The notes: a model not told the origin generated them from the sequence alone. Positions 1-64,000 are shown, numbered from the stretch's first letter. The stretch is 64,000 bases of DNA from Candidatus Nitrosopumilus sp. (GCA_029250275.1 JAPFBP010000001.1:118210-182209), one strand, 5' to 3'. Numbers and translations are program-made.

Positions 1-2
1 AA

Positions 3-593
3 ATTGTTGATAGCGGATTACATCTTGCATTTATGGCTCACTTTAATCATTTGAACGAATTATCAACTGATGTAGTGAAAAATGCAATTAAAGAAGTAAG
101 AAAAACAGGAGCACAAATCAGAACTCAATCTCCTCTATTAGCACATATCAACGATGATGCAGAAATGTGGGCTAAAATGTGGACCAAACAGGTTCAGTTG
201 GGATGTATTCCATACTACATGTTTGTAGTTAGAGATACAGGGGCTCAACATTACTTTGGAATTACTCTGGTAAAGGCTTATGAAATTTTCAAAAAAGCAT
301 ATTCTTCAGTTAGTGGATTAGCTAGAACTGTTCGTGGACCAAGTATGTCTGCTACTCCAGGAAAAGTACATGTAATTGGAACTGCAAATTTAAATGATCA
401 AAAAGTAATTGTTTTACGATTTTTACAGGGTAGAAATCCTGATTGGGTACAAGTACCATTCTTTGCAAAATATGATGAAAATGCAATTTGGTTAGATGAT
501 TTGAAACCTGCACTTACTGAAAAATTTTTCTTTGATGATGAGATGAAAAATTTCCAAGCAACACATCCAATTGAAGATTATCCTGAATCTTAG
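3..593 (+). CDS. Lysine 2,3-aminomutase-like radical SAM protein, C-terminal part (5' end outside window)
   Basis: Frame stays open upstream of the listed ATG to the window edge (IVDSGLHLAFMAHFNH...); MAHFNHLNEL...SPLLAHINDD...GCIPYYMF...SGLARTVRGP resembles the KamA family C-terminus. Confidence 0.8.
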   Translation: MVDSGLHLAFMAHFNHLNELSTDVVKNAIKEVRKTGAQIRTQSPLLAHINDDAEMWAKMWTKQVQLGCIPYYMFVVRDTGAQHYFGITLVKAYEIFKKAYSSVSGLARTVRGPSMSATPGKVHVIGTANLNDQKVIVLRFLQGRNPDWVQVPFFAKYDENAIWLDDLKPALTEKFFFDDEMKNFQATHPIEDYPES

Positions 594-666
594 AATTAAC
601 CTGACTAACTTGACAATTCTATCTTACAAGACACTATTAGTAAAATAACTTGTAAAAATTATCAAA

Positions 667-2112
667 TTGAATATAGATCAAGTATTACAAATTATTAAAG
701 ATGAAAATATATCATTCATAGATTTTTGGTTTGTAGATATTTTTGGTGAACTTCATAGTGTTGGAATGCCAAGCTATGCAATTGATAAAAATAGTTTTGT
801 AAATGGTCTTGAAAAATTAGATGCGAGTTCTATTGTTGGATTTAAATCTGTGAATAATTCGGATATGATTCTATTACCTGATCCATCATCATTTAGAATT
901 CTTCCACAAGAATATGATCCTGGAACTCGTAAAAATGCAAGAATATTTTGTGATCTTTACGATGGTAGTACAAATAAAGAATCTCGATATAATCGGGACT
1001 CGAGAGGAATAGCACGTAAATCATCAGAAAAACTTCAGGAATTTGGATTAACTCATACTAATTGGGGTCCTGAAATAGAATTTTTTGTTTTTGATGCCAT
1101 CAATGTTTATCCATCACCTTATGCTGCAACTCATGCTGGAGGAGGTTCAGGCTATTCTATAGAATCTAAAGAATCGCCATGGGCAAAAGGAAATGTAAGT
1201 ACTGCAATATCTTTCAAGGAAGGATATTATCCATCACAACCCAAAGATACTCTCGCTGGATTTCGAAAAGATGTATGTGATGATTTGTATCATTATTTTG
1301 GAATAAAAATTGAAGCTGAACATCATGAAGTGGCAACTTCTGGTCAATGTGAAATTAATTTAGTTTATGATGAAATGATTACAATGGCAGATAATGTAAT
1401 TGCTGTCAAAAATTTAGTAAAAGTTAAAGCAAAAAGAAAAAATAAAGTTGCAACATTTATGCCAAAACCAATTTTTGGTGATAACGCATCTGCTATGCAT
1501 ACTCATCAAAGTTTATGGAATAAAAATACGAATGTAATGTATGACAAAGATGATGATTTAGCACAGATGAGTCAAACTGGAAGATATTATGTTGGAGGAA
1601 TTCTAAGTCATGCTGCAGCATTATGTGCAATTTCAAATCCTACTACAAATTCTTATAAACGTCTTGTTCCTGGATTTGAAGCACCAGTCAATATTTGTTG
1701 GGGATTAGCTAATCGTTCTACAGCTATTAGAGTTCCTATGTATAACAGAAATCAAGAAAAAAGTAAAAGAATTGAATATCGTGTACCTGATCCAACTGCT
1801 AATATCTATCTCTTAGAGGCTGGACTATTATTAGCAGGATTGGATGGAATAAAAAATAAAATTGATCCGGGAGATCCTATTGAAGAAAATGTATACAAGC
1901 TTTCTTCAGAAAAGAAAAGAGAATACAATATTGGTGCTTTACCTATATCATTAAAAGCTGCACTTGATTCTTTGGCTAGTGATTCTAAATTTTTAGAAGA
2001 TGTTTTCACAAAAGATTTCCTTGAAAAGTATTCTGAATTAAAATATAAAGAATATTCTGCATTTGCACAAACTCCTACGGCCTGGGAAGTTTCAATGTAT
2101 ATAGATGCATAA
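667..2112 (+). CDS. glnA: Glutamine synthetase, type I
   Basis: GPEIEFFVFD, EAEHHEVATSGQCEI, MHTHQSLW, KRLVPGFEAPV, NRSTAIRVP motifs; TTG start. Confidence 0.95.
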   Translation: MNIDQVLQIIKDENISFIDFWFVDIFGELHSVGMPSYAIDKNSFVNGLEKLDASSIVGFKSVNNSDMILLPDPSSFRILPQEYDPGTRKNARIFCDLYDGSTNKESRYNRDSRGIARKSSEKLQEFGLTHTNWGPEIEFFVFDAINVYPSPYAATHAGGGSGYSIESKESPWAKGNVSTAISFKEGYYPSQPKDTLAGFRKDVCDDLYHYFGIKIEAEHHEVATSGQCEINLVYDEMITMADNVIAVKNLVKVKAKRKNKVATFMPKPIFGDNASAMHTHQSLWNKNTNVMYDKDDDLAQMSQTGRYYVGGILSHAAALCAISNPTTNSYKRLVPGFEAPVNICWGLANRSTAIRVPMYNRNQEKSKRIEYRVPDPTANIYLLEAGLLLAGLDGIKNKIDPGDPIEENVYKLSSEKKREYNIGALPISLKAALDSLASDSKFLEDVFTKDFLEKYSELKYKEYSAFAQTPTAWEVSMYIDA

Positions 2113-2323
2113 TTGGTACAAACATGAATTATTTCATGAAAATTAGTAGAACATTTTTAATTATGGTAATTGGCTTTTTTGAAATATTTATAATTGACAA
2201 TTCTTAGTACAACAAATTTTTTTTATAAAAGGGGAAGATATAATTTTCAAGATTGATTATAATTTAATTTTTAACTTTGATAATTAATGGTCTTCTTATA
2301 TTCTAAAAATTATAACTCAAAAC

Positions 2324-2745
2324 ATGGCAAGTTTAAAAAAAATTCTAGTCCCTTTTGATAGATCTCCAAATTCTATTAGAGGATTAGATAGTTCTATTGA
2401 AATTACAAAAGGCGGTGATGCTGAAATCACGGGATTTTATGTATTTCATTTACCTATAGATGCAAGAATAAAGTATCCTAAAAAATGAAAGATGAAGCAC
2501 AAAATAAAGCTGTTAAAGCTATTGGTTCTGCAATGAATAGAACTCAAAAGGCCGGTGCCACGTTCAAATACAAAACTGGTGGTGGACATACTGGTTCTAA
2601 AATTGTCAAATTTGCAGAAAAAGAGAAATTTGACATGATTGTTGTTGGTGCACGAGGTGTAGGTAGGGTAAAAGAATCATTTCTTGGAAGTACATCAAAC
2701 TATGTCATGCACAAAATAAAAGTTTCAGTATTAGTAGTAAAATAG
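2324..2745 (+). pseudogene. UspA-family universal stress protein split by a frameshift at a poly-A run (2324..2488 and 2485..2745)
   Basis: MASLKKILVPFDRSPNSIRGLDSSIEI...YPKK* then MKDEAQ...DMIVVGARGVGRVKESFLGSTSNYVMHKIKVSVLVVK; the halves are in different frames joined at TCCTAAAAAATGAAAG. Confidence 0.75.
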
Positions 2746-2838
2746 TTAATCAATTTTTTTACATTTTTTCATATCCTTGATATTCTATGTAATAACCTAC
2801 AAGTATAGGAATTTGAAAAAATATTATTGGTGTAGAAT

Positions 2839-3990
2839 ATGATAGAAAATAATTATGATATTTTAGGAATTATAGAAGGTTCAACTGAAAAAGAAATTAG
2901 AGATGCGTTTAGACGATTAGCACTACAATTTCACTCAGATCGTGGAGGAGAAAATGAACAATTTATCAAAATTAAACAAGCATACGATGATCTAAAAATT
3001 GGTAAGAAATATCCGGAGACAGATTATGAAAAATTAACAAATTCTAAAGTTTATTCAGGTGATTCTGAGGTTGATGTTAGAAGAAAAAATCAGATTTTAG
3101 GTCAAGAATTATTCAAAGAAATGAAATCTGCAGAAGAATGGGCTTCAGCATTAAACAGATCAAACTCTACTGGATCACGATTGTTTGGATCAAAAACTCT
3201 TGGTGAAATTGAGTTAGAAAGAAAAGCAACTGGAGCTTTATCGATAAAGGGAAATTTTATGGCAGGAAGTTTAACTTATGATGGTTCCATAATAATGCAA
3301 GGTAGCATTTCTAGTCCATCGTGGACCCAAGAATATCAAACAAATATTCATCTAACACATGGTGATTTCAAATTTATCAATCCATTAGAAAATAAATATA
3401 AAATTGATAATGGTGCTAAAATTATTGTAGATAATGGTAACGTAGTTGTTGGAAATGTTTACGGTAGAAAATTTCGAGTTGAAGATTCTATACGTGTAGG
3501 CGTTTTTCAAATTCAAGAACATAGAACTCACATTTCAGCTCTAAATGGAAAAATTATTGCAGAAAATCTTACAAATACTGTATTACTTGAAGCTGATTCA
3601 ATTATTGTTCTGAATATAGAAGATGATGTAATATTATCTGCAAGAGAAATTTTATTTTATGGAGGAAAACTTACTTTTAATTCAGTTATTGAATTAAAAC
3701 AAGGCGGGTCAATACGATTCTTTGAGAATTTTTCTATTCAAGGTCTAAGTGGTGATGCAATAATTAAACTTGAAAATGGAAAAAAAATACGATTATTTAA
3801 TCTTAAAACTAAAAAAATCAAAGATTTAGCTAATGAGTTTGTACCTAACAAAGAAAATTACAATAAAGATGATACTATGGTTGGCAATGGATTTACAATT
3901 ACATATGAAATGCTAGATAATCTCTCACTGAAATCTACCAAAAAACAAAAACAAGGTTGGGTCTCAAAATTTGGATTTTCTAAAAAATAA
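2839..3990 (+). CDS. J-domain protein with long C-terminal beta-rich region
   Basis: N-term NNYDILGIIEGSTEKEIRDAFRRLALQFHSDRGGENEQFIKIKQAYDDL is DnaJ-like (HPD replaced by HSD). Confidence 0.75.
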   Translation: MIENNYDILGIIEGSTEKEIRDAFRRLALQFHSDRGGENEQFIKIKQAYDDLKIGKKYPETDYEKLTNSKVYSGDSEVDVRRKNQILGQELFKEMKSAEEWASALNRSNSTGSRLFGSKTLGEIELERKATGALSIKGNFMAGSLTYDGSIIMQGSISSPSWTQEYQTNIHLTHGDFKFINPLENKYKIDNGAKIIVDNGNVVVGNVYGRKFRVEDSIRVGVFQIQEHRTHISALNGKIIAENLTNTVLLEADSIIVLNIEDDVILSAREILFYGGKLTFNSVIELKQGGSIRFFENFSIQGLSGDAIIKLENGKKIRLFNLKTKKIKDLANEFVPNKENYNKDDTMVGNGFTITYEMLDNLSLKSTKKQKQGWVSKFGFSKK

Positions 3991-4063
3991 TTAGGTTTGA
4001 AACTTATTTTTATGCCTGATAATGACCATTTCTGATAAATATACCTAATTTTAAAAATTATTT

Positions 4064-4645
4064 GTGAAAAAGATAGAGGCTATAATTAAACGAAAAAATT
4101 TTCCTATAATTAAAACAAATTTGAATGCAGTTGGCACATACATTATTGATAAACGAAATTTGGATGATAGCCATATTTACGATGAGTCGCGAGGTTCTCG
4201 TGTAGGTTCAACTAGTTTAAAGTCAATACCTCTAGCAAAAATAGAAATTGTAGTTTTAGATAAAGATGCAAGAAAAGTTGTTGAACTGATTTCAAAAAAT
4301 TCTGGTTTGTCATCAAATCATGGAGGCAAAATCTTTGTTTCTGAAATGGAAGAAGTTGTAGACATGGAAACTCTTGACGGACAACAAGATCTTGAAATAT
4401 ATTTAGATGAAAAATTAGGATCAAAACCATTACCAAAGCGTAGTAGATTTGTTCCATTACAAAAATTTACTTTACATAAATTACAAGTAACATATGAAGA
4501 GAATAAAGAATCACTTCGAAACGATTATCGAATAAAATCTTTTAGTGATTTTGTAAATTATTGTATTATGAAATCTATCCCAATTTTGGAAAAACAACTA
4601 AAAAATCCTACAATTGTTTATGAAAATAATTTTGGCAATTTTTAA
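4064..4645 (+). CDS. Divergent PII-like (GlnB/GlnK superfamily) protein with about 80-residue C-terminal extension
   Basis: KKIEAIIKRKNFPIIKTNLNAVG ... LAKIEIVVLDKDARKVVELISKNSG...GGKIFVSEMEEVVDMET matches PII core pattern; next to canonical PII and amt. Confidence 0.65.
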   Translation: MKKIEAIIKRKNFPIIKTNLNAVGTYIIDKRNLDDSHIYDESRGSRVGSTSLKSIPLAKIEIVVLDKDARKVVELISKNSGLSSNHGGKIFVSEMEEVVDMETLDGQQDLEIYLDEKLGSKPLPKRSRFVPLQKFTLHKLQVTYEENKESLRNDYRIKSFSDFVNYCIMKSIPILEKQLKNPTIVYENNFGNF

Positions 4646-4738
4646 TTAATAATATCCGTTAAACAAAGCTAATCCTACCAAAGTCATACCAATTGTTGCA
4701 AGTGTTAACTTTGCAATCATAATTTTAGATATTTTCAT
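4646..4738 (-). CDS. 30-aa single-TM microprotein MKISKIMIAKLTLATIGMTLVGLALFNGYY
   Basis: Manual translation; start overlaps stop of the upstream 42-aa ORF (ATGA). Confidence 0.5.
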   Translation of the reverse strand: MKISKIMIAKLTLATIGMTLVGLALFNGYY

Positions 4739-4863
4739 ATGGATAAACCAAAAATGATGGGTCCTACAATTACCCCGACTATTACTGCAATCTTGAGATA
4801 ATCTTTACCGTGAAGTGGTTGCATCTTCTTTCTATGAAATAATTTACTTTTACGCAGATTCAT
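4735..4863 (-). CDS. 42-aa microprotein with C-terminal TM, MNLRKSKLFHRKKMQPLHGKDYLKIAVIVGVIVGPIIFGLSI
   Basis: Manual translation; basic N-term plus hydrophobic C-term; lies 9 bp after the PII stop on the same strand. Confidence 0.5.
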   Translation of the reverse strand: MNLRKSKLFHRKKMQPLHGKDYLKIAVIVGVIVGPIIFGLSI

Positions 4864-4872
4864 GATGATTAC

Positions 4873-5202
4873 TTAGATTGTTTCTTCCCCTTCATTACCT
4901 GTTGCAATGTCTATTGAACGTAAGATTTGTGAAACAAAAATTTTACCTACTCTTCCTTTATCTTTGATAATGCCTATTACTTCGTCTTCTTTTGTATCTG
5001 CAATTATGACTTCTAATTGATATTTGTCATTAAATTGAGGAACAAAAATCGCACTTCCTTTTGATGCGTGAATTTCAGGACCTGGTCTCTTTCCTCTTCC
5101 TCTGACTTTGACAACTGTGAGGCCACCTATGCCTATTTTTTTTAATCCTTCACTAATTGCCATTACGTCATTTTCTCCAAGTATAACTTGTATTTTGAGC
5201 AT
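4873..5202 (-). CDS. Nitrogen regulatory protein P-II
   Basis: 109 aa, LKIQVILGENDVMAISEGLKKIGIGGLTVVKVRGRGKRPG...GRVGKIFVSQILRSIDIATGNEGEETI. Confidence 0.93.
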   Translation of the reverse strand: MLKIQVILGENDVMAISEGLKKIGIGGLTVVKVRGRGKRPGPEIHASKGSAIFVPQFNDKYQLEVIIADTKEDEVIGIIKDKGRVGKIFVSQILRSIDIATGNEGEETI

Positions 5203-5252
5203 TTAGTTATTGTAATTTCAATTACACAAATATAATTTCTGCTTTTGATAGT

Positions 5253-5269
5253 CAAATGATAATCATTTG
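5253..5269. promoter_or_regulatory. 17-bp perfect palindrome CAAATGAT-A-ATCATTTG in the PII/amt divergent intergenic region
   Basis: Read directly; about 50 bp from both start codons. Confidence 0.45.
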
Positions 5270-5318
5270 TTAATCAAATTTAGACATTGTTATTAATTCT
5301 AAATCAATATTCTTTTCA

Positions 5319-6647
5319 ATGGTACTTGATTCTGGAGACACAGCATGGATGCTTGTTGCTGGAAGTCTTGTATTGCTTATGATCCCTGCTCTAGGTCTGT
5401 TTGAATCAGGACTTTTAAGAAAAAAGAATGCAACTTCTATTTTCATGCAAATTTTCTTTGGTCTGGCAATGTTGAGTGTCATGTGGTTTATTTTTGGATT
5501 TAGTTTATCTTTTGGAGAGTCCACTTTGGGGTTGGTCGGAAATCTAGATTGGGTTTTTCTCAAAGGAATTCCATCTAATGCTCCATTAGAACAATATGCT
5601 CCAACAATTCCTGGTATGTTATTTGTAAAATTTCAATTAATGTTTGCAGCAATTACTCCGCTATTACTTACAGGAACAATTGCTGAAAGAATGAAGTTTA
5701 GTTCATTTGTTATATTTATTGCAGCATGGTCTATGCTAATCTACTACCCTCTTGTTCATTGGGTTTGGGGTGGAGGTTGGTTGGCACAATTTGGTGTAGC
5801 TGACTTTGCCGGTGGCATTGTAATTCACACTAGTGTGGGAATGGCAGCGTTAGCTGCAGCACTAGTACTTGGTAAGAGAAGACATTATGGTCCTGCAATA
5901 ATGATTCCTCATAGTATTCCACTAGCTGTACTTGGTTCTTCTTTATTGTGGCTTGGTTGGTTTGGATTTAATGCTGGAAGTGCTCTTTCTGCATCTGGTG
6001 GAGTCGCAGGAAATACTGTAATTGTAACTCACATGGCATCTTCAATTTCTGCTTTAATTTGGGCTGGTCTTTCTTGGATAAGAACAGGAAAGCCATCTGT
6101 TATTGCAACAATTAACGGTGCAATTGCAGGTCTTGCAGGAATTACACCTGCATCTGGATTTGTTAGTGTTGAACATGCATTTGTTATTGGAATAGCTATT
6201 GGTGTTCTCTCATACTCTGGAGTGGTGTTATTCAAAGAAAAACTAAAGATTGATGATGCACTTGATGTCAGCTCTGTTCACGGAGTTGCAGGTATTGTTG
6301 GTGCACTAGCAATTGGTATATTTGCAAGCAGCGTAATTAATCCTGGAGGACCTGACGGACTGCTCTTTGGAAATCCTGATCAATTATGGATTCAAGCTGT
6401 AGGTGTTGGTGTTGCAGGTGCAATGGGCTTTGGTGGAACTTGGATAATTTTACAAATAATGAAACATCTAATTGGAATTAGGGTTTCACCTGAAGTAGAA
6501 GACATTGGTTTGGATATCAGTGAACATGCAGAATCTGCTTATTCTGATGAAGAAGAGTTTATGTTAGATATGGATGATTATACAGATGAGTTACAGGATA
6601 AAGATGAAATCTTATTCAAAAAGAAATATTCTGGTAAGAAACAATGA
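5319..6647 (+). CDS. amt: Ammonium transporter with acidic C-terminal tail
   Basis: DSGDTAWMLVAGSLVLLM, HWVWGGGWL, DFAGGIVIHTSVGMAAL, WFGFNAGSA, DDALDVSSVHGVAG. Confidence 0.96.
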   Translation: MVLDSGDTAWMLVAGSLVLLMIPALGLFESGLLRKKNATSIFMQIFFGLAMLSVMWFIFGFSLSFGESTLGLVGNLDWVFLKGIPSNAPLEQYAPTIPGMLFVKFQLMFAAITPLLLTGTIAERMKFSSFVIFIAAWSMLIYYPLVHWVWGGGWLAQFGVADFAGGIVIHTSVGMAALAAALVLGKRRHYGPAIMIPHSIPLAVLGSSLLWLGWFGFNAGSALSASGGVAGNTVIVTHMASSISALIWAGLSWIRTGKPSVIATINGAIAGLAGITPASGFVSVEHAFVIGIAIGVLSYSGVVLFKEKLKIDDALDVSSVHGVAGIVGALAIGIFASSVINPGGPDGLLFGNPDQLWIQAVGVGVAGAMGFGGTWIILQIMKHLIGIRVSPEVEDIGLDISEHAESAYSDEEEFMLDMDDYTDELQDKDEILFKKKYSGKKQ

Positions 6648-7009
6648 CTGTTAATTATGATGAACTATCAAAACAAGTTCTTGATTTAGATACTCAAGTT
6701 AGATTTGCAGGTGTTGCAAATAGTAAAGGTGTGATGATTGCTGGTGGCCATAAAGAGAATATAGAAAAAATCTTAGATGGTGATAATGTTAACATGTCAA
6801 TTCACTATGCATTACAAAAAAGAGATCTTTATACAAATTTAGCATATAAAATTGGTTCAGAACTATCATCAATAACTGAATATGAAAAAGTTACGATGAT
6901 TAGTATTCCAATTAATTCTAATGAATTGTTTATGGTTAGTACAGAACCAAGAACAGATTATTTAAAAATTATTGATTTTATTTATTCTGCTATAAATTCT
7001 CAAAAATAG
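6644..7009 (+). CDS. DUF6659-like (possible roadblock-fold) protein
   Basis: QVRFAGVANSKGVMIAGGHKE...EKVTMISIPINSNELFMVSTEPRTDY; ATGA overlap with amt. Confidence 0.6.
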   Translation: MTVNYDELSKQVLDLDTQVRFAGVANSKGVMIAGGHKENIEKILDGDNVNMSIHYALQKRDLYTNLAYKIGSELSSITEYEKVTMISIPINSNELFMVSTEPRTDYLKIIDFIYSAINSQK

Positions 7010-7044
7010 AGCCAATTTAGGCATGAAATATCTAATTTTTCATA

Positions 7045-7692
7045 TTAAGTAATACTGGAATTATTTTTTTCTTTTAACTTCAAAATACTATAATCGTATT
7101 TCTTTTTCATTTCAATAGAACAAAATTGTGTAAATTTGTATTCCTCAAAGTCTTTTAAAATTCCATACAAATTACTACCAATAACCATACTATTTTTTGG
7201 ACAAAATGAATTAATCTTAAAACATCTATTCACTGTAGGTCCAAAAACATCTGATATGTTGGAAGTAGTGCTTTCAGCTACCTTTACTGAACCACACGTA
7301 ACACTAATTTTGTAATCTAATCCATCTATATTTTTTGCATTAAGTTCATTTTTTAATTCGTCATGAGATTCAATCATAGATAAACAACATTCTAACATGT
7401 TTTTCATTGCTTCAGAATCAAGAGAATCAATATTTGGAAATCTAAACATTAAAGCATCTCCAATATTTTTTATCACTTTACCATTATATTTATGAATAAT
7501 TTTTGCCATAAAATTTAGAAAAATTTCATACATTTTAGAAACATCATCATCTGATAATTTAGATGATATTATAGTAGAATCTGTCATATCAACTACACCT
7601 ACACAATCATTTTGTATACGTTGAGAAAACTTTAGCAACATATCACCTTCAATTTTTGCTGAGTGGAGCATTACCATTGTTGGTGATGTCAA
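7045..7692 (-). CDS. Class III adenylate/guanylate cyclase domain protein
   Basis: CVGVVDMTDSTIISSKLSDDD...YNGKVIKNIGDALMFRFP...YKISVTCGSVKV...DVFGPTVNRCFKI; start may be internal. Confidence 0.85.
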   Translation of the reverse strand: MTSPTMVMLHSAKIEGDMLLKFSQRIQNDCVGVVDMTDSTIISSKLSDDDVSKMYEIFLNFMAKIIHKYNGKVIKNIGDALMFRFPNIDSLDSEAMKNMLECCLSMIESHDELKNELNAKNIDGLDYKISVTCGSVKVAESTTSNISDVFGPTVNRCFKINSFCPKNSMVIGSNLYGILKDFEEYKFTQFCSIEMKKKYDYSILKLKEKNNSSIT

Positions 7693-7915
7693 AAGTAAAG
7701 AACAACGTTCTGTTGATTTTACTACTACAGTATATGATAATCCTGAAAAAACATCTCATGCAACTTATACAAATCCAGCTCAAAGACTAACAACATATTA
7801 CGAATTAATGCTATTCATTATTCTTGTTCCAGGTATAATGTTCATCATTGCATTTGCATGGTTAAAGAAAAAACCTAAAATCAAAGATGAAACATCAGGC
7901 GCTGTAAAAATCTAA
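7625..7915 (+). pseudogene. N-terminally truncated membrane protein remnant
   Basis: Open frame ...AEWSITIVGDVKSKEQRSVDFTTTVYDNPEKTSHATYTNPAQRLTTYYELMLFIILVPGIMFIIAFAWLKKKPKIKDETSGAVKI* with no ATG/GTG/TTG between the upstream TGA (7622) and the TM segment. Confidence 0.55.
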
Positions 7916-7950
7916 AATAATAAAAAGAAATTAAAAATTGTTGAACTAAT

Positions 7951-8250
7951 CTAATCGATTAATTCAGTCCAACCTTTGACGAAGACTGAGTTCTTGTAGA
8001 GTGGAACTGGTTGTCCAACTGTAAAGTCCATTGGTCGCATCCAAAAGATTGCTTTTGTTGGGCATACACCAATGCATGCACCATCTGAAATACATCTTTC
8101 TGGGTAGAAGACAAATGCTTTACCTCTTTTCCAGCCTTCAACTGGTTTTACTCTTAGTACATCTGGTCCAAGTGTGGTACAGATTTCTACACATAGTGCG
8201 CATCCGATACACATTTGTTCGCTGATGTCTGGAATTATTCCTACTGGCAT
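7951..8250 (-). CDS. Ferredoxin, two-cluster type
   Basis: CIGCALCVEIC and CISDGACIGVCP motifs. Confidence 0.92.
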   Translation of the reverse strand: MPVGIIPDISEQMCIGCALCVEICTTLGPDVLRVKPVEGWKRGKAFVFYPERCISDGACIGVCPTKAIFWMRPMDFTVGQPVPLYKNSVFVKGWTELID

Positions 8251-8307
8251 AACAAAATTAATTCATGATTTGGTCTTAATATAATTTACCTAAAAATATT
8301 GGACTAT

Positions 8308-8336
8308 AACGCCGTTTGATATTTTATAACGGCGTT
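8308..8336. repeat. Inverted repeat AACGCCGTT-N11-AACGGCGTT
   Basis: Perfect 9-bp arms between the 3' end of the 8393 ORF and the 5' end of the ferredoxin gene. Confidence 0.7.
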
Positions 8337-8392
8337 TCAATTTTTGATCGCTATAATAAAGATCTCATGATAATTCTCATTCATTCTAAATT

Positions 8393-8974
8393 TCAACCTA
8401 TTTTATTCAATGTATCAATAATCAAATTATTTCCCATTTTTTTAAGAAAATAAATGCCAGTTTTTTTTGATTTGATGATATGTTTTCCTCCTGGTGATAG
8501 AACCCAATCATCATTTTCTTTTTTTCGTGCCATTCCAGTAATCACAACTGATGATTTAGTTTGATTTCCAATTGATGAGAGTAACATTAGACATGAATTA
8601 ATGAATATGGCAGATTCTAATTCGTCAAATAAATTGTACAATCCATTAAATGAGTCTATAATTATCAAAAATCTTTCCTTTGACACATTGGAAATAATTT
8701 CTGAAATTTTTTCTTTCCAATTTGTTTTATTTGGATGAAAAATTACTACATTTTCTTTTTTTTGAATCATTCCAGATTGAACATATCCGGTATAAAGTAA
8801 ATCCATATCAATGAAAATTATTGGATCTTCAGTAGAATTGATCAATTTATCAAGAAATTCTAATTTGTGGAAAGGTTTTGAACATAAAACAATGTTTGGA
8901 TTATTTTGTTCAAATTTAATTTGAATTTGTATTAAATCATTATCTATAATTTGTTCAGGATTTTTATCCAACAT
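8393..8974 (-). CDS. RecA/KaiC-like ATPase-fold protein without recognisable Walker A
   Basis: RFLIIIDSFNGLYNLF (Walker B-like), CLMLLSSIGNQTKSSVVITGMARKKENDDWVLSPGGKHIIKSK; N-term lacks GxxxxGK[ST]. Confidence 0.5.
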   Translation of the reverse strand: MLDKNPEQIIDNDLIQIQIKFEQNNPNIVLCSKPFHKLEFLDKLINSTEDPIIFIDMDLLYTGYVQSGMIQKKENVVIFHPNKTNWKEKISEIISNVSKERFLIIIDSFNGLYNLFDELESAIFINSCLMLLSSIGNQTKSSVVITGMARKKENDDWVLSPGGKHIIKSKKTGIYFLKKMGNNLIIDTLNKIG

Positions 8975-9000
8975 TACACTAGTATTTTACAGATATAATA

Positions 9001-10152
9001 ATGAATTTAGTATCAAAAAATATTTCAGATGATTTTCCAACCTCAGAGAAAATCTATCTAAACAATGCATCTGTTTCTTTAATGCCTACTCAAAGTATTG
9101 AGGCGATGAAAGAATTCCTCATCACTTATAATTCTATTGGTCCTGATTCAAAAGAGTCTGAACCTTTTGTTAATGAAAAACTACGGAATATAAGAAAAAC
9201 CATTGCAAAAATTATTTCTTGTCAACCTGATGAAGTTGTTTTAACTCAAAGTACTACTGATGGAATCAATTTTGTAGCAAATGGATTATCTTTTGATGAT
9301 AATTCTAACATCATAATTCGTGGAATGACACACGAACATCATTCTAATTTTTATCCATGGATGAAATTAAAGGAAAAAATTTCAATACAAAATCTACCTA
9401 TTGACAATAATGGTTTTTTTAAATTAGATGATTTGGAATCTTTTGTTAACAATAATACAAAATTAGTTGCTCTTAGTCATGCTCTGTATAACACGGGTGC
9501 AATAATGCCTGTAGAAGAAATAGGAAAAATTCTTGTAGACAAAGTTCCATTTTTCATTGATAGTGCACAAACTATAGGATGTATTGGAGAAATTAATGTC
9601 TCGAAAATTAAATGTGATTTTATGTCATTTAATGGATCTAAATGGCTTTGTGGTCCTATGGGTACAGGATTATTTTATTGTAAAAGAAATTCTAGTAAAT
9701 TATTAGAACCAAAAACTATTGGTGGTGAATCTGCAATTATTTATGATGATTCAAAATTAGCATACAAAGAATTGCCAGATAAATTTCAAACTGGATTTAG
9801 AAATTATGTGGGAATTGTTGGATTAGAATCATCTGCAAATTATTTATTAAAATTTGGAATGAATAACATACGCAAAAAAAATCAATGTCTATCAAATCTT
9901 TTTAGAGAAGAATTATCAAAAATTCCAAATATTATTCTATATGGACCTGAGGATCAAAATGTTAGAACAAGTATTGTTTCTTTTAACATCAAAGGATTTG
10001 ATTCACAACAAGTTGTTGATAAACTTGAAAAACAAAATATCGTTTTAGCTGTAAGGGAAATAATGGATATAACGATAGTACGAGCATCGCCACACTTTTT
10101 CAACATTGAATCTCAGATACTTGATGTAATTGATGCGATAAAGAAACTATAG
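9001..10152 (+). CDS. Class V aminotransferase (cysteine desulfurase-like)
   Basis: IYLNNASVSLMP, ALSHALYNTGAIMPVEEIG, FFIDSAQTIG, FMSFNGSKWLCGPMGTG (PLP lysine). Confidence 0.88.
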   Translation: MNLVSKNISDDFPTSEKIYLNNASVSLMPTQSIEAMKEFLITYNSIGPDSKESEPFVNEKLRNIRKTIAKIISCQPDEVVLTQSTTDGINFVANGLSFDDNSNIIIRGMTHEHHSNFYPWMKLKEKISIQNLPIDNNGFFKLDDLESFVNNNTKLVALSHALYNTGAIMPVEEIGKILVDKVPFFIDSAQTIGCIGEINVSKIKCDFMSFNGSKWLCGPMGTGLFYCKRNSSKLLEPKTIGGESAIIYDDSKLAYKELPDKFQTGFRNYVGIVGLESSANYLLKFGMNNIRKKNQCLSNLFREELSKIPNIILYGPEDQNVRTSIVSFNIKGFDSQQVVDKLEKQNIVLAVREIMDITIVRASPHFFNIESQILDVIDAIKKL

Positions 10153-10419
10153 GTTTTCTTGCTCTTCTATTACCATCATTGTTAGTGTTGATTGAACTTT
10201 ACTAATTCTTCTAATTTTGTTGGTAATGATTGTACGTAATTTTTCAGCATCATCAGTGATTAATTTTAAGACAATATCGTATACTCCGTATACTCCTTGA
10301 ATCTCAAATTTCATATCTTCTTCTGCAAGAATTTCTTTGACTTCTTTGATGATTGATTCATCTGATCCTAAATCAGAATTCAATAGAACATATGCTATAG
10401 GCACAAGTGGGTTTTCCAT
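10147..10419 (-). CDS. Stand-alone Lrp/AsnC ligand-binding (RAM) domain protein
   Basis: 90 aa, VPIAYVLLNSDLGSDESIIKEVKEI...GVYDIVLKLITDDAEKLRTIITNKIRRISKVQSTLTMMV. Confidence 0.85.
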   Translation of the reverse strand: MENPLVPIAYVLLNSDLGSDESIIKEVKEILAEEDMKFEIQGVYGVYDIVLKLITDDAEKLRTIITNKIRRISKVQSTLTMMVIEEQENL

Positions 10420-10479
10420 GAGACTGTATTTAACTTTTCATTGTTCAAAATTGATTAATTACCAATACATTCTGATAAT

Positions 10480-11121
10480 GTGAAACCAATAGATTTGTCA
10501 CTTACAATATCTGAATCTATTCCAAGTTTTCCTGGATCTCCAACACCACAATTCATTGGTTGGTCTGATATAGAACATGATGGGTATAATCTTGAACTTT
10601 TATTCCTAAGTTCACATACAGGTACACATCTTGATGCACCATATCATTTTGTCAAAAATGGTTTAAAAATCCATCAAATTCCACTTGATAGACTTATTGG
10701 AAAAGCTATTCTGATTAAACTCAAAAAACTAAAGAACACTCCTATTACAAAATCAGATATCACATCATTTGAAAAAAAGAACGGTAAAATCCCAAATAAT
10801 TCTTCAATTTTTTTCTTTACAAATTGGCAAAAAAATCTGAAAAAAAAAATTTATTTTACTGAAAATCCTGGACTGGATTCATCATCTGCAAAATATCTTA
10901 TATCAAAAAAAATTAATCTGGTTGGTATTGATTCACCTAGTATAGATCTTGGAAAAGATGAATCATTTACCGTACATCATATTTTGTCAAAAAACAATAT
11001 TTTGATAGTGGAAAATTTAGCAAATCTCAACAAAATAAAGTCTATGAAATTTAATTTTACAATTCTTCCTTTAAAATTAAAAGATACAACAGGCTCACCT
11101 GTTCGTGCAGTAGCATCATAA
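10480..11121 (+). CDS. Cyclase family protein (kynurenine formamidase-like)
   Basis: IDLSLTISESIPSFPGSP...HTGTHLDAPYHF...GIDSPSID; GTG start. Confidence 0.88.
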   Translation: MKPIDLSLTISESIPSFPGSPTPQFIGWSDIEHDGYNLELLFLSSHTGTHLDAPYHFVKNGLKIHQIPLDRLIGKAILIKLKKLKNTPITKSDITSFEKKNGKIPNNSSIFFFTNWQKNLKKKIYFTENPGLDSSSAKYLISKKINLVGIDSPSIDLGKDESFTVHHILSKNNILIVENLANLNKIKSMKFNFTILPLKLKDTTGSPVRAVAS

Positions 11122-11172
11122 TTACATCCTTTTTTCGTAATATTAAAAATACAGAGAAATTCTAAATCTTAC

Positions 11173-11667
11173 ATGAGTAAACCTGGGAATATTTGGAGAA
11201 AGGTTCATGGAAAAATTACTAAAAAACCAACAAACTTTTCTTGGCTAATTGAAGGAAAATTGGCAGGTTCAGGCATACCTACAAGTTCTGATGAATTTGA
11301 TTGGCTTCTAAATCAAGGTATAAAATCAATTGTAACTATGACTGAGCAATCATTACCTGATGATTGGATACAAAATATTGGATATCTTCATGTACCAACA
11401 CCTGATTTGACATCTCCTGACATGGATAGAATAGATTCAACAGTAAATTTCATACATGAACAAATTAAAAATGATCAAACTGTACTGGTCCATTGTGCAG
11501 CTGGAATGGGAAGAGCAGGAACAATACTTGCATGTTATTTTATAAAATACAAAAAATTTTCAGCCATTGATGCAATTAAAAAAATTCGAGATGAAAGACC
11601 TGGCTCAATTCAATCTGAAGTGCAAGAACTAGCTATCGGATTTTATGAAAAACATGTGAGAAATTAG
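11173..11667 (+). CDS. Dual-specificity protein phosphatase
   Basis: VLVHCAAGMGRAGT matches HCxxGxxR[ST]; IRDERPGSIQSEVQ. Confidence 0.9.
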   Translation: MSKPGNIWRKVHGKITKKPTNFSWLIEGKLAGSGIPTSSDEFDWLLNQGIKSIVTMTEQSLPDDWIQNIGYLHVPTPDLTSPDMDRIDSTVNFIHEQIKNDQTVLVHCAAGMGRAGTILACYFIKYKKFSAIDAIKKIRDERPGSIQSEVQELAIGFYEKHVRN

Positions 11668-11668
11668 T

Positions 11669-11815
11669 TTAAATAAATTCTGAAACTAATTTTTCATTTA
11701 CAATTTTAATTTTCAAGGTTTTGTTTTCTTGAAAAAATAAAGTCAATCCACCGTCTGCATCAGGATCTTCTATTTTAACAAGTTCTAACATTTTGATTGG
11801 ATAAAATTTTTCCAT
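11669..11815 (-). CDS. 48-aa protein MEKFYPIKMLELVKIEDPDADGGLTLFFQENKTLKIKIVNEKLVSEFI, paralog of its neighbour
   Basis: Manual translation; aligns with 11825..11977 ORF. Confidence 0.6.
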   Translation of the reverse strand: MEKFYPIKMLELVKIEDPDADGGLTLFFQENKTLKIKIVNEKLVSEFI

Positions 11816-11824
11816 TCATATCAC

Positions 11825-11977
11825 CTATTCTGGAATTGATATGGTCTCAATTTTACCATCAACTGCTTTTATGAACATAAACCTATTGTCTTTGAAGATA
11901 AATGTAATTCCATCTTCTTTATCTGGTTCTTCAACTTCAAGTATTGGTTGTCCTAACAGACCATCGTATTTTGCCAT
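11825..11977 (-). CDS. 50-aa protein MAKYDGLLGQPILEVEEPDKEDGITFIFKDNRFMFIKAVDGKIETISIPE
   Basis: Manual translation; shared LEVEEPDKEDGITFIFKDN / LVKIEDPDADGGLTLFFQEN pattern. Confidence 0.6.
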   Translation of the reverse strand: MAKYDGLLGQPILEVEEPDKEDGITFIFKDNRFMFIKAVDGKIETISIPE

Positions 11978-12009
11978 TAATTAATACCGAATAAAAGTTC
12001 CTTATATCC

Positions 12010-12546
12010 CTAATTAATTTTGATTTCAATTTCACTAGAACTATTTTTGACACTTCCAGTTCCTATAAAATCATGTTTTTGCCAAGATGCAAAAGCTTCT
12101 GCTCCAATCTTGTGTTTACCTTTTCCCAAATCTGATGCTTTGAATACAAATTTCTCATTAAAGTCAAATAATTCCTGTCTAACTTCTTCCTCTGATAATC
12201 TGATAAATGGTTCAAAATTTTTGGCTATCTGTACCCAAATTCGTCTATTTTTCATTGGATTGACTAATTTTGGATTTCTGGTCCAAAATATTGCTGCCTT
12301 TCTGTAAGTATCAATAGTTCTTCCTAATTCCTTCTTTCTTAATCCACTTGTTGTCAATTTTATACCATATTTCAATTTGAATGAAACATCGTTATTGTTG
12401 TAGGCTTTAGTCCAATTAGCCTCATTGAAGGCGTTTCTAAGGTCTCCTTCAACTAAAAATTGAACATTTATCTCAACATTTTCATCTAACGAGTATTCAT
12501 CCTTAGATTTTACTAATTCAATTACTGAAATCTTACTTTCTCCCAT
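12010..12546 (-). CDS. Conserved hypothetical, possible beta-sandwich protein
   Basis: 178 aa ORF, no recognised motif. Confidence 0.6.
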   Translation of the reverse strand: MGESKISVIELVKSKDEYSLDENVEINVQFLVEGDLRNAFNEANWTKAYNNNDVSFKLKYGIKLTTSGLRKKELGRTIDTYRKAAIFWTRNPKLVNPMKNRRIWVQIAKNFEPFIRLSEEEVRQELFDFNEKFVFKASDLGKGKHKIGAEAFASWQKHDFIGTGSVKNSSSEIEIKIN

Positions 12547-12597
12547 TGCTACCGCTCATAATGATTTATATCCGCAATAAGTGCTTTTTCTGAATAC

Positions 12598-12876
12598 ATG
12601 AACGCACAAGTAATTAGTTCTGAGCCTAAAGAAATCAGTCTTTCAATCACTGAAACTGATATAGGAATTCTATACTTAATTCAACATGAACTTTTAGCAG
12701 CATCAAGTGTGAATTTTGCAGGTGTCATTGTAAAACATCCACTCACCAACGAATGTTGGATGAGAGTTAATTCTAGTTCAAAACCACTCGGTGAAATTAA
12801 AAAAGCAACTGAATCAGTAATCAAAATGGCTCAAGAATTCAATAAATTATTTCATTCTCAAATTAAGGTAAACTAG
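12598..12876 (+). CDS. rpoL: DNA-directed RNA polymerase subunit L (Rpb11)
   Basis: LIQHELLAASSVNFAGVIVKHPLTNECWMRVNS. Confidence 0.93.
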   Translation: MNAQVISSEPKEISLSITETDIGILYLIQHELLAASSVNFAGVIVKHPLTNECWMRVNSSSKPLGEIKKATESVIKMAQEFNKLFHSQIKVN

Positions 12877-12877
12877 A

Positions 12878-13195
12878 TTGAAGTTTTGCCCCAAATGTGA
12901 GGTCAAATTAAAAAATAGTGGATCGGGTCTTCAATGTTCAAAATGTGGTTATACTGAAGGAGAAAAAGCAAAAGTAATAAAAAAAATTACTACTGAAGAA
13001 GAACCAGATTTTTCATTACTTGCTTTTGAAGGAAATGAAGGAGAAGAATCTAATCCAACTCTCAAAATAAACTGTGAAAAATGTGGACATGATGAAGCAG
13101 TAGGTTGGATGTTTCAAACTAGAAGTGCAGATGAACCTACAACTAGATTTTATCGTTGTCAAAAATGTAAATACACTTGGCGTGATTACACATAA
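12878..13195 (+). CDS. tfs: Transcription factor S (TFIIS/RPB9-like)
   Basis: FCPKCEVKL...CSKCGYTEG ... CEKCGHDEAVGWMFQTRSADEPTTRFYRCQKCKYTWRDYT. Confidence 0.95.
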   Translation: MKFCPKCEVKLKNSGSGLQCSKCGYTEGEKAKVIKKITTEEEPDFSLLAFEGNEGEESNPTLKINCEKCGHDEAVGWMFQTRSADEPTTRFYRCQKCKYTWRDYT

Positions 13196-13229
13196 GGTTT
13201 AACTGGAACATAAAGACAAGAAAATTGAT

Positions 13230-13976
13230 TTGACTTTTGGAGCAAAAACAAGTGGATCGGATGATCTAAAAGCTATCATTTCTACAATATCCACACTTGT
13301 TGAAGAAGCAACTTTTGTTGCAACTGCAGAAGGAATTACTTTTAGAGGAATGGATCCATCACATGTAGCTCTTATTGATATTTCATGGCCTAATTCTGCA
13401 TTTGAAAAATATGAATGTGATAGTGATATTAAATTTGGAGTAAGAATTGATGAATTTTCAAAAATTATCAAAAGAGCTGATAAAAAAGATAGCATTGAGA
13501 TTAGTATTTCTGAACAAAACATGTTACTTGTAACAGTTGGAAAAAATAAAAAATATAAAATGCGTTTAATTGAAAGTTCTACAACTAATACACCATTACC
13601 AAAAATTCCTTATGATTCAAAAATCGTTTTGACTTCTTCAAAGTTTGACAAAATTCTTGGTGATGTACAAGTTGTATCTGATTATCTTACAATACAAACA
13701 TCTGATTCTAAAGGAGACTTTTCAGGAAAAGGTGATTCTGGAGAGGTTGTAATTGAACTAGACAAAGATGATAAAGAAATTGAAGAAATTTCTTCAAAAG
13801 CAGACAGTATTGGTACTTACAGTCTTGAATATCTAAATCCTGTAGTAAAAGCAGTGGGTTCCAATGCAGGCTCAATTACATGCGAATTTTCAAGCGCAAA
13901 ACCGCTTAGAATTGAATTTAAAGTGGCAAATATTGGTAGAATTCACTTTTACTTGGCTCCACGCGTAGAAAGTTAA
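13230..13976 (+). CDS. pcn: DNA polymerase sliding clamp (PCNA)
   Basis: VEEATFVATAEGITFRGMDPSHVALIDISWP; YSLEYLNPVVKAVG; FYLAPRVES. Confidence 0.95.
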   Translation: MTFGAKTSGSDDLKAIISTISTLVEEATFVATAEGITFRGMDPSHVALIDISWPNSAFEKYECDSDIKFGVRIDEFSKIIKRADKKDSIEISISEQNMLLVTVGKNKKYKMRLIESSTTNTPLPKIPYDSKIVLTSSKFDKILGDVQVVSDYLTIQTSDSKGDFSGKGDSGEVVIELDKDDKEIEEISSKADSIGTYSLEYLNPVVKAVGSNAGSITCEFSSAKPLRIEFKVANIGRIHFYLAPRVES

Positions 13977-14011
13977 AGCATTTAAAGATTAACTAGTTCA
14001 GGTATTTTGAA

Positions 14012-15415
14012 TTGAGACTTGTAATAAAATATGGTGGAACATCAATTTCTACTGCAAAAAATATTCAAGATATATCTACCTATCTTAATGAATTATCAAA
14101 GAAAAATCAAATTGTAGTTGTTTGTTCTGCAACTAGTGGAACTACTGATGATTTAATTGAAATTTCTGAATCAATAAAAAAAGAAAATAAATCAAAAGCA
14201 GAACAACTTGCATCAAAAATTACTAATAGACATAAACAATTAGCTAAACAGACAATCAAGAAACCTGATATAAGAAAAAAATTACTTTTAAAATATAATG
14301 AAGACTTTGCTGAACTTGTTGCATTAATTGATGGAATGGTACTATTGGGTGAAGTAACACCTAGAACAATGGATTATTTATTTTCATTTGGAGAAAGATT
14401 ATCAATAAAATTAGTTTCATCTGCAATAAATGATTCTGGAATAAAATCAATTCCTTTTACCGGTAAGGAAGTAGGAATTGTTACTGATTCTAATTTTAGT
14501 GAAGCAAAACCACTCATGGATACAACTCGATTAAGAGTATCAAAAACTATAGATGCTCAATTATCAAAGAAAATAATCCCAGTTGTAGGAGGATTTGTTG
14601 GTGCTGATCAACATGGACATGTAACTACTTTTGGCAGAGGAGGTTCTGATTATTCTGCAACAATTGTAGGTTCTTGTATTAAAGCAGATGAGATTTGGTT
14701 GATGAGTGATGTAGATGGTTTAATGACCGCAGATCCAAAGATTGTAAAAAATGCAAAATTACTCAAAGAAGTATCTTACATAGAAGCAATTGAAATGGCT
14801 TTGTTTGGTGCAAAACAAATTCATCCACGTACATTTGAGCCTCTATTAGATAAGAAAATCCCTATAAAAATTAGAAATTCTTTCAATACAAAAAATGAGG
14901 GAACTCTGGTTTCTGCATTTACTTCTGCTGCTGTTAAAAACAAGATAAAATGTGTAAATTATGTTCAAAATAATGGATTAATTGATGTTCAAGGGGGTAG
15001 TATGGTCGGAACACCAGGAACTGCTGCTAAGATATTTGCAACATTAGCAAAAGCTGGAATCAACGTAATGATGATCTCTCAAAATCCTTCTGAATCAAGT
15101 ATCACAATTGTAGTAAAGAATGCAGATCTTGACAAAGCTGTCAGTGTATTAGAGATGGAATTGTTGGGAAAAATTATCAAAAAATTAGAAGTTACTACAA
15201 ATGTTGCAATAATTGCATTAATTGGTTCAGGAATGAGAGGAACAATTGGAGTTGCTGCAAAAGTTTTTGGTGCGATTGAGAAAAATAAAATAAACGTCTC
15301 AATGATTACACAAGGTTCATCTGAGCTAAATCTTGCATTTGTCGTAAAAAATTCTGATACAAATGCAGCTATTCGAGCTTTACATAATGAATTTGCATTA
15401 GATAAAATCAATTAA
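14012..15415 (+). CDS. lysC: Aspartate kinase
   Basis: VIKYGGTSI, FGRGGSDYSAT, MSDVDGLMTADPKIV, C-terminal ACT domains. Confidence 0.95.
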   Translation: MRLVIKYGGTSISTAKNIQDISTYLNELSKKNQIVVVCSATSGTTDDLIEISESIKKENKSKAEQLASKITNRHKQLAKQTIKKPDIRKKLLLKYNEDFAELVALIDGMVLLGEVTPRTMDYLFSFGERLSIKLVSSAINDSGIKSIPFTGKEVGIVTDSNFSEAKPLMDTTRLRVSKTIDAQLSKKIIPVVGGFVGADQHGHVTTFGRGGSDYSATIVGSCIKADEIWLMSDVDGLMTADPKIVKNAKLLKEVSYIEAIEMALFGAKQIHPRTFEPLLDKKIPIKIRNSFNTKNEGTLVSAFTSAAVKNKIKCVNYVQNNGLIDVQGGSMVGTPGTAAKIFATLAKAGINVMMISQNPSESSITIVVKNADLDKAVSVLEMELLGKIIKKLEVTTNVAIIALIGSGMRGTIGVAAKVFGAIEKNKINVSMITQGSSELNLAFVVKNSDTNAAIRALHNEFALDKIN

Positions 15416-15449
15416 GACAAATCATTTAAGGTAATAATTTTAAGAATAT

Positions 15450-16913
15450 ATGTTGAATAAACTTCAAACTTTGTTAATAATTGGAATTTTTGCAGTTGGT
15501 ATAATTTTTGTATCTTCTACATCTGATCAATTTGTAGATGCAGGTTCTAGAAAAAAATTTCACTTTACTCAGACTATAACATCTTCTCAAGATCCTGGTC
15601 AAGGACATGAGAATCATCAACTTTCACTTATTTTATCTCCTAATGAGGGAACAATCTATGATGGCTCTATAACATTTACCTCAAGTGAACCTGTACAGAT
15701 TGTTGTTTTACATGAAATTAATTTACGGGAATCAAAAGGTCAACCTACATGGACTGTTGATGGAAAAACTATCTACGGATTATCATTAATTGATTTACAG
15801 AAAAATTCAGGCTCGTTTGAGTTTACAGGAGCTGCTCTTGGATTACATACTGCAAATTCTAAAGAATTTACCTCTACAGTAAGTGTAGATGGATGGATTA
15901 GAGGACAACCTACTGAAGTTATAATGCAAAAAATTGAATTAAAAAAAGAAGTATCATCATTACTTTCAAGAACAAATGTCCCAGCTACAATTCCAATGCA
16001 CAAAGGAATCTATGAAGGAAATCAAGTTCTTTACATAATAACTGATGGCAGTGATGAAGATTATGCAAAAATTATTTCAGAAAAACAAGAATGGAATATA
16101 GAACTTGCATCAGTACTTGCAGATGTTCCAGAAAATACACTTCAAAAATTATTTATTTTTAAAAATGGCGTAAAAGGTGATGGAATTTATGGATTTCAAA
16201 ATGAAGTATTTTCTAGTACTCCATCACAAGAATCACAATACAGTGCCTTAAATTCTATAATTGAAGTTACTTGGAAAGTAGGTCAAAAAGAAATTGAATT
16301 TGAATCTGCAACAGATATTATTGCAGCTGAAGAAGGTGGTAGAATTGAATTTAATGAAAAAAGAATTATTCTAAACACTCCTCAAATAATTTGGCCTGAT
16401 GGACAAATGATAGTTCGTTCAGATAAAGAAATTACTGATGAAATGCCTTACAGCGGAGGCCAAATAATTGAAATTAATGAAGAAGAAATGACTGTAACTT
16501 TTGTAGCTCATAGAGGTTGGGGACCTGATGGAAGAACAATTTACTATATTGTAACTGATGCCACCCCATCTGGACCTGCTGAATCAATGGGAGTTGTCTC
16601 TTCTCCAAGTTCAGCAAATCTAATTGCTCATTCTGGAGCAGTTGATCTTTTCCAATTTAAAAATGGAATAATTGGTTCTGGTCCACTAGGATTTCAACCA
16701 GGTATTGCTGGAGCCTCACTTGGAGATGCAAATTATAGCCCCATGTGGAGAATCTATCTGGTTGAATGGAATGATGTAAAATCTGCAAAAATTTTAGAAA
16801 CAAGGTCGGATATTGATTCATTTCATGCTGATGACATGTTATCAGTCAGTATTGCTCGACCAACTAATAGCGATCATATAGTTAACAGTCCTTTCATTGA
16901 TCCATTCCAATAA
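15450..16913 (+). CDS. Secreted hypothetical protein with repeated domain
   Basis: N-term signal peptide; two segments YIITD...LFIFKNGVKGDGIYGFQ and YIVTD...LFQFKNGIIGSGPLGFQ. Confidence 0.7.
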   Translation: MLNKLQTLLIIGIFAVGIIFVSSTSDQFVDAGSRKKFHFTQTITSSQDPGQGHENHQLSLILSPNEGTIYDGSITFTSSEPVQIVVLHEINLRESKGQPTWTVDGKTIYGLSLIDLQKNSGSFEFTGAALGLHTANSKEFTSTVSVDGWIRGQPTEVIMQKIELKKEVSSLLSRTNVPATIPMHKGIYEGNQVLYIITDGSDEDYAKIISEKQEWNIELASVLADVPENTLQKLFIFKNGVKGDGIYGFQNEVFSSTPSQESQYSALNSIIEVTWKVGQKEIEFESATDIIAAEEGGRIEFNEKRIILNTPQIIWPDGQMIVRSDKEITDEMPYSGGQIIEINEEEMTVTFVAHRGWGPDGRTIYYIVTDATPSGPAESMGVVSSPSSANLIAHSGAVDLFQFKNGIIGSGPLGFQPGIAGASLGDANYSPMWRIYLVEWNDVKSAKILETRSDIDSFHADDMLSVSIARPTNSDHIVNSPFIDPFQ

Positions 16914-16959
16914 ATTCCACTAAACGGATAAATTACTTGATAAAAAATTTCTTTTAAAA

Positions 16960-17754
16960 TTGACTGGCAAACTCTACATCGTTGGTGTTGGACCTGGACA
17001 TCATGATCATATGACATTTAGAGCAAAAGAAGTAATCGAAGAAAGTGATACAATTGTTGGATATGAAACTTATGTAAATTTAATACAAGATCTTATTGAA
17101 GGTAAAACTGTTCATCGTTATGCAATGACACAAGAAGTGGAAAGAGCTCATCAGTGCATTGATCTTGCTAAATCTGGAAAAATTGTTTCACTTGTTTCAA
17201 GCGGTGATCCTGGAATTTATGGAATGGCAGGATTAATTTATGAAACACTTGCTGAATCTGGTTGGAATCCAAAAGATGGTCTTCAAGTTGAAATTATTCC
17301 TGGTGTGTCTGCACTTAATTCATGTGCATCAATAGTTGGTTCACCCCTAATGACTGATTTTGCAGTTGTAAGTATGAGTGATTTACTAGTCCCATGGGAA
17401 ATTATTTCAAAAAGAGTTGAAGCTGCTGCACAAGGTGATTTTGTAATTGTCATTTACAATCCTACTAGTAAGAAAAGAATTCATCAATTACAAGATACAA
17501 GAAAAATTCTTTTGAAATATAGAAAACCTACAACCCCAGTTGCAATTATCAAAGGCGCATTTAGAGAATCTGAAACCGTTGTGATGACAGATTTGGAAAA
17601 TTTACCCAACCATTCAGAACAATTAGGCATGACTACTACTGTAATAATTGGAAATTCATCAACATACACCTACAAAGATTTAATGATTAATCCACGTGGT
17701 TACAAATCAAAATATAATTTAGAAGAACAAACCAATCCAAATCTTAAAGTCTAA
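16960..17754 (+). CDS. cbiH: Precorrin-3B/cobalt-factor III C17-methyltransferase
   Basis: LYIVGVGPGHHDHMTFRAKE, SSGDPGIYGMAGL, IIPGVSALNSCASIVGSPLMTDF, IYNPTSKKR. Confidence 0.93.
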   Translation: MTGKLYIVGVGPGHHDHMTFRAKEVIEESDTIVGYETYVNLIQDLIEGKTVHRYAMTQEVERAHQCIDLAKSGKIVSLVSSGDPGIYGMAGLIYETLAESGWNPKDGLQVEIIPGVSALNSCASIVGSPLMTDFAVVSMSDLLVPWEIISKRVEAAAQGDFVIVIYNPTSKKRIHQLQDTRKILLKYRKPTTPVAIIKGAFRESETVVMTDLENLPNHSEQLGMTTTVIIGNSSTYTYKDLMINPRGYKSKYNLEEQTNPNLKV

Positions 17755-18839
17755 AATCTTTTCTTAATTGTATCATTCAATTCCTCACTAAGATTTAGTT
17801 TTTCTCTAATTGGAGAAACTATTTTAATTAAATAATTTCCAACTATCTGTTTCAAATCTCCTGGATGTAATTTATTTTCTGTAAATTCTTTTTCCAATTG
17901 TTCATAATTAGCATATGATACATTCCCACCAAACTTTTCAGGTCTTTCTACATTGATTTCATTAAATTCATGAAATATTACAGATCTAGAAATTTCTAAA
18001 AGCGGATTATTTTGAATATTTCCTTCTTCACACCATGCTTTGCTTATTTTTTTCTTTATTTCATCATCTGAATTATGAATGAATACTCCTGAATTTGGAT
18101 CTGATTTACTCATTTTTCCTAATATTTTGTCATCACTTGAATCAGCAGGTTTTGAAAATCCTGGTAATAGCTTATGATGAACAGCAACAGGTACTTTCCA
18201 TTTCATTTTTGGAAATATTTCTCTTACTAACATGTGGATCTTTCTTTGATCCATTCCAGCATGTGCAATATCTACATCTAAAGAATGAATATCAACTGCT
18301 TGCATTGCTGGATAAAGTAATTTTGCTACATCAATTTTTTTATCATCTTCAGATCTTCCCATTATGGTTAAAGTTCTCATTGTTCTGGCAATGGACATAT
18401 GTTTTGTAAATTTTACAAGATCAGACCAATATTCTGTTTTTTCTTCATACAGTTTTGATCCTAATACAATTTCTGCATCTGGACAAACTAATTTGAAAGC
18501 ATCTTGATAGTATTTTGAAACCTTTCCAATTGTTTCCCAATCTCCTCCTAGTTTATCATTAATCAGAGTATGCCAATCAGCAAGAAAAATCTTACATTTT
18601 ACTCCAGCTTTTACAAAATCATTAATTTTAAAACCTGTACTGATTAGACTACCAAGGTGTAAGAAACCAGAAATTTCTAAACCAATGTAATGGTTTGGAG
18701 ATGAATTAGTTTTGAATAATTCAATTAATTCATCCTGTGTAACAATTTCTTCAGTTGGTGGTCTTTGAATTAAATCCACTTTTTCTGTAATATCCAAATC
18801 AAAACAACTTTTGATTGGTAAACGTATAAAGTTATTCAA
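17751..18839 (-). CDS. tyrS: Tyrosyl-tRNA synthetase
   Basis: YIGLEISGFLHLGSLI, FLADWHTLIN, DIAHAGMDQRKIHML, KMSKSDPNSGVFI. Confidence 0.94.
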   Translation of the reverse strand: MNNFIRLPIKSCFDLDITEKVDLIQRPPTEEIVTQDELIELFKTNSSPNHYIGLEISGFLHLGSLISTGFKINDFVKAGVKCKIFLADWHTLINDKLGGDWETIGKVSKYYQDAFKLVCPDAEIVLGSKLYEEKTEYWSDLVKFTKHMSIARTMRTLTIMGRSEDDKKIDVAKLLYPAMQAVDIHSLDVDIAHAGMDQRKIHMLVREIFPKMKWKVPVAVHHKLLPGFSKPADSSDDKILGKMSKSDPNSGVFIHNSDDEIKKKISKAWCEEGNIQNNPLLEISRSVIFHEFNEINVERPEKFGGNVSYANYEQLEKEFTENKLHPGDLKQIVGNYLIKIVSPIREKLNLSEELNDTIKKRF

Positions 18840-18891
18840 AAATTTAGTTTGAATTTAGAAGATTTGAATATAACATATTTCCATACTGTTT

Positions 18892-19101
18892 ATGACTCTT
18901 GAAGAAGGATTAGAATTAATTTCAAATTACAAGAAAGCTCTTGAAAAATTTAGAGAAACATTACCTGAGCAATCCGTTCAACTGGGCTCAGAAATAATCA
19001 ATACTTTATCAATGAATTCTAAAAATGAAATTGTAAATTTAGAAGCAATAGAAAAAGCATTAAAGAGACAGCCAAAATTTAAATCTGGATTATCAAAATA
19101 A
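18892..19101 (+). CDS. Small conserved hypothetical
   Basis: 69 aa ORF. Confidence 0.5.
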   Translation: MTLEEGLELISNYKKALEKFRETLPEQSVQLGSEIINTLSMNSKNEIVNLEAIEKALKRQPKFKSGLSK

Positions 19102-19103
19102 TT

Positions 19104-19307
19104 CTACTTGCAGTTCTTTTTGTGTTTTCTTAGATTATCTGAAGTATCAAATTCAGTTCCACATACTCTGCATTTTTCATTTTTCTTATTGTGAGCTTTT
19201 TCTTGATGTTTCTTCAATCTATCCGAATCAGGAAGGACTGTTCCACATTTTTTACATTTTAATTCATTTTTGCTAGAACCAAATAATCCCATGTTCAAAT
19301 CAGTCAT
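19104..19307 (-). CDS. Small C2H2-type zinc finger protein (two fingers)
   Basis: CKKCGTVLPDSDRLKKHQEKAH and CRVCGTEFDTSDNLRKHKKNC. Confidence 0.85.
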   Translation of the reverse strand: MTDLNMGLFGSSKNELKCKKCGTVLPDSDRLKKHQEKAHNKKNEKCRVCGTEFDTSDNLRKHKKNCK

Positions 19308-19367
19308 TCATAGTAGAAATAGTTTTTTACTAAATTTTATTGTAAAGAAAAAGTCTATTCAAACTTC

Positions 19368-19946
19368 TTATTCATCTAGGTTTTTTCTAGGTTTTACACT
19401 AAGATAAAATCCATGAGTAGTAATAATAAATGATGCAAGAAATACTTTGGTTGCAAAGACCAGATTCCATGGTCTGTCAGGATCTGGATAAGCAACTGAT
19501 AATTTATCAATGTCTGGAACTATTCCATCAATAATACCTGCTGTCATTTGTGCATTTAATACTGTAAAATTGTATAATACTTCATACAGAGAAATAATTG
19601 AAAATCCTAGTAACATTAATTGAAGTAATGCCATTTTTGTACCGATAATTTTATCACCTGCAGTTCTTCTCCACCCAATCCTAGTAACACAATACCATCC
19701 AATTATTGTAGAAAAAAATATCCAAGTAGTTACTCTTGCAAAATTTTCAAATGGAATAGTTGTATTGTGAATTGTTTCTCCCATAACATATGTTCCATTT
19801 TCAATCCATTCTATCATGGTAACATATACTCCAAAAACTAATGATGATACCATTATGAATCCACAAATATAGAAAATGTACAGATAGACTTTGTAGCCTG
19901 AATCTGATTTTTCAAGATAACGTGGTTTCATGATGCCGTTTGCCAA
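19368..19946 (-). CDS. Multi-pass membrane protein of unknown function
   Basis: 192 aa with about four hydrophobic helices. Confidence 0.7.
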   Translation of the reverse strand: MANGIMKPRYLEKSDSGYKVYLYIFYICGFIMVSSLVFGVYVTMIEWIENGTYVMGETIHNTTIPFENFARVTTWIFFSTIIGWYCVTRIGWRRTAGDKIIGTKMALLQLMLLGFSIISLYEVLYNFTVLNAQMTAGIIDGIVPDIDKLSVAYPDPDRPWNLVFATKVFLASFIITTHGFYLSVKPRKNLDE

Positions 19947-20010
19947 ATTTTGAAATATAAAAATTCATGTTTCTTCACTGAGATTTATAGACTAGTTATT
20001 AACAGGAATA

Positions 20011-21096
20011 TTGTTGAAAATTGCGATTAACATTCCTATTGTAGGCAAAGAAGAGATAGATGTAGTCACATCAATTCTAAAAAATGGTGCCTTAACATCT
20101 GCTGCAAATTTAGGTGGAAAATATGTTCAGGAATTTGAAAAATCTGTTGCATCTTTTGTAAAATCAAAATACGCCATTGCCGTAAATTCTGGTACTGCTG
20201 CATTACAGGCAGCACTATATGCATTAGATATCAAAAAGGGAGATGAAGTTCTAGTTCCTTCATTCACGTTTGTAGCAACTGCAAATGCTGTTGTTGCAAC
20301 TGGAGCAAAACCTGTTTTTGTTGATATTTTAAAAGAAAATTATACTATAGATTCTGATGATTTAGAAAAAAAAATTACTAAAAGAACTCGAGCAATAATT
20401 CCTGTGCATCTATATGGAAATGTGGCATTTATCGAAAGACTTTCTGAAATATCTAAAAAACATAATATTCCTATTATTGAAGATTCTGCACAATCTTTAG
20501 GTTCTACTTACAAAGAAAAACACACTGGAACTTTCTTTGAAATGGGATGTTACAGTATGTATCCTGCAAAAGTAATGACTGCTGGTGAAGGCGGTTTTAT
20601 TGTAACTAATAATAAAAATCTTAGAGATAAATTGCTAATGATCAGAAATCATGGAATGGTTCATGGATATGATACTAGAATGTTTGGCTTGAATTTAAGA
20701 TTACCAGAAATTAATGCAGCAATTGCAACTGTACAATTAAAAAAACTTCCTAAATTTTTAAAATATAGAAAAAATAATTCTCAACGTTTATCAAAATTAA
20801 TTTCTGATCTCAATATTGTATTACCAAAAGAAAGAAAAAATGAAAATGTTAATTGGTATCTTTATACAATTTCAACTGATAAACGCAACAATCTTTTGAA
20901 AAAATTAAATGATAAAGGAATTGGCGCAGCATCTTATTATCCAATACCTGTTCATAAAACTCCATTTTACAAGCTAAAAATAAAACTTCCAGTTACTGAT
21001 TGGGCATCTTCTCATGTACTATCTTTACCAATTCATCCAAATGTCACTCAAAAAAATATTGAATTTATTGCTAAAACAATGCGTGAAATATTATGA
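20011..21096 (+). CDS. DegT/DnrJ/EryC1/StrS aminotransferase
   Basis: YAIAVNSGTAALQAALYAL, VPVHLYGN, IIEDSAQSLGSTYKEKHTGTF, YPAKVMTAGEGGFIVTNN, RNHGMVHGYD. Confidence 0.93.
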   Translation: MLKIAINIPIVGKEEIDVVTSILKNGALTSAANLGGKYVQEFEKSVASFVKSKYAIAVNSGTAALQAALYALDIKKGDEVLVPSFTFVATANAVVATGAKPVFVDILKENYTIDSDDLEKKITKRTRAIIPVHLYGNVAFIERLSEISKKHNIPIIEDSAQSLGSTYKEKHTGTFFEMGCYSMYPAKVMTAGEGGFIVTNNKNLRDKLLMIRNHGMVHGYDTRMFGLNLRLPEINAAIATVQLKKLPKFLKYRKNNSQRLSKLISDLNIVLPKERKNENVNWYLYTISTDKRNNLLKKLNDKGIGAASYYPIPVHKTPFYKLKIKLPVTDWASSHVLSLPIHPNVTQKNIEFIAKTMREIL

Positions 21097-21569
21097 ATGC
21101 CATAGGTGAAGCTATAGGTGAACTTTGTAAAGTCATTTTACCTATCAATGAAGAATTTTACCTTGGGAATTCTGATTCTAGTATAGCAATTTGTACTCTC
21201 TCGAGTATAGATTTACTCAGAAATTTTGCAAATTCTGTAATTCTAAATCAAATATCTATTGTAGGCCGCTTACTTTCTGAAAATAAAGGAATTGATTCTA
21301 TAATCAAATATGTATACAAAAATCCTAAAGTTGACACCATAATAGTTTGTGGAAAAGAAGTTTGGGGACACAAATCTGGCCATTCATTATTTCAACTACA
21401 CAAAAATGGAACTGATCAAAACAATAGAATAATTAATTCTACTAGTCCAGATCCATTTCTTACAGTATCAAAATCAGAAATAAAATATTTTCAAGATAAT
21501 GTAAATCTTATAGATTTGATTAACGTAACTGAATTTGAATTAATATTAAAAAAATCTAGATTTTTTTAA
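21093..21569 (+). CDS. MtrA-like protein (tetrahydromethanopterin S-methyltransferase subunit A/DUF4346 type)
   Basis: SIAICTLSS, ISIVGRLLSENKGIDSIIKYVYKNPKVDTIIVCGKEVWGHKSGHSLFQLHKNGTDQNNRII; ATGA overlap with upstream gene. Confidence 0.65.
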   Translation: MNAIGEAIGELCKVILPINEEFYLGNSDSSIAICTLSSIDLLRNFANSVILNQISIVGRLLSENKGIDSIIKYVYKNPKVDTIIVCGKEVWGHKSGHSLFQLHKNGTDQNNRIINSTSPDPFLTVSKSEIKYFQDNVNLIDLINVTEFELILKKSRFF

Positions 21570-21907
21570 TATTCATTTAGTTGTCTTTTACGATTGATTT
21601 CATTTTTCTTTTTGTACTCATCTAAAATATCATCAGGTGTTAATTTTAGTTCTATAGATGCCTGTACCACAAAATGCCAAATATCAATTAATTCTTCCCT
21701 CGCCTCTGCTTCGTTAAACTCTACAGGTGTTTTCCACCATTTCCAATTTGTTGTTCTTTGTAGTTCCACTGCTTCGTGCATTATGGCAGTACATAAGGCA
21801 GAAACTCTACCCTCAGAGTCTTTTGGATATCTATCCAAATTCATCATGTCTGATAGTCCTTTTTGGAGTTTGAATATTGTTTCTAATCGATCCTTTTCTT
21901 GTGACAA
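21566..21907 (-). CDS. MazG/dUTPase-like nucleotide pyrophosphohydrolase
   Basis: AIMHEAVELQRTTNWKWWK...EAREELIDIWHFVVQASIEL. Confidence 0.85.
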   Translation of the reverse strand: MSQEKDRLETIFKLQKGLSDMMNLDRYPKDSEGRVSALCTAIMHEAVELQRTTNWKWWKTPVEFNEAEAREELIDIWHFVVQASIELKLTPDDILDEYKKKNEINRKRQLNEY

Positions 21908-21946
21908 TGATAAAATAATTTGAGAAATAATTGAACTTAAGTCTTT

Positions 21947-22840
21947 TTAGAAACGGATCATTTTTTCATATGTCTTGATACGTTTTGTAATATCACCATT
22001 TTTTATTTTTAGTAATCCCTCAAGACCATATTTTTCAACTGCAAATGATCCTAAAACATTTCCATAAACTGCTGCTTTTTTAATATCAGATATTTTAGTA
22101 GATTTTTTACTTGCAAGATATCCTATCATTGCTCCAGCAAAAGAATCCCCTGCTCCTGTAGGATCTACAACATCTTCTAACGAGAATCCTGCAGTCGGAA
22201 AAATTACATCATCATAAAACATGAGTGAACCATGCTCACCTTTCTTAATTATAACATATTTTGCTCCCCACTCCATCATTTTCTTTGCACATTTTATCAA
22301 ATTGAATTCTTTTGTTAGCAATTTAGCTTCTTCATCATTAATAACTACAGCATCTACTGCTTTGATCATTTTAATTACTGCATCACGCTTTGTAGAAATC
22401 CAAAAATCTATGGTATCACACATAGAAAATTTAACATTATCAAATTCTTTAATTAGAGAAGTATTTTGTTCTGGATCATTATTTGCAAGATATACAAATT
22501 GCGATTTTTTATAAGCTTCAGGTACAGTAGCTTTAAAATCCCCTAGTACATTTAATTCAGTTTTTAATGTTAATCTTGTACTAAGTGTATCATCATATTT
22601 CCCATCATACCGAAATGTTTTACCGTTTTTGATAGTTAATCCTTGTAAATCAAGATATTTTGATAGAATTTTATGATATGCTTTAGGAAAATCTTTACCA
22701 ACTACTGCAATTAGTCCTGTATCTACAAAATTACTAGCAGAAATAGCTGCAAATGTAGCTGCTCCCCCCAAAACATTTTTTAATATTTTTTTTGGAGTTC
22801 TAATTGTATCTAATGCTGTAGATCCAAAAACAGTAAGCAT
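21947..22840 (-). CDS. PfkB-family carbohydrate/nucleoside kinase
   Basis: VLGGAATFAAISASNFVDTGLIAVVGKDFP; VDPTGAGDSFAGAMIGYL. Confidence 0.93.
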   Translation of the reverse strand: MLTVFGSTALDTIRTPKKILKNVLGGAATFAAISASNFVDTGLIAVVGKDFPKAYHKILSKYLDLQGLTIKNGKTFRYDGKYDDTLSTRLTLKTELNVLGDFKATVPEAYKKSQFVYLANNDPEQNTSLIKEFDNVKFSMCDTIDFWISTKRDAVIKMIKAVDAVVINDEEAKLLTKEFNLIKCAKKMMEWGAKYVIIKKGEHGSLMFYDDVIFPTAGFSLEDVVDPTGAGDSFAGAMIGYLASKKSTKISDIKKAAVYGNVLGSFAVEKYGLEGLLKIKNGDITKRIKTYEKMIRF

Positions 22841-22851
22841 TTGATGAAATA

Positions 22852-23301
22852 TTAATTTTGATATATAAATTCTCTTGCTTGTTCTTCTGTTGGGTAGTAG
22901 ACAAATGGAACATCTAGTGATGTAATTAATAAATTATATTTTGTTACACCTGAAATTTTTACTGAATGTGCTTCATCTGAATTAACATCTGTATGAAAAG
23001 TCCCCTTCACAAAACTACTATCTAATGGTTGTAAAGTAAATGATTCTAGGTTACCTTTTCCGATAATTTCATCATTAGAAATTATAAAAAATTCAGTTTC
23101 TCCTGCAGTTAATATCAACAATGAAGGATTTTTAAATTCTAATTCAATATTATAATTTGAGCCTTTTTCATTTTCATTTAATAGTTCACTCTGATTGATG
23201 CTTACTCCAATTTGCAATGCAGATGCATATTGTGAATATCCAAAAATACTCATGCCTAATAGAACTAGAACAACAATGCCTGCTTTCTTAGAAGATTTCA
23301 T
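22852..23301 (-). CDS. LEA14/WHy-like membrane-anchored protein
   Basis: N-term TM, YNIELEFKNPSLLILTAGETEFFIISNDEIIGKGN. Confidence 0.5.
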   Translation of the reverse strand: MKSSKKAGIVVLVLLGMSIFGYSQYASALQIGVSINQSELLNENEKGSNYNIELEFKNPSLLILTAGETEFFIISNDEIIGKGNLESFTLQPLDSSFVKGTFHTDVNSDEAHSVKISGVTKYNLLITSLDVPFVYYPTEEQAREFIYQN

Positions 23302-23431
23302 GACTGGTTTTTACAAATTTACATTTAACTTGGTAACAAAAAAATGCCAATAAATTGTGTAAAAGTTTTGATCTAATCTTAAATCTCCTTAGAGCTAGCA
23401 GAATAAATCAAAATTAAATGATTAATGGATA

Positions 23432-23914
23432 GTGGCTAGAATTAAACTCAAACTAGGGGAAAACGAAATTGAAGTTGACTCTCGAGATTTCTATGTAGAT
23501 AATCAAACTTTAGGTGAAATAATTGATGATATTTCTCAACATTTACCTGAGAATCAAACTAAAATTGTATATGAAACAGAAACTAAATCACCAACTGAAG
23601 TTGAACATCCTGCTCAATTTGGTCTGGAATACCTAGATGATGCTGAAGCATATGAACCTGAATTCAATGAACCAAAATACATTACTTCACATGAGATTAA
23701 ATCAAAATTAAGGATTTTAGAAACAAGCAAATTCTTTGATTCTCCTAGAACAGTCACTGAAACTGTTCAACAACTTAGAGAGTATGGTTGGGCTGCTGGT
23801 CTATTAGATGTTTCAAAAGCCTTGGCAAAAATGGCTTCTAACAGAGAAATAATGAAAAATTCTAAAGAAAATCGTACTCATTATTTTGTTGAAGAATCAT
23901 TAATATCTACCTAG
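23432..23914 (+). CDS. Conserved hypothetical
   Basis: 160 aa ORF with acidic centre. Confidence 0.6.
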   Translation: MARIKLKLGENEIEVDSRDFYVDNQTLGEIIDDISQHLPENQTKIVYETETKSPTEVEHPAQFGLEYLDDAEAYEPEFNEPKYITSHEIKSKLRILETSKFFDSPRTVTETVQQLREYGWAAGLLDVSKALAKMASNREIMKNSKENRTHYFVEESLIST

Positions 23915-24098
23915 AAAGATAATTACATTTTTCACACTTTGAAAAAATTTCTCCATCCAAATGATCAAAATGTGTATTACATTGTTTACATGTATGATGC
24001 ATGTCAAAATATCCATCCTTTTCAATTTCTCTAATTCTATTTGATTCTAGATCTGTACTTTTGCACTTTATACAATGACAACCACATTCAATTTTCAT
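23907..24098 (-). CDS. Small zinc-ribbon protein
   Basis: CGCHCIKCKSTDLES...HHTCKQCNTHFDHLDGEIFSKCEKC. Confidence 0.65.
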   Translation of the reverse strand: MKIECGCHCIKCKSTDLESNRIREIEKDGYFDMHHTCKQCNTHFDHLDGEIFSKCEKCNYLSR

Positions 24099-24146
24099 AA
24101 TTATTCTCAGATAATGTATGTATAGTTGAAATGACTATACAAATCA

Positions 24147-24302
24147 TTGGAAAAAAAAAGAGAAATACCAATAGAAATTGATGATCATTTTAAGCTTTTT
24201 GGAAAGGAACCATGGGAAGTTATTTATGGTGAAAAATGTGCAGTTTGTAATATTCGTATTGATGAATATGGTTTTTGTTCTTGTGGATCAGGCGGAGACT
24301 AA
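24147..24302 (+). CDS. 51-aa protein with CxxC and CxC, TTG start
   Basis: (M)EKKREIPIEIDDHFKLFGKEPWEVIYGEKCAVCNIRIDEYGFCSCGSGGD, manual translation. Confidence 0.55.
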   Translation: MEKKREIPIEIDDHFKLFGKEPWEVIYGEKCAVCNIRIDEYGFCSCGSGGD

Positions 24303-24347
24303 TTTTTTGCATTAACTTATTTTAGATATTTAATTTGACTAGAGATT

Positions 24348-25340
24348 TCATATATTATTGTCTTCAATTACTGAAGTTCCAGATGATTTCTTTTTTCTGA
24401 TAATAATCACCATAACTACTAGTCCAACTATTACAATAACTCCAAGTAAGACATAGACAACTATGTCTTGATTTACATTTGATACTGATGTTTTAGGCAT
24501 GTCAGTTTGTATGATGGGTTTTTCATTGGCAATGCTGGCTGTATTTATAATTGACACATCACCAGAATTGTCTGGTCTTACGTTAAGCCACACATGTGTT
24601 CCATTATTGACGTAATTATGATATCCTATTTTTTTATCTCCGATGAATACGTCGTATGATTCGGATACCAGTTCAATAGGAATAATTGTCGTCACAAATT
24701 GATTTTCCCCATTAATATGAAAACTAATATTTTTTGTTAATTGTTCAAAATTGAATTTATCAATTTCTGCAAATGTTCTTACTTCAATTAAAAATTCTTT
24801 ATTTTCAAAGTTTACATTTTTTAATATTTTTGGTTCGTTAATAGAATATTCTAAAATCATTTGACAACCATGACATGAAAATCCTTTCTTATCATCCAAG
24901 TAAACTGGTCTATTATTTACAAAAATTAAATCAAGTTTTTCAGGAATTATGAAAGTTGTTGTTTCTAAATACAAAAAATCCAAAGTCCATATATTATTTT
25001 TAAACAAAAGTACATCTTTCAAATCGTATTCTATAATAGAATTATTGTCTGATGGAAAAATCATTACAGCATAATTATCTCCAATCACTGTTACTAATTG
25101 CTCCTTGCCTTTTTCATCAGTTATAGTTAAATTTTCAACAATACCATCAATCAATTTCATTTGCTGTGGGGAGTTAGCAGACATTACAATATGTTTAACA
25201 TGTATCTCGTTATCATCATTAATTACTACTTCAACTGATTTTTGGACTGCTTTTTCTCCAATGTTAATTTCTTGAGCATTTGCTGAAGGAATGACTAGAA
25301 TTAATGAAATTATGATAAATAAAGTAATTTTTGTATTCAT
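24348..25340 (-). CDS. Secreted/membrane-anchored hypothetical
   Basis: N-term signal peptide, C-term TM VVYVLLGVIVIVGLVVMVIIIRKKK. Confidence 0.7.
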   Translation of the reverse strand: MNTKITLFIIISLILVIPSANAQEINIGEKAVQKSVEVVINDDNEIHVKHIVMSANSPQQMKLIDGIVENLTITDEKGKEQLVTVIGDNYAVMIFPSDNNSIIEYDLKDVLLFKNNIWTLDFLYLETTTFIIPEKLDLIFVNNRPVYLDDKKGFSCHGCQMILEYSINEPKILKNVNFENKEFLIEVRTFAEIDKFNFEQLTKNISFHINGENQFVTTIIPIELVSESYDVFIGDKKIGYHNYVNNGTHVWLNVRPDNSGDVSIINTASIANEKPIIQTDMPKTSVSNVNQDIVVYVLLGVIVIVGLVVMVIIIRKKKSSGTSVIEDNNI

Positions 25341-25817
25341 TTATTCCACAGTAACACGAATTATTGATGTTTTTTCTAGCGGACAATCATTACCATCTCT
25401 ATTGAGATTGACAATTTTATCTACAACATCCATTCCTTCTAACACTTCACCAAATACCGTATACTGTCTATCTAAAAATGCACTATCAGAGGTAACAATG
25501 AAAAATTGTGAACCTGCACTATTTGGATCTTGTGATCTAGCCATGGAAACTATGCCTCGCAAATGAGATCTTGAATTAAATTCAGCCTTAAGGTTGTATC
25601 CTGGTCCTCCTTGCCCCCATGAACCTTTGTTGTCTGTTTTTGTATTGGGATCGCCTCCTTGAATCATAAATCCTGGAATAACTCTATGGAACAGAGTTCC
25701 ATCATAAAATCCATCTTTAGCTAATTTTTTAAAATTTCTTACAGTTTCTGTAGCTAATTCCGGTAGAAGTTTGAATGAAATCTTTCCTAGATTAGTTTCA
25801 ATATTTACTGCAGACAT
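25341..25817 (-). CDS. Cyclophilin-type peptidyl-prolyl isomerase
   Basis: FYDGTLFHRVIPGFMIQGGDP, GSQFFIVTSDSAFLDRQYTVFGEVLEGMDVV. Confidence 0.95.
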   Translation of the reverse strand: MSAVNIETNLGKISFKLLPELATETVRNFKKLAKDGFYDGTLFHRVIPGFMIQGGDPNTKTDNKGSWGQGGPGYNLKAEFNSRSHLRGIVSMARSQDPNSAGSQFFIVTSDSAFLDRQYTVFGEVLEGMDVVDKIVNLNRDGNDCPLEKTSIIRVTVE

Positions 25818-26059
25818 TGTGTTGAATCCACAAATACATCTTAATAGTCTTTTGTGGAAACGCCTTGGAATATTTTTATAGAAATTTTATCAATATTGAA
25901 AAATCATACCTATCTGTATGGTTTTCGTTAGAAAATTTATTCATGTAGACTAGAATTTTCTATTTAATTATCATCATACAATCTAAATTTATTAGATGTG
26001 ACAATTTTGAAATTTTAAAAATTATAGTGTTATATAGATCTATTAAAATTTAGAATCTG

Positions 26060-26293
26060 TTGAATCGTACAAACCAAAGCACGATAATTAAAGAAGCAAT
26101 TAATTCTTATCTTGACAAGGGGGTAACCGACAAACAGGATATTTACACCAAAGTAGTTGATGAACTCGGTGTTCCAAGACCAACTGTAAGAAGAGTTGCA
26201 AGAGATTTAAGAACTGAACTATTGCAAAAAATCCAAATCTTACAATCCGATATGCCAAAAGCAACTGTTACTACCTCTGAAGAAGACGAATAA
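26060..26293 (+). CDS. Small HTH DNA-binding protein
   Basis: DKQDIYTKVVDELGVPRPTVRRVARDLRTEL. Confidence 0.7.
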   Translation: MNRTNQSTIIKEAINSYLDKGVTDKQDIYTKVVDELGVPRPTVRRVARDLRTELLQKIQILQSDMPKATVTTSEEDE

Positions 26294-26375
26294 ATTCGAC
26301 TCTTTTTTCTTTTTAATTATATTATTTTGTGATTTTGAGCATTACTGTTATAAATAATGAAATTATTAAATAATT

Positions 26376-26852
26376 ATGGGATATGTTGGTAACCATTTAG
26401 CTACATTAGTAACCGGAGTTTTTGCAGCAGTATTAACTGGACTTTGGCCTTATTTTGTTGACTTTGCACCAATACTAAATGTAGTATTCCTAATGGCAGT
26501 TCCAATTACATGGTTCTTAACATTCACATGTTGGATTTCACAAAAAAGTACCGACTATATGCATAATCACGCACCGTCTCATAGTGAAAAAAAAAGCTTG
26601 ATTAACATACAAACTATTCAAACTACAACAACAGGATCACAAGTTAGTATTTCAGAAATTAAATAAATCCAAAATGAACTATCTTTTGAACTAAATAATG
26701 TAAAAGAATCTGTTAAACTCAAAGACAGTGAAATTGAAAGATTAAATCAAGAAATTTTAAATCTTAAAACTCTTGTTCAGATAGAGTCATTAAAAACTGA
26801 ATTATCTAATTCCAAAATGTTAGCATCTGGAAGTAAAACTAATAGTAAATAG
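26376..26852 (+). pseudogene. TM plus coiled-coil protein interrupted by in-frame TAA (26664-26666)
   Basis: Same frame continues IQNELSFELNNVKESVKLKDSEIERLNQEILNLKTLVQIESLKTELSNSKMLASGSKTNSK*. Confidence 0.5.
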
Positions 26853-26854
26853 AT

Positions 26855-26980
26855 CTAATCTTCACAATGACAACAAGCTTCACCATGATTTTCTTTACAA
26901 CCAGGACAACTTACTGCACCTCCAAAATGACATTTACATGAACATAATTCAGTTGGATCTTTTTTTAAATTCAATAGCAT
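26855..26980 (-). CDS. 41-aa Cys-rich protein MLLNLKKDPTELCSCKCHFGGAVSCPGCKENHGEACCHCED
   Basis: Manual translation; 8 Cys and 3 His. Confidence 0.6.
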   Translation of the reverse strand: MLLNLKKDPTELCSCKCHFGGAVSCPGCKENHGEACCHCED

Positions 26981-27399
26981 AATTCCTATACGGTGTTAAT
27001 ATTTGTCTTTTGCATTTTAAATACAAATAGATTTTTTATTCAAACTTTAAATTATGATTATTCACTAAATTTGTATTTTTTACGAGTATAATGAATATAT
27101 CTTATCAATTGAAGTATTGTTAATAAAAATAAAATTATAGTATTATTTAATTTATAAAATCAAAAAATCATAATAATTATTTTTTTGAATTCTAAATTTT
27201 TCATATAAATAAAAATTTTATATGGATAATAAATTTTCATGAAGACTTGTTAGATAAAATAAATCATTGCTAACTATTGAATTTTGTTAATAACTATGAA
27301 TCTTTATTTAGAAATTCACAAAAATTTTTTTTAATAAATTATTATGTTTTTTTATGTATGAATTTAAAATATTAAATTCTAATTAATATCCAATTGAAG

Positions 27400-27942
27400 C
27401 TAATTTTGATGTAATTTAGAGGCCATCTCTAAAGTTTCATCTACCATTTCTCTTAGTTTACTTTTAGCATCTTCATCAGTTACTAAATTTTCTTTTATAG
27501 ATTCTGTGGTCAAAAATACTGCCTTTGGATTTGTTATTACTCTGAAATATGACATCAATTGTGTGATTAATGTCTGGACATCGATAAAACCAATATTTCC
27601 TGCAGCTAAAATTGTAATCCCAGCAACTTTTCCTGGAGTTTTTTTATAATTTACATATTCAAATAGATTTTTCAATGCTGAACTAAAAAACGAATTATAG
27701 ATTGGTGAGCCAATTAACCATACATCTGCATCCATGATATCATTAGCAGCATCTTTTGTTGTACCATTGTATTCTATGTCAGGCCCTCTATAGTATTCAA
27801 TTTGATTATCAGATAGATTGATTAATTTTGTCTCTTGATTTTTTGATTTGGCATATTCAAAAACATATTTCATTATGACTTGTGTATTTGCGTTTTTTCT
27901 TGGGCTACCAGAAATTACAACAATTTTCATATATTCAGCCAT
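27400..27942 (-). CDS. NADPH-dependent FMN reductase
   Basis: KIVVISGSPRKNANTQVIM, ADVWLIGSPIYNSFFSSALKNLFEY. Confidence 0.9.
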   Translation of the reverse strand: MAEYMKIVVISGSPRKNANTQVIMKYVFEYAKSKNQETKLINLSDNQIEYYRGPDIEYNGTTKDAANDIMDADVWLIGSPIYNSFFSSALKNLFEYVNYKKTPGKVAGITILAAGNIGFIDVQTLITQLMSYFRVITNPKAVFLTTESIKENLVTDEDAKSKLREMVDETLEMASKLHQN

Positions 27943-27983
27943 TTATCTTTGTATTTAAATTTCTATGAGATGTAGAAATTAAA

Positions 27984-28076
27984 CGGGCTTGGAGGGCTTC
28001 GATCCCTCGACCTGTAACTTAGGAGGCTACTGCGCTATCCATGTTGCGCGTCAAATTGACTCTGCGCTACAAGCCC
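27984..28076 (-). tRNA. tRNA-Arg(CCT) with 18-nt insertion in the D-arm
   Basis: Acceptor GGGCTTG/CAAGCCC, anticodon arm GTAGC-CTCCTAA-GTTAC, T-arm GAGGG-ATCGAAG-CCCTC; 93 nt, 75 without the insert. Confidence 0.85.
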
Positions 28077-28100
28077 AGCAAAAAAAACATTCTTAATTAT

Positions 28101-28811
28101 TTAAGCGTAATCTAGGTTATCTTTTATCATGGTTTGAATTTTTCCCCAATCTTTATTTTCTTTGTCATTCCATTTTTCAAAAAATACAACATCTTTCAAT
28201 TCTAGTCTTGGTAACCACCCTTTAGTTTCAAGATCTGGCTTCTCTGCAAATTCATCAACATATCCCAAACACAAGTATGCAATAGGAATGACATGTTTAG
28301 GTAAATCTAAAGTTTCTTTTAATGTATCATTTGATAGAATGCTTACCCAGCCTAAACCTATTCCTTCTGTTCTAGCTGATAACCACAAATTTTGAATTGC
28401 ACAACATACACTATAGAGTCCTGCTTCAGGAATACTTGATCTACCAATTACAAATGGACCAAATTTTGTAGGATCATACGTTACACAAAGATTAACGGGA
28501 GATTCTAAAATACCCTCTAACTTGAACGAAAGATATTTTGATTTTTTTGGTTCTTCAACTAATTGTGATGAATGATTTTTTTCTTTCTCAAAAGATTCTT
28601 TTATTTTCTTTTTTGTATCAATATTTTTAATTAAAATAAAATTCCATGGTTGAGAAAATCCTACTGAAGGCGCATGATGTGCTGCGTTAAGAATTTTTGA
28701 TAAAATTTCATCCTCTATTGGCTTTGAGATAAAGTGAGATCTTACATCCCTTCTTGAATAAATTGCCTTGTAGAAGCCTCTTTTTTCTTCATCAGTAAAA
28801 TTTTCTGTCAT
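28101..28811 (-). CDS. bluB: BluB-like nitroreductase (5,6-dimethylbenzimidazole synthase)
   Basis: FYKAIYSRRDVRSHF...ILNAAHHAPSVGFSQPWNFILI...GLGWVSIL. Confidence 0.82.
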   Translation of the reverse strand: MTENFTDEEKRGFYKAIYSRRDVRSHFISKPIEDEILSKILNAAHHAPSVGFSQPWNFILIKNIDTKKKIKESFEKEKNHSSQLVEEPKKSKYLSFKLEGILESPVNLCVTYDPTKFGPFVIGRSSIPEAGLYSVCCAIQNLWLSARTEGIGLGWVSILSNDTLKETLDLPKHVIPIAYLCLGYVDEFAEKPDLETKGWLPRLELKDVVFFEKWNDKENKDWGKIQTMIKDNLDYA

Positions 28812-28876
28812 CTTTTTTGTACCTTCTTTCTTTTGTTAAACGTTAATAATATCAATTGTTTGATTTATTTTTCAAT

Positions 28877-28950
28877 GGGCCTGTAGTCTAGCTGGTTAGG
28901 ATACTGCCTCGACATGGCAGTGATCATGAGTTCGAATCTCATTAGGCCCA
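28877..28950 (+). tRNA. tRNA-Val(GAC)
   Basis: GGGCCTG/TAGGCCC acceptor, CTGCC-TCGACAT-GGCAG anticodon arm, ATGAG-TTCGAAT-CTCAT T-arm. Confidence 0.85.
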
Positions 28951-28954
28951 CTTT

Positions 28955-29476
28955 TCAATTATAACTTGTTTTGAATTCTTTGTCAGCTTCGCTCCATGAA
29001 GTCTGACTAGTCATTTTTCCTTCAGCAGAAAAACTAGTAATTCTTTCATTAATGGCATCTTCATAAATTTCTGAATCGACTTCAGACTTGTTCAGAACAA
29101 ATGTATTTTTTAAAGGAATTTCTGCACCTGGATAAAACAAGGCTCTTCCAGGTAGTGCAATATCTGCAGTAGAATACAACCCAGATCCTAATAATTTACC
29201 ATCTCCATATAACTCGAAATCGATAACTGAAACTGATAATGTTTTATCACTGGGATTTTTTACTAAAAATGTAACTTGAAACTTTGCTTGATTATTAACT
29301 GTGTTTACATCTAATAATTTTACGTTTGTCAATTTAATTTCAACTTGATCAAGTTCATCATTATCTAAACTGGCATAGAAAATAATTCCTCCCATTAGTG
29401 CAAAAACTCCAACAATAGCTAGATACACTGTTATCTTGCTTTGAAGTGCCATTTCATTGATTCCAGATTTGTACAA
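28955..29476 (-). CDS. LEA14/WHy-like membrane-anchored protein
   Basis: N-term TM; VTFLVKNPSDKTLSVSVIDFELYGDGKLLGSG. Confidence 0.6.
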   Translation of the reverse strand: MYKSGINEMALQSKITVYLAIVGVFALMGGIIFYASLDNDELDQVEIKLTNVKLLDVNTVNNQAKFQVTFLVKNPSDKTLSVSVIDFELYGDGKLLGSGLYSTADIALPGRALFYPGAEIPLKNTFVLNKSEVDSEIYEDAINERITSFSAEGKMTSQTSWSEADKEFKTSYN

Positions 29477-29533
29477 CTAAAAAATGTTGTCAAAATCCAA
29501 ATACATAATATTTGATTTAAAATATCATAAACT

Positions 29534-30031
29534 ATGACCGCAATAGAGCAGGCAATTATCACTTGGATTCATCTTATATCTGCTGCAATTTGGGTTGGTG
29601 GTTCTTTATTTATTGGAATCGTGTTTTCTCCACTTTTAAAAACAATGACAAGTTCTGTTGAAGAACGAATGCAAATTATGATTCGTGTTGGTAAACGATT
29701 TAACAAAATTGCCGTTCCTTCATTGATTATTTTGATGTTAACTGGTTTGTATACTTCAAATGCATTAATTGGAAATCCTGATCTTCTTGTTTCAACAAGT
29801 TATGGGAAATTTTTAATTATTAAAATAATTCTTGTAATTGCATTAATTATTACATATGCTGTTCATGTTAGAGTAATTCGTAAAGATGTTGAAGAAAAAA
29901 TTATGTCAAATAAAATGTCAGAGCCTGAAATTCAAAAATTAAGAAAAAAAATTATCATCCTTGGAGAGATTACAGTAGTTTTATCTGTAGCAATTCTATT
30001 TTTTGCTTCATTACTTGATGCTGGGGTTTGA
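29534..30031 (+). CDS. CopD-like membrane protein
   Basis: TWIHLISAAIWVGGSLFIGIVF, four TM. Confidence 0.65.
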   Translation: MTAIEQAIITWIHLISAAIWVGGSLFIGIVFSPLLKTMTSSVEERMQIMIRVGKRFNKIAVPSLIILMLTGLYTSNALIGNPDLLVSTSYGKFLIIKIILVIALIITYAVHVRVIRKDVEEKIMSNKMSEPEIQKLRKKIIILGEITVVLSVAILFFASLLDAGV

Positions 30032-31033
30032 GATTCCCTCAATTATTACTTCAAATCCATTACTCGTTTTTCCGATACCATATTTACAACCTGTAATTTT
30101 AGATGTTACAAACAAATTTGTTTCTAAATGTTTTGTAATTTCTTTAACTGGCAAAATTGTTTTTCCACTAGCTAAACTTGCAGGAACTATTAGCATATCT
30201 GCTAAATTATCGTCAATTGCATAATTTTTAATAAAATTATCCATGTCTAAATCAAATTTACTAGTTTTTTTATTATACAATGCATCAATTCCTATAATGG
30301 AATCATCATCAATACTGTAAATTAACAAGGATGCACCTGAATCTAATGCCTCTTCTGATTTAATTTCTACATCAACAATAAAATTTGCATCAGTTAATTG
30401 TTTGACAATTTCATACACTTTATTTTCAATTTCATTGTTTGTAAATTTTGAAAATGAACAAATCAATTTAACTTTATTTGTTTTTCGTTTTAAAAATAAT
30501 ATTGATTTTACATTAGATGGATTAACTTGTAATTTTATTTCTCCACCACCTTTGGGATAATAACCTCGTTTAATTAATTCAAGTGAAAAATTTATTCCCA
30601 TTCTTGAATATGCTTCTTGTAATACATGTTGAGTATAATCAATAGTAGGACTCCAAAGAACATCTGTTCCACCTTTAATTCTTAAATTAAATTGTTTTTT
30701 AGACATTGCAACAACTGGAATTAAGACTTGCAAAATTAATGGAATACTTCCAGCAGTACCTACATCTTCAACTAAATCTAAATTTTTAGCATTACCTGGT
30801 ATGAATTTAATTTCCGTAGATCCAACTTCTGCTCCAATAACTTTAGCGTTTGTAATTTTTTGAAGAATATTAATCGCTGTTAGATGCTGTGGTCTTAATC
30901 CCGAAATTTTTCTATTTTTTCTTATGTTTTCCAAATGAATTGGTTGTTTTGTAATACATGATAATACAATTGCTGAACGAATAATTTGCCCTCCACCCTC
31001 ACCATGACCTCCATTAATTTTTAGAAAATCCAT
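30011..31033 (-). CDS. rtcA: RNA 3'-terminal phosphate cyclase
   Basis: INGGHGEGGGQIIRSAIVLS, LRPQHLTAI, VEDVGTAGSIPLILQVLIP, GYYPKGGGE. Confidence 0.95.
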   Translation of the reverse strand: MDFLKINGGHGEGGGQIIRSAIVLSCITKQPIHLENIRKNRKISGLRPQHLTAINILQKITNAKVIGAEVGSTEIKFIPGNAKNLDLVEDVGTAGSIPLILQVLIPVVAMSKKQFNLRIKGGTDVLWSPTIDYTQHVLQEAYSRMGINFSLELIKRGYYPKGGGEIKLQVNPSNVKSILFLKRKTNKVKLICSFSKFTNNEIENKVYEIVKQLTDANFIVDVEIKSEEALDSGASLLIYSIDDDSIIGIDALYNKKTSKFDLDMDNFIKNYAIDDNLADMLIVPASLASGKTILPVKEITKHLETNLFVTSKITGCKYGIGKTSNGFEVIIEGISNPSIK

Positions 31034-31094
31034 AATTTTTTCTAATAACTACTCTTTATGATAGTTTTTTAAAAAGAAATTTTCTATAGTTTGT

Positions 31095-31589
31095 ATGAAT
31101 GGTTTGTTGATAGGTCGATTCCAACCTTTTCATTTAGGTCATCTAGAAGCATTACAATTTGCATTATCAAAAGTTGATAAATTGTGGATAGGTTTAGGCA
31201 GCTCTAACAAGCCTGTAGAAAAAAATAATCCATTCACAGCTGAACAACGAAAAGAAATGATACTTTCATCTATTGATGATTCAATGAAAGAAAAGATTTC
31301 AATTTATTTTATTCCAGATTTAGATAATCATATGAAATGGGTAGAAAAAATAGATACTATTGTTCCTCAATTTGATATAATTTTTTCAAATGATGACTTG
31401 ACAAAACATCTGTATTCAAAAAGAAATATCCAAGTTCTCTCTATTCCATTTCTCAATAGAGAATCATTATCTGGAACCAATATTCGCGATCTAATAATTC
31501 ACGATCAGGAATGGGATAATTTTGTACCTAATGGCGTTAGAAATTTTTTACAAAATACTAACGCTAAAGATCATTTGAAAAATCTCTAA
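31095..31589 (+). CDS. nadM: Nicotinamide-nucleotide adenylyltransferase
   Basis: GLLIGRFQPFHLGHLEAL, NPFTAEQRKEMI, SGTNIRDLI. Confidence 0.92.
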   Translation: MNGLLIGRFQPFHLGHLEALQFALSKVDKLWIGLGSSNKPVEKNNPFTAEQRKEMILSSIDDSMKEKISIYFIPDLDNHMKWVEKIDTIVPQFDIIFSNDDLTKHLYSKRNIQVLSIPFLNRESLSGTNIRDLIIHDQEWDNFVPNGVRNFLQNTNAKDHLKNL

Positions 31590-31628
31590 TTATAAATAAA
31601 CCCCAAACAAACTATTCTTAGATAACAT

Positions 31629-32777
31629 ATGGAATATCTTTCAATGCTTCCTGGTCCAACAAATGTACCTAATAGAGTAATGAGGGCAATGCTAGCACCT
31701 ATTATCAATCACAGAAGTGATGATTTTGTAGAATTGTACACTGATGTCGTTGATAAAACTCAGCAAGTATTTGAAACACAAAATGACATTGTAGCATTAT
31801 CTGCATCAGGAACTGGTGCAGTTGAAGCAGGTGTTGTAAATTTAGTTAAAAAAGGTGACAAAATTATCATTCCTGTAAATGGAGAATTTAGTAGACGATT
31901 ATCACAATTAATTGAAGGTCAAGGTGGTAATGTTATAAAACTTGAAACTCCACCTGGAGAAAATGCAACTTTTGATCAAGTTAAAGAAGCATTTGATAAT
32001 AATAAAGATGTTAAAGCATTCTATGTTGTTCACAATGAAACTTCAACAGGAACAATGGTAAATTATCTTGATAAAGTATCTGACTTAACTTCAAGAAATG
32101 ATGCATTTTATGTTGTAGATTCTGTTTCGCTACTTGGTGGTGCTCCACTTCCAGTTGATAAATGGAATATTGATGTATGTATTACTAGTGCACAAAAAGC
32201 AATAGCTGCTCCCCCAGGAATTTCACCAATATCTGTTAGTGCTAAAGCCAAAAAATACATGATTGAAAATCCACCATCTACAATGTATTTCAATTTAGCA
32301 AGATATTTCAAATTTTATGATGGAGAAAAACATACTCCTTTCACACCTGCACTTCCATTACTTTATGCATATAGAGAAGCATTGTCTATAATATTGGAAG
32401 AAGGATTACAAAATGTCTTTAAACGTCACAAAGTTTGTTCAGATGCATTATACACTGGATTAAGTGCAATGGGTCTTTCTCCATTTGTAAAAAAAGAAGA
32501 AGATCGTTCAATCTCAATTGTTGCATTAAACTATTTGAATGGTTTAGAAGACAAAACTTTCAGAAGTACACTAGCTGATAAATTTAAAGTGTTAGTTGCA
32601 GGTGGATTTGGTGATCTTAAAGGTAAAGTGTTTAGAGTTGGATGTATGGGAGAAGTTAGTCCATATCATGTCATGCGAACTATTTCTGCAATTTCATCTA
32701 CATTAGTAATGATGGGATATGATATTGATGCTCAAGCAGGACTTAAAACTGCAGAAGAAAAACTTAAAGCTCTGTAA
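31629..32777 (+). CDS. Alanine-glyoxylate/serine-pyruvate type aminotransferase
   Basis: LPGPTNVPNRVMRAM, NHRSDDF, SASGTGAVEAGV, SAQKAIAAPPGISPI. Confidence 0.92.
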   Translation: MEYLSMLPGPTNVPNRVMRAMLAPIINHRSDDFVELYTDVVDKTQQVFETQNDIVALSASGTGAVEAGVVNLVKKGDKIIIPVNGEFSRRLSQLIEGQGGNVIKLETPPGENATFDQVKEAFDNNKDVKAFYVVHNETSTGTMVNYLDKVSDLTSRNDAFYVVDSVSLLGGAPLPVDKWNIDVCITSAQKAIAAPPGISPISVSAKAKKYMIENPPSTMYFNLARYFKFYDGEKHTPFTPALPLLYAYREALSIILEEGLQNVFKRHKVCSDALYTGLSAMGLSPFVKKEEDRSISIVALNYLNGLEDKTFRSTLADKFKVLVAGGFGDLKGKVFRVGCMGEVSPYHVMRTISAISSTLVMMGYDIDAQAGLKTAEEKLKAL

Positions 32778-32817
32778 CCCTGTTAACTTAATATAAGGAA
32801 ATTCGAAACCGATCACA

Positions 32818-33564
32818 TTGACTTTCAATAAAGGTTCATTAATTTTAGTAGACTATACTGCAAAGGTAAAAGATACTGAAGATGTTTTTGATACAACAAT
32901 TGAAGAAGATGCAAAAAAATATTCTATTCATGAAGAAAATTTCAAATATCACCCAAAACTAGTTTCTATTGGTGAAGTTTCTTATCCTGTTCTAAAAGGA
33001 CTTGATGAAGCACTTGCAAAAACAACTGTTGGTGATAAACTCACAATTGAAGTAACTCCAGACAAAGGTTTTGGTGAAAGAGATGCTGGTAAAGTTAGAA
33101 TGATTCCCATTAGAAAATTAGGTGAAGACGCAGAAAAAGTTACAGTAGGTGATTCAATTGAAGTTGATAATAAAAAAGGAATAATTCGTTATATTGGTTC
33201 TGGTAGAGTTCAAGTAGATTATAATCACAGATATGCTGGAAAAACAATTCTATTTGATGTTAATGTCATTAAATCACTAGATACTCCAAATGATAAAATC
33301 GACAGTATTCTCAAAAACAGATTACCTGTTGAAGATACAAAAATTGCCTTTGACTTGAAGGATAAAGAAGTTAACGTTATAATACCTGAGGAAATTTTAC
33401 GTGCTGATGGATTACAAATCATGAAACACTTTATCCAACTAGACGTTTTCAAATTTGTTCCAACTTTAGAAAAAGTAAGTTTTGTTGAAACACATGTGAA
33501 TAAACAAGCTCAGGAAAAGAAACCTGAAGTAAAAGAAAAAGCTCCTGAACCAAAAACTGCTTAA
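32818..33564 (+). CDS. FKBP-type (SlyD-like) peptidyl-prolyl isomerase
   Basis: LVDYTAKVKDTEDVFDTT, GLDEALAKTTVGDKLTIEVTPDKGFGERD. Confidence 0.9.
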   Translation: MTFNKGSLILVDYTAKVKDTEDVFDTTIEEDAKKYSIHEENFKYHPKLVSIGEVSYPVLKGLDEALAKTTVGDKLTIEVTPDKGFGERDAGKVRMIPIRKLGEDAEKVTVGDSIEVDNKKGIIRYIGSGRVQVDYNHRYAGKTILFDVNVIKSLDTPNDKIDSILKNRLPVEDTKIAFDLKDKEVNVIIPEEILRADGLQIMKHFIQLDVFKFVPTLEKVSFVETHVNKQAQEKKPEVKEKAPEPKTA

Positions 33565-34625
33565 ATTATTCCAGTACTCTTTGCTAAATTTAGTGCTCTT
33601 TTCTCTGTCATTTTAATTTCTTTTAGAATTGTATATCTCTCTGGTCTAAGATCTTGTGCAATCATTAGAGCTTTTACTATTACATCTGGTTTTAGACCAA
33701 TTTGTTTTGCAGTAGTTGGAGCTCCTACATTTTTCAACGTCTTGACAATTTTTTTCCAATCTTGCCCTTGTAGTTTTGCTATCATGATAGAACCTAATCC
33801 ACACTTTTCTCCATGTAGTCCTATTCCAGGAGCAAGTTTGTCTAGTGCATGTGAAACAAGATGTTCTGCTCCTGAACATGGTCTACTACTTCCAGCAATA
33901 CATGATGCAACTCCTGCACTGATTAATCCCTCTACAATTATTCTAGCATCTAATCCTTTTTTTGCAAATTCAGAAGAATTCTCCATAACAATTTTGGCAC
34001 TCATTAGGGCTAAATCTGCTGCATACCTTCCATAGTATTCATTTTTCTTTTTGTGACCTAGTTGCCAATCTTTTACAGCTATGATATTTGCAATAAGGTC
34101 TCCACAACCACTTGCTAGCAATCTTGCTGGTGCTTTTTTAATAATATCAATATCTACAAACACACCCATTGGTGCAGTTGCTACTATGGAATGAGGTTTG
34201 TCACTCTTTACTGATACAAAAGGACTAGCCATTCCATCATGGGATGCCGCTGTTGGTAAACTTACAAATGGTTTACCCAAATTATATGAAATTAATTTTG
34301 CAGTGTCAACAGAACGACCTCCTCCAATTCCTACTATTAGATCTGAATTATCTTTTTTAACATCTTTTTGAATTTGATTTAATGATTTTATTTGATTATC
34401 TATTGAAGTATGCCAAATAAATTCAATTTTTTTTAATTTTAATGATTTTTCAATTGTTTTCTTTAATATTTTTTGAACATTTATTCCGGCAATCAAAGAT
34501 ACTTTTTTTGGTTTATTTAATGAAATGAGAAATTTACCAAAATCATTGATGTTCTTTTCTCCTATCTCAATGAGCCTAGGTAATTCCATTCTGTGCGATT
34601 CCATGCGATCATGATTTTTTATCAT
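33561..34625 (-). CDS. egsA: Glycerol-1-phosphate dehydrogenase
   Basis: GIGGGRSVDTAKLISY, PTAASHDGMASPFVS, SGCGDLIANI, CSGAEHLVSHALD, HGEKCGLGS. Confidence 0.94.
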   Translation of the reverse strand: MIKNHDRMESHRMELPRLIEIGEKNINDFGKFLISLNKPKKVSLIAGINVQKILKKTIEKSLKLKKIEFIWHTSIDNQIKSLNQIQKDVKKDNSDLIVGIGGGRSVDTAKLISYNLGKPFVSLPTAASHDGMASPFVSVKSDKPHSIVATAPMGVFVDIDIIKKAPARLLASGCGDLIANIIAVKDWQLGHKKKNEYYGRYAADLALMSAKIVMENSSEFAKKGLDARIIVEGLISAGVASCIAGSSRPCSGAEHLVSHALDKLAPGIGLHGEKCGLGSIMIAKLQGQDWKKIVKTLKNVGAPTTAKQIGLKPDVIVKALMIAQDLRPERYTILKEIKMTEKRALNLAKSTGII

Positions 34626-34700
34626 TATTTATGATTTCAACGGATCAAAAAGTTATTTAAAAGGGATAGATTCTCTTTACTTTATCTTAATAGGTGTATT

Positions 34701-35333
34701 TTGTCAAATAACGTTGAAGAAAAAATTCTGCATGGGACTACCACAGTAGGTATCAAGGCTAAAGACGGTGTCGTATTATGTGCCGACATGAGAGCCAGCG
34801 CAGGCTATTTTATCGCAAATAACAATACTATGAAAATCCAACAAATCGATTTACACGCAGGACTAACCTTAGCAGGCGGTGTTGCAGACGCACAAAACAT
34901 CGTTGATATTTTACGCTATCATTCCAATCTTCACAGAGTTGACAAACAGAATTCGATCTCAATTCATTCACTTGCAAGACTCTGTTCATTGATATTTCAT
35001 CAAAATAGAGGTTATCCATTCATGGCTGATATCTTACTTGGTGGATATGATGCAAATGGTCCTTCATTATTTAATGTCGATATGTTTGGTTCAGTAGAAG
35101 AGAAATCATATGTAACAACTGGTAGTGGTTCTCCAGTAGCTTATGGTTTACTTGAAGAAGAATATAGAAAAGACCTTACAATTGAAGAAGCAAAACAAAT
35201 AGCTCTAAGAGCTGTTAAAGCTGCAATAACTAGAAACATTGGTACAGGCGATGGAATTAACATCGCAGTTATGGACAAAGACGGTTTCCGTCTATTAACA
35301 GATGAACAAAAGAAAGCCGTCATCGAACTTTAG
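34701..35333 (+). CDS. psmB: Proteasome beta subunit
   Basis: LHGTTTVGIKAKDGVVLCADMRAS with propeptide before TTTVG; VTTGSGSPVAYGLLE. Confidence 0.95.
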   Translation: MSNNVEEKILHGTTTVGIKAKDGVVLCADMRASAGYFIANNNTMKIQQIDLHAGLTLAGGVADAQNIVDILRYHSNLHRVDKQNSISIHSLARLCSLIFHQNRGYPFMADILLGGYDANGPSLFNVDMFGSVEEKSYVTTGSGSPVAYGLLEEEYRKDLTIEEAKQIALRAVKAAITRNIGTGDGINIAVMDKDGFRLLTDEQKKAVIEL

Positions 35334-35340
35334 TGATTTA

Positions 35341-37281
35341 ATGCAACGAAAATATCAAGAAAAAGAATTAGCTCCTAGTAGCCAGAATATAATGGCCACC
35401 ATACTGCAAAGTATACCTAAAGAGGCAAGTATAACAAAAATAGAATACGAAGGACCAAGAATTGCTCTTTATACAAATTCTCCACGTTACCTAATAGAAA
35501 ATAATGATACAATTTCTAATCTTGTAAACATAATCAAAAAAAGAATTGTTGTTAGAACTGATGAATCAATTAGAAAACCGGAAGATGAAGTAAGAAAAAT
35601 TTTGGCAGATTGTGTTCCAAAAGAAGCTAATTTACAAGGAACTATTTTTGATATCACCACAGGTGAAGTATCAATTGAAGTAAAGAGACCTTGGTTGTTA
35701 CAAAGAGATGCAAAAGAATTCAATCATGCTGAAGTAACTGAGAAGATAGGTTGGAGATTACGAATTAGAAAATCTACAACCATCCCTTCACGTACAATTC
35801 AAACAATCAATGCAACTCTAAAACAAGCCTCTGATGAAAGAAGCAAACAGCTAAAACAAGTAGGCGATGAAATTTTCAGACCTCGTTTATCTCAAAGAAC
35901 CGAAGTATCACTTTATACTCTTGGTGGATTTGGCCAAGTAGGACGATCTTCAATGCTATTATCTACTTCCGAAAGTAAGATTCTCATTGATTGTGGACTT
36001 AATCCTGGTGCACGCTCTCCAATGGATGCATTTCCAAGATTAGATTCTCTAAACATTACTCTAGATGAACTTGATGCTATAGTTATTGGACATGCACATT
36101 TGGATCATACTGGATTCTTGCCAGCATTATGTAAATATGGATACAAAGGCCCAATCTATTGTACTGAACCTACATTACCAATGATGAATCTAATTCAATT
36201 AGATGCAATCAAAGTAGCTGCAGCTCAAGGTAGAATGCCAATTTATGCTGAACGAGATGTAAAACAGGTTATGAGACAAACAATTACTTTACCATATGGA
36301 ACTGTAACTGATATTTCTCCTGACATTAAACTAGTTTTTGCAAACGCAGGTCATATTTTAGGTTCTGCTCTATGTCACTTTCATATTGGAAATGGTGATC
36401 ATAACTTTGTTTATTCAGGTGATATTAAATTTGGAAAAAGTATTTTATTTGAAGCTGCAAGTTGGAATTTTCCAAGAGTTGAAACCTTATTGATCGAAAG
36501 TACGTATGGACTTAAAGAAGACATCCAACCAACCAGACAAGAAGTGGAATCTTCTTTCATCAATGCTGTAAATAACACATTAGCAGATGGCGGCAAGGTT
36601 TTGATTCCTATACCAGCAGTTGGACGTGCACAAGAAATTATGATGGTAATTGATCACTATATGAAATCAGGAGAAATGGTCGAAGCACCAGTCTTTACAG
36701 AAGGAATGATTTCAGAGGCATCAGCAATTCACGAATCTTATCCTGAATACCTTGCAAGAGAACTTAAACAAAAAATACTAGAAACTGATGATAATCCATT
36801 TGATTCTGAATACTTTACTAATATTGAACATGCAGATGCCAGAGAAGAACCTATGAGAGATAATTCACCATGTATTATTTTGGCAACATCTGGAATGTTA
36901 GAAGGTGGACCAGTTTTAGAATATTTCAAAAATATTGCACCTGATAAAAAGAACAAAGTACTGTTTGTTTCTTACCAGGTAAATGGAACTATGGGAAGAA
37001 GGGTTCTTGATGGTTCTAAACAAGCAACTATGTTAGGTAAAGAAGGAAAAGTTGAAGTTGTTTCAATTAATTGTAGTGTTGAAAGACTAGATGGTTTTAG
37101 TGGACACAGTGATTATAACCAATTAATGTCATTTGTACAAAGATTAAGACCAAAACTTCGTCGTGTATTAGTCAATCACGGAGAACGTTCGAAATCAGAA
37201 AATCTTGCAATGAATATTCGAAGAATGTATAAGATTCCTGCACATTATCCACAAGTTCAAGAAGCAATAAAATTATTTTAA
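35341..37281 (+). CDS. KH/metallo-beta-lactamase beta-CASP ribonuclease aCPSF1
   Basis: IGHAHLDHTGFLPAL, YTLGGFGQVGRSSMLL, GFSGHSDYNQL; internal ATG at 35341 preferred over the 35302 start, which overlaps psmB. Confidence 0.95.
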   Translation: MQRKYQEKELAPSSQNIMATILQSIPKEASITKIEYEGPRIALYTNSPRYLIENNDTISNLVNIIKKRIVVRTDESIRKPEDEVRKILADCVPKEANLQGTIFDITTGEVSIEVKRPWLLQRDAKEFNHAEVTEKIGWRLRIRKSTTIPSRTIQTINATLKQASDERSKQLKQVGDEIFRPRLSQRTEVSLYTLGGFGQVGRSSMLLSTSESKILIDCGLNPGARSPMDAFPRLDSLNITLDELDAIVIGHAHLDHTGFLPALCKYGYKGPIYCTEPTLPMMNLIQLDAIKVAAAQGRMPIYAERDVKQVMRQTITLPYGTVTDISPDIKLVFANAGHILGSALCHFHIGNGDHNFVYSGDIKFGKSILFEAASWNFPRVETLLIESTYGLKEDIQPTRQEVESSFINAVNNTLADGGKVLIPIPAVGRAQEIMMVIDHYMKSGEMVEAPVFTEGMISEASAIHESYPEYLARELKQKILETDDNPFDSEYFTNIEHADAREEPMRDNSPCIILATSGMLEGGPVLEYFKNIAPDKKNKVLFVSYQVNGTMGRRVLDGSKQATMLGKEGKVEVVSINCSVERLDGFSGHSDYNQLMSFVQRLRPKLRRVLVNHGERSKSENLAMNIRRMYKIPAHYPQVQEAIKLF

Positions 37282-37551
37282 ATCGTATTCTGGTTTCCAG
37301 ATCTTTATACTAGATGGAGCAATTATGATTCTCTCTTCTCCTAATCTTGCAATTTCAGCATTTTCTGCTTTTGCAATAGAATACAATTCTTCAACTACTT
37401 TACGAAGTTGTTCCACATCTTTTTGTGCTAATGGAGTAACTCTTAGAATCAAAATCATATTTTTTTTGATATCTTCTTTGATAGAGTGAACATCACTGAT
37501 GTCTCTAATCGTTATTGCCTTTAGATATGTGGAATTTTCTTGTTTTTGCAT
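37273..37551 (-). CDS. sepF: SepF-like cell division protein
   Basis: YLKAITIRDISDVHSIKEDIKKNMILILRVTPLAQKDVEQLRKVVEEL...GEERIIIAPSSIKIW. Confidence 0.8.
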   Translation of the reverse strand: MQKQENSTYLKAITIRDISDVHSIKEDIKKNMILILRVTPLAQKDVEQLRKVVEELYSIAKAENAEIARLGEERIIIAPSSIKIWKPEYDLK

Positions 37552-37624
37552 CCTTGTTGAAAATGAGATCTACTTATTCAAAAACTCTTCCTTAGTTTTA
37601 ACTAATTTTTAAAAAATTTCACGC

Positions 37625-38677
37625 CTACATTCTAAATTTAAGATAAGATTGCTCTTCTGCACATTCTAAACTAATTTCATCAATTGAATCTCCATTTTTA
37701 ACAGAAATAATACTGTGTTCAGTTTTTGGTGCATCTGAATATCTTAGAGTTATAGCTGATCCAAATTCTACATGTAACTTTGCATTCTTACCACGTAAAA
37801 TTGAAACTGGTCCTACGTAATCTTTAGCTTCAAGTAAAATATCTCCAGGTAAAGCTAATGCTTTAATCATTTCATTTTCATCTTTATTTCTTCCTACAAC
37901 AAATTTTGTTTCTTTATCTAACCTAAAGTGTCTTCCAATTTTTAATAAATCAATTTCATTAATTGTTGGAGTTTCTATATGATCAAACAAATCTTTAACT
38001 TTAATTCCAAATTGTGGTTCAGTTAACAAACAACCGCCACCTGCATTTGGTGGATTTTCAATACCGTATTTTTTAGCCATTTGAATTTGAATTTTTCTTT
38101 GTCTTCCTTTAATCATTCCAAGATTTTCTCTTTTGATTAATCCATCCTTTTCTGCATCTGTTGGTGGTAATAATCCGGCAGATAATGGCCTAACAATTTT
38201 TCCAGTCAAATTTGATTCTTTTTCAATAATATGTAATGATTGTGCATGTTGACTCATTGGACGTTGACCTAATACTTCTCCTGAAATAATAAATTCAGCA
38301 CCAATTTCTTCCATGTGTTTTTTTGCAGCATCAAACATCATTGTTCTACAATCAACACACGGATTAAATCCTGCACCAATTCCATGCTTTGGATGTTTTA
38401 ACATCTCAATATATTCATCACCAAGATAAACTGTTTTTAAATTTATATTAAGATCATCTGCTCTTTCTCTAATTTCAAAACCACATCCTCTTCCACAATC
38501 AAAATCACAAAATGGAGTTTTAATTGCAACAGCTGATACTTCAAAACCTTGTTCTTGCATCATTCTTACTGCAAGTTGACTATCTAATCCTCCAGATAGT
38601 AATGCAACTACTTTTTTCTTCGCTTCAGCCATTGCGATCTGATCTAATTTTCCATATACAAACTTTACATCATACAT
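37625..38677 (-). CDS. PP-loop (MnmA/ThiI-like) tRNA-modification enzyme
   Basis: VVALLSGGLDSQLAV PP-loop; NPCVDCRTMMF. Confidence 0.8.
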   Translation of the reverse strand: MYDVKFVYGKLDQIAMAEAKKKVVALLSGGLDSQLAVRMMQEQGFEVSAVAIKTPFCDFDCGRGCGFEIRERADDLNINLKTVYLGDEYIEMLKHPKHGIGAGFNPCVDCRTMMFDAAKKHMEEIGAEFIISGEVLGQRPMSQHAQSLHIIEKESNLTGKIVRPLSAGLLPPTDAEKDGLIKRENLGMIKGRQRKIQIQMAKKYGIENPPNAGGGCLLTEPQFGIKVKDLFDHIETPTINEIDLLKIGRHFRLDKETKFVVGRNKDENEMIKALALPGDILLEAKDYVGPVSILRGKNAKLHVEFGSAITLRYSDAPKTEHSIISVKNGDSIDEISLECAEEQSYLKFRM

Positions 38678-38703
38678 AAATTGAGAATTGGAAATATCTC
38701 TGT

Positions 38704-39768
38704 ATGAAACAGCGCAGAAAGAATATTTTGGAATATGCTCAAAAGATTGACTGTGATACTTTGGTTACATTTGAGCCTGAAAATTTGTTTTACATGACTG
38801 GATTTTGGGGTGAGGCAATCGGTCTACTTGAAAAAAATGGAAAAACTACAATAATTGCACCTGAACTTGAAGTTGGAAGAGCAAAAAAAGAATCTGTAGA
38901 TTGTGATGTAGTTACTGCAGAACGTGGAGAAGGTCTGATTACATCAGTTATTAAAAAAATTAAAAAAAATCAAGTTTGTACTGATTGCCAGAATTATTCA
39001 GTAATGATGTCTTTAAAAAAATCAATTCCAAAAATAAAATCCTCAACTGAACCATTTTACAATGCTAGAATCATAAAAGATGAAGAAGAAATACAAATTC
39101 TCAAAAAAGCTTCAAAAATTATCGATGAAATGTTTCACATTTGTACTAAAAAAATGAAAGTTGGGCAAAAAGAATCTGAATTACAAACAATCTTGATGAC
39201 ATATGCAATGGAACAAGAAATGTTTGACACTGGATACAAATCTACACTTAACCCATTAATTATAGCAGGAGGTCCAAATGGTGCATTACCTCATGCTCAA
39301 GTTACAAATAGAAAATTCAAAAAAGGAGATCTAGTAGTAACTGATCTTACATTGAGATACAAAGGATATGTTTCTGATGCAACTAGAACATTTGCACTTG
39401 GAAAAATTTCATCACAAGCAAATGAAGCATATGAAATTGTTAAAGAATCTCAAAGACTTGGTCTAAAAACTGTTAAACTTAATGTTAATTGCAAAGATAT
39501 AGATTTTGTATGTAGAAAATACATTGAAGATCAAAATTATGGTCAATACTTTATCCATTCAACAGGACATGGAATTGGATTAGAAGTACATGAGCTACCG
39601 TGTATTTCTTATAAAAGTAATACACAATTAAAAGAAAACATGGCAATCACTGTTGAACCAGGAATCTACATTGAAAATAAATTTGGAATTAGAATAGAGG
39701 ATTCATTAATTGTAAAAGAACGACCAATTGTAATGCACAAATTTACTAAAGATTTAGTCACAATTTGA
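38704..39768 (+). CDS. Xaa-Pro aminopeptidase (M24)
   Basis: VTDLTLRYKGYVSDATRTF, HSTGHGIGLEVHELP, ITVEPGIYIENKFGIRIEDS. Confidence 0.95.
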   Translation: MKQRRKNILEYAQKIDCDTLVTFEPENLFYMTGFWGEAIGLLEKNGKTTIIAPELEVGRAKKESVDCDVVTAERGEGLITSVIKKIKKNQVCTDCQNYSVMMSLKKSIPKIKSSTEPFYNARIIKDEEEIQILKKASKIIDEMFHICTKKMKVGQKESELQTILMTYAMEQEMFDTGYKSTLNPLIIAGGPNGALPHAQVTNRKFKKGDLVVTDLTLRYKGYVSDATRTFALGKISSQANEAYEIVKESQRLGLKTVKLNVNCKDIDFVCRKYIEDQNYGQYFIHSTGHGIGLEVHELPCISYKSNTQLKENMAITVEPGIYIENKFGIRIEDSLIVKERPIVMHKFTKDLVTI

Positions 39769-39770
39769 GC

Positions 39771-40250
39771 CTAGGAATAAGAAACTACTTCAATAACATG
39801 TTTTGATTCTGGATTGTTTGATGTAATTTTTTCAGAACTAATGTTCACATTCCAATCAAAATTCATTTCTCCTTTATATGATTTAAAATTAAGAATTACA
39901 TTATATTCATCAGAATTTACATATGTTACAATTAATTCTACATTAGTTTTTTTATGTTCAAAAATTTTCTCCTCTGGATATTCATCATTTATTTGATTTT
40001 TTATTACCTCCATTACAGTCATTTTTGATTCGTCTCCATTATTGAAATTCATCAAAATATTTGTGACTTTTTGTTCTTCATCTGAAAGTTTTGGTAAACT
40101 ATTTTCTAAATTTTTTTCTGTTAATATCCCCTGTGCAGATATTATTATCAGTGCAATGGCAACAAGATAAAACGGTGCTCTCTTTTTAAGAAATGATTTT
40201 AAATCATTTCTTTTTGGTTTATCTTCTATTTTCTTTCTTTCTTTACCCAT
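39771..40250 (-). CDS. Hypothetical single-TM protein
   Basis: 159 aa ORF with N-terminal TM. Confidence 0.6.
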   Translation of the reverse strand: MGKERKKIEDKPKRNDLKSFLKKRAPFYLVAIALIIISAQGILTEKNLENSLPKLSDEEQKVTNILMNFNNGDESKMTVMEVIKNQINDEYPEEKIFEHKKTNVELIVTYVNSDEYNVILNFKSYKGEMNFDWNVNISSEKITSNNPESKHVIEVVSYS

Positions 40251-40261
40251 GCCTCTTCAAT

Positions 40262-41110
40262 CTAGTTTTTAGCACTTAGAATTAAAACTTGCCAAGGAAA
40301 TAAAATTTCTCCATTTTTCTTTGTATATTGTGATGTTTTCTCCTTGACTAATTGTTTCAATTCCTTTCTTTTTGAATAATCTAATTCGTTTAGCTTTTCT
40401 TTTAATGGTTTTGCAATGTATTTTAAATAATTTTTCCAATAATCTTCAAATTTTCCTGGACTGTAATGAAAGACATAGTCTTTTACAATAATCTTTGAGA
40501 ATCCTGCTTTACTTACTTCTGATTTTAATGCAGATTTTGTTCCAAATCTGTCTAAATTTGGAGAGCCTGGTGGAACATAATCTGGAATATACTTGGTAAC
40601 TGAATCTATGATATTGCTAAAGAAAGGAACAGCATCTTTACTTCCATGTACAGAAATTCCAATATTTCCTGATTTTTTGAGGCTGTTTTTCATATTTTTT
40701 AATGCTTTTTGAGCATTAGGAAAGAAAAACAATGCATATTGACAAGTAACAACATCAAATTTTTTAGAAAAATAAAATTTTTCTGCATCTATATTTACAA
40801 AATTTACATTTGATTTTTTACCATTCCATTTTTTTGCAATTTCAATTGCTGTACTTGAAGTGTCTACTCCTACTACATATCCTGATTTCCCAATTTTTTT
40901 TTGAATTTCATTTGTTACTACTCCAGTACCACATGCAACATCTAACACTGCATCACCTTTGTTGATATTTACCAATTCAACTAATTTTTTTGTACTTTGG
41001 AATGGTCCTTTATTTACACTAGCCCATCTCTTATGATATCTTGGAGCAACTTCATTCCAAATTTTCATATTTCGTTGCTTGTATTCTGAATGAATTAATT
41101 TCATCTTCAT
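40262..41110 (-). CDS. SAM-dependent methyltransferase (UbiE-like)
   Basis: VLDVACGTGVVTNEIQKKIGKSGYVVGVDTSSTAIE. Confidence 0.9.
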   Translation of the reverse strand: MKMKLIHSEYKQRNMKIWNEVAPRYHKRWASVNKGPFQSTKKLVELVNINKGDAVLDVACGTGVVTNEIQKKIGKSGYVVGVDTSSTAIEIAKKWNGKKSNVNFVNIDAEKFYFSKKFDVVTCQYALFFFPNAQKALKNMKNSLKKSGNIGISVHGSKDAVPFFSNIIDSVTKYIPDYVPPGSPNLDRFGTKSALKSEVSKAGFSKIIVKDYVFHYSPGKFEDYWKNYLKYIAKPLKEKLNELDYSKRKELKQLVKEKTSQYTKKNGEILFPWQVLILSAKN

Positions 41111-41133
41111 GGTTATACAATTTTTGATCTATT

Positions 41134-41279
41134 TTATGTAATCTCTTCTAAATCTGATTTTAATATTCTGCCAGTTTCATGATAGTATTTATGTTCGAGT
41201 TGTTTTAGATCCTCTTTTAATTTTTTTTATTAGATTTTGATAATCTTATTTTAGTTTCTTTATATTCAATAACTATTTT
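41134..41279 (-). pseudogene. Small decayed or frameshifted ORF downstream of coaBC
   Basis: ...VIEYKETKIRLSKSNKK / KLKEDLKQLEHKYYHETGRILKSDLEEIT*, joined if one A is added to an A8 run. Confidence 0.35.
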
Positions 41280-42557
41280 TCAAAGTTCTGATTTTTTTTT
41301 AATTTTTATTTCAATTTGTTTTCTAATAAATTTAGCAATTTTTTCTTTATTCATCCACCCCGAAACAATATTTTTTTTGGAATCTACTATGATTACTTGA
41401 TTATTTTTAGGATTTTTCTTATATCTAATAGAACCAATATCATTTGCTACAATCATATCTGCTGTTGATTCTTTTAATTTTTTTTGAGCGGACTTGATTA
41501 ATTGAGCTTTTGTAAAATTTGTTTCTGCTTTAAAACCAACAAGTAAAACATTTTTTTGATATTTTTTAATTTGATCTATTATTTTTGGAACTTTTTTGAG
41601 GCTGATATTCATACTTGACTTTGAACTTTTGATTTTATTCTTACTTTGAATTGTAGGAACATAATCGGCAACAGCTGCTGCCATAATCACAATATCAAAT
41701 TTTTTCTTTAATTCTAATTTTATTACAGAATGCATCTCTTTACTAGATACAACATTGATTATTTTTGCACCTCTTGGTGGTTTTTCATTTCCTGGTCCAT
41801 AAACAAAAGTTACTTTAGCTCCTGCAGAAATTAATTCAGATGCTAAACTAACTCCTGTTTTTCCAGAACTCTGATTTGTAATTGCACGTACAGGATCTAT
41901 TTGTTCAATTGTTGGTCCTGCAGTGATCAACACTTTCTTATTTTTTAATATTGATGAGGATCCAAATTTATTTAATACATTTTCTAAAACATCTTCAGGT
42001 TCTGGAGATTTTGCTTTGCCTTCAATTAGTTTAGGGGAAAGAAATTCAATTTTATTTTTTAAAAATTTTATATTTTTTTTAACTGCTAAATTTTCATACA
42101 TGGATGCATGCATTGCAAGACACATCAAAATTGGAATTCTTGATCCAAATCCTACGGTTAGTACTGTAGATACAGGCGTATCATCAATTCCATTAGCTAA
42201 TTTTCCTAATGTATTTGCTGTTGCAGGATATACTATTATTAAATCTGATTTATTATAATCTGCTAATCTGATATGTTCTAGTTCACCTGTAAGTTTTGTA
42301 ATTACTTCATTACCTGTAGCCCATTTGAAATATTCTGGTTGTATTAATTTTGTAACTGCATTACTGGTAACACATGTTACATATGCTCCATACCTCATTA
42401 GTAATCTTGCAAGTTCAATTGCTTTGTATGCTGCAACACTACCAGCTACACAAAGCACAATTTTTTTCCCTGATAACTCCATTCCGTGTGAACTAACTAT
42501 ATCTAAAGATGGATGATCTTTTGTCTTTAATTTCTTATTAACTGCCAAGTTCTTCAC
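41280..42557 (-). CDS. coaBC: Phosphopantothenoylcysteine decarboxylase/synthetase
   Basis: KKIVLCVAGSVAAYKAIELARLL, VLITAGPTIEQIDPVRAITNQSSGKTG. Confidence 0.95.
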   Translation of the reverse strand: MKNLAVNKKLKTKDHPSLDIVSSHGMELSGKKIVLCVAGSVAAYKAIELARLLMRYGAYVTCVTSNAVTKLIQPEYFKWATGNEVITKLTGELEHIRLADYNKSDLIIVYPATANTLGKLANGIDDTPVSTVLTVGFGSRIPILMCLAMHASMYENLAVKKNIKFLKNKIEFLSPKLIEGKAKSPEPEDVLENVLNKFGSSSILKNKKVLITAGPTIEQIDPVRAITNQSSGKTGVSLASELISAGAKVTFVYGPGNEKPPRGAKIINVVSSKEMHSVIKLELKKKFDIVIMAAAVADYVPTIQSKNKIKSSKSSMNISLKKVPKIIDQIKKYQKNVLLVGFKAETNFTKAQLIKSAQKKLKESTADMIVANDIGSIRYKKNPKNNQVIIVDSKKNIVSGWMNKEKIAKFIRKQIEIKIKKKSEL

Positions 42558-43377
42558 GTAATTTTTTTAATTCTTCTTCATTCATTGAAAACGAGTTTTC
42601 TTTAGTAGGAAATGCTCCAGATTCTACATCAGATCTATATTCTTCAAGTGATTTTACAATATCTTCAGATAAATTCATGTATCTTTTGGCAAATTTTGGT
42701 TTAATTTTATCATACATTCCTAACAAATCTTGAACAACCAATACTTGTCCATCGCAATTTACTCCTGAACCAATTCCGATTATAGGAATGTTAACCGTTT
42801 CAGAAATAATTTGAGCTACTTCATGACTTACCATTTCTAATACAATACTGAAAACTCCTGCATCTTCCAGTTCCTTTGCATCTTCAATTAACTTCATTGC
42901 TGAATCTTTTGTTTTACCTTGAATTTTGTATCCTTCTGATAGTATTGTGGTTTGAGGCTGAAGTCCAATATGTCCCATTACAGGAATTCCTACATCAACT
43001 ATTGCACTAATTGTTTCTGCCATTATAGAACCACCTTCAAGTTTTACTGTATCTGCACCTGCCTTGATTAATCTCCCTGAATTGTTTATCGCATCTTCAA
43101 TACTTGCTTGGTATGACATAAAGGGCAAATCTGCTACTAAAAGTGAATTTTTTCTTGCTCTGCTAACTGCTTCAGTAAACATACACATTTGTTCCATTGT
43201 GACAGGAATTGTATTTTCATAACCAAGCATTACCATTCCTGCACTATCTCCAACAAGTAATATATCAATTCCCGCTTTGTCACATAATGAAGCTAGAGTG
43301 TAATCATAACTTGTAATCACTGAAATTTTCTTTTTTCCTTTTTTCATGTTAATAATATCTTGTACAGTTTTATGCAA
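42538..43377 (-). CDS. panB: 3-methyl-2-oxobutanoate hydroxymethyltransferase
   Basis: ITSYDYTLASLCDKAGIDILLVGDSAGMVMLGYENT, MGHIGLQPQ. Confidence 0.96.
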   Translation of the reverse strand: MHKTVQDIINMKKGKKKISVITSYDYTLASLCDKAGIDILLVGDSAGMVMLGYENTIPVTMEQMCMFTEAVSRARKNSLLVADLPFMSYQASIEDAINNSGRLIKAGADTVKLEGGSIMAETISAIVDVGIPVMGHIGLQPQTTILSEGYKIQGKTKDSAMKLIEDAKELEDAGVFSIVLEMVSHEVAQIISETVNIPIIGIGSGVNCDGQVLVVQDLLGMYDKIKPKFAKRYMNLSEDIVKSLEEYRSDVESGAFPTKENSFSMNEEELKKLREELGS

Positions 43378-44134
43378 TTTTAGCTCTCCTTGTTAAATTA
43401 TTTTTAATTTGAATAATATTTTCTCTTAGATTTTTCTTATTATCAAAATCATCAATTATTTTTTGAAGACTTTTTTTATTCTTTTTTGATAGTTTTTTTG
43501 ATTCGTTAATTAGCAAATCAATTGCTCGTGTTACATTATCTACAATTGTAATATTAGCAGTCTGTGAAGTTCTAGAGAGAGGATTTAGATCAAATGTTAT
43601 GACTGTTTTACCTGCTTTTCTAAGTGCCATAGTTCTATCTCCATCTTCTAATGGCACTACGACAACATCTGCTACAAAAATTCCATCTTTATCAACAATT
43701 CTTCTTGCAGAATCAATTCCAAGTAATTTTTTAGACGAAGTAATTTTAGAACCTAAAATTTCATTAGCTCCATTTTTTTTGAGAGTTTTAATAATTGCCT
43801 GTTTTCTTTTTTCATTTACATAAAATAAATTTACCTCAAGTTTTGCTTTGATCTGCTTTGATAACTTTACAATTTGTTTTGGACATAATGCTGCTATATT
43901 TCCATTAACTGAGATAACGGGCATTTCTGCTACAAGAAGCTGTGCAGCCGCAGCCCTTATGGCCTGCAAAGTAGCCTTACCTGTCTTTTCTCCGAGAAGA
44001 TAATCAAAAGCCTCCCCTCTACCTTGAGCCAAAAGGCCTTCTTTTGCAACTAATCCATTGTCAAAGCCTTCAACTAGTTTTTTACGAATTAAAAGTGATT
44101 TAGCTCTTGGATGAGATTTAGGAATTAATGACAT
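43370..44134 (-). CDS. 4-phosphopantoate-beta-alanine ligase (archaeal PPS)
   Basis: IPKSHPRAKSLLIRKKLVEGFDNGLVAKEGLLAQGRGEAFDYLLGEKT. Confidence 0.92.
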   Translation of the reverse strand: MSLIPKSHPRAKSLLIRKKLVEGFDNGLVAKEGLLAQGRGEAFDYLLGEKTGKATLQAIRAAAAQLLVAEMPVISVNGNIAALCPKQIVKLSKQIKAKLEVNLFYVNEKRKQAIIKTLKKNGANEILGSKITSSKKLLGIDSARRIVDKDGIFVADVVVVPLEDGDRTMALRKAGKTVITFDLNPLSRTSQTANITIVDNVTRAIDLLINESKKLSKKNKKSLQKIIDDFDNKKNLRENIIQIKNNLTRRAKIA

Positions 44135-44143
44135 AATTTTTAA

Positions 44144-45055
44144 TTAATTATTTAATACTCTGGCTCCATTGTCATCTAATTCTGATTTAATTATAATTCC
44201 ATCAGAATATTTTTGTAGAATCTCTAAAACTTTAGATTCATTGTTTTGTGGAACCATTGAAAAAATTGTTTCACCAAATAAGGCTATTCCACATTTAATA
44301 TCATTGTCAGATAATTCCTCAACTATTTTTTGCATTCTTGGAGTCATAACATCTACATATTTTGCAAATTCTAAGGACATATCTTGAAAATGATCATAAT
44401 TTTTTGTTTCTAATAATCGATTTACCATTTTTCCTCCTAGTCCATTAATTTGTGATAAGCGTTCTTTGATGAATTTATTTGTAGATATTGGAGAAAAGCA
44501 AATCACAATAACAGAAATTTTATTTGTAGTAATTTTTTCAACATGACCAATTCCGGGTGCACCTGGTTTAATACGAATTTCAAATCCACCATGATATGAT
44601 GCTAAGACATCTCCTAATCCTGTTTTGCAACTAACTTCTGCATTATGTGCAATTTGACCAATCATTGTTTTCTCTAATTTTGTATCAAGTGCTTGATCTA
44701 ATGCAAATGATAATGATAATGCAACAGCGCCACTAGATCCTAAGCCATACCCAACTGGAATAGAAATGTCATGTTCTATATCAAAAAACTTGTCTGAAAA
44801 ATTTCCAAGTTTTAAAAATTCATTTAATACGTATTGTGAAACATCTGTTTTGTCTGATTGATATCCATGTGTTGTAATTTTAAAATTTGAACTTTGATTA
44901 TTTGTTGTTTGGATTTTTACTTTAGTTGTAACTCCTTGTTTAATTGAAAAACCTGCTCCCATAGATCCTAAATTCTCTAAATTATCTTGACTGTCATCTA
45001 AATAGGCTTTGAAAAAGCCTGTAATGTGTGCTGGACAAAATGCCGTTGCTTCCAT
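44144..45055 (-). CDS. Pantoate kinase (GHMP family)
   Basis: FCPAHITGFFKAY, PVGYGLGSSGAVALSLSFALD; operon context. Confidence 0.9.
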   Translation of the reverse strand: MEATAFCPAHITGFFKAYLDDSQDNLENLGSMGAGFSIKQGVTTKVKIQTTNNQSSNFKITTHGYQSDKTDVSQYVLNEFLKLGNFSDKFFDIEHDISIPVGYGLGSSGAVALSLSFALDQALDTKLEKTMIGQIAHNAEVSCKTGLGDVLASYHGGFEIRIKPGAPGIGHVEKITTNKISVIVICFSPISTNKFIKERLSQINGLGGKMVNRLLETKNYDHFQDMSLEFAKYVDVMTPRMQKIVEELSDNDIKCGIALFGETIFSMVPQNNESKVLEILQKYSDGIIIKSELDDNGARVLNN

Positions 45056-45120
45056 TAATCTAAGTTTAAACTTTACACAAAATATAAGAATATGGCTTAA
45101 ATTAATTAAATTAGTATAAA

Positions 45121-46101
45121 TTGACTAAATTTGTTCGACGACTACAAAGAATTGGAAGTAGTATACTTGTATCATTACCTAAAGAATGGGTTGTTGCAAA
45201 TAATTTAGATAAAGGTGCTCAAGTTGAATTGGAAACTGGTCAAGATAGTATTTCCATTTCTGCCAATAAGGAAACTAGACCAACAAAAGAACTAGTAATT
45301 TCGTATCCGTCACCTAAAGGAGAAAATGTTGTAGCAAACATTACAGGTGCATATCTTTTAGGATATGATGTCATTGTAATTAATTCAACATCTATTATTC
45401 CTGGTAAAGATAGAGAAGAGATTCGTAATTCAATGAGAAGATTAGTTGGAATGGAAATAATTGAAGAAGACGCATCTCACATTAATATGCAATTTCTTTT
45501 AGATGCAACAACTCTTAATCCATCAAAAATTCTCAAACGAATAAGTTCTATTGCACTTGGAATGTATGATGATGTATTACGTGGATTAATTTCAGATGAT
45601 AAATCTAATCTTCAAACATTATCAAAACGTGATGTTGAAGTGAATAGACAATACTTCTTACTTGTTCGTTTAATTCGTAGCACACTAGTTGATAAAAGAT
45701 TAGCCAATGTATTTAATTTAGAAAATATTGATATACTTGATTATAGAGTTGCGGCAAACGTTCTTGAAAATGCAGGTGACTCTATTGTTGAACTCTCAAA
45801 TTTTATCTTCAACTTTTCATTATCTAGGGAATTCTCTAAAAAAATCTATGATGTAGTAAAAGATTTCAATAATATTGCTGAAAAATCTATTGATGCTTTT
45901 ACAAAGCCTGATAGACTTTTAGCTATTGAAGTAATTTCAATGCATAAAAAATATGAAGAGAAACTTAGCTTACTTCGAACTACATTAGGTAACAAAAAAC
46001 AAATTCCTTTAGACTTTCTTGATTTAGTATACATGTTTGAAAGAATTGCACAATCTTGGGCAGATCTTGCAGATCTTGTACAACCTATCTATAATGAATA
46101 A
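45121..46101 (+). CDS. AbrB-PhoU domain phosphate uptake regulator
   Basis: FVRRLQRIGSSILVSLPKEWVVANNLDKGAQVELE plus PhoU-like helices. Confidence 0.88.
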   Translation: MTKFVRRLQRIGSSILVSLPKEWVVANNLDKGAQVELETGQDSISISANKETRPTKELVISYPSPKGENVVANITGAYLLGYDVIVINSTSIIPGKDREEIRNSMRRLVGMEIIEEDASHINMQFLLDATTLNPSKILKRISSIALGMYDDVLRGLISDDKSNLQTLSKRDVEVNRQYFLLVRLIRSTLVDKRLANVFNLENIDILDYRVAANVLENAGDSIVELSNFIFNFSLSREFSKKIYDVVKDFNNIAEKSIDAFTKPDRLLAIEVISMHKKYEEKLSLLRTTLGNKKQIPLDFLDLVYMFERIAQSWADLADLVQPIYNE

Positions 46102-46617
46102 TTAATACAATTTTTTCTTTACAGCATATGTTAAAACTGCACATATTGTTTTTGAATCTTGAATTTTACCAACTTTTATCATCGATAGAAGTTTTTTAAA
46201 ATCCATTTTTACTACAGATAATATTTCATCCTCATCTAACTTCAAATCCGATATTTTCTTTAACCCTGAGGCTACAAAACAATGAATTATCTCTGCATTG
46301 TAGCCAATTGACGGATAATAGGTAATGAGAGGGATCATTTTTTTTGCTCTATATCCAGTCTCTTCTTCTAATTCCCTAAATGCACATTTTACTGGTTCTT
46401 CTTTTTTTTCTAATGTTCCAGCAGGAATTTCTAAAACATATCCATGTGGAAATCTATGTTGTTTAACAAGAATTACTTTTTTATTTTCATCAAAAGCAAG
46501 CATTGCTGCGGCACCTCTATGTTTGATAACCTCTCGTTTGACTTTTCTGCCTTCTATTTTCCCATCATAAACACTAAGACCTAAAATTTTTCCTTCATAG
46601 ATTTTCGTCTCTTTCAT
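46102..46617 (-). CDS. NUDIX hydrolase (ADP-ribose pyrophosphatase-like)
   Basis: [27 protein letters not shown]. Confidence 0.93.
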
Positions 46618-46642
46618 ATTATGTATGGAAAATTATTCTTAT

Positions 46643-47545
46643 TTAATTGGTTTGATAAATTAAGTGTAATTTTGGTGATTTTTTGAAATTTTTTATTGCT
46701 TTTTCTATCCACTTTATGTAAAATGAAATTTTTTTTGGAATGAATAAATCAACTGATTTTATATTTTTAATATTTCTAACTTTTTGTGTTACTTCATCCA
46801 TTTTGAAAATATTATCACTATACATAAACAAAACAATTTGATTTTTTGCTATGAAAGGAATTTGTAAATATGATTCAGAAAATGAGTCATTCAAACTTTC
46901 TAAAGTTTCTTTTAGATCTCCTTCTATCCAGGCTAGTATGACGTGAGGAATAAAATTTTCAATTTTTCTAGGATCATAAACTAGTGTAAACTGTATTCCA
47001 TCATTTTCATGTAATTTTTCTAGACATCTTGTTATTGTTTTCGTTGACATTCCTGTATTCCTTGCAATTCGTTCAATTTTTTGTCTGGGATTTTTAATCA
47101 ATTCTTCTAGAATTTCTAAATCTGTTTTTGTAAGGTTTGAACTAAATCCAGGATTCTCTGCTTCAAAAATAGATAAAACTCTAATATCTTTCATTAATTT
47201 TTTAGCAAGTTCAATTTTTTGATTCATATTCTCTTTTATCGAAATACCACAAACTGTAATCCCGCCTACACATGGCACTACAAAATATGGTTCACCTACA
47301 AGACTTGCTTGCTCTAAAATTTCTTTAATATTTTCACCTGATACGACAAAGTACAAGATACCATAACCCAAAACAAGAGGTTCAACTTTGATGAAGAATT
47401 CTTCGATAATATTTTTTGCTTGCATTTTTTGGATTCTTGCTCTAACAGCTCCACCTGAGATTCCTAATTCTATGCCTATTTGTCTATCAGATTCTCTACA
47501 ATTGTTCAATAATCTGTTAAGGATTTTCATATCTAAATTGTCCAT
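46643..47545 (-). CDS. Lrp/AsnC-family regulator with two wHTH segments
   Basis: LDMKILNRLLNNCRESDRQIGIELGISGGAVRARIQKM and LEILEELIKNPRQKIERIARNTGMSTKTITRCLEKL. Confidence 0.88.
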   Translation of the reverse strand: MDNLDMKILNRLLNNCRESDRQIGIELGISGGAVRARIQKMQAKNIIEEFFIKVEPLVLGYGILYFVVSGENIKEILEQASLVGEPYFVVPCVGGITVCGISIKENMNQKIELAKKLMKDIRVLSIFEAENPGFSSNLTKTDLEILEELIKNPRQKIERIARNTGMSTKTITRCLEKLHENDGIQFTLVYDPRKIENFIPHVILAWIEGDLKETLESLNDSFSESYLQIPFIAKNQIVLFMYSDNIFKMDEVTQKVRNIKNIKSVDLFIPKKISFYIKWIEKAIKNFKKSPKLHLIYQTN

Positions 47546-47661
47546 TTTATCACTTATACTGACCCATTAAAGTATAAAAATAACTAATATGATATAAAAT
47601 TGTCTATACTATTAGCACTATGTATAATATACATTAAATATTAGACTATTTTATTTATTTC

Positions 47662-48849
47662 GTGGATTATAGGATAAAACTAGCAAAAAGAATGCTATTT
47701 AATAAAAAAGGTAGTTTGATTGGTGCTGTATTAGCAGTAACAATTGGAATTTTGGTAATTCATGTAAACTTTGTAATTTTTCAGGGCTTGTTTGATGCAA
47801 TAGTTAGGGACATCAGTGATTATAGAAATGGAGATATTCTTGTAACTGATGAATCTGATTTTATTCACAAATCTGATTTATCAATTGTAAATTGGTTTGA
47901 AAGAATTCCATATGTTGATGCGGTGACACCGCGGATTTCATCGACGGCTGAAATGAATATGACTAAAAATGGTAAACGAATTGAAGAAACCCGAGTTCCT
48001 ATAGTTGGTGTTGATCCATTTCGTGATATTAGAGCATCTACTGTTCATGAAACAATTGCAGATGGAAGTTATGTATTTTCAAGAAATTCCATTGTATTGG
48101 GGACATCTGTAGCAGAAGATCTTGGAGGAGCACAAGTAGGAGACAGTGTTAAAGTTCTTGTAGTTGACAGATATGGTCAAGATCAAATTAGGAGATTTAT
48201 TGTTTCTGGAATTGCAGAATCACCTGGTGGTCAAGGATTTGATTACACTGCAGTTGTACATATTGATTCTTTACGTGATATGATGAAAAGACCTGGAGAT
48301 ACAGGTTCATTTATGGTAAAACTGAATGATCCATCTAAAGCATTTGAAGTTAAAGAATTCTTTTTACGTACATTTCCTAATGATGATTTTCTTGCAGAAA
48401 CTATAGAAGAATCAGCAGAACAACAACTTGCTGGTTTTAGATCTGGTATTGCAATGATTAGCATGATAGGATATTTTGGAATGGGGTCATCTGCATTTGC
48501 TATTCTTACAATTCAGATGATGCTAGTTAATGGAAAAACTAAGGAAATTGGTATCATGAGAGCAATTGGAGCCAAAAGAAAAGATATTCTTATAATTTTT
48601 ATTTTTCAAGGGATAATTATTGGAGCAATTGGTGCTGGAGTAGGAACTGCTGCGGGATTAGGATATACGGTGTATGCAAAGGAAACAAAAATGTCATTTA
48701 ACAATAGTCTCCCACTAGAAGTTACATACAATTGGGGAAAAATAATTCAAACTGCCTTAACTTCATTCGTTTTGGCAATTATCGCATCTCTATATCCCTC
48801 GTATAGAGCTACAAAGTTGTTACCTGTGGAGGCGATGAGATCTGTCTAG
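47662..48849 (+). CDS. MacB/FtsX-type ABC transporter permease
   Basis: LVNGKTKEIGIMRAIGAKRKDILIIFIFQG, C-term SLYPSYRATKLLPVEAMR. Confidence 0.92.
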   Translation: MDYRIKLAKRMLFNKKGSLIGAVLAVTIGILVIHVNFVIFQGLFDAIVRDISDYRNGDILVTDESDFIHKSDLSIVNWFERIPYVDAVTPRISSTAEMNMTKNGKRIEETRVPIVGVDPFRDIRASTVHETIADGSYVFSRNSIVLGTSVAEDLGGAQVGDSVKVLVVDRYGQDQIRRFIVSGIAESPGGQGFDYTAVVHIDSLRDMMKRPGDTGSFMVKLNDPSKAFEVKEFFLRTFPNDDFLAETIEESAEQQLAGFRSGIAMISMIGYFGMGSSAFAILTIQMMLVNGKTKEIGIMRAIGAKRKDILIIFIFQGIIIGAIGAGVGTAAGLGYTVYAKETKMSFNNSLPLEVTYNWGKIIQTALTSFVLAIIASLYPSYRATKLLPVEAMRSV

Positions 48850-49546
48850 CGTACTTGAAATTATTAATGTTAGCAAGATTTACGGGGAAGGGGATAGTAA
48901 AGTCAAGGCACTTGATAATGTATCTTTTTTAATCAAACAAGGAGAATTTGTTTTAATTGTTGGTAGTTCCGGTTCTGGAAAATCTACACTGTTAAACATG
49001 ATTGGATTATTAGATTCTCCAACAAATGGAAAAATTTTCATTGATGGAACAAATACTACATCACTTGGAGATGATGAAATTTCTTCATTTAGAAATAAAA
49101 AATTAGGATTTATTTTTCAATTTTCCAATTTACTTAGTGATCTTTCAGTTTTAGAAAATGTTTTGTTACCCATGCAAATTGCAGGTAATAATGTTACAGA
49201 AAAAGAGGCTAGGAATTTACTAAAAGCAGTTGGACTTGAAGATCAAATACATAAACGCGCAAATAAAATATCTGGAGGACAAGCTCAACGAGTAGCCATT
49301 GCAAGAGGATTAATCAACAAGCCATCAATTGTATTAGCAGATGAGCCAACTGGTAATCTTGATTCAATAACTTCAGAAATTATAGTACAATTAATGAAAT
49401 CAATGGCCAAAAAACTCAATCAAACATTCATTGTTGTTACACACGACAGAGAACATTTTGGAGACGTTGATAGAGTAATTACAATTAAAGACGGTAAAGC
49501 ATTTGAAGGTGATCAACCATTTGAAATGGAGATTATAGAAAAATGA
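48842..49546 (+). CDS. MacB/LolD-type ABC ATPase (probable CTG start)
   Basis: Frame upstream of listed ATG 48998 encodes LSSVLEIINVSKIYGEGDSKVKALDNVSFLIKQGEFVLIVGSSGSGKSTLLN (Walker A); LSGGQ-like SGGQAQRVAIARGL, VLADEPTGNLD. Confidence 0.9.
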   Translation: MSSVLEIINVSKIYGEGDSKVKALDNVSFLIKQGEFVLIVGSSGSGKSTLLNMIGLLDSPTNGKIFIDGTNTTSLGDDEISSFRNKKLGFIFQFSNLLSDLSVLENVLLPMQIAGNNVTEKEARNLLKAVGLEDQIHKRANKISGGQAQRVAIARGLINKPSIVLADEPTGNLDSITSEIIVQLMKSMAKKLNQTFIVVTHDREHFGDVDRVITIKDGKAFEGDQPFEMEIIEK

Positions 49547-50847
49547 ATTCTAAAATTATTTTATTATTATTTACGATTGGACTTTTACCAACAATCTTTG
49601 ATAATTCTTATGCACAAATCACTTCTGGAGGATTTGGTCAATCACCTTTTGAAAGAAATTTTGGAGATGTCAAATTTCTAGATGCATATTTTGGTACAAT
49701 TGATGAAAAAATTGAAGTTGAACCAGGAGATGGAAATATTCCATTTACTGTAGTACTGGCAAATGTTGGAACTCAGGACATCACAGGAATTCGAGGCCAA
49801 CTATCTTTGCCATTAGGTTTTTCTGCATCTGATGGTCCAGGCTCAATAATTTATGCTGATAGTAATTCAAATTCACTGGCTGGGAAGAATTTCTATCTTA
49901 CATTTTTTGTAAATATTGATAAAAATATACAAATTCAACAATACCCAGGAACTGTAAAAGTTGATTATTCTAGATTAAGAGAATCTGGAGTTCGAACGAC
50001 ATTTGCTGATTTTGATTTTAAGGTAACAGGAGATAGTACAATTAATGTCAAAGCTATGGAACCATTTCTTACATCCTTAAAATCAAATGATGTAGTAATT
50101 GAAATCTCCAATGACGGTACTGCACCAATTTCTGGCGTAGATATTGTTGCAACAAACATATCTACAGAACTAGCATCTACTTCATCATCAACTACCAATG
50201 TTGAAAATGTAGTAATTTTAGAATCAAGCTGGGATGTTGGAAATATTAATGCAAAGTCAGCAAGATATCTCACTGCAACCATATATATTCCTGAATCATT
50301 AAAAGGCGACACATTAAGAATACCATTATCTATCTCGTACTATAATGCACATGGTGATCTTCATACAGTTTCAAAAATAGTTGATTTTTACATTAAAGGA
50401 CTAATTGATTTAACAATTTTTAATGTTGATGTAATTGAATTATCTGGTACACAAATGATAGTTGGAGAAATAATTAATGAAGGAAATGAAGATGGATTAT
50501 TTGGTTTTGTCTCTATTGAATCAAAAGGTGATTCTAATATTAAATCAAACACGCAATTTATTGATGAAATTGAAACAGATGCACCTGTACCATTTAATGT
50601 TCCAATTGAATTTGAAGGTGAACCAAAATATGGAGAACATGATATTACAATTACTGTAAGATACAAAGATAGTACAAGAGATGAGATATTTCTAAATCAT
50701 GATGCAACAATTATTGTAAAGGAACCATCAAATGAAGATGAAAATTTTACTGATCCAACAATGATAATTATTCCAATTCTTTTGGTAATGGGAGCTGCAT
50801 TTTACATAATTCGTAGGCGTAAAAAAGCAACAATTGAGGCTAGTTGA
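49543..50847 (+). CDS. Secreted, C-terminally anchored surface protein (COG1361/CARDB-like)
   Basis: Signal peptide; VVLANVGTQDITGIRGQLSLPLGFS; TM plus RRRKK at C-term; ATGA overlap with ABC ATPase. Confidence 0.75.
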   Translation: MNSKIILLLFTIGLLPTIFDNSYAQITSGGFGQSPFERNFGDVKFLDAYFGTIDEKIEVEPGDGNIPFTVVLANVGTQDITGIRGQLSLPLGFSASDGPGSIIYADSNSNSLAGKNFYLTFFVNIDKNIQIQQYPGTVKVDYSRLRESGVRTTFADFDFKVTGDSTINVKAMEPFLTSLKSNDVVIEISNDGTAPISGVDIVATNISTELASTSSSTTNVENVVILESSWDVGNINAKSARYLTATIYIPESLKGDTLRIPLSISYYNAHGDLHTVSKIVDFYIKGLIDLTIFNVDVIELSGTQMIVGEIINEGNEDGLFGFVSIESKGDSNIKSNTQFIDEIETDAPVPFNVPIEFEGEPKYGEHDITITVRYKDSTRDEIFLNHDATIIVKEPSNEDENFTDPTMIIIPILLVMGAAFYIIRRRKKATIEAS

Positions 50848-50891
50848 AGACATAATTTTAAATCTAAAACGAAGAATTAAGGAATAATAAA

Positions 50892-51266
50892 TTGAGGTTA
50901 ACAATTATCATTCTCATTGCAGTTTTATCTATTGGAAGTATAGTAATTTCATTAGGTTTACTAACTTCTCAAGAATACATTGATGTTCCTGAAATCACTA
51001 ATCAATATAAAAAATTAGAATTATACAAAAATGATTTAGAAAAAATTAATCAACAAAATCAAAAAATTCTAAATGATTTAGAAAAAATTAATCAACAAAA
51101 TCAAAAAATTTTAAATGATTTAGAAGGTCAAATTAAAAATTCTGATGATGTTAATTTAGAAAAAATCAATGAAGAGATCAATGTAATAAAACAAGTAATT
51201 GAAGAAAACACAGCAGAATTAGAACAAGTAATTATAAAATTGTCTCAAATGGAAACTGATCCATAG
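50892..51266 (+). CDS. Membrane-anchored coiled-coil protein
   Basis: N-term TM then NDLEKINQQNQKIL repeats. Confidence 0.65.
   Translation: MRLTIIILIAVLSIGSIVISLGLLTSQEYIDVPEITNQYKKLELYKNDLEKINQQNQKILNDLEKINQQNQKILNDLEGQIKNSDDVNLEKINEEINVIKQVIEENTAELEQVIIKLSQMETDP
51030..51113 (+). repeat. Two tandem 42-nt units (14 aa NDLEKINQQNQKIL) plus partial third
   Basis: Read directly. Confidence 0.85.
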
Positions 51267-51447
51267 TAAAACTAATTTTTATTTTTGTGAAATTTGCATC
51301 ATAATTATATCATATTTTAAGGAATTAATTTTCGGCATGGCAAATGGTCTATTTCTGACAGGTAGTATTGTGGAATTTATCATAATACCACTACTGTAAA
51401 CTAATTAGTATTTTTAATTCATATACTAAACCGTAAAGCCATCTTTA

Positions 51448-51633
51448 TTGGATACACATCAAAAACTAACAATTGTAGGAGTAATCTTACTTGCAGTAAC
51501 ATTTCTGATTAATTACTATCATCAATTAGATCATTCTGGTGTGGGATTCAACTATGCGTATGTTCCAGGAGTTGCAATGCTGATAGTCTTTTCGATTAGT
51601 TTTATAATGTTTACAAAAGATCATTTAAAATGA
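51448..51633 (+). CDS. 61-aa two-TM membrane protein
   Basis: LTIVGVILLAVTFLINYYH...YVPGVAMLIVFSISFIMF; TTG start. Confidence 0.55.
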   Translation: MDTHQKLTIVGVILLAVTFLINYYHQLDHSGVGFNYAYVPGVAMLIVFSISFIMFTKDHLK

Positions 51634-51857
51634 TTTCAATAGATAGTGTAACGTTTTTTTTGAAAAGAACTTCCATCCTATTTATCCGATTAATTTAAAA
51701 AAAATTGTAATAAAAGAGACATGAAGAAATTATCAGTGGGATCTAAATACTAATTTATAAAATTTATTCTAACCGTCACCAAAGTATGAAACATTTTTGG
51801 TCTTAGGCTAAAGTATCTATACCGTAAGATTATAAGCAATTACTGGATCTTGCGTAT

Positions 51858-52247
51858 ATGCCAGGGGATGAGATTGAAGTCCCAAAGGAATTACGCGAGT
51901 TCATGCTAGAACAAGCAGAAGAAACAATCCTTGGACAAAAAAATGGCTCAAACAAACAATATCGTTATGGTAATTTACACATTAGAGAATACGATGATAA
52001 ATTTTTAGTTCATACTGATAAAATTGATCCACGAAAAGATCCTATGGGGCATTTAGTTTATGACGCACCTGAGGTCTTAATTGGTTTAGCTTGTGCAATT
52101 TTTGGAGGTTCACAAATAACAAAAAAAATTACAAATAAAAATTCTAAAAAATTAACAATAACTTCCGGATTAATATTTTCAATAATTTCTGGATATGTTG
52201 GATATTTAGCTACTAAGAAAATAAAAAATTATCTGGAGAAATTATAA
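51858..52247 (+). CDS. Hypothetical membrane protein upstream of ABC1 kinase
   Basis: 129 aa; abuts next gene. Confidence 0.6.
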   Translation: MPGDEIEVPKELREFMLEQAEETILGQKNGSNKQYRYGNLHIREYDDKFLVHTDKIDPRKDPMGHLVYDAPEVLIGLACAIFGGSQITKKITNKNSKKLTITSGLIFSIISGYVGYLATKKIKNYLEKL

Positions 52248-53791
52248 TGTCCACTGTAAGAACAATACAAGTATTCTTCAAACTTTTTCCATCTATTCTT
52301 GCATTACGTAAAGATAGAAAGAAATGGATTAATCAGGAAAAAAATCAAATTGATTCAGAACAGTTTAGAAAAAATGCTAGAAATGTTCTTGACACATTTA
52401 TTTCGTTAGGACCTGTATACATAAAATTAGGACAATGGCTTTCTTCAAGAGCAGATATTTTACCTCAACCATATTTAGAAGAGCTTTCAAAACTTCAAGA
52501 CTGTGTTCCTTCTGCACCATTTGATCAAGTAAAACCAATAATTGAAAAAGAACTTGGTCCAATTAATGAAAAATTTGATGAGATTGATCCTAATCCAATT
52601 TCTGGGGCTTCACTAGGTCAAGTTTATCGTGGTTCTATTTCTGGTCAACAGATTGTTGTAAAAGTGAAAAGACCAGGAATTGAAAAAGTTGTTGCAAAGG
52701 ATCTACAAGTCTTAAAAAAAGTTCTTCCTATAGCATTAAGATTTGTTGATCCAAATTTACGTTATTCTGCAAAAGCAATGCTTTCTCAATTTATTGAAAC
52801 AATTTATGAAGAAATGGATTACACAAATGAACTCCAAAATCTTAAACAAATTAAGCATGATATGGCTAGTTCAAGCAAAGTTATTGTGCCATCTGTTTAT
52901 GATGACTATTCATCAAAAAATGTCCTTACAATGGAGTATCTTCCTGGAATCAAAATTACAGATGTAAAAGCCTTGGATGAAAAAGGAATCGATAGAGAGC
53001 AGCTTGTAATTGATGTTCATAAGGTCTTTTTTACAATGCTTCTCAAACATTCCATATTTCATGCAGATCCTCACCCTGGTAACATTTCAGTAACTGATGA
53101 TGGAAAACTCATTTTATATGACTATGGAATGGTTGGACGAATAAACAATGAGACTAGATTCAAGCTAATTCGACTTTATCTTGCACTAGTTGAAAAAAAT
53201 CCTTCTAGAGTAGTCAATGCGATGATTGATCTTTCAATGTTAACTCCTGGTTACAATAGAGAGGTAATTGAAAAAGGAATTGAACTCTCAATTCGTGCAA
53301 TGCACGGAAACAAACCTGATGAAATGGAAGTTCAAAGTTTGATGGAGCTTGCGAATCAAACAATGAGTAAATTTCCATTTGTATTGCCCAAGAATTTAGC
53401 TTTGTATATGAGAATGGCATCAATCATTGAAGGAATCTACAAAACTCATGATGTAGATTTTAAATTTGTTAAAGTTTTAAAAAATATTTTACAAGAAGAA
53501 AATCTTATTCCACTTGCATATATTGAAGAATTAAAAATTTCATTTAATAATTTTTCAAAATCAATTGATTCAGCTCTTAGAATTGGACCTGAAATGAAAA
53601 AACTCATGGATGAAGCTCAAATTTATATGAAGAAAGGAAGACCTATGGTTTTAATCAGTGGAAGCATATTTGCATCAGCAATTTTTCTTGGTTCTGTATT
53701 TTTATACCAATCAAGTGAATTACTTGGGTTAGTAGGTATGATTAGTTCCGGTTTGATAATGCTAGCTTCGGGATTTTTTAGAAAACATTAG
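52247..53791 (+). CDS. ABC1/UbiB-family atypical kinase
   Basis: LGPVYIKLGQWLSSRADILPQPYLEELSKLQDCVP, HADPHPGNISVTDDGKLILYDYGMVG. Confidence 0.94.
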   Translation: MSTVRTIQVFFKLFPSILALRKDRKKWINQEKNQIDSEQFRKNARNVLDTFISLGPVYIKLGQWLSSRADILPQPYLEELSKLQDCVPSAPFDQVKPIIEKELGPINEKFDEIDPNPISGASLGQVYRGSISGQQIVVKVKRPGIEKVVAKDLQVLKKVLPIALRFVDPNLRYSAKAMLSQFIETIYEEMDYTNELQNLKQIKHDMASSSKVIVPSVYDDYSSKNVLTMEYLPGIKITDVKALDEKGIDREQLVIDVHKVFFTMLLKHSIFHADPHPGNISVTDDGKLILYDYGMVGRINNETRFKLIRLYLALVEKNPSRVVNAMIDLSMLTPGYNREVIEKGIELSIRAMHGNKPDEMEVQSLMELANQTMSKFPFVLPKNLALYMRMASIIEGIYKTHDVDFKFVKVLKNILQEENLIPLAYIEELKISFNNFSKSIDSALRIGPEMKKLMDEAQIYMKKGRPMVLISGSIFASAIFLGSVFLYQSSELLGLVGMISSGLIMLASGFFRKH

Positions 53792-53792
53792 A

Positions 53793-54173
53793 TTATTCTA
53801 TTGTAATATCTTTTTCCTTTTTTGTAATAGGAATAATTAATGTAAGAATACCATTTTCATATTTTGCAGATTCTATTTTTTCTTCTCCTTGTTTAATTTC
53901 CATAGGAAGTCTAATTTTTTTATCAATTATATTTGGTCTTTGGTTTGAAATCAATGATTCTAATTCTTTTTCATCAATTGTTTTTTTTGCATTGATGGAG
54001 AGAATGTCTCCACATAAAGATAATTCAATTTCTTTTTTTGTAAATCCAGGAATATCAATTACAATTTTTAGATTTTCATCATTGAGATACATGTCAATTG
54101 GTGGTAAAACAAATTCATAGAATTCTCTTGATTTATTTCCAATCTCTTTGATTACGTCTTTTACAAGTCCCAT
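53793..54173 (-). CDS. Hsp20-family small heat shock protein
   Basis: DENLKIVIDIPGFTKKEIELSLCGDILSINAKK...IRLPMEI...ENGILTLIIP. Confidence 0.88.
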   Translation of the reverse strand: MGLVKDVIKEIGNKSREFYEFVLPPIDMYLNDENLKIVIDIPGFTKKEIELSLCGDILSINAKKTIDEKELESLISNQRPNIIDKKIRLPMEIKQGEEKIESAKYENGILTLIIPITKKEKDITIE

Positions 54174-54250
54174 TTTGTGTTATGTGCTCAATTTTTGGTT
54201 ATAAACTTTGATAGATTTTTAATCAATTAATTTCTTAGTTTTGATAACTT

Positions 54251-54856
54251 ATGATTATTGTAATTGAAGGTGGAGATCAGGCAGGAAAGTTGACACAATC
54301 TATTCTATTAGAGAAAGCTCTTAAAAAACAAAAGATCAAAACAAAACTATTTCATTTTCCTGACTATGAAACCCCAATTGGTAAAGAAATTAGAAAATAT
54401 TTAGATGGAAAACGAAAATTTACTCCCCAAGTAATTCATTGTCTTTTGGCTGCAAACAGATGGGAAAAACTTAATACCATTTTAGAAGCTGAGGAAAAAA
54501 ATTCTGTTTTAATCATGAATAGATATTATCATTCTAACCTAGTTTATGGATTAGCAAATGGTTTGAAGCAAAAATGGCTTGAGAGTCTTGATGAAGGTCT
54601 TCCAAAGGCTGATCTTGTTATTTTACTTGATGTTACACAAAAAGAATCATTTTCAAGAACACCGCGAAATAAAATTGGTGGAAAGGTAATGAAAAGAGAC
54701 AAGTTTGAAAAAAATAAAGAATTTTCCACAAAGATTTCTAATTTTTACAGAACGGTTGCTAAGAAAAAACAATGGAAAATAATTAATGCTACCAAGTCCA
54801 AAATTGAAGTTCATGAAGAAATTCTAAAAATATTTTCAAAGAAATTGGGATTATGA
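54251..54856 (+). CDS. tmk: Thymidylate kinase-like protein
   Basis: MIIVIEGGDQAGKLTQSILLEKAL, FPDYETPIGKEIRKYL, MNRYYHSNLVYG. Confidence 0.85.
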   Translation: MIIVIEGGDQAGKLTQSILLEKALKKQKIKTKLFHFPDYETPIGKEIRKYLDGKRKFTPQVIHCLLAANRWEKLNTILEAEEKNSVLIMNRYYHSNLVYGLANGLKQKWLESLDEGLPKADLVILLDVTQKESFSRTPRNKIGGKVMKRDKFEKNKEFSTKISNFYRTVAKKKQWKIINATKSKIEVHEEILKIFSKKLGL

Positions 54857-56088
54857 AAAAAAATTATATAGATATTATTGATCCAATTCATGATTTTATT
54901 CGTGTTTATGATTACGAACTTCCAATAATTGACAATCCACTTTTTCAAAGATTAAGACGGATAAAACAGCTATCTGGTGCACATTTGACATATCCTTCAG
55001 CTCAACATAGTAGATTTGAGCATTCTCTAGGAGTTATGCATATTGCTAGTCAAGCTGGTTTTGCATTAAATGAAAAAGGATTTCTGAATTCTGATGATGT
55101 TCAAATTTTACGTATCGCAGGTTTGTTACATGATATTGGTCATGGACCTTTTTCTCATTTATTTGAAGAAGTAATACAAGAAAAAAAACTTTCACATGAA
55201 GATTATGGAAAAAAATTTATTTTAAATTCTGAAATTGGTGATATAATATCAAAAATTGGATTTGATAAAAAACTAGTTACAAAAATTGCATTTGGAGAAT
55301 CAAAATTTCAATATTTAAATGAAATTGTTTCAGGTGCTTTGAGTGCAGATATGATGGATTATTTATTAAGAGATGGTTACTTTACGGGAGCCGAACATGC
55401 AAAGATAGATCATAAGAGAATTACACAATCCCTTGATATTCATAAAAATAAACTTGCATTGGAGCGTTCAGCACTTTATTCTTTTGAATCTATGATGCAT
55501 TCTAGATATCAAATGTTCAAAGCAGTATATTTTCATAAAACTGTACGCGCTGCAGAAGTTATGCTTATTGAAGCATTAAGATTATCTGATGATGAATTTG
55601 GTTTCACATCTTTTAATTTAAATGAATTTGTTAAACTAACTGATGAATATGTTCTATCATCTTTGATCTCATCAAAATCTTCTAAACTAAAACGAGCAAA
55701 ACAATTAGCAGAGGATTATCAAAATAGAAAGTTGCTAAAATGTGCATTTGAGAGAATACTTACCAATCAAACAAATTTGAAAAAAACTAGAACAGATGAA
55801 CTTAGAATTGCAATTTCTAAAAAATCTAAAGTTAATGAAACTGAAATTTTTGTAGATAGTTCTGTTACCCCGTCTATCCCACTTACCCCATCAAAAAATG
55901 AGTCAAAATCAATTATTTTGATAACTAATAATGGTACAAAATCTTCTGCAAAAGAGATGCCAATTTCTGAAATACCAGTGGTTGCAGCGATTTCTGGATT
56001 CATGAACATACTTAGAATCTATACTCATCAAAAGAACAGAAAAAAAGTTGAAATTGCCGCAAAATCGATCCTTGGTGATTTAAAGTGA
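54853..56088 (+). CDS. HD-domain phosphohydrolase (SAMHD1/dGTPase-like)
   Basis: [54 protein letters not shown]...[16 protein letters not shown]. Confidence 0.92.
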
Positions 56089-56768
56089 AAAAACGAATTG
56101 TAATTAAATTATCAGGACGGGTTTTTGGTATGGATAATGTCAAAAATCTAAAAGATTATGCTGTATTTTTAGTAAAAATTAGTAAGTTTTGTCAACCTAT
56201 TATAATTGCAGGAGGAGGTGATATTGCACGACATTACATTTCTCATGCAAGATCTTCTGGCGCTGATGAATCTACTCTTGATGAACTAGGAATTGAAATT
56301 TCAAGACTTAATGCAAAATTGCTAATTTATGCTCTAAAAAACAAAGCATACTCACATCCACCAACCACTTTACAGGAAATTAAACATGCAGTAGATGATG
56401 GATTAATAGTAGTTGCAGGCGGTCTTCATCCTGGTCAAAGTACTAATGGTACTGCAGCATTGATTGCAGAAAAAGTTCAAGCTGAACAGTTTCTTAATGC
56501 TACTGATGTTGATGGAGTTTATGATATGGATCCTAACAAATTCAAAAAAGCAAAAAAATTCAAACAAATAGAATTAAAAAATTTAAAAAATATGTTAGTT
56601 CATGAAGATTCTATAGCCGGTGGTTATGATTTGATGGATATTGTTGCTTTAAAAATTATTGAGCGTTCAAAAATTAAAACAAGAATCATAAAAGCAGATA
56701 TAAAAATTATTGAAAAGGCAATTAAAGGTGGTGACGTTGGCACAGAAATTATTCTTCCTTCTAAATAA
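56085..56768 (+). CDS. pyrH: UMP kinase
   Basis: [46 protein letters not shown]. Confidence 0.92.
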
Positions 56769-57122
56769 TTAATCAATATTATTTTGAATTGTGGGTCTTG
56801 CTTGAGACCAAATTTGAATCTGATTTTCTGGATATTCAGGAATTCCTGTTTCTCTGAGTTTTTTGTAAATTGATAAGGCTTCTTCTTTCTCTACAGCCTT
56901 GGATTGAGCCTTTGTAAATCCATCTTTATCTACTATAACTGCAACATGGCCGTCTTCAGAACTAATTACTGCAGTAAATTCTTCTTCTCCTACCGGAAAA
57001 AATTTTCCATTAATTTTTTTTGTCGTTAAAGTTAACATACCAAATCCAGCAACTTCAAATATTTTCATTTGTGATTTACTTGCTCTTTGTTTTCCTTCTT
57101 GTACTGCTTGGAAATACTGCAT
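56769..57122 (-). CDS. Conserved hypothetical
   Basis: 117 aa ORF. Confidence 0.6.
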   Translation of the reverse strand: MQYFQAVQEGKQRASKSQMKIFEVAGFGMLTLTTKKINGKFFPVGEEEFTAVISSEDGHVAVIVDKDGFTKAQSKAVEKEEALSIYKKLRETGIPEYPENQIQIWSQARPTIQNNID

Positions 57123-57192
57123 AATTTCTCCGTCCTACAATGGTATAATAACTATCTCAACATTTAAGACATCAAGAGGAAATGTAAAAACT

Positions 57193-57744
57193 ATGAATCC
57201 TAAAATTTTTGTTGGAATCGCAGTTGCCACACTTGTTGCAATTTTAGGTGGAATTCTTTTAACAGGACCTACAATTGTTATACCTACTGGAGATAGTACT
57301 GGAACTCAAAATAATCCAGAAGCTAAAGCCATTCAAATTGAATTAGATAATCTTTCTATTGAAAGAGTTTCAGAAAGAACAGCTACAATCAATATTGCAT
57401 TTAAAATCTCTAATCCTAATTCACGTGCCGTAATTGTCCAAACTATGGATTATCAATTATTTGAAACAAATTACTCTGACTCTGAACAAATTTCAGGTGG
57501 TGAAATTGGTAGTAGACCTACAGGAATGGTAGAATTTGCATCAAATTACTATACTCTTCTTGGTGAAAATTCAATCATTCTAAAGGAAACTATTGAACTG
57601 AAAGGTTCTGAAAATACTTCTGAATTATGGACAGTTCTTCAAGATGATAATCAATCTTGGAGAGTTTCCGGCACTGTCTTTTACAATCTAAGTTCAATGA
57701 CCAGTGGTCAAGAAAACGAGCTTTATTTCGAATTTACAAAATAA
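57193..57744 (+). CDS. LEA14/WHy-like membrane-anchored protein
   Basis: N-term TM; TINIAFKISNPNSRAVIVQTMDYQLFE. Confidence 0.6.
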   Translation: MNPKIFVGIAVATLVAILGGILLTGPTIVIPTGDSTGTQNNPEAKAIQIELDNLSIERVSERTATINIAFKISNPNSRAVIVQTMDYQLFETNYSDSEQISGGEIGSRPTGMVEFASNYYTLLGENSIILKETIELKGSENTSELWTVLQDDNQSWRVSGTVFYNLSSMTSGQENELYFEFTK

Positions 57745-57810
57745 ACTTGATAGTATCATAAAATCTCAAAATTATGATAGTATGTTTTTAGAGGGAAAAT
57801 ATTCCCAAAG

Positions 57811-57818
57811 TTATAAAA
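57811..57818 (+). promoter_or_regulatory. TATA box TTATAAAA for a leaderless microprotein gene
   Basis: About 27 bp upstream of ATG 57843. Confidence 0.5.
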
Positions 57819-57842
57819 GTCCGTTTCATTGTTTTTTATCAA

Positions 57843-57953
57843 ATGGCAGAAGCAGGTATAGCCGCATTTGGCGCAGCAGCAGGAGTCGCAATTGCACTCG
57901 CAGTAGTGTGTTTCGCTCTTCGTGGTAAAGGACATCCAGAACCACTCGATTAA
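57843..57953 (+). CDS. 36-aa membrane microprotein MAEAGIAAFGAAAGVAIALAVVCFALRGKGHPEPLD
   Basis: Manual translation; Ala/Gly-rich TM; C-ending codons atypical for the window. Confidence 0.7.
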   Translation: MAEAGIAAFGAAAGVAIALAVVCFALRGKGHPEPLD

Positions 57954-57993
57954 CAAAGGACTTTTTCCTTTACAATATTTTTCTAATTTTTTA

Positions 57994-58641
57994 CTAATTT
58001 TTCTTGCCAAATCCCAACATTTCTGCTAGGTCTAATTGGTTGGTATTCTTCTTTTTCATGAAACATCTTTCATAATATTGACATTCAGAGCACTCAGTTG
58101 ATGGCTCTAAAATAGGAGTTTTTTGTTCTTTCAGAAGATCATTTAGAACTCGAACTCTTCGTATTACTTCCTCAAACATCTTTTTATTTCGTGAAATTGA
58201 AAATGAAGTTTCTTTTCTATCTCCAGTTAGGTACACAATCATTCCATCTTGTTTATCATAAATCCACATACATGCATTAAGATAAAGAACATCATTTGCT
58301 ATTGGATTTTCTAACTCATTTGTTGCTCCTCTAAATAAAAAGATAGAATCATCAATAAGCATGTCAACTTGGCCCTTTAGTTTGATTTCATCAATTGGAA
58401 ACTCTTTTGCCTCACTACCATATTGTAATTTTCTAAGTAATCCTGAGAGTAGTTCATTGAATCCTTTTCTTTGAACTTCTTGAGGATCAATTCTATCATA
58501 ATATGAGCGTCTTAAACACTGTACAACTTCATGTAGATGAATTGTTTGAATATCTGCTGAATCAATATCAATTTCTAATTCTTTTCCGATAGAATTTAGT
58601 GCATTCTCAACAATACTTCGAAAATCTCTATCTCCCATCAT
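57994..58641 (-). CDS. Cas4-like (PD-(D/E)XK superfamily) protein with conserved cysteines
   Basis: CLRRSYYDR, KLKGQVDMLIDD, CSECQYYERCF. Confidence 0.7.
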   Translation of the reverse strand: MMGDRDFRSIVENALNSIGKELEIDIDSADIQTIHLHEVVQCLRRSYYDRIDPQEVQRKGFNELLSGLLRKLQYGSEAKEFPIDEIKLKGQVDMLIDDSIFLFRGATNELENPIANDVLYLNACMWIYDKQDGMIVYLTGDRKETSFSISRNKKMFEEVIRRVRVLNDLLKEQKTPILEPSTECSECQYYERCFMKKKNTNQLDLAEMLGFGKKN

Positions 58642-58673
58642 AATACATCATTCTCCTTTTTGGTTTCTTATAC

Positions 58674-58910
58674 TTAGCTCATAAGTTTGGTTATTACTTT
58701 TGAAATCTTTCCTGAGAAGGCAAGAATAACAAAATGAAGGCCAAAGCCAATAATTGCCCCAATGAAAAGTTCACCTGTTAGAAAATAAATTCCTAGGAAT
58801 ACTGCTAATGGGGGTAAGGCAAAAATCATGGCTAAAAATGAGCTTACCCAGATAAATTTTATTAATGATTCCGTAGAAATTTCTGTTTTTTTCTTTAGGA
58901 AATTAAACAT
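58674..58910 (-). CDS. 78-aa two-TM protein
   Basis: SSFLAMIFALPPLAVFLGIYFLTGELFIGAIIGFGLHFVILAF. Confidence 0.6.
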   Translation of the reverse strand: MFNFLKKKTEISTESLIKFIWVSSFLAMIFALPPLAVFLGIYFLTGELFIGAIIGFGLHFVILAFSGKISKVITKLMS

Positions 58911-58919
58911 TTGAAAATC

Positions 58920-59966
58920 CTATTCTTCTTCTAAGATTAACTTTGACATTGTAGTTTCAGTCGGAATCTTTTGCTCAACAGCAAAAGCAATTGCTGCCAA
59001 ATTTCTAATCTCAAATGATGTTAATTTTGTAATTCCAACAATTGTTGCAAAGCTAAACATCTTTGTGAATGATCTAATTGATGTACTGTATATTGCCAAC
59101 TCAAATGCTCTTTCAAATTCAGCAATTGCATCTAACTCATTTTCAACCTGTGGAACTAAATCTTTGTATTTTGTATTTGATAATTCATTAAATGCATCTC
59201 TAACTGTAGCTCCTGCCATCATTCTTCCAAGTAATTCTTTAGCTGGTGGATTAGTATTAATTATCAAATCTTGAATTTGTTCTTCTTGCAATCCCCAGAA
59301 TTTCCCTCTTATTACACTTAGAATATTGTAAAAATCAATATCCATTGAAACAATTTTTGTCGCTTCTTTATCTGAATAATTTTTCATTGCACCGGCTAGA
59401 TGTTGAAATAATATCTTATCAAAATATGTATCAAAGATTTGTAGATTTTTCTTTTCATTGTATAATGCAGCAGCCTTTACAATCTCATCTGCAAATTCAA
59501 CTGAACTCAAACTTGCAACTGCCTCTTCAAAATCTTTTGCAACTAGTGCTTTAACTATAACATCTCTTTGTTTGATTAATTCTTCTGCATGAAGATTAAC
59601 ATGAGATTCAATTTCTTCTTGAGATTTTCCTAAGATTTTTCCTTTTAAAATTAATTTTAGATTTGAAACAATAAATTTCATATAGTATGCGTCAAGCACT
59701 CCAGAATTTCCTGATGTTTTTGCAATTGAATGATGTATATCTGCTAATTTACTTCTAAGGGCTGATTCAATATTTTGTGAAGAATATGGTTTTTGAACAT
59801 CTGCTACTGCCTCTGCATATACAGTATTCTTGATTCTAGTGATTAATTCTTCCAAATCTCTAGATTCGGCAAGTGTTTGAAAATCAGATCTTGTTAGTAA
59901 TTTACCTCGTTTACTGTATGCTTTTACTGAGGCATAGACATTCTTAGAACCGCCCATTTCGATCAA
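58920..59966 (-). CDS. atpC: A-type ATP synthase subunit C
   Basis: VYASVKAYSKRGKLLTRSDFQTLAESRDLEELITRI...FYNILSVIRGKFWGL...AIAFAVEQKIP. Confidence 0.85.
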   Translation of the reverse strand: MIEMGGSKNVYASVKAYSKRGKLLTRSDFQTLAESRDLEELITRIKNTVYAEAVADVQKPYSSQNIESALRSKLADIHHSIAKTSGNSGVLDAYYMKFIVSNLKLILKGKILGKSQEEIESHVNLHAEELIKQRDVIVKALVAKDFEEAVASLSSVEFADEIVKAAALYNEKKNLQIFDTYFDKILFQHLAGAMKNYSDKEATKIVSMDIDFYNILSVIRGKFWGLQEEQIQDLIINTNPPAKELLGRMMAGATVRDAFNELSNTKYKDLVPQVENELDAIAEFERAFELAIYSTSIRSFTKMFSFATIVGITKLTSFEIRNLAAIAFAVEQKIPTETTMSKLILEEE

Positions 59967-60019
59967 TCTCCTTTGCTAACTGATTTTAATGTTTGGCGAT
60001 CTATACTTGAGAGCAAATT

Positions 60020-60688
60020 CTATGTAATTTTATCTAAAAATACCATGGCTTCATCTTTTTCCTGTTTTGATAGTTTAACAAAGGCCGAAAGAATTTCTTT
60101 CTGAATTATTAAGGATTCATCAGAAATATCTTGTAATTTTGAGAGATCAAAAGGCAGTAACTCATTAATTTTATTTTCACAAAATGCCTTGACATATTTT
60201 TGAAAAATTGAATATGTAAAAATTGGACTTATCTTTACAAGAGTGGATAGAATTTTCTTAAATTCTTTCTCTATAGGTTCAGACTTAGAGAAAAACTCGA
60301 TTAGTAGATCTTCTCTATTTTTACATTCATTGATAGATAATGCCACCAGAATCCCTTTTTTTGTCAAATGATAGTATGGAATTCCTATTTCTTGAAGTGC
60401 TTTTGGCCCTCTTTTTAACGGTAATCTGCCCGCCTCTTCAGCGATTCCTATTGGAAGTAAGATTTCATCTAGATCTCGAAATATTCCTGAATAGATATTC
60501 TTCCATACAATGTCTGTTTTTTTAGCAATTTTTTGAGATATTCCTGTCCTTGTTCTTTCTGCAGGATTTGCATTACTTCCAAGTATGGAGATGATCGCTC
60601 TCTGTCTATTTGCTTCTCCAGTTAGATCATTGCCTTTTGTCTTGAATGTATCAAAAATCGCCAATTTAGTATCAGATTTGACTTTCAT
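60020..60688 (-). CDS. Conserved hypothetical, possible winged-helix N-terminus
   Basis: 222 aa ORF; TRTGISQKIAKKTDIVWKNIYSGIFRDLDEILLPIG. Confidence 0.55.
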   Translation of the reverse strand: MKVKSDTKLAIFDTFKTKGNDLTGEANRQRAIISILGSNANPAERTRTGISQKIAKKTDIVWKNIYSGIFRDLDEILLPIGIAEEAGRLPLKRGPKALQEIGIPYYHLTKKGILVALSINECKNREDLLIEFFSKSEPIEKEFKKILSTLVKISPIFTYSIFQKYVKAFCENKINELLPFDLSKLQDISDESLIIQKEILSAFVKLSKQEKDEAMVFLDKIT

Positions 60689-60815
60689 TTACTCACCTTT
60701 ATCACAATATTCATCTTTTATGTTACTATTAGAATATACTAAAATATAATTATTTACTTTTTTACATGCTTTCGAGTCTCCAATGCTTAAATAATTTTCA
60801 ATTTCGATAAATTTA

Positions 60816-62375
60816 ATGAATTCTAGGAACTACAAGTATGCTCTATTACTTGTAGCCGCAGTATCTATCACAGCAATCGGTGCTATGTCTCAGGCATATG
60901 CACAAAGTGTTGATGATGGTATGGACGGATATGTCAAAGGAACCAGTGGAATTTACACTGGTAACCCTAGCGAATGTTGGTATGAAGAAGATGGCAGCAT
61001 GCTACCTTGTAAAATTGATACAGGTGATACAGCATGGATGCTTACAGCAACATCTTTAGTACTTTTCATGTCCCCAGGTGTCGGTTTCTTTTATGGCGGA
61101 TTAGCCAGATCAAAGAACGTCGTCAATGTACTTGGTATGACCTTAATTGTAATGGGTCTTATGTCAGTACAATGGGTTCTATGGGGATACTCACTAGCAT
61201 TTGGTGGAATTGATTCAGATGCAAACTTGTTCATGGGAAATCTCGATTATGTCGGATTTAACATGGTTTCACCATACGCACCATTAGGCGAAGCAGGTCC
61301 ATGTGCAGACACATGGTCAGCAGCTTACCAGATGAATGCTATGGTTGAAGGAGATGTTTGTAGTCAAGGTTGGCCTGGTACAGTACCTCACCAACTATTT
61401 GCAATGTTCCAAGCAACATTTGCAATTATTACACCAGTTCTAATTATTGGTGGATTAATTGACAGAATCAAATTCAGTGCATTAATCATATTCGTTCTCT
61501 TATGGGGAACCTTCGTTTATGATCCAATAGCACATTGGGTCTGGGGAGGCGGATACATAGGAGGAGGTGCAATCGACATCGATCCAGACTTATCGCCATC
61601 ATATGCATTAGACTTTGCAGGTGGTACTGTAGTACACATTTCTTCAGGATTTGCTGCGTTGGCAGGAGCCCTAGTCCTTGGTAGAAGACTCGGATATGGT
61701 AAAGTGCCAATGGAACCACACAATATCCCAATGGTAGTTCTGGGAGCAGGAATACTCTGGTTTGGATGGTTTGGTTTCAACGCAGGAAGTGAAGTTATGG
61801 TAGACGGCATTACCGTCAGCGCATGGACTGTTACAAATACATCAACTGGTATGGCTGCAATCACTTGGGTGCTCATGTCTTGGGCACATACAGGAAAACC
61901 AAGTATTGTTGGAGCTGCGTCAGGAGCAGTAGCAGGATTGGTAGCAATCACACCAGCCTCAGGTTGGGTAGGTCCAATGGCTGCGATTATAATCGGTATT
62001 GCAGCTGGTACAATTTGTTATGCAGCAATAGCATTCAAGAGTGCACGCAAATGGGACGACGCATTAGATGTATGGGGAGTACACGGAATGGGTGGTCTTA
62101 CAGGTGCAATTTTGACTGGTACATTAGCTAGTCCACATATCTGGGATACTGGAGACGGTATCGGAGCATGGACTGGTACTGCAGAAGGAATGGAACAGCA
62201 AGCAATCAGCATTATCGCTGCTGCAATATCAGTAGGCTATGCCTTTGGTGTTACACTGGTTATTCTCAAAGTAATGGATGCCGTATGGCCGGGCGGAATC
62301 AGAGTCACTCCTAAAGAAGAGGAGATTGGTCTTGATTTGGCACAGCATGGCGAAAGAGCATACGTTAACGAATAG
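60816..62375 (+). CDS. amt: Ammonium transporter with N-terminal signal peptide
   Basis: SVDDG...DTGDTAWMLTATSLVLFM, GFFYGGLARSKN, HWVWGGGYIGG, WFGFNAGSE, DDALDVWGVHGMGGL. Confidence 0.97.
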   Translation: MNSRNYKYALLLVAAVSITAIGAMSQAYAQSVDDGMDGYVKGTSGIYTGNPSECWYEEDGSMLPCKIDTGDTAWMLTATSLVLFMSPGVGFFYGGLARSKNVVNVLGMTLIVMGLMSVQWVLWGYSLAFGGIDSDANLFMGNLDYVGFNMVSPYAPLGEAGPCADTWSAAYQMNAMVEGDVCSQGWPGTVPHQLFAMFQATFAIITPVLIIGGLIDRIKFSALIIFVLLWGTFVYDPIAHWVWGGGYIGGGAIDIDPDLSPSYALDFAGGTVVHISSGFAALAGALVLGRRLGYGKVPMEPHNIPMVVLGAGILWFGWFGFNAGSEVMVDGITVSAWTVTNTSTGMAAITWVLMSWAHTGKPSIVGAASGAVAGLVAITPASGWVGPMAAIIIGIAAGTICYAAIAFKSARKWDDALDVWGVHGMGGLTGAILTGTLASPHIWDTGDGIGAWTGTAEGMEQQAISIIAAAISVGYAFGVTLVILKVMDAVWPGGIRVTPKEEEIGLDLAQHGERAYVNE

Positions 62376-62446
62376 AAAAAAAAATCCTTTTTTCTTCTTT
62401 TTATTTTAATACAAATCAATTTACATTTGATCATTTTATTCAAATC

Positions 62447-63223
62447 ATGTTAATTTCTACTACCGAACTTGATACAATTCTAAATGATCCTAATGTTATC
62501 ATAACTGATACTCGTTCTTTCAAAGAATATTCTGAAGGACATATTCCAGGAGCTGTTCATTTAGATTTGTTTGCATTTCATTGGATTGATACTACAGAAA
62601 AAGGAATCGAGAATTTCAACAATCAAACTCAAAATCTACTTTCATTTCTTGGAGTAACACCTGAGAAAAAAGTTATTTTTTATGATTCAGTTTCTGGAAT
62701 GCTTGCAGCTAGAGGTGTTTGGATGTTGATGTATTTTTCACATGAAAACGTTTCAATGCTTGATGGAGGAATAACAAAATGGAAAAAAGAAAATCTTTCA
62801 TTAGAGATAAAACCAAATGGTTTTAAGCCATCCAACTTTTCAGGAAAAGTTAATCAAAATATTATCTCAGGATTTGAATATATTAGAGATAATTTAGATA
62901 ATTTAAAAATTCTTGATGTTCGTTCTAGTGGAGAATATGATGGAAGTATAATTCGGGCAGCACAATCTGGCCATATTCCAAATTCTATCAATATTGATTG
63001 GAATCAAAACATCACAAAAGATGGCACTTTCAAAAATAATGATGAGTTATCTCAAATGTATAGCATTCCAAAAAATACTGAAATTGTCACTTATTGTCAA
63101 GGAGCATATCGTGCTGCCAATACATTTTTGGTACTGAAAAAATTAGGATTTAAAAATATTCGAGTATATCTTGGGTCATGGGGTGAATGGGGAAATAAAC
63201 TGGAACTTCCTGTAAAAAAATAA
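62447..63223 (+). CDS. Two-rhodanese-domain sulfurtransferase
   Basis: IITDTRSFKEYSEGHIPGAVHLD; VTYCQGAYRAANTFLVL active-site Cys. Confidence 0.94.
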   Translation: MLISTTELDTILNDPNVIITDTRSFKEYSEGHIPGAVHLDLFAFHWIDTTEKGIENFNNQTQNLLSFLGVTPEKKVIFYDSVSGMLAARGVWMLMYFSHENVSMLDGGITKWKKENLSLEIKPNGFKPSNFSGKVNQNIISGFEYIRDNLDNLKILDVRSSGEYDGSIIRAAQSGHIPNSINIDWNQNITKDGTFKNNDELSQMYSIPKNTEIVTYCQGAYRAANTFLVLKKLGFKNIRVYLGSWGEWGNKLELPVKK

Positions 63224-63227
63224 AATT

Positions 63228-63380
63228 TTAAACAGATTTTGATTTTTTATGCATGCCCCATTTTTGAGCAAATTCTTCTGCAGTAATTGCAATTCTGGAT
63301 TTACATTTTAGACATCGACGCATTTTATTATGTTTAGAATATCTCCAAACGTGAGCTTCACTTATTTTATGACAATTCAT
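63228..63380 (-). CDS. 50-aa small zinc-binding-type protein MNCHKISEAHVWRYSKHNKMRRCLKCKSRIAITAEEFAQKWGMHKKSKSV
   Basis: Manual translation; CxH...CLKC. Confidence 0.55.
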   Translation of the reverse strand: MNCHKISEAHVWRYSKHNKMRRCLKCKSRIAITAEEFAQKWGMHKKSKSV

Positions 63381-63489
63381 ACTATTGTCGATTTTACTAG
63401 CATTCTGTATAAATCATGTTAATTTTTTTTTGTATTTAGTACAAAATCCCAATCTATACAGATAATGAATTCAAAAAATAGTATTTAAT

Positions 63490-63576
63490 ATGACTGATTC
63501 AGAATGTGAGCATTATTGGACTCCTAATGGCTCTTATTTTTGCGTTCATTGTGGCACAGATATTCAAAAAAACTAG
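63490..63576 (+). CDS. 28-aa zinc-finger-like microprotein MTDSECEHYWTPNGSYFCVHCGTDIQKN
   Basis: Manual translation; C-x-H...C-x-x-C. Confidence 0.45.
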   Translation: MTDSECEHYWTPNGSYFCVHCGTDIQKN

Positions 63577-63593
63577 CAGTCTTAGGATATATT

Positions 63594-64000
63594 GTGAAAA
63601 AAATCCTCTATGTGATTATTCCAGTTCTTGCATTTTCTATAATTTTTGTAAATGCTTTTTTTGGTCATTTGATTTTTACATCAGAATCTCAAGAGGTTGT
63701 AAACAAGTATTCAGTGTATGTTCATTTATTATCTGAATGGCAGAGTGATTCAAAGAATATTATTTTTGATGTAACAAACTCTTGGCACAAATCAGATAAA
63801 ATCAATAATGTAAACCATGTATTTGATGCAGAATTTAAAGAATACAATACAAATCAACTTCAAGAAATTAATGGAAAATCATATGTAGAATTAAAACATG
63901 AATTTAGTGATTGTCAAGAAGAATGGCAACCAATGCTATATCGGAAAGTAGTAGATACTGTTAGACATGAAATAGAATATATCCAAGGACAACAATTAAG
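63594..64000 (+). CDS. Secreted/membrane hypothetical, truncated by window end
   Basis: GTG start; MKKILYVIIPVLAFSIIFVNAFFGHLIFTSESQEVVNKYSVYVHLLSEWQSDSKNIIFDV... Confidence 0.65.
   Translation, partial: MKKILYVIIPVLAFSIIFVNAFFGHLIFTSESQEVVNKYSVYVHLLSEWQSDSKNIIFDVTNSWHKSDKINNVNHVFDAEFKEYNTNQLQEINGKSYVELKHEFSDCQEEWQPMLYRKVVDTVRHEIEYIQGQQL

Follow-up and report, generated by a model that had tools for sequence, protein, structure and literature searches.

A PII protein with a putative RHH-like domain as candidate regulator of the PII and low-affinity Amt genes in ammonia-oxidising archaea

The locus studied here occupies 3.6 kb (positions 4064-7692) of a stretch of 64,000 nucleotides from Candidatus Nitrosopumilus sp. 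(JAPFBP010000001.1), hereafter the window. Open reading frame calls and family profile matches recovered, in place, every gene that a preliminary description had named in and around it. An extended PII protein, PIIx, composed of a PII domain, a linker and an RHH-like C-terminal domain (CTD), is encoded on the plus strand (4064-4645, GTG start; Pfam P-II, E 6e-10). The minus strand carries the gene of a GlnK-like PII signal protein, the partner of Amt (4873-5202; Pfam P-II, E 6e-14), and, 3' of it, those of two predicted membrane microproteins, mp2 of 42 aa (4735-4863) and mp1 of 30 aa (4646-4738). On the plus strand follow the Amt gene (5319-6647; Pfam E 2.5e-114) and a gene for a DUF6659-like protein (6644-7009; PF20364, E 2e-7), whose start overlaps the Amt stop by 4 bp. 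A nucleotidyl cyclase gene lies beyond them on the minus strand (7045 to about 7677; PF00211, E 5e-11), and glnA (667-2112, plus strand; Gln-synt_C, E 3e-118) is found upstream of the whole group. The orientations imply a minimum of four transcription units within the 3.6 kb: PIIx (+), PII-mp2-mp1 (-), Amt-DUF6659 (+) and the cyclase (-).

Some details of these gene calls differ from the first account. The cyclase gene is present, but it more likely starts with ATG at 7677 or 7671 than with the proposed TTG at 7692, which is doubtful. The PII protein, described as canonical, does belong to the PII family and has orthologues in 67 of 121 genomes, but its B-loop is 2 residues shorter than that of E. 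coli GlnK and the residues aligned with R101 and R103 are absent. The two microproteins had been called coupled, and indeed their genes are joined by an ATGA overlap downstream of PII. We regard them as real genes because they are kept in 13-14 genomes of the genus with a pN/pS of about 0.30 (0.31 for mp2 and 0.30 for mp1); in the same genomes the values are 0.20 for PIIx, 0.17 for PII and 0.08 for Amt.

Synteny was analysed in 121 genomes of the family, which yielded about 60 neighbourhoods, and the window proteins were mapped onto each of them. The order PIIx (forward), PII (reverse), Amt (forward) is kept in six genera, namely g1 (the window's own), g4, g14, g18, g19 and g22, in g19 with a wider gap, and two loci (L074 and L075) retain the PIIx, PII and Amt parts in a rearranged form. 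The microprotein pair is present at nearly all g1 loci and almost confined to that genus, mp1 occurring without mp2 at some g19 and g22 loci; only in g1 and g19 does the DUF6659-like gene lie 3' of Amt, and the source genome contains 13 matches to DUF6659. The microproteins and the DUF6659-like gene are largely genus-level additions. Apart from the window, just two close relatives have the cyclase beside the Amt-DUF6659 pair in the same order, to which one rearranged copy and one distant locus can be added, and PF00211 has three matches in the source genome; glnA is nearby in just four g1 genomes. On account of these restricted distributions, neither the cyclase nor glnA is retained here as a member of the module. 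The preliminary description had suggested that the microproteins, the DUF6659-like protein and the cyclase could form an archaeal extension of the PII-Amt pair, and that the neighbourhood should then be conserved in relatives. Such conservation is lacking for the cyclase and glnA and is partial for the microproteins and the DUF6659-like gene; it extends to PIIx, PII and Amt. An archaeal extension of the pair is thus upheld, but synteny points to the extended PII as its key part and not to the other candidates.

Window-type Amt proteins share at least 75% identity, and the paralogue is at about 46-48%. Genome G008, of genus g9, encodes three Amts with 77, 68 and 48% identity to the window's Amt; two low-affinity and one high-affinity Amt have been described in Nitrosotalea devanaterra, and in related archaea PII genes lie near the low-affinity Amt (PMC4836417). 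From its Amt set, G008 would be Nitrosotalea devanaterra. Because the G008 set matches the described one and a PII gene is nearby, the window's Amt is assigned to the low-affinity Amt1 type (PMC4836417, PMC7490402); judged by its sequence and by the pattern of paralogues, it falls in the clade called low-affinity in the literature. In N. maritimus the expression of low-affinity amt is reported to be depressed by ammonia starvation, and the gene is absent from deep-ocean lineages (PMC7490402). All 27 PIIx-less genomes of g1, g14, g18 and g19 are also without Amt1 (27/27), and this joint loss of PIIx and the low-affinity Amt agrees with the report that deep-ocean lineages lack that transporter.

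PIIx consists of a PII domain (residues 1 to about 104), a variable linker and a conserved CTD (residues about 123-182). The P-II Pfam match covers residues 44-101 with 39.8 bits against a cut-off of 25, and no Pfam family was above threshold in the C-terminal 90 aa or so. An alignment of 48 PIIx sequences has the same arrangement throughout, with the linker varying in length and the CTD as the most conserved part. In the AF2 model, the PII fold (pLDDT about 90) matches archaeal GlnK structures with an E of 4e-8, the linker is predicted to be disordered (residues 105-121 below pLDDT 50) and the CTD is modelled as three helices (pLDDT 86-94). When PIIx is compared with GlnK structures, among the equivalents of Q39, K58, K90, R101 and R103 only K90 is kept; the lack of the other four makes classical 2-oxoglutarate/ATP sensing doubtful. 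PIIx is nearly always found beside another PII gene, which in most genera is the convergent PII of the PII-Amt pair, in g17 a different convergent PII, and in a second archaeal family (f2) a PII-like gene downstream of PIIx. In the model organism N. maritimus SCM1 a stop codon is probably located inside the PIIx CTD.

The CTD (KRSRFVPLQKFTLHKLQVTYEENKESLRNDYRIKSFSDFVNYCIMKSIP..., encoded at 4430-4642, plus strand) has 70 residues, and conservation along PIIx is highest here, in f2 as well as in seven genera of the family. It is homologous to stand-alone archaeal proteins of 57-81 aa (hhalign E 1e-10) and also to the N-terminal part of a protein of about 132 aa that is widespread in the family. 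The stand-alone relatives display an RHH-like pattern, composed of a short strand (e.g. KSITV), helix A and a helix B starting with SFS. Their matches to Pfam RHH_1/RHH_5 (E 0.035-0.07) are under the curated cut-offs, and the hhalign alignment with genuine PF01402 members is in register but weak (E 0.013). Searches with the CTD model by Foldseek gave no match in the PDB or the viral library, a sequence search of the PDB gave no useful match, and comparisons with Pfam and NCBIfam were sub-threshold or empty. The domain is termed RHH-like, and not RHH, because the Pfam and hhalign matches are weak and the Foldseek search was empty. R126 and R128 are nearly invariant and the helices are predicted with high confidence; the monomer model shows no strand, and an RHH strand would need the dimer. 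Taken on its sequence features, the CTD is probably a DNA-binding domain, and it may have a true RHH fold.

The divergent PII and Amt genes are separated by 116 bp, in which three 9-bp palindromes of the form TGATWATCA are placed at 11-bp steps: Box 1 (TGATAGTCA, 5246-5254), Box 2 (TGATAATCA, 5257-5265), which is central and the most conserved (column identity averages 0.90 over 12 genomes of the genus), and Box 3 (TGTTAATCA, 5268-5276). All three sit inside an imperfect palindrome of 35 bp (5244-5278), and the array fills the space between the likely core promoters of PII (5228-5241, minus strand; AAATATAATTTCTG on the plus strand), invariant in the 12 genomes, and of Amt (5286-5298, plus strand; ATTGTTATTAATT), nearly invariant in them. 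From their position, these two elements would be the TATA regions of the two genes. Of 43 PIIx-adjacent PII/Amt intergenic regions, 42 contain a box that matches at 8 or more of its 9 positions. Among the pairs of such boxes at these 43 loci, 39 are spaced by 11 bp and 6 by 22 bp, with no other distance occurring more than 3 times. In the source genome a box pair with at most one mismatch occurs at the PII/Amt locus only; no wider regulon is seen at this threshold, all other sites having 3 mismatches. When the 121 genomes were searched with the box pair, 43 gave a match and none did with a reversed control sequence. Box-like scores of 14-16 also arise elsewhere by chance. The palindromic tandem array appears operator-like.

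For the comparison of boxes with PIIx, boxes were called at a score of at least 15/18 over one box pair in the PII/Amt promoter. They are found in this promoter at 47 of the 53 loci from PIIx-positive genomes and at none of the 12 from PIIx-negative genomes retaining the low-affinity Amt1, both counts coming from related lineages; because the loci are not independent, the arrangement outweighs the count. In g17, PIIx is not at PII/Amt1 and adjoins a different PII, at a distance from PII/Amt1 of 244 kb (G017) and 730 kb (G034) in the single-contig genomes; the boxes remain at PII/Amt1 in 7 genomes (16-18/18 matches, 0/300 shuffles). The cleanest PIIx-negative control is a single genus, g9, in which ten genomes have PII-PII-Amt1 without PIIx and no boxes. 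In f2 the PIIx, about 35% identical, adjoins that family's own Amt, and weaker box pairs (15-16/18) are located close to each of the two genes. Given the position of f2 outside the family, the absence of PIIx in g9 is more simply explained by loss. A divergent PIIx is found in G111 and G116; their boxes are of the TGTATAACA/TGTATTACA type with the 11-bp period kept, as if protein and site had been altered together. An extra box pair about 80-90 bp upstream of PIIx in g19 and L075 suggests that PIIx may also control itself. Exceptions exist: the PIIx-positive g17 genomes G076 and G082 have degenerate boxes at PII/Amt, and the PIIx-negative G088 (96% complete) has a partial box.

We consider it quite likely, on comparative grounds, that PIIx regulates the transcription of PII and Amt as a one-component PII-RHH protein, working via the three-box array. 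A PII-type sensor domain, a flexible linker and an RHH-like DNA-binding domain would be joined in one polypeptide, which would bind the three TGATWATCA boxes at their 11-bp steps in the space separating the divergent PII and Amt core promoters and would thereby set transcription of both arms, that is PII (here with the microproteins) and Amt1 (here with the DUF6659-like gene). We infer that PIIx is itself the protein that binds the boxes. Its action would be mainly repression when ammonium is short; as opposed to activation under sufficiency, repression is slightly favoured because the array abuts both TATA-like elements, RHH regulators are mostly repressors and low-affinity amt expression is reported to fall in starved cells. 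As PIIx is without the Q39, K58, R101 and R103 equivalents, the signal would reach it through the neighbouring PII protein or another ligand, and control through the neighbouring PII is attractive because PIIx nearly always has a PII gene beside it. Three boxes would fit three RHH dimers and hence two PII trimers, which is a speculative guess from arithmetic. A dedicated ammonium-status switch for the low-affinity Amt, in which two PIIx trimers would place three RHH-like dimers on the three boxes and would be gated by hetero-interaction with PII, is a tentative possibility. Several observations weigh against PIIx as the regulator: the RHH match of its CTD is not significant, the box counts come from related lineages, boxes are degenerate in G076 and G082 and partial in the PIIx-negative G088, box-like scores arise by chance, small RHH-like proteins are encoded elsewhere in these genomes, and N. 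maritimus SCM1 probably has a stop codon within the CTD.

The boxes could instead be recognised by some other stand-alone transcription factor, with the PIIx CTD contacting proteins (Amt, PII or that factor) and not DNA. Such a separate binder would be in keeping with the weak RHH assignment of the CTD and with the stand-alone RHH-like relatives of the CTD that are common in these genomes; in fact G076, G082 and G106 carry, in the interval from PIIx to PII, a small RHH-looking gene that is preceded by a box pair. We find it unlikely, however, because the boxes come and go with PIIx, including the trans arrangement of g17 and the absence in g9, and because they also adjoin PIIx in the second family. 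The association of boxes with PIIx also bears on a plainer reading, that of an ordinary GlnK-Amt locus where PIIx would be a second GlnK blocking Amt with its T-loop and the palindromes would be unrelated promoter sequence. PII-Amt pairing is textbook, PIIx has the PII fold, and a PII gene beside the low-affinity Amt has been reported from these archaea (PMC4836417), but this leaves unexplained the conserved 70-aa domain, the exact 11-bp repeats and their absence without PIIx, and we judge it very improbable.

Scarcely probable at all is a single multi-component ammonium-sensing complex of PIIx, the microproteins, the DUF6659-like protein and the cyclase. It is true that the microprotein genes are under selection and apparently share an operon with PII, that the DUF6659-like gene overlaps the Amt stop, and that in Methanosarcina mazei the 61-aa protein sP36 mediates the interaction of GlnK1 and AmtB1 (PMC10714827). 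Against such a complex, most relatives lack synteny for the cyclase and glnA, the microproteins and the DUF6659-like gene are absent in most genera keeping PIIx-PII-Amt, and the many DUF6659 matches in the source genome also weigh against it.

The regulation proposed for PIIx can be compared with several known systems. In the GlnK-AmtB system, PII blocks the Amt pore. The present locus is similar in the PII gene beside amt and in the PII fold, and there is archaeal precedent (PMC3831643, PMC8395244); it differs in the divergent orientation of the two genes around a shared operator-like array, in the presence of an additional, extended PII, and in the lack of R101/R103 equivalents in both PIIx and PII. 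NikR joins an RHH domain to a ligand-binding domain as a one-component regulator with a palindromic operator. By analogy, PIIx resembles NikR in its small DNA-binding-like domain with a ligand domain and in the palindromic boxes, but its sensor is a PII domain (E 6e-10), the DNA-binding-like domain lies at the C-terminus and there is no link to nickel. The RHH repressors MetJ, CopG and Arc have a strand-helix-helix fold and bind short palindromic boxes in tandem on one DNA face; the tandem palindromic boxes on one DNA face are alike here and a similar strand-helix-helix pattern may be present, although membership of the PIIx CTD is not significant by sequence and its helix A region is about 10 residues longer. 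PII information also reaches transcription in the PII-PipX-NtcA system of cyanobacteria (PMC7344720), where separate partner proteins are involved, whereas here the DNA-binding-like domain is part of the PII polypeptide. The microproteins recall sP36, a small archaeal protein associated with GlnK1/AmtB1 in Methanosarcina mazei (PMC10714827). sP36 is a 61-aa protein that moves between the cytoplasm and the membrane; the two microproteins encoded here, of 30 and 42 aa, are predicted membrane proteins.

Among the open-access papers searched, none reported a PII protein that carries an RHH or another DNA-binding domain, and none described a TGATWATCA operator at PII/Amt. To our knowledge, a direct fusion of a PII domain with a DNA-binding domain has no precedent. 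If the proposed role of PIIx is true, the fusion of PII with a DNA-binding domain would be a new link from PII signalling to transcription. A candidate regulator, its putative operator and its likely target genes are now identified together, and this suggests how very abundant ammonia-oxidising archaea may control ammonium uptake.

The C-terminal domain of PIIx, the extended PII protein (window 4064-4645, + strand), for which a ribbon-helix-helix (RHH) assignment is sub-threshold, has relatives in widespread uncharacterised archaeal proteins of 57-81 aa (L186, L187, L304-L311), and fused forms of about 132 aa also occur in this family. Neither the short nor the fused relatives match a significant Pfam family; they are RHH-like. 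Between PIIx and a divergent PII gene, three related genomes, G106, G076 and G082 (L081, L084, L085), carry an RHH-looking ORF of about 55 aa (MSDRITILLDNDLTKQLRQIQAKM...SFSYVLNLAVKEGLP), which is preceded on its 5' side by a pair of TGATWATCA-type boxes and has no match in Pfam. A second PIIx paralogue, of 205 aa and about 40% identity, is found in another relative (G041:C70, L088), with a glnA homologue (49%) at a distance of about 4 kb.

The 5' end of the nucleotidyl cyclase gene (window 7045-~7677, - strand) is antisense to, and overlaps, an ORF remnant (7648-7915, + strand) that resembles a longer L039 protein over the latter's C-terminal part and lacks the N-terminal part of this counterpart; the truncated ORF and its antisense overlap suggest a recent rearrangement next to the cyclase. 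In several relatives (L048, L082, L091, L092), cyclase-like genes with 31-41% identity and PII-like genes lie no more than about 2 kb apart, even though the window's genome contains only three PF00211 matches; this closeness may be coincidental.

The universal stress protein gene (window 2324-2745, + strand) appears to be frameshifted: it consists of two overlapping ORFs of 54 aa and 86 aa in different frames, and the match of the second to Pfam Usp is confined to the C-terminal half of the family.

In the PIIx gene of G046 (L047, G046:C1:522625-523203), an in-frame TGA stands at codon 152, where relatives encode arginine; this stop removes the last helix of the protein and leaves the reading frame 3' of it still intact. 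If G046 is N. maritimus SCM1, PIIx may thus be broken in this model strain.
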